From a virus, in IMG/VR virus record IMGVR_UViG_3300037961_001584, positions 1-28,191 of that record: DNA of 28,191 nucleotides; one strand, 5' to 3'. Within the stretch, counting starts at the first letter, position 1; each line of letters opens with the position of its first letter. Shown one piece after another: positions 1-28,191 of the stretch. The position numbers were made by a program, and so were the translations under genes. The notes under the pieces are model-generated. The model worked only from the letters and a program-made list of their open reading frames with translations, was not told where the DNA came from and did no database searches.

Positions 1-98
1 CCCCGTCTTTAAGGTCAACCTAAGCAAAGAAAAATGCAAATGGCGTTGGGATCATGTAAAACGCGATACTGTGCTTTCCCTTGAGTACAAAACAAACC
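1..98. repeat. Terminal direct repeat, left copy (contig closure)
   Basis: These bases are identical to 28093-28190; the next base differs (g at 99, a at 28191). A repeat of this length at both ends of a contig is what an assembler leaves on a circular or circularly permuted molecule. A true short direct terminal repeat is the alternative. Joining the ends gives a genome of 28,092 bp and restores one open reading frame across the junction, which supports closure. Confidence 0.93.
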
Positions 99-295
99 GC
101 GATCGGTACAGTGTATTACCTTACAAAAAATACGTAAGCGGATTTGAAGTGACTGTTGACGTTCATCACAACGACAAACAGGGCAACGACATTTCAGATG
201 ATGATGTAATCAAGCAACTAGAAGCGTTAATCAAAAACGTCAAAGAACATGGGTATGTGCCGTGGATGGAAATAACCTACACGGACGAAACATAA
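1..295 (+). CDS. Lone plus-strand gene, 3' part (hypothetical)
   Basis: Continuation of the gene that starts at 27947; codons begin at base 2 here and the stop is at 293-295. The C-terminal half reads as alternating beta-type segments (for example SGFEVTVDVHH) followed by a helix (DDDVIKQLEALIKNVKEHG) and a final strand ending ITYTDET, so a small alpha/beta domain is likely. A shorter reading from the GTG at 71 exists, but the longer frame across the junction shows that it is only the tail of the protein. The terminator begins nine bases after the stop. No function can be assigned. Confidence 0.8.
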   Translation, partial: PVFKVNLSKEKCKWRWDHVKRDTVLSLEYKTNRDRYSVLPYKKYVSGFEVTVDVHHNDKQGNDISDDDVIKQLEALIKNVKEHGYVPWMEITYTDET

Positions 296-303
296 CGACT
301 ATG

Positions 304-333
304 AAACCTCGGCTATTACAGTCGGGGTTTTTT
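304..333 (+). terminator. Rho-independent terminator of the plus-strand gene
   Basis: Stem arms 304-313 (AAACCTCGGC) and 321-330 (GTCGGGGTTT) pair over ten positions with two G-U pairs and a 7-base loop, followed by a run of T (328-333). It lies just after the plus-strand stop codon. The stop of the converging minus-strand gene (332-334) falls inside its T-run. Confidence 0.8.
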
Positions 334-652
334 ATTGCTCTGTTAGCGGGTTGTCGTCTTGCACCTCTTCGTTCTGCAATACCTCATCGAACCATGTTGG
401 CGTACCTGTTGGTTCGTTCATTGTGATTTCCTGCTCTACCTGCTTAGGCATGAAGTACGGCATCAAACTGCTCAACGCCTTTAGGTATTTCTCATCGCTA
501 CTCTCTCGCAGGATCTGTAGCGAATCCTTGATGTTGTCCATCTCGCCCTCCATGACCTGCACAAAGATTTCACGGGCTGCAGTAGACACTTTGTCCCTTG
601 CCCCTTTAGGTCTTCCGTTCGGGTTTCCGCTTTCTCCTTTCTTAAACGGCAT
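332..652 (-). CDS. Candidate terminase small subunit (DUF5681-type protein)
   Basis: 106 residues. The N-terminus MPFKKGESGNPNGRPKGARD matches the K-G-x-S-G-N-P-x-G-R-P-K-G signature of DUF5681-type phage proteins, a short basic segment often found beside terminase genes. The rest is helical with an acidic tail. On the circle it is the last minus-strand gene before the large terminase, with only the opposing plus-strand gene between, which is where a TerS would be expected. Its start overlaps the end of the preceding 42-residue gene by 11 bases. I am sure it is a gene and fairly sure of the signature; the TerS role is inferred from position. A general DNA-binding protein is the alternative. 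Confidence 0.65.
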   Translation of the reverse strand: MPFKKGESGNPNGRPKGARDKVSTAAREIFVQVMEGEMDNIKDSLQILRESSDEKYLKALSSLMPYFMPKQVEQEITMNEPTGTPTWFDEVLQNEEVQDDNPLTEQ

Positions 653-770
653 TGTACTTCTTGTATGCTTTGTAGGCTAACACAATTGATAAGACAAGGC
701 AGGTTACATTCATTACGTTAGGATGCCAATGCTCACCACATAAGCCTAGTGCGTGATATAAAAATTCCAT
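642..770 (-). CDS. Small membrane peptide, 42 aa
   Basis: ATG at 770 and TAA at 642-644 give MEFLYHALGLCGEHWHPN followed by one hydrophobic segment (residues about 20-33, MNVTCLVLSIVLAY) and a basic end KAYKKYNAV. The layout is a single-span membrane protein with a short Cys/His-rich outer or inner part (G-L-C-G-E-H-W-H). It overlaps the start of the next gene by 11 bases, so the two are probably translationally coupled. The upstream sequence GTAAACAACAATAGA resembles the leader repeated in the 16.3-17.7 kb gene array. Function unknown; holin-like or host membrane interaction are both possible. A length filter would miss it. Confidence 0.6.
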   Translation of the reverse strand: MEFLYHALGLCGEHWHPNVMNVTCLVLSIVLAYKAYKKYNAV

Positions 771-794
771 TGTAATCTATTGTTGTTTACAGTT

Positions 795-822
795 AGTCCA
801 GTTGGGGTTCCCTCTCTGGACT
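795..822. promoter_or_regulatory. Hairpin upstream of the 42-aa gene
   Basis: Perfect 7-bp inverted repeat AGTCCAG (795-801) / CTGGACT (816-822) around a 14-base loop. It lies between the terminator at 847-910 and the start at 770, with no T-run after it. It could be a leader hairpin, processing site or operator; no gene of convincing length covers it. Confidence 0.45.
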
Positions 823-846
823 TATATCGAACCATTGCATTATACG

Positions 847-910
847 AAAAAAAAGTCCCCCATCTAACATTGGCTTTGCGTTTGCATGCATGGCGTAATA
901 GATAGGGGAC
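847..910 (-). terminator. Strong terminator at the end of the early block
   Basis: On the minus strand, GTCCCCTATCTA (910-899) pairs with TAGATGGGGGAC (866-855) over 12 positions with one G-U pair. Eight T residues (854-847) follow. The 32-base loop contains the palindrome ATGCATGCA. It follows the 53-aa gene and precedes the candidate small terminase, so it separates early from packaging transcription. Confidence 0.8.
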
Positions 911-947
911 AACCGGAAGGTAATGCTGTAGCCGTCTACGTGTGAAA

Positions 948-1109
948 TTATTCCGGTATCTTCAAGTCATGGGGTTTGAGGAACTCATCAGGTTTTAAGG
1001 TAATCATGTGTCCGAGGGTTTCGAATGTAGCATGCTCCTTACATTCTGAGCATATATCCGTTTCTCCCCATTGGGTTGCGCCGCAGCACTTGCTTAATCT
1101 AAAGTCCAT
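948..1109 (-). CDS. Small zinc-ribbon-like protein, 53 aa
   Basis: ATG at 1109, stop TAA at 948-950. Residues 8-9 are CC and residues 20-23 are C-S-E-C with H26, so a small zinc-binding knuckle is likely (KCCGATQWGETDICSECKEH). The start overlaps the stop of the 121-residue gene by 11 bases, typical of coupled translation. It is the last gene before the strong terminator. The family is not known to me; small zinc ribbons in phage early operons are often nucleic-acid binding or host-takeover proteins, but that is only suggestive here. Confidence 0.65.
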   Translation of the reverse strand: MDFRLSKCCGATQWGETDICSECKEHATFETLGHMITLKPDEFLKPHDLKIPE

Positions 1110-1464
1110 CTGTCAATTTGTTTTTGTAGTGTTGGATTATCTCTTCTGTTTTCTGCTTGTAGTATGTCTTGAAGTCAAGGTCTTGTGTTCCTTGCTCCCA
1201 TACTTTGTACAACACGCCGCGTAAACGTTGGCTCTGCGTTTTGCGGTTATCGTAGATGTCCATATCGAGGTTGTCTAGTTCCTCTATCTCATCTTCTCGT
1301 AGTTGCTCTTCGGGTCTGAAGTACAAGAATCCGTATCCGTCAAGCATGGAATCTATCTCCATGATCTTGTCGCTACTGTGTTCCTGTGTTACGAACCGTA
1401 TGCTTACAGTTCTGTCCTTTCTGCGTTGGTAGCCATCCAACATTGCAGCGGTTAGGAGTCGCAT
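1099..1464 (-). CDS. Conserved Bacteroidota-phage hypothetical protein, 121 aa
   Basis: Soluble, highly charged protein. It opens with a strand-rich part (TVSIRFVTQEHSS), followed by a helix and a GYGFLYFRPEEQL segment, an acidic stretch (EDEIEELDNLDMD) and a C-terminal helical part with KTQSQRLRGVLYKVWEQG. The pattern (beta segment, 'SQRLR-VLY-WEQ' helix, then a YY-K helix) recalls hypothetical proteins seen beside replication genes of flavobacterial phages; this is recalled similarity, not a search result. Its start overlaps the preceding gene by 13 bases. Function unknown. Confidence 0.75.
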   Translation of the reverse strand: MRLLTAAMLDGYQRRKDRTVSIRFVTQEHSSDKIMEIDSMLDGYGFLYFRPEEQLREDEIEELDNLDMDIYDNRKTQSQRLRGVLYKVWEQGTQDLDFKTYYKQKTEEIIQHYKNKLTDGL

Positions 1465-1892
1465 GAAGCTATGTAGGCTTTTTCTAACTTCTCACCTGCT
1501 TTTAAAAAACAATCACCGCATCTGCGCTTTTTTAAACGTACACCAAATGTGCGTTGATATACGTCAATCAACAATTCTTGAAACGCAAAATCAACAGTAA
1601 CGCCCGGCTTCAATCGTGGGCGCAGTTCCTTTGCATAGATTTCTTGGTCTTCTTTGCTCATGCCGTCGTAGTGTGGGAATCGGTTGTTCAGCCATTCCTT
1701 ACGCTTTCCGCAGCCGCAATCCGTACCTGTAGCTTCTGCAATTGCATCGACTACTTTTTTAATCCCTGTTGCCTTAGTGATTTTCTCAATGTCGTCGCCT
1801 AGTCCCTTCGATTTTGTCGATCGCTTTTTTGATTTGCCTTTTGGCTTTTCTGATGCTCCTGTAGAGCGTTTGTCGGGGGATTCCTGTTGCAT
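1452..1892 (-). CDS. Conserved CGC-motif protein (hypothetical), 146 aa
   Basis: The first 30 residues are Lys/Ser/Gly-rich and disordered. The body starts GLGDDIEKITKATGIKKVVDAI, then has TDCGCGKRKEWLNNRFPHY (C-G-C followed by R-K and L-N) and a second Cys pair, RRCGDC, near residue 125. The G-I/L-G-D-x-I-x-K-x-T-x-A-T-G-I plus C-G-C signature is one I associate with phages and prophages of Bacteroidota. The paired cysteines suggest metal binding. The N-terminal 107 bases overlap the sigma-like gene, so the true start may lie further in, near the GLGDD segment. Function unknown. Confidence 0.75.
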   Translation of the reverse strand: MQQESPDKRSTGASEKPKGKSKKRSTKSKGLGDDIEKITKATGIKKVVDAIAEATGTDCGCGKRKEWLNNRFPHYDGMSKEDQEIYAKELRPRLKPGVTVDFAFQELLIDVYQRTFGVRLKKRRCGDCFLKAGEKLEKAYIASCDS

Positions 1893-2313
1893 TTGTAAAA
1901 GTGTCTAATGTGTGATTATGAAGATAGTATGCCTTAAATACCTCTCTATCAAACCATGATAATTCCTGCAATATAGCAAGTACGGTTTTTAGCTGTTCGT
2001 CGTGTCTGCTAAGTGTTTCTGTTTCTTCCGGTCTGCTGTGATTGTCTGTGTACTCATTTCGCAGTTTGTCATAGATTTTGTACTTACGGTTGTAGAATGA
2101 TTCGTTGCTATAGCTTGCTATGTAAATCGCGCGGCAGATGTAAGACATCATTTCGCCGCGTTCGCAAAGTGCATCTAGTTTGTGCTGCTTAGTAAGGAAT
2201 GCATAAAGCATGTCATGCAGCACATCTGCACCGTACTTTTTCCCGACGTAGCGGTAACTGTGTTGCAACAATTCATCATAGTGATCATTTATGAAGTTCT
2301 CGAAACAAGTCAT
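1786..2313 (-). CDS. Sigma-70-like transcription factor
   Basis: 175 residues with the two-domain plan of a small sigma factor. An N-terminal helical part (FINDHYDELLQHSYRYVG..., residues 5-70) resembles region 2. After a charged linker, a C-terminal part (about 108-165, LQELSWFDREVFKAYYLHN ... GIPRQTLYRSIRKAKRQIKK) resembles the region 4 helix-turn-helix that binds the -35 region. It probably redirects host RNA polymerase to phage promoters, late genes being the obvious target since no phage polymerase is present. It starts inside the end of ninG (29-base overlap) and is near the end of the early block, as expected for a middle/late switch. A region-4-only regulator is the alternative. Confidence 0.7.
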   Translation of the reverse strand: MTCFENFINDHYDELLQHSYRYVGKKYGADVLHDMLYAFLTKQHKLDALCERGEMMSYICRAIYIASYSNESFYNRKYKIYDKLRNEYTDNHSRPEETETLSRHDEQLKTVLAILQELSWFDREVFKAYYLHNHTLDTFTNATGIPRQTLYRSIRKAKRQIKKAIDKIEGTRRRH

Positions 2314-2698
2314 CGTAATGCTTGCGCAACTCTTTGTATTCTTCTGCTGTAAAATCTACGTGCATATTGCTAAGAAACAGTATGTTTTCTGCTGTACCCT
2401 CTCCATAAATTTCGTCTAATTTACGTGCAAATACAAATTGTTGACCGCCTAAAAATCCGTTACATCGCTTGCATTGGGGCATCACATTGACTAATCCCTC
2501 TGATGGTTTGTACAGAAATCGCGTTGCTAATTTGGCGCGTGTGATAAAGTGACCGCAATCAACCTCTTTCCATAATTTTTTGACACCGCATGTAAAACAA
2601 GACACGTAACCATTTTCGTCTGCATTGCTTGCACGTACGTATCGGCTCAGTGCTGCATCAAGTTTCTTTTTCTCCTTCGCTTTGCTCAGTTTTGGCAT
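2285..2698 (-). CDS. ninG: NinG-like recombination protein
   Basis: 137 residues that match the NinG/Rap family of lambdoid phages: C34-x-x-C37, DCGH (C48, H50) with F-I-T-R, and QCKRCN (C76-x-x-C79-N80) followed by G-G. These form an HNH-like zinc site that binds branched DNA. The family is a structure-specific DNA-binding/nuclease factor used in phage recombination. It lies between the helicase-loader-position gene (41-base overlap) and the sigma-like gene (29-base overlap). I am confident of the family; the exact substrate is known only for lambda. Confidence 0.87.
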   Translation of the reverse strand: MPKLSKAKEKKKLDAALSRYVRASNADENGYVSCFTCGVKKLWKEVDCGHFITRAKLATRFLYKPSEGLVNVMPQCKRCNGFLGGQQFVFARKLDEIYGEGTAENILFLSNMHVDFTAEEYKELRKHYDDLFRELHK

Positions 2699-3212
2699 CC
2701 CATTGTTTTCTAAGTCGTGTGCCTAAACCCTGCGGCGTTGGTGTGTGATCACGTACACTGTCAATTAACTTTCCCGCATCAATACGTAAAAAAGCTTCTC
2801 TAGCTTCTACTTCATGCTGATACTGCCTGTTACGGTTGCGTTCCTCTAACATAGCTGCGCGTGTAGTTCCTGCGTACTTCTCAAAAAACCCTAGAATTTC
2901 GGCTGTCTTTAATCGTTCGTACAATTTACCAAACTTGCCCTTACGAACCATGTCGAACACTACCCTGATTTCTTCCAATGTCAAAGCAGGACGTTCTTCA
3001 ATAATTGACCTGCAGCAAAACATGAGTTCTTCGTCGCTGTTAATGGTCGTCTTGCAATCCATGTCTTTTATCAGCCGTCCAACCTCAGACACAATCCAAC
3101 CGCGCACCATGTCAGGCGCAACCTTTAGCGCGTCTTTTATGTTTGTGCCTTGCTCAAACGCTTGCTGAGGCGTAATACTTACGGTGTTATCCTTCAGTAA
3201 TGAAACGCTCAA
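2658..3212 (-). CDS. Replication-associated hypothetical protein (helicase-loader position)
   Basis: The frame is open from 3332, but its first 146 bases overlap the replication-initiator gene, so a later start is more likely. I place it at TTG 3212 (184 aa); ATG 3263 is the alternative. The core has LEEIRVVFDMVRKGKFG and L-Y-E-R-L...I-L-G-F-F-E-K-Y, a pattern I associate with DUF6633-type proteins of Bacteroidota phages, followed by a long charged helix (ERNRNRQYQHEVEARE). Position between the initiator-like protein and NinG suggests a role in replication, for example helicase loading, but no catalytic motif is visible. Confidence 0.65.
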   Translation of the reverse strand: MSVSLLKDNTVSITPQQAFEQGTNIKDALKVAPDMVRGWIVSEVGRLIKDMDCKTTINSDEELMFCCRSIIEERPALTLEEIRVVFDMVRKGKFGKLYERLKTAEILGFFEKYAGTTRAAMLEERNRNRQYQHEVEAREAFLRIDAGKLIDSVRDHTPTPQGLGTRLRKQWDAKTEQSEGEKET

Positions 3213-3834
3213 GTTTGTTAGGGTCAAAGTTTTCTTTGTTGAATCCGCGTTGTTGCTGTGCATTTTTCTGTTGTCTTTGTCGTCGCACCCAATTACGAGC
3301 AGTTGCTTTCCAATCTTTGATTTTGTTTCCACCTTTTACTTTCCATCCGGTTTGCTCGTACCAATCCATAAAACCGTTTGCTTGATCAGGCATTCCCAAT
3401 TCCGTAAAATATTCAATACACTCATCTAAATCTGCAGGCTTTCCCTTTGTACTTGATTCAGTAGTTGATTTAGTAGTTGTATCTAGTATTGCCTCTTTTT
3501 TACGTTCATCAACCGTAGTTTTTTCCGGTTCTCCACCGTAGTTATATACGGGTGCTACCCGCAAAATTCTGCGGCTTACACCGTTAATATTACGTCGTTG
3601 CCTATCGATGTACCCAAGGTCACTGATGTACTTTAAGTTCTTTTCTACGGCGCTTTTTGAAATCATCAAATGCCGTGCTAAGTGATCGTTGCTCACAAAG
3701 CAAAATTTGCCGTTTTTACTAAAGCTATCTATCTCCACAATCATTAGTTTTTGTGTCCAACTTAACCTGTCGTCTTCGTACAGTTCAATTGGGATAGCAA
3801 TAAATTTTACTAATCTGTTATTCATTGTGTCCAA
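3187..3834 (-). CDS. Winged-helix replication initiator-like protein
   Basis: 215 residues. The N-terminal third (residues 10-95) reads as a winged helix: LSWTQKLMIVEIDSFSKNG, CFVSNDHLARHLMISKSAVEKN, ISDLGYIDRQRR. This is typical of phage replication initiators and replisome organisers. A Thr/Ser/Lys-rich linker follows. The C-terminal domain (DECIEYFTELG ... FMDWYEQTGWKVKGGNKIKDWKATARNWVRRQ) matches the conserved end of many phage DnaD/DnaT-like proteins. It probably binds the origin and recruits host helicase, since no phage polymerase or helicase is present. A transcription regulator is less likely because of the C-terminal domain. Confidence 0.8.
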   Translation of the reverse strand: MDTMNNRLVKFIAIPIELYEDDRLSWTQKLMIVEIDSFSKNGKFCFVSNDHLARHLMISKSAVEKNLKYISDLGYIDRQRRNINGVSRRILRVAPVYNYGGEPEKTTVDERKKEAILDTTTKSTTESSTKGKPADLDECIEYFTELGMPDQANGFMDWYEQTGWKVKGGNKIKDWKATARNWVRRQRQQKNAQQQRGFNKENFDPNKLERFITEG

Positions 3835-4019
3835 TCATATTTATGGGTATCAAATCGCTTGTTTAACTCCTTACCAATTCTGCGTAGCAAGCGATTGATT
3901 TGGTTTTTACGAACTTGCGTTTGTGCTCCTTCCAATAACCATATCATTTGCTTACGCATAAGTTTAAGGTCGTGATCACTTGCTTTTAAGATGTCGAACA
4001 TCATCGCATCGGTCTTCAA
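3822..4019 (-). CDS. Small basic helical protein, 65 aa (hypothetical)
   Basis: Helical, positively charged protein (LKLMRKQMIWLLEG...QVRKNQINRLLRRIGKELNKRF). The start may be at MKTDAM or at the MMFDIL five residues later; the first choice overlaps the HTH gene by 44 bases. It overlaps the initiator-like gene by 13 bases. The basic amphipathic helices would suit nucleic acid binding. No family recognised. Confidence 0.65.
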   Translation of the reverse strand: MKTDAMMFDILKASDHDLKLMRKQMIWLLEGAQTQVRKNQINRLLRRIGKELNKRFDTHKYDWTQ

Positions 4020-4200
4020 TCATTTGTATAACTTCTTCAGTCGGTGTGTCAGAAAACTTTGCTATTTCCCTAGCAAACATGAAAAGTTTTTTAGGGTCAT
4101 TGTTATACCACTTGTTTACGGTTTTTGCGTGTAGTTGTAGCGATTTACTCAATCGCTCCTGTGTTCCAAACTTAACCTTAATGAATGTTGCTAATGTCAT
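3976..4200 (-). CDS. Helix-turn-helix regulator (Cro/XRE-like)
   Basis: 74 residues from the ATG at 4200 (a start four codons earlier is possible). MTLATFIKVKFGTQERLSKSL...HAKTVNKWYNND contains a helix-turn-helix with the usual 'Q-x-x-L-x-x-x-L-x-x-x-x-x-T-V-x-x-W' spacing, then PKKLFMFAREIAK and an acidic end. Small single-domain proteins of this kind bind operators in phage early regions. Its targets could be the repeats around 5432-5533 upstream of the operon; that is a guess. There is no divergent repressor pair or integrase, so a lysogeny switch is not supported. Confidence 0.75.
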   Translation of the reverse strand: MTLATFIKVKFGTQERLSKSLQLHAKTVNKWYNNDPKKLFMFAREIAKFSDTPTEEVIQMIEDRCDDVRHLKSK

Positions 4201-4369
4201 TACGAAGTTCATTTATGATGTTTAGTAAGTCCAAGGCAATTTCTTTTATGTCTTCTCGTGAGGATGCATGAGCAGCCGCATGACCGACTGCCCATTTCAA
4301 ATCCTCCGGTAAAGGTTCGGGTATGTAATTCATGTCAATACCGCCTTTCTTTGTTTTCAGCTTTCCCAT
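4178..4369 (-). CDS. Hypothetical protein, 63 aa
   Basis: Short soluble helical protein (PEDLKWAVGHAAAHASSREDIKEIALDLLNIINELRNDI). The first ATG (MGKLKTKKGG) overlaps the SSB-like gene stop by one base; an internal start at MNYIPEPLPEDL would give 51 residues. No recognised domain. It lies between the SSB-like and HTH genes in an unbroken set of overlapping genes, so it is probably translated. Confidence 0.65.
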   Translation of the reverse strand: MGKLKTKKGGIDMNYIPEPLPEDLKWAVGHAAAHASSREDIKEIALDLLNIINELRNDISNIH

Positions 4370-4815
4370 TAGAACGGTAAATCTTCGCCATCAGCAAGTT
4401 TGAACGTATCAAATTCATTGCGCATCTTATCAAACATGCGTGCTACATGCGCTACTTCATTGTAGGTCATTTGCCCTTCTGCAGTAGTCACTAACTGCAA
4501 ATAAGTAATCGCTGTGTTGATTGCCCATTGTCGCCCTACGCGCTCATCGCGTTTTTCAAAGTTAGCGTTGCGATTCATTTTTTTCTCAACATCTTTCGTT
4601 AGTCCAATACTGCGCTTGACCTTTCCATTATGTTGCGATTCCTTTGTAACTGTTATCTCATCGCCAACCTTCCATTTGTTTTCTTTTGGCGAAAAGATGA
4701 TGCAGGACACGTTGTCACTAAACGTGACTTCTTGCTTGTACAGGGTTTCCTGTTGCGGTGTAGTCCATGTCCCTGCAGGTTGTACTTGTGTAATTGTTAA
4801 TTCACTCATTTTCAT
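4369..4815 (-). CDS. SSB-like single-strand DNA-binding protein (putative)
   Basis: 148 residues. The C-terminus is ADGEDLPF, closely like the acidic D-D-(I/L)-P-F tip with which bacterial SSB proteins recruit partner enzymes. The N-terminal half is beta-rich (QEVTFSDNVSCIIFSP, WKVGDEITVTKESQHNGKVKRSIGLT), compatible with an OB-fold. A helical segment (RQWAINTAITYLQLV ... VARMFDKMRNEFDTF) connects the two. SSB would cover single strands at the replication fork and in recombination with NinG. The tip motif is what I see; the OB-fold is an inference. The start may be the second methionine (MSELTIT). Confidence 0.6.
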   Translation of the reverse strand: MKMSELTITQVQPAGTWTTPQQETLYKQEVTFSDNVSCIIFSPKENKWKVGDEITVTKESQHNGKVKRSIGLTKDVEKKMNRNANFEKRDERVGRQWAINTAITYLQLVTTAEGQMTYNEVAHVARMFDKMRNEFDTFKLADGEDLPF

Positions 4816-4836
4816 TCGTGTATATGGTTAGAAATT

Positions 4837-4989
4837 TTATTCATCATAAATGCCATTTTCAGTTGCCCATTTTTGATAGTCCTCAAATGTCATTATCTCA
4901 GCGTTGTAGCCGTTGTAAACCTTTCCGGCATGTTCACCTTCACGTATAAACGTGATGCCATGAAACCTGCCCCTTTTTAAAAAATCCAT
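4837..4989 (-). CDS. Hypothetical protein, 50 aa
   Basis: ATG at 4989, stop TAA at 4837-4839. Reads MDFLKRGRFHGITFIREGEH and then FEDYQKWATENGIYDE at the C-terminus. It fills the only gap between the 81-residue gene (stop 4993) and the SSB-like gene (start 4815). No domain recognised; soluble and mixed charge. Below the usual length cut-off but well packed in the operon. Confidence 0.6.
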   Translation of the reverse strand: MDFLKRGRFHGITFIREGEHAGKVYNGYNAEIMTFEDYQKWATENGIYDE

Positions 4990-4992
4990 AAG

Positions 4993-5238
4993 CTATTCAT
5001 GTATTGATTCTGATACTTTGTCTATAATAGATTCAATAGACATTAGCGGTTGTAAATCGTCCATCATGTAAGTAATGTCTATTTCTGATTTATGCGTGCA
5101 TAGGCGAACCTGCTTTACTTCTAAATCCTCAGCATCAGGTGGAACGTCGTAGTGATTAGATGGTTCACTAGGATAGAATACGTAGTCAATTTCTAGCCAC
5201 ATGTTAGGGTTAATCTTAATGCTCATTTGATCACTCAT
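4993..5238 (-). CDS. Hypothetical protein, 81 aa
   Basis: Beta-rich, acidic protein (MSIKINPNMWLEIDYVFYP ... VKQVRLCTHKSEIDITYMMDDL) ending in a short helix. The ATG overlaps the stop of the 64-residue gene by four bases (ATGA), so it is coupled. No family recognised. It is the second gene of the early operon. Confidence 0.7.
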   Translation of the reverse strand: MSDQMSIKINPNMWLEIDYVFYPSEPSNHYDVPPDAEDLEVKQVRLCTHKSEIDITYMMDDLQPLMSIESIIDKVSESIHE

Positions 5239-5429
5239 AACGATGGGTCAATTTTCTTGAACTTGTATATCATTTCCTCGCATTCGCGCAATCCGAGCTG
5301 CACTATGTCTAAAAGGGTTGAGTTGTCCTCTGTCTTTAAGAGGTCTTGCTGTAAGCTAAACAGCATTGTTGCGCGTTTCATGTAGCGTTTGTACATGGCT
5401 TTGTCCGCGCCGTTACGTTTTTTCAGCAT
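5235..5429 (-). CDS. Hypothetical helical protein, 64 aa; first early gene
   Basis: Basic N-terminus (MLKKRNGADKAMYKRYMKRAT) then an amphipathic helical body (LFSLQQDLLKTE...LLDIVQLGLRECEEMIYKFKK). First gene after the late-operon terminator, so it is likely the first translated product of the early block. No domain recognised. Overlaps the next gene by four bases. Confidence 0.7.
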   Translation of the reverse strand: MLKKRNGADKAMYKRYMKRATMLFSLQQDLLKTEDNSTLLDIVQLGLRECEEMIYKFKKIDPSL

Positions 5430-5543
5430 GTATTATGGGTTGTGATTACGCTGCAATATAGGACAAAGTACCCATATAACAGAAAAAACCTCGATGCAAC
5501 TTATGCACCGAGGCTTCCTCTCAAACCCATAATCAATGACAGA
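5430..5543. promoter_or_regulatory. Late/early junction with inverted repeats
   Basis: This non-coding interval holds the late terminator (5483-5513) flanked by a perfect 10-bp inverted repeat: ATTATGGGTT (5432-5441) and AACCCATAAT (5524-5533). A related TACCCATATAAC lies at 5469-5480. The early operon promoter must be here or come from read-through. I could not find a clear TTTG-N19-TAnnTTTG pair, so the repeats may be operator half-sites for a phage regulator. Confidence 0.45.
5483..5513 (-). terminator. Late operon terminator
   Basis: On the minus strand CCTCGGTGCA (513-504 of the 5 kb block) pairs with TGCATCGAGG (498-489) over ten positions with one G-U pair and a 5-base loop, followed by six T residues. 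It sits 31 bases after the holin-like gene and ends the lysis cassette. Confidence 0.85.
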
Positions 5544-5720
5544 TTACTTCCGCAATTTACGTTTTTTCTTAGTTCTACCAAAAACAATTGCATTTAAGAT
5601 GCGACTCAGCACATCATAGATTTTGTCGTCTTTGGTTGATTCCGTGATCCCTGTCCACGTTCCAAAAAAACTAATTGCTGCTAAGGCAATCTCACTCCAA
5701 TTACTTACTAGAAACTCCAT
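5544..5720 (-). CDS. Holin-like small membrane protein, 58 aa
   Basis: ATG at 5720, two bases after the amidase stop; stop TAA at 5544-5546. One hydrophobic segment (residues about 10-25, EIALAAISFFGTWTGI), a polar part TESTKDDKIYDVLSRILNAIVFG with a second weak hydrophobic stretch, and a strongly basic tail (RTKKKRKLRK). A small N-terminal membrane anchor with a basic cytoplasmic tail directly after an amidase is the usual plan of a holin. It is the last gene before the late terminator. An accessory lysis or immunity peptide is the alternative. Confidence 0.65.
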   Translation of the reverse strand: MEFLVSNWSEIALAAISFFGTWTGITESTKDDKIYDVLSRILNAIVFGRTKKKRKLRK

Positions 5721-5722
5721 GT

Positions 5723-6142
5723 CTAAATATTTAAGAATTTGTATTTGTCCTGTACGTTAAAACTAGGGCATGCTTTGCTACTAAACTCATTGTGTCCATG
5801 CACTGTGCAATACCCAAATACCGTTCGTAAGCTATTTACTAGCTGTAACCACGATGTTTCTTGCTCTATAGTCATCGTATCACGCGGTACGCCTTGGTCG
5901 TCTATACCTCCTACGTATGCTACGCCAATACTTGTTTTGTTTTGACCCTTAGTGTGCGCACCTATGATGTCAATATCCCTTCCCTTGTGAATTTCTCCAT
6001 TCTTGTAGATAACGTAGTGATACCCTATGCCGTTTTGCCATCCGCGCTTGCGATGCCATTTGTCAATAGTACCAACAGTTACGTATGAATCAGGGTATGT
6101 TGCTGTACAATGCAATATGATTTTGTCAATCTCTCGCATCAA
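5723..6142 (-). CDS. Endolysin: zinc N-acetylmuramoyl-L-alanine amidase (amidase_2)
   Basis: 139 residues, close to T7 lysozyme in size. Cuts the amide bond between muramic acid and the stem peptide to release progeny. Zinc ligands visible: H11 (IILHCTAT), H117 (VHGHNEF) and C125 (KACPSF), with K123 in the usual catalytic position and a tyrosine in GYHYVIYKNGEIHKGR (Y41 or Y43). The GAHTKGQNKTSIGVAYVGG segment is also typical. It has no signal peptide, so it depends on a holin. Its start overlaps the metallophosphoesterase stop by four bases. Confidence 0.9.
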   Translation of the reverse strand: MMREIDKIILHCTATYPDSYVTVGTIDKWHRKRGWQNGIGYHYVIYKNGEIHKGRDIDIIGAHTKGQNKTSIGVAYVGGIDDQGVPRDTMTIEQETSWLQLVNSLRTVFGYCTVHGHNEFSSKACPSFNVQDKYKFLNI

Positions 6143-6981
6143 TTAAGTTCTGTCACAGTGATTTTGTATGAATGATTGTGCGCCTTAAAAGTCATCTTCC
6201 AACCACCAAGGGTAGGTGTAGCAAATGCCTTCTCTACCTCCCAACCCATACTTCTATCTTTCTTTTTGTATGATCCTGTCTGCAGCACATGTACGACTTC
6301 TTGTGCATGCTTAAACGTGCTAGTCAAAACATCGCGTGTAACAGGAAAATACCATTTATGGTGCGTGTGTCCGCGTGCTAAGATTTTAGCATCCGGATAA
6401 TCTTTCATGTCAATGTCTACGTTTAAGCTGCCCTTGCTGCGCTTGCCGCCTCCGTAACCGTGATGGTAATGCAAAGGATACGAACGCCTGCTGCCTTGTC
6501 CGTTTCTGTTGCACTTAATTATGACCCAACCCGCGTAGTAGCCTGCAACAATACTTGCACCTTCTGCGTTTAGCGCACCCACAGTCCTTTGTATAGGGTC
6601 TACGCCGTGCCGCTTTATGATGTTTGTTTCGTGATTGCCTTGACTAATCAGCGCGATGTTGTCTTTGTACGGCTTGAGAAAATTAACTAACTCATTAATG
6701 CACTCATCTATGTACGCTGTTGCAAGTAATTCAGGGCGCATAGTGCTGTACGTGCCTCTAGGATCGCGCGGCATGTGCATGAGGTCGTAGGCATCGCCAA
6801 GAATAAAAATCTGCGCGTTTTCCGCTTTCGCTTGCTCAAGATGTTTCTTCAGCAACTTGCGGTCGCACTTGCTAGAATCAAAATGTATATCGCTAAGAAG
6901 GTAGATGTGCTTTTCATCCGCAGCACTCTCAAATGTCCAATCAAGAATGTGAATGTCCCTGTCCCGCGTTATTAACGTCAT
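6139..6981 (-). CDS. Calcineurin-like metallophosphoesterase
   Basis: 280 residues with the full metal-binding set of the family: D31-I-H33, G62-D63-A-Y-D66, G115-N-H117-E, H173/H174 in HYHHGYGGG and G204-H-T-H207. It is complete and probably active on phosphomonoesters or phosphodiesters, with two metal ions. The substrate cannot be told from the sequence. It is coupled on both sides by 4-base overlaps, with the XhlA-like membrane gene before and the amidase after, so it is expressed as part of the lysis cassette. Nuclease, nucleotide phosphatase or cell-wall/lipid phosphatase roles are all possible. Confidence 0.88.
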   Translation of the reverse strand: MTLITRDRDIHILDWTFESAADEKHIYLLSDIHFDSSKCDRKLLKKHLEQAKAENAQIFILGDAYDLMHMPRDPRGTYSTMRPELLATAYIDECINELVNFLKPYKDNIALISQGNHETNIIKRHGVDPIQRTVGALNAEGASIVAGYYAGWVIIKCNRNGQGSRRSYPLHYHHGYGGGKRSKGSLNVDIDMKDYPDAKILARGHTHHKWYFPVTRDVLTSTFKHAQEVVHVLQTGSYKKKDRSMGWEVEKAFATPTLGGWKMTFKAHNHSYKITVTELN

Positions 6982-7193
6982 TCGATTCCTTTACGTGCTA
7001 AGAGCAATTTAATCTCATTAATTCCTTCTACCAAAACATCAAGCGTTTTTTGCACGTCGTCCTCTCGTTTTTCAAGGTTTATAATCCTGCTTTTTAAAAT
7101 TGTCACTTCGTTATTCATCTTGACCCATGCAGCTACACCACCACCTAACAAGGTAATGCCCTCAATTGCCATTGCTATTAATGTGCTATCCAT
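6978..7193 (-). CDS. XhlA-like membrane protein (holin accessory), 71 aa
   Basis: Starts at ATG 7193 (a longer reading from 7223 overlaps the upstream gene and is less likely). One N-terminal hydrophobic segment (residues 4-24, LIAMAIEGITLLGGGVAAWV) is followed by a long coiled coil (MNNEVTILKSRIINLEKRE ... LDVLVEGINEIKLLL). This order, membrane anchor then coiled coil beside an amidase, is like XhlA/hemolysin-type lysis accessory proteins. It overlaps the gene before by eight bases and the metallophosphoesterase by four. Probably membrane-bound and part of lysis timing. Confidence 0.65.
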   Translation of the reverse strand: MDSTLIAMAIEGITLLGGGVAAWVKMNNEVTILKSRIINLEKREDDVQKTLDVLVEGINEIKLLLARKGIE

Positions 7194-7371
7194 CTTGATT
7201 TTTGTGTAGTGACCAAATCTCAACGAGCACTTGGTACAGCACGCCGTTCACCTGCCGCAATGCTTCAATGACTTCTTCAGGTGTTGCATTTTCGTCAGGC
7301 ATATACGTCAGTAATCTCTCGATGCTCTCGGGCGTTCCGTCGATTTTAATAATATCTTGTGGTAAACTCAT
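7186..7371 (-). CDS. Hypothetical protein, 61 aa
   Basis: Acidic, helical protein (MSLPQDIIKIDGTPESIERL ... ATPEEVIEALRQVNGVLYQVLVEIW). Its ATG shares one base with the fibre stop (TAATG), so translation is coupled to the fibre. Possible fibre chaperone from position, but no motif supports it. Confidence 0.65.
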   Translation of the reverse strand: MSLPQDIIKIDGTPESIERLLTYMPDENATPEEVIEALRQVNGVLYQVLVEIWSLHKNQDG

Positions 7372-9296
7372 TAGGTGCTAAACATTTGACAGTTAATAGT
7401 AAAGTATCGGGTACTGCTCACAGTTCCGTCCCATACCGCAGTCATAAAGACGTAATCGCCTTCAGCGATAGAACTACCGTTGCTTGACTGCACCGCCATA
7501 GGGATAATATTTTGCAGGCTTGACGGACACGTTACCGTTGCACTTGCGACTAAAGTTCCTGACCACGAAGAATCGTATGTGCCGCCTTCAATCGCACTAA
7601 TTTCATCAGAGCCAAGTTTCCACATAAAGAACCTGAAATCTTCACCACGAACGTCTGTGTCACTTGGCCATTCGATATTGATGCTGAACTTAGCCGTGCC
7701 CGCTTGAGGCACATAGAGCAAACCGTTGGCAATGCTGTAACCTGTCCCGCTGCTAAAGGTACTTGTTCCGGGTGTGCCAAGTCCTGATGAAACCGCATTA
7801 GCTGCTGTAAACACATCAGTAGTCCAATTATAGTACTGTACACCATAGCCGCCTCCAAAGACAACATTGTCTTCTCCGGCATCCCTCCCTGTCGTAATTT
7901 GTAAACGCCCTGAAATTGTTGCTATTTGACATACTCCACCACCGCTGCCGCCTGTCTGATCAGTCCACGAGAGGTTGCCGCTACCGTCTGTCTTTAACAC
8001 TTGGTCAGCATCGCCATCGTCGTCAGGCAGAGTTAAGGTGTATGTAGCATTATTGGCGTGAGGCGGACTCTTGATAGTTATGCCGTGTGTATTCTCAGCG
8101 CAATTGAGTTTAATAGCACCGGGGTTGTCATCTGAGCCTCCGCCAGTATTACCCCTTACCTCCAGAACGCCTGTGCCGTTGGCTGCAACTTTTACATTAC
8201 CATTGCTTGTGGTAGTGTTAACCTCGTTCGCTTGTACGTCGAGGTTGCCCGTTAGCTGTGCGCTTGATGCCATTAACGCGCCTGCTGCTGCGACGTTCGT
8301 AGCGTCGGTTACGTCAGCATTAGCTTCAATACCCGATAACTTACTAATCTCTGCTGCCGTCGTATACTTATTAGTGGTAGATGAATCGCTAATGTCGTCT
8401 GCATCTAATACTACTGTACCTGTTGCGCCATTTACGCTACTTACCGCGCCGCCGCCGGGCGTTCCGTTTGCTGCTGCTGTAATTCTACCCTGTGCATCAA
8501 CTGTAATGTCTGCGTTCGTATAGCTACCTGCAGTTACGGCTGTGTCGTCAAGATTTATTACTACGTTACCCGTTGTTGGACTTGCAGTTAAGCCTGTGCC
8601 GCCTGTTACGTCATCAACAGGCACAGATGGTATGTCAGTCGTTAAAGCAAGTGTGCCTGATGAAGTGGGTAGAGCAAGTGCTGCATTACCGCTTCCCGAA
8701 TACGTAATTCGACCTTGCGCACCACCTGTGCCTTCGCATACTAATTGACAACCTTGTTTTAAAATGAACTGTGCATCGTTAGCTGTTGCTAAACCGTCTA
8801 AGTGAACTGCGGTGAAAGCCGTTGACCCTGAGCTATCAGTAGCTACGACCAACTCAATGTCACCCGGTGATGTTTCTGTAATCTTTAACTCTGTGATCCC
8901 TGTTTTTAGCTTCGCAGTTGTGCCTGTCAACTCCATCTCAGAGTTGGTGTTAGCACCGTCCGTTAAGGTGGTAGACGTGCCAAGTTTAAGCAGCGTGTAT
9001 ATCGTGTTAAACAGTTGACTGTTCTCAAAATTGCCACTGCTGTCGGCTATTAAAATATCACGTAATGCAACACTAGAAGTAGTTACATCATCTAGATCAC
9101 CTACGTCAAGTACAACCGTACCCGTCGCACCGTTTACAGATTGTACAGGCGCTTTGCCCATTAAAACGCTTACATCAATGCGCTTACTAGTTCCGGCTGC
9201 TGTTCCGGTAGTATCGCTTACATCGACAATATGCAACTCATCGCTGTCTTCAGGCGTAGTTGCTAGGGCTGTTAGGTCAGTTACTTTCGTTGACAT
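7371..9296 (-). CDS. Tail fibre / receptor-binding protein
   Basis: 641 residues, Gly/Thr/Ser/Asp-rich, with repeated fibre-shaft motifs: SVNGATGTVVLD at residues 53-64 and again at 287-298, GGTGLTASPTTGNVVINLDD near 232 and a GVLEVRGNTGGGSDDNPG segment near 377. A glycine hinge (TGGSGGG, about 448-454) leads to a C-terminal globular part (about 455-641) ending in beta-rich sequence (FSINIEWPSD..., YFTINCQMFST) that reads like a C1q/TNF-type or similar trimeric tip. It likely forms a trimer at the tail end or side and binds the host surface. The N-terminus (MSTKVTDLTALATTPEDSD) is the virion attachment end. Confidence 0.82.
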   Translation of the reverse strand: MSTKVTDLTALATTPEDSDELHIVDVSDTTGTAAGTSKRIDVSVLMGKAPVQSVNGATGTVVLDVGDLDDVTTSSVALRDILIADSSGNFENSQLFNTIYTLLKLGTSTTLTDGANTNSEMELTGTTAKLKTGITELKITETSPGDIELVVATDSSGSTAFTAVHLDGLATANDAQFILKQGCQLVCEGTGGAQGRITYSGSGNAALALPTSSGTLALTTDIPSVPVDDVTGGTGLTASPTTGNVVINLDDTAVTAGSYTNADITVDAQGRITAAANGTPGGGAVSSVNGATGTVVLDADDISDSSTTNKYTTAAEISKLSGIEANADVTDATNVAAAGALMASSAQLTGNLDVQANEVNTTTSNGNVKVAANGTGVLEVRGNTGGGSDDNPGAIKLNCAENTHGITIKSPPHANNATYTLTLPDDDGDADQVLKTDGSGNLSWTDQTGGSGGGVCQIATISGRLQITTGRDAGEDNVVFGGGYGVQYYNWTTDVFTAANAVSSGLGTPGTSTFSSGTGYSIANGLLYVPQAGTAKFSINIEWPSDTDVRGEDFRFFMWKLGSDEISAIEGGTYDSSWSGTLVASATVTCPSSLQNIIPMAVQSSNGSSIAEGDYVFMTAVWDGTVSSTRYFTINCQMFST

Positions 9297-9325
9297 CGTG
9301 CAAATATTTTACAAGCTTCATAATA

Positions 9326-9901
9326 TTACGTGTTGTAGTATCTAATGCCAAGAGCTGTTGCAATTGCTTTGAGTTTATTGTCTGTGGGAATTCGTGGGTA
9401 TACGTTGAGTCCTCCAAAGTAATTGCGTTTGCTTGGCGATAGGTCTGCACCCGTGTTATTAGTGTACTCAGCCAATTGGTTAAACTGCAGCCATTCTATC
9501 ATGCGTTGACGATAGAACATGCCAATTTCAGTTGATTGCTCTACTACAATCTTTATATCACTAGCACTTGCTGTTTGCCCTTGTTCACTGCTGTTCAAGG
9601 TAACGCTGTTGTTCGCAAACTTTAAGCGTAAAGGGTACGCTAACTCAACAAAAGCAAGTTGCACTAGACACGGTTGAATGTAATCTTCTAACAGTGTCTT
9701 GTAATTCTCATTGCCTGCATTGCCTACTTCGTCTGCATCAATCAGTGTATTTAGCTTGTTTGCAAGCTTCGTACCTAACGCAGGAAGAATCCAACGATCC
9801 TGCGCAATTCTTATGTACGGCTGAACGAGGTTATCGTCAACCGTAGAACCTAGTGCGCTATCGCGCTTTAATTTGCTTGAACTAATGTATAACGTTGCCA
9901 T
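9326..9901 (-). CDS. Head-tail connector-like protein (DUF6712-like)
   Basis: 191 residues, helical: MATLYISSSKLKRDSALGST, then D-N-L-V-Q-P-Y-I-R-I-A-Q-D-R and LPALGTKLANKLNTL, and later Y-I-Q-P-C-L-V-Q-L-A-F-V-E-L. This 'L-K...I-x-x-A-Q...LG-x-x-L' pattern is one I associate with DUF6712/gp6-like head completion proteins of Bacteroidota phages. It lies directly after the portal gene, as expected for an adaptor that sits under the portal. Called from recalled pattern and position, not from a search. Confidence 0.6.
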   Translation of the reverse strand: MATLYISSSKLKRDSALGSTVDDNLVQPYIRIAQDRWILPALGTKLANKLNTLIDADEVGNAGNENYKTLLEDYIQPCLVQLAFVELAYPLRLKFANNSVTLNSSEQGQTASASDIKIVVEQSTEIGMFYRQRMIEWLQFNQLAEYTNNTGADLSPSKRNYFGGLNVYPRIPTDNKLKAIATALGIRYYNT

Positions 9902-9904
9902 TTC

Positions 9905-11908
9905 TTATCTATATGCTCCCCGCGATGGTGTGTCAATCGGTGCGACGTATTCCTCACCTCTCTGCACTACTTCCGGGTTGTTTCCTACACGGCGCATGAC
10001 ATCATCCCATGCACCTTCAATTTCTACCATATCCATTTCTTTTGGCTCACCGTCCGGCGCATAGATGTAAATGTTTCTAGCAAAACCGTGTCGGCAGTAA
10101 ATGCCTCCTTTGTGCAGCCAAATTGAATAGGGTCTTCCGTTGTGACCAAATTCAGCATTTTCGCCTTCCATAGCTACAATATCTTCATATCGGTACTCTA
10201 CGCCTTCATCTGATAGTTCCATCATCTGTACGCAGAAATCGCGGCTCTTACCTCCTTGACTAGGCGTTTGTGCTGTTTCCTCGTACATGTAGCGTACAGC
10301 AAATACGAATCCTTCACGGCTCAAGATGTCGCCGTAACTTCCTTGCTCAACTATTTCCGGGTTTGCGTACTGTTCGTAAAACAAATGTTTTTGCGTATGC
10401 AGTTTTGCATCTGCCTGCACATCACTAACCCATTCCGAACGAACGTAGTAATAATCTTTTCCTAATCGTGCGTCAAATTCACGCATCCTTTCCTTTAGGG
10501 TCGTTCCTTTTTTTTTTAACTCTATATGACCCTCACCGCCGCAGCATGACAATTGCGTTTGTGCAGTTGCTTCTTGCTCGTCTTGTTCTTCTTCAATTTG
10601 TTCAATTGCGCTATCGTCAGTAAACAAAGCTTCTGCTACCTCCGGCGTAAACTGCAGCATCTGCACTAAGAATACTTTTGCCTGATCGATAGACAAAACA
10701 CCTTCTTTAACTTGTCGCACAATTTCCATTGCGCTATCTATTTGACCGCCATCGTAACTAGCATCGCGTTTACGGCTGTCGGGTGCGTTGCTGTCAAAGA
10801 GATTGTCAGTATCAATAAATGATGCAGGCTTTAACGGTGTGAAGTACATATCTAGTGTTACGCTACTAGCCGCAAAGACGGGTTTTAGGGCATCTAGAAG
10901 CAAGCGTTGGAAAGGAAGTATCACCGTGTTGTAGAAAAGGTCATACGCATCCTTCATTTCGTCTGCGTTGTTTCCAAATCCACCGCCCGAATCACGCACA
11001 CCAAACAGCAAAGGCGACGTAACGCGATGACCGCTTAATACCTTCTTGCTGCATTGTTCGCTGAGGTAATCAAACACCTGATGCGCATCCGTTAAGTTGA
11101 AGCTTTCGATAGTCGGTGCTGTATCCTGCGAATCGTTGAACGTCATCAAAATCTTGCCTGCGTTGTTTGCGCCTCCAAATTTCTGATATACCAACCGTTC
11201 CAATTCTGCGCGTTCGTCTTCTGTAGGCACACCGCTGTTAAAGTTCATAATCGTGCTAGGGAAAAAACCCTGATTAATTGAACTAAGGTGATACGCGCTA
11301 AGGTCTGCTTCTACCTGCGCATAGTTTGTGCATGGCAAGTAGTCAGGCAAGCCGTAGTAAAACGAAAGCGGCGTGTAATTCTTTACGTGAATGATTTGGC
11401 TTGCCGCTGTACGATCGGTAGAGGAAAACGCCGGAATTACGTGCGGCTTGGTGTTCAACTCTGTCCAATCTGTTTTGTGGTAAAACAGCGGTACGTTGTC
11501 TTCGTCATCGGCAATACCGCAACGAATTGTAGATGCAGGTATATGATGCACCTTGCTAATCGTCGTACGATCCTGTGACCAAATAATGTTCAAAAACGCC
11601 TGACCGTACAATTTGAGGTCAAACGCAGCTTTTTTCAGGCATTCTTCGTCACCAAAAATTTCTTTAACCTTGAGCCATTGCTCAATATGGTCATCTTTGT
11701 TTGTAGCATTTAGACCGTCACCAAAAATCATTTCAGCAACGCCCTTAATAATTGCCCCATGCATGCTGCTACTTGCATACAGTTCTTCTAGATACGAAGG
11801 GTACAGGTTGTCAGCGCCGCAATCAATCCATAGCTTGTTGCTATTCTCACGAAACAAAGGCGCGTTCGTGGACTGATATTCTAAGATGGAAAAATTGTTC
11901 TTATTCAC
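9905..11908 (-). CDS. Portal protein with extra C-terminal domain
   Basis: 667 residues. Residues about 20-400 are a portal body: ADNLYPSYLEELYASSSMHG, the phage-portal 'G-Q-A-F-L-N-I-I-W' strand, IIHVKNYTPLSFYYGLPDY, the stem and crown helices, and HRVTSPLLFGVRDSGGGFGN. It forms the dodecameric DNA channel at the capsid vertex. After an acidic, Gln-rich linker and CCGGEGHIELKKKG (residues about 455-468) comes a separate C-terminal domain (475-667) with SRDFCVQMM and WLHKGGIYCRHGFARNIY, perhaps metal binding. A run of ten A residues at the linker (10508-10517) could cause slippage and yield a portal without that domain. Overlaps the 121-aa gene by four bases. Confidence 0.88.
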   Translation of the reverse strand: MNKNNFSILEYQSTNAPLFRENSNKLWIDCGADNLYPSYLEELYASSSMHGAIIKGVAEMIFGDGLNATNKDDHIEQWLKVKEIFGDEECLKKAAFDLKLYGQAFLNIIWSQDRTTISKVHHIPASTIRCGIADDEDNVPLFYHKTDWTELNTKPHVIPAFSSTDRTAASQIIHVKNYTPLSFYYGLPDYLPCTNYAQVEADLSAYHLSSINQGFFPSTIMNFNSGVPTEDERAELERLVYQKFGGANNAGKILMTFNDSQDTAPTIESFNLTDAHQVFDYLSEQCSKKVLSGHRVTSPLLFGVRDSGGGFGNNADEMKDAYDLFYNTVILPFQRLLLDALKPVFAASSVTLDMYFTPLKPASFIDTDNLFDSNAPDSRKRDASYDGGQIDSAMEIVRQVKEGVLSIDQAKVFLVQMLQFTPEVAEALFTDDSAIEQIEEEQDEQEATAQTQLSCCGGEGHIELKKKGTTLKERMREFDARLGKDYYYVRSEWVSDVQADAKLHTQKHLFYEQYANPEIVEQGSYGDILSREGFVFAVRYMYEETAQTPSQGGKSRDFCVQMMELSDEGVEYRYEDIVAMEGENAEFGHNGRPYSIWLHKGGIYCRHGFARNIYIYAPDGEPKEMDMVEIEGAWDDVMRRVGNNPEVVQRGEEYVAPIDTPSRGAYR

Positions 11909-12270
11909 TTCTCGTATACTTCGTAAACTTCATTGTCTGTGTCATCGTACGCTGTGTACGTACTCTCCGTAAAGCTAGTATTTGATGTAGCACGCACAAA
12001 CGCTAAACGATCTGCGTATGTTTTGGTGCTGCCGTCAGTCAGCTTTAAGGTATAAAATCCTTCGTGTAAATCCGCATCATTGTACCACGTTTGCATAGGA
12101 ATAGTTACCTGCGTAAAACGTCCGTTAGTCGTTTGATTGCTAACTGTTGCAGTTCTTTGGTATCCTGTTAATACGTTTTCTAACGTAACAGAAATATCAC
12201 CCGTTCCCGTGTAACCGTCTAACTTAATCCGTGCGTACTGCACTACGTTTTGCTTATAGAGTTGTACCAT
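11905..12270 (-). CDS. Hypothetical structural protein, 121 aa
   Basis: Starts at ATG 12270 (MVQLYKQNVVQYARIKLDGY); an upstream ATG at 12300 lies inside the terminator stem and is rejected. All-beta sequence (GDISVTLENVLTGYQRTATV ... FTQVTIPMQTWYN) like an Ig-like or tail/head decoration fold. It follows the tail tube gene and precedes the portal gene, so a virion or connector role is likely. No family recognised. Confidence 0.65.
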   Translation of the reverse strand: MVQLYKQNVVQYARIKLDGYTGTGDISVTLENVLTGYQRTATVSNQTTNGRFTQVTIPMQTWYNDADLHEGFYTLKLTDGSTKTYADRLAFVRATSNTSFTESTYTAYDDTDNEVYEVYEK

Positions 12271-12283
12271 GTGCCTTTGTAGT

Positions 12284-12317
12284 AAAAAGGGGCAAGCCAT
12301 TTGACCTGCCCCTTTCT
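12284..12317 (-). terminator. Terminator/attenuator between tail tube and portal genes
   Basis: On the minus strand AAAGGGGCA (315-307 of the 12 kb block) pairs perfectly with TGCCCCTTT (294-286) around a 12-base loop, and five T residues follow. It stands right after the tail tube gene, in the middle of the structural operon. It may stop most transcripts from the abundant capsid and tube genes and reduce portal expression. Confidence 0.75.
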
Positions 12318-12333
12318 ATTCTAACCATATATA

Positions 12334-12861
12334 TTATGCAGAGATTGTGATATTGGTTACCCCTGACAACGGCGCAGCCGCGTAGAATACAGGGTTAGCC
12401 TCACGCCCTACAAAGTCAATTGTGTATCCGGACAAATCACCGAATCCTTGACCTGATACCAAACTGCCGCCTTGCACATTACATCCGTGCACTGCTCCTA
12501 ACAAGAAAACATTGTCGTTGTTGTCAAGTACCCAAATATTAGGGCGACCTTGACACAAATGACGAATATCTGCAATGTCAGTAGCATCTATCTTTTGCAA
12601 TGTAACGCTCAATGATTGCTCAAAAAACGTAGTGCCATTGGCGGGATCTGATTGAAAGCTTACGGTCAAGCTGCTAGTTTCAGGTCGCACATCAAATTGG
12701 TAAAAGGTTTGGGCGCTAATAGCCGTTACCGTGTCATTGGAAGCCGCAGCCCAATCTGCCCCTGAAGGCATGTCTGCGTAGTTACCAATGTATACCGTTT
12801 TAATGCCGCCAACTGAATCTTTACAGTCAACTACCCGTCCGCTTGAAAGATCACATGCCAT
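12334..12861 (-). CDS. Major tail (tube) protein
   Basis: 175 residues. It reads MACDLSSGRVVDCKDSVGG then I-K-T-V-Y-I-G-N-Y near the start, FYQFDVRPETSSLTVSFQSD, NGTTFFEQSLSVTLQKID and GRPNIWVLDNNDNVFLLGA in the middle, and GDLSGYTIDFVGREANP near the end. I recognise this pattern from tail-tube-like proteins of Bacteroidota siphophages. It would stack as hexameric rings. It lies right after the major capsid gene and before a transcription terminator, consistent with high expression. The recognition is from memory; a general minor structural protein is the alternative. Confidence 0.7.
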   Translation of the reverse strand: MACDLSSGRVVDCKDSVGGIKTVYIGNYADMPSGADWAAASNDTVTAISAQTFYQFDVRPETSSLTVSFQSDPANGTTFFEQSLSVTLQKIDATDIADIRHLCQGRPNIWVLDNNDNVFLLGAVHGCNVQGGSLVSGQGFGDLSGYTIDFVGREANPVFYAAAPLSGVTNITISA

Positions 12862-12874
12862 ATTACACTATGCT

Positions 12875-13927
12875 TTAGTCAGTGATTACAGCAGTCAACG
12901 CACCTACAACGCAATCGCCGGGAATACCGACCTGCATTCCAAGTCCGAACTTCATGACAATTTTAACGTTGTCTGAACCGTCGTATTTCCAAGCATCGAT
13001 GTACGTAGCATTTGTGTAGTCCGTGTTCAAGTTAGAACCTACTACCAAGTTGTCTTCGTACGTCAAGATAATTGCATCATCAAACATACCGGGGCATACG
13101 TGAATTGGAATACCCAAGTATTGCAATGTGTCAAATGCTTGGTTTACACCTTGCATGTTAACACCTTGGAAGCTACCTGATGCGCCTAACGCTTGCATGA
13201 AATTACCTGCTGTCTTTGGCGACACGTAGAACGCAATGTCAGGTCGATTCAAGATTGCAGGACATGATGTCAACGCTTGATTGTATGCTTCGTGGAAACA
13301 ACCTGTAGCACCCAAAATTTGGCTACTAGCTGCGCTAAAACCGCCTGCTGTAATAACCTTTTCAGCGGCGACAGGTGATGCAGATGAACCGCCTGCAGCC
13401 AAGATAGATGCACGGTATCCTGTGTTGTCAAACGTAGCATTGCTAGACAGGAAGCCTGTAACGTCAGTTGTCAAGTCCATGCCTTTCCAAATTCCGTTTT
13501 CTACGTCTTGTGCAGCGTATCCTGCAATTGTAGCCAATGAAAATTGTACAAACTCAGGATTACCTGCAGACATGTCTTGACGTGCGCCTGTCATCCCTGC
13601 CCATGTAGGCAACAATGTTCCACGGCATAGCGTTTCCATGACACTCAAATCTGAAAGTGTCAATACGCGCTCGCCAAGTGTCAAGCTATCAGATGACGAA
13701 TAGTCGCATGCTGCGTTTGTTACTACGCCTGTAGATGACAAGCTAGAAATTACGGCTTTGTTTTGGATGCCGTCAACCTGACGTACCCAACCTTCTGTCA
13801 GCGTTTTAGCCAACTTCAATGCAGGCGCAACGTACGGTGCTGCCCGTTCACCCGAATATGTTGTAGTCGGGGTTACAGCAGGTGCTGCAAAATCTCGTCG
13901 TCGAGATCGTGATAAGTATTTACTCAT
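12875..13927 (-). CDS. Major capsid protein
   Basis: 350 residues, start TAATG-coupled to the scaffold. The basic N-terminus (MSKYLSRSRRRDFAAPA) is followed by Ser/Ala/Gly-rich alpha/beta sequence with segments expected of an HK97-type coat: VMETLCRGTLLPTWAG, FSLATIAGYAAQDVENGIWKG, NRPDIAFYVSPKTAGNFMQAL, LGIPIHVCPGMFDDAIILTY and DNLVVGSNLN before a final hydrophobic strand. Position after protease and scaffold and before tube protein fits. Coat fold is inferred by context and length. Confidence 0.83.
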   Translation of the reverse strand: MSKYLSRSRRRDFAAPAVTPTTTYSGERAAPYVAPALKLAKTLTEGWVRQVDGIQNKAVISSLSSTGVVTNAACDYSSSDSLTLGERVLTLSDLSVMETLCRGTLLPTWAGMTGARQDMSAGNPEFVQFSLATIAGYAAQDVENGIWKGMDLTTDVTGFLSSNATFDNTGYRASILAAGGSSASPVAAEKVITAGGFSAASSQILGATGCFHEAYNQALTSCPAILNRPDIAFYVSPKTAGNFMQALGASGSFQGVNMQGVNQAFDTLQYLGIPIHVCPGMFDDAIILTYEDNLVVGSNLNTDYTNATYIDAWKYDGSDNVKIVMKFGLGMQVGIPGDCVVGALTAVITD

Positions 13928-14469
13928 TATTTCTGATACTGATTAATCAAGTCCATAGCTGCCTGCGTAGATTTTGGCAAAGCCTTAAACGCAGGGCTAT
14001 TTTCTTGTGTTACTGTTGGTGCGTTTCGCAATGGTCGTGCAGCAGGTGCAGCACCGAATTCTTGCAATTGCTTACGCATTTCTCGGTTTTGGCGAGCCAA
14101 ACGGCGCATACGGCGCTCCATTTGCTCCTCCTTCGACAATTCGCGGCGCTGTGGACGATCGTTGCGATTAAACTCACCACGTCGGCGCACAGCACGTCGT
14201 GGACGACGCTGACGCGAAGTTTCGACTTTGTTGTCTTCTTTCACTTCTTCTTGTGCTTGTGTTTCACCGTTGCCTGCATCAACTAACTCCATTGCCATTT
14301 CATGCACAGCTTCGGCTTGTTCGGCAGACAGCCCCATGTCTACCAAAAGGTTTACAAATTGTTCGTGACTGTTAGGGCTTTCAGTCACTTCTTCTTCCTG
14401 CATGGTTTCCTCATCATGTACCATGTAGTCCTCTTTTTCTTCGTCTTCCATGAATTTTTTTTTATTCAT
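13927..14469 (-). CDS. Capsid scaffold protein
   Basis: 180 residues, with a run of nine A at its 5' end (start at MNKKKFMEDEE; the second Met is a possible alternative). Acidic N-terminal part (EDEEKEDYMVHDEETMQEEE), a helix (FVNLLVDMGLSAEQAEAVHE), a strongly basic middle (RRPRRAVRRRGEF) and a coiled-coil Arg/Glu stretch (KEEQMERRMRRLARQNREMR) before the C-terminal SPAFKALPKSTQAAMDLI. This charge plan, just before the major capsid gene and after a protease, is typical of scaffolds removed during maturation. Confidence 0.75.
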   Translation of the reverse strand: MNKKKFMEDEEKEDYMVHDEETMQEEEVTESPNSHEQFVNLLVDMGLSAEQAEAVHEMAMELVDAGNGETQAQEEVKEDNKVETSRQRRPRRAVRRRGEFNRNDRPQRRELSKEEQMERRMRRLARQNREMRKQLQEFGAAPAARPLRNAPTVTQENSPAFKALPKSTQAAMDLINQYQK

Positions 14470-14495
14470 ATCTATTTATTTATGTGGTCTTTTAC

Positions 14496-14759
14496 CTAGT
14501 ATCCGTAAACTGCTTCGTCAAGTAATTCCACAAACAGTTCAAAATCTAACCGCGTAAATACGGCAGGCGACATTTCAGTAAAGATTACTTTTGCACGGTC
14601 GTAATTCTCTAAGAGAATAGCTTCTTCAACAATGTCTAAAGCATGGTTAAACGTGTCGTCTAACAAGTAGTCAACACGAAATTCTGCAATCATAGCAAGC
14701 AACTCCTCTTGGGCGCTGTTTGTCCATGTACTCCATATACGGTCTATTAGTGGATTCAT
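14496..14759 (-). CDS. Hypothetical acidic helical protein, 87 aa
   Basis: Helical and strongly acidic (by my count 18 Asp/Glu against 5 Lys/Arg): MNPLIDRIWSTWTNSAQEEL ... VEEAILLENYDRAKVIFTEM. It overlaps the protease stop by four bases. It resembles the acidic array proteins in charge but lacks their leader and beta pattern, and may instead be a head assembly factor because of its place between protease and scaffold. Confidence 0.65.
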   Translation of the reverse strand: MNPLIDRIWSTWTNSAQEELLAMIAEFRVDYLLDDTFNHALDIVEEAILLENYDRAKVIFTEMSPAVFTRLDFELFVELLDEAVYGY

Positions 14760-16093
14760 TCGTAACGGTCGTAATATCGTTTTCTCAACAAAGCCTTGTA
14801 ATAATTGACCTTCATACGGTTCAATTCGTGTTTGTCGGTTTTCATCTCTATTTCTTCTTCTTTCTCTTCTACCGCTTTTACCTCTCCATTGTACTCTGTT
14901 AGTACGCCTTCAAAAACCTCTATTTCTACACCCGCCTCTGTAGTATACTTACCGTTGCCTAGTTCTGTAGGCAATCCTTCTTCATCAATCTTAAACACGG
15001 TTGATCCTGCAGTCAGCGCATCGTCTTCTGTTGCAATGACTGTTCCATCCTGTAGGCTTACTTCGTTGTAAAACTTACGACGAATTGCAAACCACATCTT
15101 TTTCAAGGTCTTCTGCATTTTGCTTTGTTTTATAGGTACGCAGTTAGGCACTTCTCTTCCGTCCTTAATCTTTGTGCCAATTTGCTCATAGTCAGCCCAA
15201 CACGGCTCTTTCATCTCCGTTTCTTCTGCTGCCTCTGTTTTATCCTTGTTAGCGTTGACCTTGCCCTCTGCCCAGTTTAGCATAGATTTACCGCCCCATG
15301 CATCGTACATCAAACCTCCGCAACCCTCGCCGTATGGTACATCTGCATGCTCTGCCGCACGGCTCAAATAGCTGTAAGTCCTTGTTACCACATCCATACT
15401 AATCGCCTCACCTTTTGCTAGGGTGTTAGCACGGGTTTTACCAACCTCTGTGCCGCAGCTACCCCAACCGTTTTCTTCAGCCCATTCTAACGCACGCTTT
15501 GCGTTGTTGCTTGCGCTCTCAGGATAGTCAGTAAAACTTTCCATTTCCCTGCGCTGCATCTCCACAATCTTATCTGCGAAGTAGCCCTCAATGCTAAAGC
15601 CGCGTAGCTTGCCTGCTTTGACTTCTTGCCAAATCTCGCTGTTGGCTACGTGAACCTTTACCATCCACGTACCCTGCGGCATGCTCAAACCGTACAATTT
15701 ACTTTTATCCAACTCAGGGTCTTCTACAATCCAACTCTCTACAACGCTAACCTCATCGATAGATTCTTGATGTTCGCGTGTATGGTTGTTTGTACGATTC
15801 TGCTTGATGTACAGTTCAGATGCAAGCTTGACCGTTTCTTTGCTAAAAAACACCTCGTATTCCTCGTCCGTCGCTTCGTCGTAACGCGGAATGTTTTTAT
15901 CAGGGATCAGGGCAGCGCCTACCAATACCTGCTGATCCTCATCTACTGCTGCAAGGCTTACTCCGCGTGTGTTGCCCTGCTTGCTAAAAAACACAAAATT
16001 TTCTTCGATGGCAGGGAACTTTACAAGGCTAATTGCCTCTACGCCCCATGCATCTTGGTTCTCGTCAATAAGTAATTCGATTACTTTACTCAT
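14756..16093 (-). CDS. XkdF-like prohead serine protease with fused extra domain
   Basis: 445 residues. Residues 1-180 match the XkdF/Peptidase_S78_2 type: GAALIPDKNIPRYDEATDEEY near 60-80, then H in NNHTREHQE, the SWIVEDPELDKS segment and GKLRGFSIEGYF, where H and S are the likely catalytic residues. It would cleave scaffold and capsid during maturation. Residues about 185-280 form an added domain (YPESASNNAKRALEWAEENG, CGTEVGKTRANTLAKGEAIS, YDAWGGKSMLNWAEGKVN), which I recall in several Bacteroidota head proteins. The remainder is a charged scaffold-like tail ending KALLRKRYYDRYE. Overlaps the last acidic array gene by four bases. Confidence 0.8.
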   Translation of the reverse strand: MSKVIELLIDENQDAWGVEAISLVKFPAIEENFVFFSKQGNTRGVSLAAVDEDQQVLVGAALIPDKNIPRYDEATDEEYEVFFSKETVKLASELYIKQNRTNNHTREHQESIDEVSVVESWIVEDPELDKSKLYGLSMPQGTWMVKVHVANSEIWQEVKAGKLRGFSIEGYFADKIVEMQRREMESFTDYPESASNNAKRALEWAEENGWGSCGTEVGKTRANTLAKGEAISMDVVTRTYSYLSRAAEHADVPYGEGCGGLMYDAWGGKSMLNWAEGKVNANKDKTEAAEETEMKEPCWADYEQIGTKIKDGREVPNCVPIKQSKMQKTLKKMWFAIRRKFYNEVSLQDGTVIATEDDALTAGSTVFKIDEEGLPTELGNGKYTTEAGVEIEVFEGVLTEYNGEVKAVEEKEEEIEMKTDKHELNRMKVNYYKALLRKRYYDRYE

Positions 16094-16296
16094 ACAATTC
16101 GGTAGTCAATGTTATAGTCATCAAGGACGTCAAAGAAATCATCTACTGTAGGGTAACGTGACGATTCGTCAATCTTGACGATGTTCAACATGCGGTCATT
16201 CGTTTCCTCAATGTATTCCACTACATCGCGCAAACCCTCTCTGCCAAAAAGGTCTTGCAATTGTTGGATCGTCTTGTAGTCGATTTCTACTAGCAT
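16090..16296 (-). CDS. Acidic array protein, 68 aa
   Basis: Net charge about -10 by my count (17 acidic, 7 basic). Plan: strand (MLVEIDY), helix (IQQLQDLFG..LRDVVEYI), strand (MLNIVKI), helix (TVDDFFDVLDDY) and strand (NIDYRIV). The final 'helix then D-Y-x-V strand' is shared with its neighbours, which suggests duplication. ATG follows the shared leader (16294-16308). Last gene of the array; it overlaps the protease by four bases. Function unknown; anti-defence DNA mimicry or virion assembly are open. Confidence 0.7.
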   Translation of the reverse strand: MLVEIDYKTIQQLQDLFGREGLRDVVEYIEETNDRMLNIVKIDESSRYPTVDDFFDVLDDYNIDYRIV

Positions 16297-16308
16297 CTCT
16301 GTTGTTTA
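16294..16308 (-). repeat. Shared leader copy 1: TAAACAACAGAGATG
   Basis: Contains the stop of the 48-aa gene (16306-16308) and the start codon of the 68-aa gene. Identical core with five other array leaders. No Shine-Dalgarno sequence; A-rich as in Bacteroidota start regions. Confidence 0.75.
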
Positions 16309-16452
16309 CAGTTGTTTGCGAATGTTGTCTAGCTTCCGCACGATGTCAAACAATTCGTCAGACAACATATTGATTCCCATTTGTTCAGCTTCGTAAGATG
16401 CCATGTCCGCGTTAGCAATTGCTTCCGAAATGTATTCTCTAATTTCGTTCAT
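16306..16452 (-). CDS. Acidic array protein, 48 aa
   Basis: ATG at 16452 after a leader copy; stop TAA at 16306-16308. All-helical peptide (MNEIREYISEAIANADMASY ... LFDIVRKLDNIRKQL), only mildly acidic (net about -5) and without the beta strands of its neighbours. It is therefore probably a separate small partner rather than a paralogue. Shorter than most gene-calling cut-offs. Confidence 0.65.
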   Translation of the reverse strand: MNEIREYISEAIANADMASYEAEQMGINMLSDELFDIVRKLDNIRKQL

Positions 16453-16466
16453 ATCTCTGTTGTTTA
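16450..16466 (-). repeat. Shared leader copy 2: TAAACAACAGAGATATG
   Basis: Spans the stop of the 71-aa gene (16464-16466) and the start of the 48-aa gene. Exact 17-base match to the copies at 16953-16969 and 17683-17699. Confidence 0.75.
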
Positions 16467-16679
16467 AATGTCGTTGACGTCGTAGTCGTAGTTTGCAGCA
16501 TCTAGGGCTTCCACAATTTCATCAACCTCAGTTTCAAAAAAGCCTAGCGTATAGTAGATGTCAATAATGGTATCACGTCCGTTTTGAAACACCTCTAACT
16601 CCAACGCTGTACCCTTGATTAAATCAAAGATGCGCTCTGCCCTGCTAGTGAATACGGTAATTTGAATCTCCGGCTGCAT
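16464..16679 (-). CDS. Acidic array protein, 71 aa
   Basis: Net charge about -12. Reads MQPEIQITVFTSRAERIFDL, then ALELEVFQNGRDTIIDIYYTL and EVDEIVEALDAANYDYDVNDI at the end. Strand-helix-strand-strand-helix-strand layout, with the same C-terminal helix plus 'Y-D-Y-D-V' ending as the 68-aa and 80-aa proteins. Preceded by a leader copy. No known family. Confidence 0.7.
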   Translation of the reverse strand: MQPEIQITVFTSRAERIFDLIKGTALELEVFQNGRDTIIDIYYTLGFFETEVDEIVEALDAANYDYDVNDI

Positions 16680-16691
16680 CTCTGTTGTTTA
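16677..16691 (-). repeat. Shared leader copy 3: TAAACAACAGAGATG
   Basis: Covers the stop of the 88-aa gene (16689-16691) and the start of the 71-aa gene. Confidence 0.75.
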
Positions 16692-16955
16692 GTAATTCTC
16701 AATAAACGTTCCGTCGTACTCATCTGCAATTAACTCAAGAAACTCAGCTAACAGGTCATCGACAAAAGGCATTCCGCCATCGTACGTTACCTCAAACCCT
16801 AAAAATTTGTCACGAATGTCTACGTACGCATAAACGTCTTCCCATGTATCGTTGTCAAACATAGGATCGGCGCGGCTTGACAATTCCGGTGCTGTTTCAA
16901 ACAATGATCGCAATTCACGTTCAAGCGTAGGGTAATCTAATCCTTCAATGTACAT
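16689..16955 (-). CDS. Acidic array protein, 88 aa
   Basis: Very acidic: about 23 Asp/Glu to 5 basic, net -18. Includes a helix (YPTLERELRSLFETAPEL), strand-like DVYAYVDIRDKFLGFEVTYDGG, a helix (FVDDLLAEFLELIADEYDG) and a final FIENY strand. It has the same general alpha/beta plan. Starts after leader copy 4. No family recognised; the acidic surface with aromatic residues fits DNA-mimic proteins, as a hypothesis only. Confidence 0.7.
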   Translation of the reverse strand: MYIEGLDYPTLERELRSLFETAPELSSRADPMFDNDTWEDVYAYVDIRDKFLGFEVTYDGGMPFVDDLLAEFLELIADEYDGTFIENY

Positions 16956-16969
16956 ATCTCTGTTGTTTA
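16953..16969 (-). repeat. Shared leader copy 4: TAAACAACAGAGATATG
   Basis: Covers the stop of the 77-aa gene at 16967 and the start codon of the 88-aa gene; identical to copies 2 and 6. Confidence 0.75.
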
Positions 16970-17200
16970 GTCAAATTCGATTTTTACCTGCTTTCTGTAA
17001 TCAGAAACGGTAAAGTCACCGTCTAAATCACGATACTCACTATAAGAATCTACAATGTCAAACATATCGTCTTCTACATCATCTACAGAAATACCTGTGT
17101 TTTTCAACACAATATCTGACCTGCCATATTCATTCACAGTGTAACCGTAGTCGTCCTCTAGAACTTCAACCAAGCTAATTATTTGCCTTACTGTAGCCAT
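16967..17200 (-). CDS. Acidic array protein, 77 aa (A)
   Basis: Net about -13. An N-terminal helix (VRQIISLVEVLEDDYGYTVN) leads to short strands and an Asp-rich stretch (VDDVEDDMFDIVDSYSEY), then a beta end (GDFTVSDYRKQVKIEFD). Its start region (TAAATAATCATGG) does not carry the shared leader, so it may rely on coupling to the gene before. Unknown function. Confidence 0.7.
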   Translation of the reverse strand: MATVRQIISLVEVLEDDYGYTVNEYGRSDIVLKNTGISVDDVEDDMFDIVDSYSEYRDLDGDFTVSDYRKQVKIEFD

Positions 17201-17206
17201 GATTAT

Positions 17207-17440
17207 TTAGTAATTGTATGGGTCAAAAATTTCGTCGATGCGGGCAATGAATTGTGATTCTGACATTATCTCATTTAAATCTTTGCGCAATTCGTCTTCT
17301 GACTCTGCCCAAACTGCACCATAAATCCTACGCCCTGTGATGTCGTCTGAGATCATGACCTCATAAGCGTTGTCGTTGTAGAACGGTGAGTCCTGCACGC
17401 TTATATCGTAGTCATCAACAAAATCTTTTACTGTGTACAT
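17207..17440 (-). CDS. Acidic array protein, 77 aa (B)
   Basis: Net about -13. MYTVKDFVDDYDISVQDSPF, then a beta pair (AYEVMISDDITGRRIYGAVW), a helix (AESEDELRKDLNEIMSESQF) and the end ARIDEIFDPYNY. Beta-beta-alpha centre like the others. It starts after a slightly changed leader (TAAACAACAGAAACATG). Unknown function. Confidence 0.7.
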   Translation of the reverse strand: MYTVKDFVDDYDISVQDSPFYNDNAYEVMISDDITGRRIYGAVWAESEDELRKDLNEIMSESQFIARIDEIFDPYNY

Positions 17441-17454
17441 GTTTCTGTTGTTTA
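17438..17454 (-). repeat. Shared leader copy 5 (variant): TAAACAACAGAAACATG
   Basis: Covers the stop of the Trp-rich 77-aa gene (17452-17454) and the next start. Differs from copies 2, 4 and 6 at two bases. Confidence 0.7.
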
Positions 17455-17685
17455 TCGCACTCTTTCCACGTACACGCCATCACGCGCGTATTCTTTTTCC
17501 AAATCTTCCATGACCCATTCGCCTTGGTCAGTCATGTCATCCCAATGCCACACAAAAACATCTCCATGTTCTTCCAAAACTCCTACCTGCGGCCAATCGT
17601 GATAATCGTGATTTATCATCCATGCATGAATCCAAGCATCTAACGTCATATAACCGCGATCCCAATTATAAATTTCGAATCTCAT
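17452..17685 (-). CDS. Acidic, Trp-rich array protein, 77 aa (C)
   Basis: Eight tryptophans in 77 residues (MRFEIYNWDRGYMTLDAWIH ... FVWHWDDMTDQGEWVMEDLE), net about -12. Unlike its neighbours it is Trp- and His-rich (HAWMINHDYHDWPQ). Starts after an exact leader copy (17683-17699). Not a clear paralogue by sequence; shares only size, charge and leader. Unknown function. Confidence 0.7.
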   Translation of the reverse strand: MRFEIYNWDRGYMTLDAWIHAWMINHDYHDWPQVGVLEEHGDVFVWHWDDMTDQGEWVMEDLEKEYARDGVYVERVR

Positions 17686-17699
17686 ATCTCTGTTGTTTA
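17683..17699 (-). repeat. Shared leader copy 6: TAAACAACAGAGATATG
   Basis: Covers the stop of the 81-aa gene (17697-17699) and the start codon of the Trp-rich gene. Confidence 0.75.
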
Positions 17700-17942
17700 A
17701 CCAATAAATTCAACTTCTGCATCAGGCTCTTCATCAGCAAGCTGCTCTGCAACGTCAATTAAATCATCTTCCTCACTAGGATCATTCACATCGATTTCTA
17801 CAAAAGGTCGATAATCGCCTGCAGCAGCATCTACGTATCCTAAGTCGTTGATGTAGATGTCCATGTCACCTTCGCCTGCATCGTAGCTTTCGAAGAAATC
17901 CGTTACCTCGTTATAGGTAAGTCCTTTAATGCTAATGACCAT
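17697..17942 (-). CDS. Highly acidic array protein, 81 aa
   Basis: The most acidic protein of the window: about 25 Asp/Glu against 2 Lys/Arg, net near -23 in 81 residues. Layout: strand (MVISIKGL), helix (NEVTDFFESYDAGEG), strands (MDIYINDLGYV, RPFVEIDVND), helix (EEDDLIDVAEQLADEE) and strand (AEVEFIG). Size and charge are in the range of phage DNA-mimic anti-restriction proteins such as Ocr and ArdA, though no sequence match is claimed. Separated from the 80-aa gene by two bases. Confidence 0.72.
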   Translation of the reverse strand: MVISIKGLTYNEVTDFFESYDAGEGDMDIYINDLGYVDAAAGDYRPFVEIDVNDPSEEDDLIDVAEQLADEEPDAEVEFIG

Positions 17943-17944
17943 AA

Positions 17945-18187
17945 TTAAGCGTATTTGTTATACAGGTAGTTGTCAATGACATCGTATTCGACCCCATAGT
18001 TATCGTACAAAACAGCTAAAATCTCGCTGTATTCTGCAGGTGTATCCAAGGCGACGACAATTGAACCACTGCCATCTTCGTATTTGTACAGCGTAAACAT
18101 ATCCGTAAGCGGGTACTCCTCGCCTTCACGCAAAGAGTCAAGTAGCCGTACAGTAATTTTGTCTAATGCTCGGTCTAACTGTGACAT
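17945..18187 (-). CDS. Acidic array protein, 80 aa
   Basis: Net about -10. Helix (LDRALDKITVRLLDSLREG), strands (FTLYKYEDGSGSIVVALDT), helix (AEYSEILAVLYDNYG) and final strand (VEYDVIDNYLYNKYA). The C-terminal half is similar in pattern to the 68- and 71-aa proteins. Its start shares a base with the stop of the preceding gene, so it is coupled. Unknown function. Confidence 0.7.
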   Translation of the reverse strand: MSQLDRALDKITVRLLDSLREGEEYPLTDMFTLYKYEDGSGSIVVALDTPAEYSEILAVLYDNYGVEYDVIDNYLYNKYA

Positions 18188-18483
18188 CAGTAGTTGTCGT
18201 TAATCATTTCCTGCAATGCTTCACTTACGTGTTCAGTGATTTCGCGAAAGTCGATTTCTGCGATGCTTGCGTTTACCATGTCCTGTACAATACCTGCTCG
18301 GCTTGGAATATCTCGTTCAATGTATTCCTCAAATATCTCCTGTACCTCTCGGTAATCGAGGCGGTCAGGGTCTTGATTCTGTTCGTACAAAACCTCTGCT
18401 AAAAGCGGAATGAAGTCATATACTGACAGCAACCACGTTTCGTAGTTCGCATACCCGTTATAGCTAAACTCTTTCTTTTCCAT
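18187..18483 (-). CDS. DUF7249-like protein, 98 aa; first gene of the acidic array
   Basis: Start at ATG 18483 (a longer reading from 18531 has no support). The beginning NGYANYETWLLSVYDF matches the N-x-Y-E-T-W pattern of DUF7249-type proteins found in phages and plasmids, and the end (GIVQDMVNASIAEIDFREITEHVSE) fits the same family's A-E-V-x-W-x-E-I-A-E-H end. Net about -16. Family function is unknown. A candidate promoter lies just upstream (18503-18532). Recognition is from memory of the pattern. Confidence 0.7.
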   Translation of the reverse strand: MEKKEFSYNGYANYETWLLSVYDFIPLLAEVLYEQNQDPDRLDYREVQEIFEEYIERDIPSRAGIVQDMVNASIAEIDFREITEHVSEALQEMINDNY

Positions 18484-18502
18484 AATTTTTACTGTTCGCG
18501 TA

Positions 18503-18532
18503 CAATTTACAATACATGCCCGTACCATCAAA
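18503..18532 (-). promoter_or_regulatory. Candidate Bacteroidota-type promoter for the acidic array
   Basis: On the minus strand TTTG (532-529) is followed after exactly 19 bases by TAAATTG (509-503), close to the Bacteroidota TTTG-N19-TAnnTTTG promoter. It starts at the tape measure stop codon and lies about 20 bases before the ATG at 18483. If used, the array is transcribed independently of the tail genes. Confidence 0.45.
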
Positions 18533-20360
18533 GCGTAATCTTGTTATTTAGTTGCTGTGCCATAGCATTTTGTCCTTGCAACTGCGACTGTACAACGTAT
18601 GCTTGCATATCAGGTGTATCTAATCGTGCAGGCAATGGTGTAACGCTCATGTCGCTAAAACCTGAACGGGTTTGTCCGCCTCCTCGACCTACACCTCCGC
18701 TTGCTCCGCCTGCCTGATCCATGATTTGCTTTACCTGTACAAAGCTGCCCAATACCGTGCCTAGCATAGACACGATGAAGGTTGCAAGGCTAATAGGGTC
18801 TTTTGCTGACTCTGTAGCGCCGCGAATAGCACCTGCCATAGCCATTGCCTGATTAAGCAAGACATCGGCTACTGCAAGGTTTTTTTGCTGCTTGCTGTTG
18901 TCCTCTGCCATCTGACCCATAGTGCGGAACAGTCCACTTGTTGCATTGGCTAGAGCATCGATTTTACGTAGCTGTATGTTCTCTTCTTCGTCTGCAGAAT
19001 CGCGCACAAGTTGTTCGTAGTCCTCAATGTATGCAGCGTTGATTTGCGCAATCAATTCGGCATTATCTCCTGCCATCTCAATCATGCGGTCATACTGACT
19101 CATTAAAGCCATTTCTTGGCGCTCAAAATTGCTAAGAGAGCGTTCGTATAATTGATCGGCTACCTGCGCTTCTAAGTCGCTTTTACGTTTTGCTGCATTT
19201 GCATCGATTTCAGCGATGTCCATATCGAACTTACGCGCTAAAGCTAAAAGAGCATCATAGGTAGCACCGCGCTGTACTAGTTCTAGATAGTCCGCATCAA
19301 ATTGCATCTCCAAGCGTTTTTTTGCTTGAGCATCTGCGCTGTCTAAACTGCGTATTTCGTAATCCTGCTGCAGCTTCAGCAACTGATCCTGCACAAACTT
19401 CTCATCTGCTATACGCTGTTTGTCAATTTGCTCTTGCTTACGGCGTGCCTCCTCTGCTTGTTTTTCTTCGTTAGCTTGTTGACGTAAGGCGTAACCTGCA
19501 CGGGTGTTTTCTAGGCGTTGTAGTTGTGCCTCTGCCGCATCAATTGTTTCATCTGCCTTCTCTGCGACTTCTTCAGGTGGGTCAAACAGCATGCCCGCTA
19601 CACCTGATACGTAACCTTCTGCAAGGCTTGTACCCTCTTCCAATACACCAATTTCTGCAAGTCCTGCGCTAATCGTGTCAATGATTCCTAATGCAGCCGT
19701 AAGCGGGAATGTGACCAAGCCAATAATAGCTTTTGTGTACTTTGTCACACGGTCTGCTGCAGCCGTTTCTTCTTCTTTCTGCGCTTTTAGATTATCAATC
19801 AAAATCTTCTGCTGCATGATGGCTTCGTCGGTAGCCTGCATGCGCATCATAAGGATGTCCTCCTCTGTTTTGCCCTGCAACCTTAAAATGTTTTCAGTTG
19901 CAGAAATGTTATCTAATTGCTCTTTGCTTGCCTTGACTAGCTTTTCGCTTTCCGTTACCGCATCTTTTGTTGCATCGCTTGCGCCTGTAATGGCTTCGCT
20001 AATCTTGTCCCAATTATCTACAATAGCACCTAGGGCAACTACAAATGCACCAATACCTGTAGCAGCAATCGCACCGCGCAGCGACTTGAACCCACGCGAT
20101 AAACGCCCGATTTGACGTTGTGTAGATTTAAACGAACGGATAGTACGCTGAAAACCTCGCGGCAAAAACTGACTAAACAAATCGCCAATGCCTGCCCAAT
20201 CTTTTTTTGCGCCTTTACCCGCTTTACCCATGCGGCGTTCTAAACGCTCTACCGCATCGCCTGCACTCTCTGCCGCTGCTGTTACGGTTTCTTCGCCCTT
20301 AATTTTTACTTTCGCTTCTGCTGCCATCTGTTGTTCAATATTAATCTCAGCTTTTTCCAA
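18528..20360 (-). CDS. Tail tape measure protein
   Basis: Up to 610 residues from a TTG at 20360; the ATG at 20327 (599 aa), preceded by GAACAACAG, is an equally good start. Hydrophobic segments lie at about 95-114 (RGAIAATGIGAFVVALGAIV), 211-238 (AIIGLVTFPLTAALGIIDTI) and near the end (LATFIVSMLGTVLGSFV); the rest is long charged helix with Gln/Glu/Lys repeats. This is the usual shape of a protein that sets tail length and helps eject DNA. It is short, so a short tail is expected. It comes after, rather than before, the large distal tail proteins. Confidence 0.75.
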   Translation of the reverse strand: MEKAEINIEQQMAAEAKVKIKGEETVTAAAESAGDAVERLERRMGKAGKGAKKDWAGIGDLFSQFLPRGFQRTIRSFKSTQRQIGRLSRGFKSLRGAIAATGIGAFVVALGAIVDNWDKISEAITGASDATKDAVTESEKLVKASKEQLDNISATENILRLQGKTEEDILMMRMQATDEAIMQQKILIDNLKAQKEEETAAADRVTKYTKAIIGLVTFPLTAALGIIDTISAGLAEIGVLEEGTSLAEGYVSGVAGMLFDPPEEVAEKADETIDAAEAQLQRLENTRAGYALRQQANEEKQAEEARRKQEQIDKQRIADEKFVQDQLLKLQQDYEIRSLDSADAQAKKRLEMQFDADYLELVQRGATYDALLALARKFDMDIAEIDANAAKRKSDLEAQVADQLYERSLSNFERQEMALMSQYDRMIEMAGDNAELIAQINAAYIEDYEQLVRDSADEEENIQLRKIDALANATSGLFRTMGQMAEDNSKQQKNLAVADVLLNQAMAMAGAIRGATESAKDPISLATFIVSMLGTVLGSFVQVKQIMDQAGGASGGVGRGGGQTRSGFSDMSVTPLPARLDTPDMQAYVVQSQLQGQNAMAQQLNNKITL

Positions 20361-20488
20361 TTGCTTTGATGCAGGTCGTTAATCCCGTACCAATATCGCC
20401 ATATACCCGTACCTTTTACGTTGTTCGCTACCGTCAACCGTATAGCTACAGGTAATCCATATCCAACGCTGTTTATCCAATACTTCAT
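20306..20488 (-). CDS. Small ORF between tail protein and tape measure, 60 aa (ambiguous)
   Basis: ATG overlaps the stop of the 1017-aa gene (ATGA, 20485-20488) and the frame runs to 20306. It reads MKYWINSVGYGLPVAIRLTV, with a Trp/Tyr-rich part (IWRYWYG), and overlaps the tape measure start. The frame beside it is also open across the same bases and reads like protein too (WIWITCSYTVDGSEQRKRYG, then YMAILVRD), with no ATG near its start. One of the two is probably real; I cannot tell which from sequence alone. Confidence 0.4.
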   Translation of the reverse strand: MKYWINSVGYGLPVAIRLTVANNVKGTGIWRYWYGINDLHQSNWKKLRLILNNRWQQKRK

Positions 20489-23400
20489 TTGTTAAAGTGT
20501 AGTTCTGTGTTGCTGCCGTCGTTTAGGTGAATCTTGGTATTAGACAAGTTAAAGTACGCTGTAGGATCAGTAGAAATGTCTAGTCCTGACAATTGCACAA
20601 ACTGAACTGTAGCGTTAATGAGCCAACTTGCAGTCACGTTTGCTGTACCCGTACATTGTACTGTGTAGGTTGCATCTGCTCCTGCGACCCTTTGCGCTGT
20701 AGCAGTGTCAATACTTGCCGTTACTCCTGAATCCTTCTCCGTATTAATTACGGTAGGTGTTCCGCCTACCCTACGCACCGCAGGTGCATTACTTGCTAGA
20801 TCCCGCGTGTTAGCTATCGACGTACGCGCCGTAAAGTTGCTTGCTTCGCCTACAGCCGCTGCTGACCCGCCAATCTCAATCATAGTTACATCATAAGTGA
20901 TGTATGCAATTGTATCTAGTGGAATGTCGAACGTATCTATGCCGTCTGCAGTTTTAGCATTTACCGCTGCGGCACTTGTAGTTTCAGCATATAGTTGCAC
21001 CGTATACGTACCACCTTGTATTGATGTAGAGTTTTTAAAGGCAAATGTTTTGCTTACTACGTTCGTACCCGGCAAACCCGGTAGTAAACCGTTGCTTTGC
21101 CCGCTAATTGGCTGAGGTATTCCGCTTGGCGCATTAGGATGACTGCCGTTAGAATTAGTGCCGCTTTTGTAGAAACACTCTGTCAGCGATTCTGACCATA
21201 TAAAGCCGTTGCCTGTACAACATTCTTCTGTAGGCGTTGCTGCGCTACCCGTCGTTGCAGACACAAAATTTACTGTGCCATCCGTATTAAATGAATCTAC
21301 CTGCAGATTGCAATCGCGTTTTATAATTGCATTTGCTGCATCAATCACTTTAATCAATTCAGCGTTAGCTAAGGTGCTGTTGTCAAGCGTAAAGTTGTCT
21401 AGCCTTATAATCCTCCAATACGCGCCCTCTATGTACAGCAAATCGTTAAACTCAAGATTGTATACGTCTGTTGTAGTCAAGTCAAGCTTGCACGTCATTA
21501 CGCGGCTTTCGTCGCTGTACAACTCATTGAACATACGCAGCCAATACGTATTAAACAGATAGTTGTTTGTGATCCCTGCTGTGTCACCGTTACTTACAAA
21601 TGGCGCATCTAAATTATCGGGGTACGTGTAGCCCCATTGCAATGACTTTGTGCTAGTAGTAACGCCTACGCTGTTGTACTCTGCGAAATAAGGATAGTTG
21701 CTGTACAACGTGCCTCCGTATGAAAACTGATGACCGTTGCCTATGCTTTGCAAGCCGTTGTAATAGGCAAGGACAGGTTTACAACTGACAAATTCTTTTA
21801 GGTAGATTGAGCCGTTACTGCCGTCGTGCCAATTCCAAAACGTAGGTACTAGCACATTAGGCACTAAACTTTCGCCTGTGTTTTGAATGTTTTGAAATAC
21901 ACGCCTATTACGCAGCGGTTGAAATATGTCGCTTGTTTCCTCTTTGCCTGTAGCAAAGTCGTTATCGTTTTCGTAGATATAACGACCGTATGTTTTACGG
22001 AAATGGTGTTGATACCACAGGTTTATAAAATCCTCGCCTTCGCTGTCCTCAAAAACGTATTCTTTCTTTTGATACTTTGTAGTAGGCTCAATGCTTATAC
22101 TGTCTGCATCTACCTTATTCGTAAAGTCCTTTTTTGTTGTACCGTTGTTCCACCAATCTTCCCAAGGCTCTGCATATACAATGCCCGGATCGGTAGGCTT
22201 TGTAATCATGACGATGTTAAACTTTTCGCAAATAGCACGCAACCATTCGTCTACCCGAATATCAGGGAAGTTTGACGATACGTCTACAAAACCGCCTGTG
22301 CCATCATAGGAAATTAGTTGCCATAAGGTTGTGCCTGTTGAGTTAGTAGTAATGATACTGACATCATCAAAACTGTTTGTATGTGCTACCTGCACTGTAA
22401 CCGCATCGCCTTGCGAAAGCGTTAACAAATATCCGTAGTCAGCAACATTTGTTTCATTTGGGTCACATGGTACTTGCTGCGTGTTTGTAACAAGTTCACC
22501 ATTGACCATCATACGGCACAGCACGTTAAAAGAGGTGCTATCCGTCACTGATTGCACCATTACAATAAGACGTGCAGTCAAGTAATAATCGCCGTCGTAT
22601 GGTGCGCTAAAGGTGCTCGAACTAACTAGTCCGTCAGGGTCATAAAACGGTGCGCTGCTTTCCTCTGTAAAGCTGACCTGCTCATAGATGCCTGCGTTGG
22701 CAGATGTAATCGTTTGCGTAGACGGGATACCCATACGAAAACCATAGCTTGCACGGCTTGTAGCGCGTTCCGTTTCCGTAGCAAGAAACATGTAGATTTT
22801 CTTGAAATCGGCGCTGTCAAAAAACGTGCTTTCATAGTTGATGCCTGCGCGTTTAAAGATGTAGTCGATTACATACTGTATACGAATAGCAGGCTTAAAG
22901 TTCTTTGCTGCTAAAGGTGCTAAACCATCATTTATGCTTATCCCTGTACCGTTGCCTGCATAAGTAAAGCCTATACCTACACCTTCATTGGCACTGTTGT
23001 TTGTGCTGTTCTGCCCCCAATCTGATAGAGGGTATACAATTACGCCGTTGCCTACAGTGCCTGTTGTAATATCGTTTGTAGTCGTCCACGAATTGATAAT
23101 GTTTGTCCACGTCAACGCATGGTCAAGGTCAGTATCAACGCCGTTTTCATCCGTAAACAGTTCTTCGAAACTTAGGTCACGGATGCTTTCAAATAGGCTT
23201 GCTAGTTCCTGCAGCACATTCACTACAAATCCCTCTTCGCTTGCTTTGTACAACTGCAACACACCTTCCATAAGTAAGATGCCTTCGCTGTACAATTGCA
23301 CAGATGTTTTGGTCTGTGCCTTAAACGAACCTAACGTAACGTTGTAGTCGTAGTAGTAGGAAAAAAACTGTACGTTGTTCCGCGATGGCGGCAAATTAAA

Positions 23401-23538
23401 GTTGAACGTATACGGCGATTTAGAGGCTAAAGGATCATTTAGGTCTTGGAACTGAAAGTTCAGTTCAATCGGCGTATCAGGCAAGTCCAACTCATACTGC
23501 GTTGTTCCTCCCTGTACTATAGCTACAAGTTGTCCCAT
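20485..23538 (-). CDS. Large tail/baseplate protein, 1017 aa
   Basis: Largest gene of the window. N-terminal segment LNFQFQDLNDPLASKSPYTF, then F-N-L-P-P-S-R-N-N-V-Q-F-F, resembles phage tail-hub or baseplate proteins of Bacteroidota siphophages. The central part (about 200-760) is beta-rich with Asn/Thr/Tyr and a Trp-rich region (EPWEDWWNNGTTKKDF). A CCTGNGFIWSESLTECFYKSG segment near 775-800 has four Cys and may be disulphide- or metal-linked. The last 200 residues are Thr/Ala-rich repeats. It likely forms the tail tip. Start overlaps the 453-aa gene by one base. Confidence 0.65.
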   Translation of the reverse strand: MGQLVAIVQGGTTQYELDLPDTPIELNFQFQDLNDPLASKSPYTFNFNLPPSRNNVQFFSYYYDYNVTLGSFKAQTKTSVQLYSEGILLMEGVLQLYKASEEGFVVNVLQELASLFESIRDLSFEELFTDENGVDTDLDHALTWTNIINSWTTTNDITTGTVGNGVIVYPLSDWGQNSTNNSANEGVGIGFTYAGNGTGISINDGLAPLAAKNFKPAIRIQYVIDYIFKRAGINYESTFFDSADFKKIYMFLATETERATSRASYGFRMGIPSTQTITSANAGIYEQVSFTEESSAPFYDPDGLVSSSTFSAPYDGDYYLTARLIVMVQSVTDSTSFNVLCRMMVNGELVTNTQQVPCDPNETNVADYGYLLTLSQGDAVTVQVAHTNSFDDVSIITTNSTGTTLWQLISYDGTGGFVDVSSNFPDIRVDEWLRAICEKFNIVMITKPTDPGIVYAEPWEDWWNNGTTKKDFTNKVDADSISIEPTTKYQKKEYVFEDSEGEDFINLWYQHHFRKTYGRYIYENDNDFATGKEETSDIFQPLRNRRVFQNIQNTGESLVPNVLVPTFWNWHDGSNGSIYLKEFVSCKPVLAYYNGLQSIGNGHQFSYGGTLYSNYPYFAEYNSVGVTTSTKSLQWGYTYPDNLDAPFVSNGDTAGITNNYLFNTYWLRMFNELYSDESRVMTCKLDLTTTDVYNLEFNDLLYIEGAYWRIIRLDNFTLDNSTLANAELIKVIDAANAIIKRDCNLQVDSFNTDGTVNFVSATTGSAATPTEECCTGNGFIWSESLTECFYKSGTNSNGSHPNAPSGIPQPISGQSNGLLPGLPGTNVVSKTFAFKNSTSIQGGTYTVQLYAETTSAAAVNAKTADGIDTFDIPLDTIAYITYDVTMIEIGGSAAAVGEASNFTARTSIANTRDLASNAPAVRRVGGTPTVINTEKDSGVTASIDTATAQRVAGADATYTVQCTGTANVTASWLINATVQFVQLSGLDISTDPTAYFNLSNTKIHLNDGSNTELHFNK

Positions 23539-24899
23539 TAGCGCGTTGGTCTGTATCGTGACACCTCAAGCTGCAAGGCAAACGAAGTCAGCCCGTCCTT
23601 TACGCTTGTGCGGTTTGTAAAACTGTTATCCTGTACATACGCGCGTACGTAGCCTGACGAATTTGTTTGATTCGCATTCAGTCCAAAATCGCGTGCAGGC
23701 GACACATATACACGTTCGCTATTTACTAGTGACATCATAAGAGGCGACAAACGGTCAGGATCGCCAAATGCTGTGTTAAGGTTCAGCGTTGTCTTTGTCC
23801 GAATGTGTGCCTGTGTCATGCCGCCTTCGTAAGCGTTCTTAACGTAATCGGTCGTATCGCCGTCTGCATCAAAGCTATTACCGCCTATTTGCCTAAATCC
23901 TTGACGTTGCATGCTCTGCGTAACTTCAGGCTTGCCGCTAAATACTAAGCTATCGTAACCGCCTTTGCTATTCCACCAATGCACGGTGTAATAATCATCT
24001 GCTGTTTGAAAACGTGTGCAGTCAAGCTTTACAAATCGGTATGTTTTGCTTACAGCATCTGTAAACGGGTCAGTGCTGCTACCTAGTACAACATCGTAAT
24101 GCGTCCACCCGTCGTTTGCGCTAGAGTCAGGGTTTATGTCGCTTGTCAGTTGCGCTCCTAAGTTTGCTGTGCCTACTCCAAAATACAATAGGCGTTGGCT
24201 ATCTGTCGTTACTGTACTTGGCGGCACGCCTCCGTTTGCTATGCTGTTTGCGTATACAGTTGTACTGAGTGTTGTTTGACCGTTGTAGTAACGTACGCCG
24301 ATGTGCGTAGCAGATGATGAAGTCGTGTTGATAAATGCAAGTGTCGCAAAGCTGCGTTTTGTGCCGTCAAACAAAACGTAGTTAATAAGCAGACCATTGA
24401 CTTCTGGCGTATCACTTAACCAATATTTAGTGTTTGCCGTAGGCACGTATGCGCTACTGTCATCCGTGTCAATTAACGCACTAGTAGCAAGCGTAAAATT
24501 TCCGTTTACTAGTTGTGCGCTCTGATCGGTCGCAGGCAACAAGGTTAGCGTAGGCTCTGCATCTGCGCTAACTGCAAAAGCATGACCAAATCGTATGGTG
24601 GCTGTTTTAAACGCTGTGCTGTTTGTACTTAACAAAACTGTATTGCCTAGCCCTAATTCAATTACGCCTTCATCCTGATGCACAAACTGTGCAATTACAT
24701 TACGCACGTTGAATACTGCGCTATCTGCGTTGTTAGGCAGTTGTTGCAATATTGCCTGCTGTGTGCTGTCGATAGTTACCGCGCACGCATAGCGATACTT
24801 AGCCTCGCCTGTTTGCGTGTCGTCTTTTACAACATATATAAGTTCGTCATACGACCCTCGTAATCCCGTGCTTGTTTGATTTACTGTATATGCCATCAA
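23538..24899 (-). CDS. Tail structural protein, 453 aa (putative)
   Basis: All-beta, Thr/Ser/Asn-rich protein: MMAYTVNQTSTGLRGSYDEL (then IYVVKDD) at the start, and FRFVKLDC-like strand patterns and HWWNSKGGYDSLVFSGKPE in the middle. Ends SFALQLEVSRYRPTR. Adjacent to the 1017-aa tail protein with a one-base overlap, and both have the same composition, so I place it in the tail tip complex. No catalytic motif. Confident it is a structural gene; exact part unknown. Confidence 0.6.
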   Translation of the reverse strand: MMAYTVNQTSTGLRGSYDELIYVVKDDTQTGEAKYRYACAVTIDSTQQAILQQLPNNADSAVFNVRNVIAQFVHQDEGVIELGLGNTVLLSTNSTAFKTATIRFGHAFAVSADAEPTLTLLPATDQSAQLVNGNFTLATSALIDTDDSSAYVPTANTKYWLSDTPEVNGLLINYVLFDGTKRSFATLAFINTTSSSATHIGVRYYNGQTTLSTTVYANSIANGGVPPSTVTTDSQRLLYFGVGTANLGAQLTSDINPDSSANDGWTHYDVVLGSSTDPFTDAVSKTYRFVKLDCTRFQTADDYYTVHWWNSKGGYDSLVFSGKPEVTQSMQRQGFRQIGGNSFDADGDTTDYVKNAYEGGMTQAHIRTKTTLNLNTAFGDPDRLSPLMMSLVNSERVYVSPARDFGLNANQTNSSGYVRAYVQDNSFTNRTSVKDGLTSFALQLEVSRYRPTR

Positions 24900-25513
24900 A
24901 TAGTGATTTCAATTGAAAATGTGCGGCTGTAATTGTCTTCCATAAAAATGTCTACGTCTTCGCCTAATGCCATCTCTAAACGCTTCGCCATGCGTTTCAT
25001 CTGTTGGTTAATTGCCATTTGGTAGTAGTACGTAGGCTTTAAACCCGTAAGATATACGCTGCGCGAAATGCGCTTTGACATTGCATCAATGCTAAGAAAT
25101 CGCCCTTCTTTATCCCTCCATGAACTATTGCTAATACCCTTGTCCCTAATCCATTTTTTAATTGCGGGTCGCAGTGCGCCTTTCTCGCCTGATCCTGTAC
25201 CGAACTGATACGGGCTGTCGGGTGCTTTAGCGTTGTTTGCTGCGCCCTGTACGCCCTGTTCTACGAAGTCGTAGTACGGTGCGCCCATGAACTTAATTAC
25301 AAGCCCTTCATCGTCTTCTATTAACTCAAAGTACAGGCTATTAGCTAGTGTGCCTGTAACTATCTTATCTGCCTCTGCAAGATTTGTACGCGCCTGTTCA
25401 ATTACCTCACCGCCAATCTTGTTGCACTCCTCAATAAAGTTGTCAAGTTCTAGGTCAACTAACTTGCCGTCAATCGTTATGGAAATAGTCAAGCTATCCA
25501 TAAGGCGCATCAC
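24896..25513 (-). CDS. Tail completion protein (HK97 gp10-like)
   Basis: 205 residues: a helix with charged residues (FIEECNKIGGEVIEQARTNL), V-T-G-T-L-A-N-S-L-Y-F-E-L, GAPYYDFVEQGVQGAANN and a C-terminal basic helix (YYYQMAINQQMKRMAKRLEM). The 'T-G-x-L-x-N-S-I/L ... A-P-Y-x-x-x-V-E-x-G' pattern is that of HK97 gp10-like proteins, which join head and tail. It lies between a neck-type protein and the tail proteins. Starts within the 154-aa gene (20-base overlap). Confidence 0.72.
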   Translation of the reverse strand: MMRLMDSLTISITIDGKLVDLELDNFIEECNKIGGEVIEQARTNLAEADKIVTGTLANSLYFELIEDDEGLVIKFMGAPYYDFVEQGVQGAANNAKAPDSPYQFGTGSGEKGALRPAIKKWIRDKGISNSSWRDKEGRFLSIDAMSKRISRSVYLTGLKPTYYYQMAINQQMKRMAKRLEMALGEDVDIFMEDNYSRTFSIEITI

Positions 25514-25958
25514 ATAAATTCAGTGCGTTCGGCAAGCGAAGGCTAAACGTCGTTGACCAACCTGTAAGGCTATTGTCAAAGCGTGCGGTAAATGGTTGAC
25601 ACTGTAACGGCAGTTGAAACGACCAATTGTTGCCATCTACTAAACTGCTTACGTTGACGTTAAACGCAAACTGTGCAGCTACGTCTTGTAAAAGCAAAAA
25701 CGTTTCAGAATAGATTTCTGTAATACGTTCTTGTTGCTCCTCAATAACTAAATCACCTACGATAACCTCATACGTAAATTCAGTCATGCCGTCCATAATC
25801 ACTGCATCAGTGCATTGACCATACAGCAGCGGGTAATCGCTTGCGTTTAGCTTGTCCATATCAAGCGTATCAAGCGTAAACGTATGAAAGCTGCGCAGAA
25901 CCTCGTGATCGTCCACGATGGATTGCAGCATGTTATTTATGTCTACTATTGTTTGCAT
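25494..25958 (-). CDS. Neck/tail terminator-like protein, 154 aa (putative)
   Basis: Alpha/beta protein: VDINNMLQSIVDDHEVLRSF at the start, then FTYEVIVGDLVIEEQQERIT and EIYSETFLLLQDVAAQFAFN, ending in strands (WSFQLPLQCQPFTARFDNSL and WSTTFSLRLP). The plan of a small alpha/beta unit with a strand-rich end, between chaperone and gp10-like genes, suits a tail terminator or neck protein. The first 26 bases overlap the frameshifted chaperone ending. Assigned from position, not from motif. Confidence 0.55.
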   Translation of the reverse strand: MQTIVDINNMLQSIVDDHEVLRSFHTFTLDTLDMDKLNASDYPLLYGQCTDAVIMDGMTEFTYEVIVGDLVIEEQQERITEIYSETFLLLQDVAAQFAFNVNVSSLVDGNNWSFQLPLQCQPFTARFDNSLTGWSTTFSLRLPNALNLCDAPYG

Positions 25959-26187
25959 CTATCTTTACCTTTTGACTGACTGTGACATCTTTCTCGTATG
26001 CCATGAAGGTCAGTACCTCTTCAATATACATCTCTGTTACAGGTTTTATACTCAGTACGTTTCCCTGTGCTAGTTCGTGGATGATGGCGTACCAACCCCA
26101 TTTAGAACTAATTCCCTTCGCTTCGTCTGACCCTTTAGTTTCGAAGAGGCTTGCATAGTGGTAGCTAATTCCTTTTCGATGTTGCAA
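25933..26187 (-). CDS. Second frame of tail chaperone (-1 frameshift extension)
   Basis: Open only in the -1 frame relative to the 211-aa gene and without an ATG near its start (first codon after the slippery run is TTG). Reads SSKWGWYAIIHELAQGNVLS and YIEEVLTFMAYEKD, a pattern found in Bacteroidota phage tail chaperones. It is best read as the extension produced when ribosomes slip at the T-run (26186-26194), giving a fusion of 173 + 84 = 257 residues. Independent start is unlikely. Confidence 0.72.
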   Translation of the reverse strand: MQHRKGISYHYASLFETKGSDEAKGISSKWGWYAIIHELAQGNVLSIKPVTEMYIEEVLTFMAYEKDVTVSQKVKIDANNSRHK

Positions 26188-26705
26188 AAAAAAACCAATG
26201 CGCCCATAGCTACATCCATTGTCAGTTCCCGCATAGCTTCTTGCCGTTTCTTGTCTACGTCGTACAAGGCTATCTCGTAGCCTGAGTAAGTTTCTACGTA
26301 AACAGGTCGGTACAATACTGCCATGATTTTGTGCAGGTTCTTAAACGTCCCGTCTTGGCAATAACTTTCTAAATCTGCAAACTCACCTACAGTTAACTTT
26401 GTCCAATCAGGTATAAACCCGTACCGCTGACCTTTATGGTCAATCACAGTTTGTAATGGCATCTTCATGGTAGATGCATCAGGTTCTTGCAAAAACCAAT
26501 GTATGATGTTTGCGCTTTCTTCTATCGATGTCCATTCTGCGTGCTGCAGTTCTCCTTGCTCTAAACCTGCTAATACCTCGATCGCCCTACGCACTGCGTT
26601 GTACGGTTCTGTTTCGCGTTCATACACTTTCCACACTTCGCGGTATTGGTCAATCGTTACCTCGTTCCAATCGGTAGGCAGTATGATTTTCTTTACTCTG
26701 CTCAT
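26070..26705 (-). CDS. Tail assembly chaperone (G-like), 211 aa
   Basis: Helical protein: LPTDWNEVTIDQYREVWKVY, QTVIDHKGQRYGFIPDWTKL, TVGEFADLESYCQDG and IMAVLYRPVYVETYSGYE. I associate this 'YGFIPDWTKLT-x-GE-x-x-D-L' plus 'AVLYRP' pattern with tail chaperones of Bacteroidota phages. It overlaps TerL by four bases. Residues V171-F172-F173 are encoded by G-TTT-TTT-TTT, after which the frame either continues (CNIEKELATTMQ...) or slips to the -1 product. It would bind the tape measure during tail assembly. Confidence 0.72.
   Translation of the reverse strand: MSRVKKIILPTDWNEVTIDQYREVWKVYERETEPYNAVRRAIEVLAGLEQGELQHAEWTSIEESANIIHWFLQEPDASTMKMPLQTVIDHKGQRYGFIPDWTKLTVGEFADLESYCQDGTFKNLHKIMAVLYRPVYVETYSGYEIALYDVDKKRQEAMRELTMDVAMGALVFFCNIEKELATTMQASSKLKGQTKRRELVLNGVGTPSSTN
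26184..26196 (-). promoter_or_regulatory. Programmed -1 frameshift site (GGTTTTTTTTTGC)
   Basis: Nine T in a row on the minus strand (26194-26186) in frame as GTT-TTT-TTT-TGC. This fits X-XXY-YYZ slippage, T-TTT-TTT, and is like the P2 E/E' site. The -1 frame is open for 84 codons and codes for a plausible domain. Confidence 0.72.
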
Positions 26706-27856
26706 CTCAAGTAATATGTACGGTTACGGTGTGCAAGCTTGTTTAGGCAGACGTATCGAATTGCATCTATAGCGTGATTCCATTCGTCCTTTGGTGTAGG
26801 TAAGATACGACCGTCTTTATCAGTCATCCACTTGTAGTTCCTAAATTCCTTCTGTACGTCTATGCTATCGTCCTTAACGTATAGCTTGTGCCTGCGCATA
26901 ATGTCGATGCCGTTGCGTATGCTGTCTGCGCCTTTCTTAGCAGGCTTAACATTAAAGTTCATGCGATGTAGTTCAGTAATGCTTTTCGGTTCTGCACTGT
27001 CCGCTATGATTTCTTGATGCCGCGTTATGCCTAGCTTCTTGAACTCATGTGCTAGGTCTTGATTTGTTAGCCCTCCGCTGTACAGCTTTTGTTCTATGTA
27101 CAACTCATCACCGCGTGCATGTACAAGAATGAGTGCAGCAGGATCGCTTGCGTAACCAAAATCTAAACCGTATGCAATCGTCTTTGTGTTCTCAGGTAGG
27201 GCTGTATACGTGTGCGTTTGAAAGATGGTTTCTTTGCTTATGCCCTTTTCACCTAAACCGTAGATGCGCCAATAGTTGTCATCTGTTTCCTTGAGGCGTT
27301 CAATCTCTGCAATCGTATCCTCACCTAAAAACGGGTTGTCCTTGTAGGTAGTTTGGAAAAATGCGCAATCATCACGCGGAATCACATCATCGTAAATCCA
27401 ATGGTATTCCATACTTGGGTTGTAGTCAAGTATGATTTTCCATGTGGTACGCAGTGCAAGCTGCATGAACATGTCCCGGCTGAGTTCGTTCGCCTCATTG
27501 ATATACACCACGTGTCGTTTCCTTCCACGTATCCGGCTTTCCTGCTCTACGGCTATGAACTCCCATGTGTTACCAAACAGGTCGTACGTGCTCTCCGTTT
27601 TGTTGTGGTACTTCTCCTCATACAACCCTTGGCTTTGCAGTATCTCAATGAAGTCACGCAGTACCGATCCGCGCAAACTAGGGTACGTGCGACGTACAAC
27701 CGTGATAATCATGCCGCTGTTTACGTTGTTCCAACACAGCTCACACAGCCCCTGTAAGATGCTATATGTCTTCCCGCTACGTGTGCCCCCTTGATGCACC
27801 TGTACGCGCTTCCTACACGCCTTAAAATCGTAATATGTCTTTGGTTGCCTCTGCAC
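26702..27856 (-). CDS. terL: Terminase large subunit (TerL)
   Basis: 384 residues, GTG start at 27856 (a stop lies directly before it in frame). ATPase: Walker A G23-G-T-R-S-G-K29-T30, Walker B VVYINEANE (116-124, with N-E in place of the usual D-E) and a DYNPS coupling segment at 144-148. RNase-H-like nuclease: D232 (GLDFGYASDPA), D286 (IIADSAEP) and D364 (NHAIDAIRY). This is the Terminase_3/PBSX-like motor that cuts and pumps DNA into the prohead. It heads the late block. Its partner TerS is probably the 332-652 gene across the plus-strand unit. Confidence 0.95.
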   Translation of the reverse strand: MQRQPKTYYDFKACRKRVQVHQGGTRSGKTYSILQGLCELCWNNVNSGMIITVVRRTYPSLRGSVLRDFIEILQSQGLYEEKYHNKTESTYDLFGNTWEFIAVEQESRIRGRKRHVVYINEANELSRDMFMQLALRTTWKIILDYNPSMEYHWIYDDVIPRDDCAFFQTTYKDNPFLGEDTIAEIERLKETDDNYWRIYGLGEKGISKETIFQTHTYTALPENTKTIAYGLDFGYASDPAALILVHARGDELYIEQKLYSGGLTNQDLAHEFKKLGITRHQEIIADSAEPKSITELHRMNFNVKPAKKGADSIRNGIDIMRRHKLYVKDDSIDVQKEFRNYKWMTDKDGRILPTPKDEWNHAIDAIRYVCLNKLAHRNRTYYLR

Positions 27857-27946
27857 CTAATTTGGATAAGACGTAAATTTTACGTATCTTGTAGTAGTTC
27901 TTTGACGTACAGGGCAATTTAGCCCGAACTTTCTAACCTTCCTAAA
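27857..27946 (+). promoter_or_regulatory. Divergent promoter/operator region
   Basis: Non-coding space between terL (minus) and the plus-strand gene. Contains the perfect inverted repeat ACGTAAA-T-TTTACGT (27871-27885), a plus-strand promoter candidate TTTG (27861-27864)-N20-TATCTTG (27885-27891) which the inverted repeat fills, and a small hairpin GGGC-aattta-GCCC (27912-27925). The overlap of palindrome and promoter spacer suggests a repressor operator. No clear promoter for terL was found on the minus strand. Confidence 0.5.
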
Positions 27947-28191
27947 ATGACAGAACAGGAAACTTACGGTCGCTATGACCACTTTGATGATTTTGATGAG
28001 GTATCTATTTATGACACTCATTTAGATGGTTACGTTAAAAGTACCTTCCATTATCCCGCAGTAGTAGACCTCGACGGCGAGCTAAAAAGTGACCCCGTCT
28101 TTAAGGTCAACCTAAGCAAAGAAAAATGCAAATGGCGTTGGGATCATGTAAAACGCGATACTGTGCTTTCCCTTGAGTACAAAACAAACCA
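27947..28191 (+). CDS. Lone plus-strand gene, 5' part (hypothetical, 146 aa when joined to 1-295)
   Basis: The only convincing plus-strand gene. ATG at 27947 opens MTEQETYGRYDHFDDFDEVS; the frame runs off the window end and continues in frame from base 2 to the stop at 293-295, giving 146 residues. I do not recognise the family. It is acidic at the start, contains many aromatic residues, and has no signal peptide or membrane segment. It sits between the candidate small terminase (332-652, minus) and the large terminase (26702-27856, minus), transcribed against both. A divergent 90-base region with a perfect 7-bp inverted repeat lies upstream, and a hairpin plus T-run lies downstream at 304-333. 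It is therefore an independent transcription unit, which is typical of a moron or regulator gene. Confidence 0.8.
   Translation, partial: MTEQETYGRYDHFDDFDEVSIYDTHLDGYVKSTFHYPAVVDLDGELKSDPVFKVNLSKEKCKWRWDHVKRDTVLSLEYKTN
28093..28190. repeat. Terminal direct repeat, right copy (contig closure)
   Basis: Exact duplicate of bases 1-98. The final base of the window (28191) is the only disagreement with the left copy. It is either a base error at the contig tip or a strain variant. Confidence 0.93.

What the first reader, a model, noticed from the sequence alone, without database searches (positions are those of the whole stretch)
16090..18483. Array of ten small, strongly acidic proteins inserted in the late operon
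Ten consecutive minus-strand genes (48-98 residues) lie between the tape measure and the prohead protease, where no such block is expected. All are negative by my count (about -5 to -23; the 81-aa protein has about 25 acidic and 2 basic residues). Several share a strand-helix-strand-strand-helix-strand plan with a final D-Y-x-V strand (68, 71 and 80 aa), so tandem duplication is likely. Charge and size suit DNA-mimic anti-restriction or anti-defence proteins; one is DUF7249-like. This is the strongest candidate here for an undescribed system. Function is inferred only.
Basis: partly seen in the sequence, partly recalled or inferred. Interest (0 to 1): 0.82.

Follow-up and report, generated by a model that had tools for sequence, protein, structure and literature searches.

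The report
Shuffled gene-cassette array in marine phages
Between two virion-assembly genes, these marine viruses of bacteria carry a string of small, acidic, mutually unrelated genes, each starting at the same 17-letter sequence, and the genes are swapped between viruses one at a time exactly at that sequence, like interchangeable cartridges, probably to keep ahead of host defences.

Summary
It precedes 6 of the 10 genes and occurs nowhere else in the window. IMG/VR holds about 30 related phage contigs with box arrays. In 17 of them (about 450 kb) there are 111 boxes, all on one strand, one cluster per genome. In 34 loci, 189 box genes form at least 83 families in combinatorially different orders on a shared backbone. 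Single cassettes are 90-100% identical at DNA level between phages with near-random backbone DNA identity, and homology starts and ends exactly at the boxes (70 and 61 junctions). Relatives without boxes have tape measure and protease adjacent: the empty site. All small box proteins are acidic; median dN/dS is 0.16. Tandem duplication is rejected. Anti-defence function is plausible, unproven; ArdA genes sit at or near the array in 7 of 17 relatives. Best reading: a recombinase-free, integron-like cassette array whose box is both translation start and recombination site, related in kind to mycobacteriophage start-associated sequences, T4 PeSLs and lambdoid boundary sequences.

The parts
18187..18483 (-). 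Gene 10, 98 aa, DUF7249-like (family c7). Recurs box-less in 11 of 34 loci, usually next to the tape measure
17945..18187 (-). Gene 9, 80 aa (family c15); start overlaps stop of gene 10; box-led in relatives L182, L220, L223; AF2 model alpha-alpha-5beta-alpha
17697..17942 (-). Gene 8, 81 aa, net -23 (family c4, 14 loci in the array table); box-less here, box-led in others; AF2 ferredoxin-like model, pLDDT 90.9
17452..17685 (-). Gene 7, 77 aa (family c19, 6 loci), box-led
17207..17440 (-). Gene 6, 77 aa (family c23, 5 loci), led by a variant box (AAACAACAGAAAC)
16967..17200 (-). Gene 5, 77 aa (family c35, 3 loci), box-less here, box-led in L206 and L223
16689..16955 (-). Gene 4, 88 aa, box-led, no relative found in IMG/VR
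16464..16679 (-). Gene 3, 71 aa (family c48), box-led; near-identical copy in L148, whose backbone is otherwise unalignable at DNA level; partial copy in L129; 57% relative in box-less L303
16306..16452 (-). Gene 2, 48 aa (family c20, 6 loci), box-led
16090..16296 (-). Gene 1, 68 aa (family c49, also L002), box-led; overlaps the protease start
16295..16307 (-). Box AAACAACAGAGAT before gene 1
16453..16465 (-). Box AAACAACAGAGAT before gene 2
16678..16690 (-). Box AAACAACAGAGAT before gene 3
16956..16968 (-). Box AAACAACAGAGAT before gene 4
17441..17453 (-). Variant box AAACAACAGAAAC before gene 6
17686..17698 (-). Box AAACAACAGAGAT before gene 7
18528..20360 (-). Tape-measure gene, upstream border of the array
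14756..16093 (-). Prohead-protease-like gene, downstream border of the array
2285..2698 (-). NinG/Rap junction-specific endonuclease, candidate recombination helper, present in 13 of 17 array phages

Best explanation
A box-delimited cassette array. Each cassette is one small acidic gene. Its stop codon TAA opens a constant 17-nt box, TAA-ACAACAGAGAT-ATG, and the box ends in the start codon of the next cassette. The box has two jobs. (1) Translation start: it is an SD-less, Bacteroidota-type initiation region, so any cassette placed there is translated from the late polycistronic mRNA (inferred). (2) Homology for exchange: because the same box stands between all cassettes and in all phages of the lineage, co-infecting phages recombine at the boxes and add, drop or swap whole in-frame genes. 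That the boxes are the boundaries of exchanged DNA is shown; that homologous exchange helped by the NinG/Rap-like endonuclease or host enzymes does it is inferred. The cargo is most likely a rotating set of inhibitors of host defence or other host-takeover functions, possibly partly DNA or nucleotide mimics. Step confidences: box-delimited exchange 0.9; box as translation start 0.75; homologous rather than site-specific recombination 0.75; anti-defence cargo 0.5.
For: The box is confined to the array and to one strand. 34 loci carry 189 box genes; in 165 of 189 the previous stop is exactly the box TAA, and sequence conservation stops at the box edges. Gene orders are shuffled on a constant backbone. 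Cassettes at 90-100% DNA identity sit between different neighbours in phages whose backbone is near random DNA identity. Homology begins at the box T (-14) and ends at the next ATG (+13) at 70 and 61 junctions, with exact box-to-box examples such as L161/L219 and L182/L229. A sister phage, L002, has a colinear backbone but six of ten cassettes replaced. Empty-site relatives exist. A protein search not using the box found 14 c4 loci, all in contigs already found by the box scans. Box nucleotides A-6, A-12 and A-13 match positive translation determinants measured in Flavobacterium johnsoniae (PMC6847099); box starts are predicted less structured than backbone starts (0.558 vs 0.506 unpaired, p=2e-5). 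NinG/Rap is in 13 of 17 genomes. ArdA is at or near the array in 7 of 17. dN/dS median 0.16. All 176 small box proteins are net negative.
Against: Box position -3 is G, not the favoured A. No single-strand annealing protein of the RecT, ERF or Sak4 families was found, and 17 nt is short for general homologous recombination. No cassette in the window has a recognisable anti-defence domain. Placement in the late operon is odd for inhibitors of early-acting defences. Junction pairs are not phylogenetically independent. L303 has a gene-3 relative without the box.
Confidence: 0.72

Rival explanations
1. The box is only a shared translation-start element (like mycobacteriophage SAS). Genes come and go by illegitimate recombination, and selection for an intact start makes the breakpoints look box-precise.
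For: The box sits exactly at start codons and matches F. johnsoniae start determinants (PMC6847099). Some junctions lack a box (window genes 5, 8, 9, 10). Illegitimate recombination filtered by selection is a standing model for phage mosaicism (PMC3233612).
Against: Selection on start sites does not explain why the upstream gene's stop codon is exactly the box TAA in 165 of 189 cases with no variable spacer, nor why cassettes carry one box on each side at nearly all junctions.
Confidence: 0.2
2. Site-specific recombination: a phage or host recombinase acts on the box, an integron-like system in the strict sense.
For: Constant asymmetric site, head-to-tail single-gene cassettes, all in one orientation.
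Against: No phage-integrase domain in any of 17 genomes. The box has no inverted repeat or hairpin. No integrase gene accompanies the array. Serine recombinases were not searched for.
Confidence: 0.08
3. The proteins are virion-associated: packaged and injected, like T4 internal proteins, or head/tail assembly factors specific to the lineage.
For: Location in the late operon between tape measure and prohead protease, and in some relatives just after the protease.
Against: Relatives with an equivalent backbone lack all of them. Content differs between phages with nearly identical backbones, so they cannot be required assembly parts. No shared leader beyond the start codon.
Confidence: 0.2
4. 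Tandem duplication and divergence of one ancestral acidic gene.
For: Similar size and charge.
Against: Best profile-profile probability among the ten is 9.9%; two modelled folds differ.
Confidence: 0.03

Closest known systems
Start-associated sequences (SAS) of Cluster K mycobacteriophages (PMC3203893)
   Same: 13-nt asymmetric sequence, conserved across phages, immediately upstream of start codons of many unrelated genes, proposed role in translation initiation.
   Different: Different sequence (GGGATAGGAGCCC) and host phylum. Here the box also contains the preceding stop codon, forms one contiguous array, and marks both ends of exchanged units.
PeSLs, mobile regulatory cassettes of T4-type phages (Arbiol 2010; Comeau 2014, known to me through PMC4503421)
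   Same: A repeated intergenic element between small accessory genes, linked to modular shuffling in hyperplastic regions.
   Different: PeSLs are early promoter plus stem-loop. The box here is 17 nt, without stem-loop, in a late operon, and fused to stop and start codons.
Lambdoid boundary sequences (model described in PMC3233612)
   Same: Short conserved sequences between genes proposed to target homologous recombination and make mosaic boundaries coincide with gene boundaries.
   Different: Here one identical sequence serves all boundaries of an array of up to 11 units, so position in the array is free rather than fixed.
Integron gene-cassette arrays
   Same: Head-to-tail single-gene cassettes with a constant element, large open gene pool, shuffled order.
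   Different: No tyrosine recombinase, no palindromic attC, no attI or Pc; found in phage late operons.
ArdA antirestriction proteins (PF07275)
   Same: Acidic; ArdA genes (237-261 aa, two matching stretches) lie at or near the array in 7 of 17 relatives.
   Different: No window protein matches ArdA by sequence, and the one ferredoxin-like model has no significant structural match.

Membership tests
Start-associated sequence (SAS) | Short asymmetric conserved sequence immediately upstream of start codons of unrelated genes | tested here: met
   189 box genes, ATG at fixed offset in 181
Start-associated sequence (SAS) | Consensus GGGATAGGAGCCC, Cluster K mycobacteriophage | tested here: not met
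   Box is AAACAACAGAGAT; phage is related to Nonlabens phage P12024S
PeSL | Stem-loop in the repeated element | tested here: not met
   The 17-nt box contains no inverted repeat; conservation stops at its edges
PeSL | Early promoter in the repeated element | not testable with these tools
   Promoter consensus for this host is not available; the spacer has only about 13 nt between stop and start
Boundary-sequence-mediated mosaicism | Homology of exchanged segments ends at a short sequence shared between genes | tested here: met
   70 start-side and 61 end-side junctions
Boundary-sequence-mediated mosaicism | Recombination demonstrated to occur at the shared sequence | not testable with these tools
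   Needs coinfection experiments
Integron | Tyrosine recombinase gene next to the array | tested here: not met
   PF00589: 0 of 17 genomes, control rings in 14 of 14
Integron | Imperfect palindromic attC sites | tested here: not met
   Box has no inverted repeat; flanks carry no conservation
ArdA / Ocr-type DNA-mimic antirestriction proteins | Sequence or domain match for the window proteins | tested here: not met
   Pfam, PHROGs, PADLOC
ArdA / Ocr-type DNA-mimic antirestriction proteins | Small, strongly acidic | tested here: met
   Net charge -5 to -23
ArdA / Ocr-type DNA-mimic antirestriction proteins | Structural similarity to a known mimic | tested here: not met
   Two models, no PDB match with E<=0.001 and no mimic among the best matches; the other eight not modelled
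ArdA / Ocr-type DNA-mimic antirestriction proteins | Inhibits a restriction or defence system | not testable with these tools
   Needs a bench assay
DUF7249 | Score above the curated Pfam cut-off (gene 10) | tested here: not met
   24.1 vs 27 bits, E=7.6e-5, nearly full-length match

The most novel reading that the evidence does not exclude
A recombinase-free analogue of the integron: a phage lineage keeps one 17-nt start/stop box as both ribosome entry site and recombination joint, and through it shares a large open pool of single-gene acidic counter-defence cassettes, giving each phage a different combinatorial set.
Probability: 0.5. Interest if true: 0.88.

Novelty: new variant of a known kind. 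Interest (0 to 1): 0.76.

Why it matters
Whether short conserved boundary sequences drive phage gene mosaicism, or whether random recombination followed by selection does, is a standing question. Here one identical box delimits up to 11 successive genes per phage and 83 or more gene families, so the question becomes directly testable by scrambling a box. The box also gives a 17-nt search key to a gene pool (a Chao-type estimate of at least about 140 families, 38 of 83 seen once) likely to contain unknown inhibitors of Bacteroidota defence systems. It also suggests how phages of hosts without Shine-Dalgarno use can standardise translation starts for exchangeable genes.

Tried and rejected
Tandem duplication and common fold: rejected. 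A bacterial chromosomal or mobile-element origin of the box: 33 of 34 genome-collection hits are single copies, about the number expected by chance for a 17-mer in 257 Gb, and the one array (L270) is a phage contig binned in a MAG (the chance estimate is my arithmetic). Tyrosine recombinase, RecT, ERF, Sak4: not found. A similar box in protease relatives L003-L081: no repeated 11-mer before starts. The 14-mer spacer of box-less L303 as an alternative box: no contig with more than one copy, which also serves as a negative control for the multi-copy criterion. Prophage or host search with the protease in 299 genomes of the family of a Flavobacteriaceae MAG: nothing (uninformative by the tool's own warning). 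Known anti-phage-defence libraries: nothing useful. Fold searches: no significant match. Assembly chimerism: considered unlikely because the same 7-cassette order recurs in two IMG contigs and one independent MAG (L182, L247, L270). The POTRA match to gene 3 (E=0.0018, below cut-off) was not pursued. The first full hhalign run timed out, so only window families were compared against the rest.
Full report
OBSERVATION. The ten minus-strand ORFs at 16090-18483 are as described; charges are -5 to -23 and the 81-aa protein has 25 acidic and 2 basic residues. They lie between a tape-measure gene and a prohead-protease-like gene. The window is a 28,191-base IMG/VR virus record. The protease's best match among cultured phages is Nonlabens phage P12024S (41% over 44% of the protein), a marine flavobacterial phage.

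THE BOX. Five exact copies and one two-mismatch variant of AAACAACAGAGAT precede genes 1, 2, 3, 4, 7 and 6; the only other site in the window is a two-mismatch hit at 1139; 1.5 are expected by chance. Genes 5, 8, 9 and 10 have no box here. Families of genes 5, 8 and 9 are box-led in other phages.

THE LINEAGE. The exact 17-mer occurs in 66 IMG/VR stretches, about 30 contigs having two or more copies. In the genome collection, 33 of 34 hits are single, which is chance level by my arithmetic; the only array is a small phage contig in a MAG. In 17 virus records (about 450 kb) there are 111 sites with at most one mismatch, all on one strand of each genome and in one cluster, against zero for the reversed control pattern. 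A comparable intergenic 14-mer from a box-less relative gave no contig with more than one copy.

SHUFFLING. Gene calling on 34 loci, including the window, gives 189 box genes in 45 multi-member families plus 38 singletons. The backbone order is constant (tape measure, protease, then the genes leading to the portal), while the cassettes are combinatorial. Arrays usually lie between tape measure and protease, but in some phages (for example L206, L218, L223, L237, L245, L248) after the protease. Related phages without boxes have tape measure directly followed by protease, the empty site. Near-identical backbones can differ in cassettes: mean Jaccard similarity of content is only 0.38 at 90% or more backbone amino-acid identity, and falls to 0.07 below 60%. 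The window and L002 have a colinear, roughly 90-97% identical backbone, but only genes 10, 9, 2 and 1 are shared; the six between are replaced.

EXCHANGE UNIT. The same cassette is found at 90-100% DNA identity between different neighbours in phages whose backbone is at near-random DNA identity under the aligner used (60-70%, with random sequence scoring 65%). Window gene 3 is 91.7% identical to the copy in L148 under such conditions. Aligning such pairs without gaps, identity is 0.2-0.4 up to position -15, at least 0.94 at -14, and stays high through the gene; on the other side it stays high to the ATG of the next box (+13) and drops to 0.2-0.4 at once (70 and 61 junctions). These pairs were de-duplicated by context but are not phylogenetically independent. 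Examples with box-to-box identity of 99-100% are (L161/L219; L182/L229).

WHAT THE BOX DOES. It is not a Shine-Dalgarno site. In Flavobacterium johnsoniae, adenines at -3, -6, -12 and -13 raise initiation (PMC6847099); the box has A at -6, -12 and -13 and G at -3. Box starts are predicted slightly less structured than backbone starts. Backbone genes in these phages do not use the box, so it is not simply the phage's general start signal. The exact overlap of stop and start (165 of 189) means any exchange inside the box leaves both genes intact. The phage encodes a NinG/Rap junction endonuclease (window 2285-2698), present in 13 of 17 relatives. No phage integrase, RecT, ERF or Sak4 was found. 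I therefore favour homologous exchange over site-specific recombination, as an inference.

WHAT THE CARGO DOES. All 176 small box proteins are net negative, mean -11.4, and evolve under purifying selection, median dN/dS 0.16. The ten window proteins are unrelated to each other (best hhalign probability 9.9%). Of two modelled families, the 81-aa one is ferredoxin-like (pLDDT 90.9) and the 80-aa one has another topology (pLDDT 86.7); neither has a significant structural match. Library searches give almost nothing for the cassettes. An ArdA antirestriction gene lies at or near the array in 7 of 17 relatives (by coordinates it adjoins the array in L215, L218, L223 and L245 and lies just past the protease in L202, L216 and L220/L235), and a DUF3846 protein in others. 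Rapid turnover, uniform acidity and this company suit counter-defence, but no function is shown.

LIMITS. All sequences are metagenomic contigs; the host is inferred from one distant cultured relative. Cassette families were defined by BLASTP with 60% coverage; a simple ORF caller was used. A protein search independent of the box found all 14 relatives of the 81-aa protein in contigs already found by the box scans, but one relative of gene 3 lies in a box-less phage, L303.

VERDICT. A real and, in the literature I could search, undescribed box-delimited cassette array. The principle (short shared boundary or start sequences that permit modular exchange) is known; the array form, the fused stop/start box and the scale are new.

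Noticed in passing
L215:1978-2691; virus records of L202, L216, L218, L220/L235, L223, L245: ArdA-family antirestriction genes (PF07275, two matching stretches, 237-261 aa) at or near the array or just past the protease in 7 of 17 relatives.
   Followed up: partly
L206:1404-1664 (-): DUF3846 protein (E=3.4e-9) next to the protease at the array start; related family c29 also in L209, L237, L241.
   Followed up: partly
L110, L215, L218, L227, L246: A 268-273-aa gene family (c10) also sits in arrays behind a box, so cassettes are not limited to small genes; in other phages a relative lies after the protease.
   Followed up: no
window 1786-2313 (-): Phage protein with a weak match to RNA polymerase sigma factors (phrog_1740 E=7.9e-8), a possible late-transcription factor.
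   Followed up: no
window 1-28191: Gene order suggests the contig is a nearly complete, circularly permuted genome: replication, NinG and sigma-like genes at the left end, terminase at the right end.
   Followed up: no
L270 (JAFMIA010000163.1): Array-phage contig binned into a Pseudomonadales MAG, a likely misbinning.
   Followed up: partly
L303:403-621: 57% relative of window gene 3 in a box-less phage with a related backbone, led by TAAAAGAAAGCATG; that spacer is not multi-copy in any IMG/VR contig listed.
   Followed up: yes
window 20485-23538 (-): 1017-aa protein between tape measure and terminase-side genes with no PHROG match at E<=0.001.
   Followed up: no
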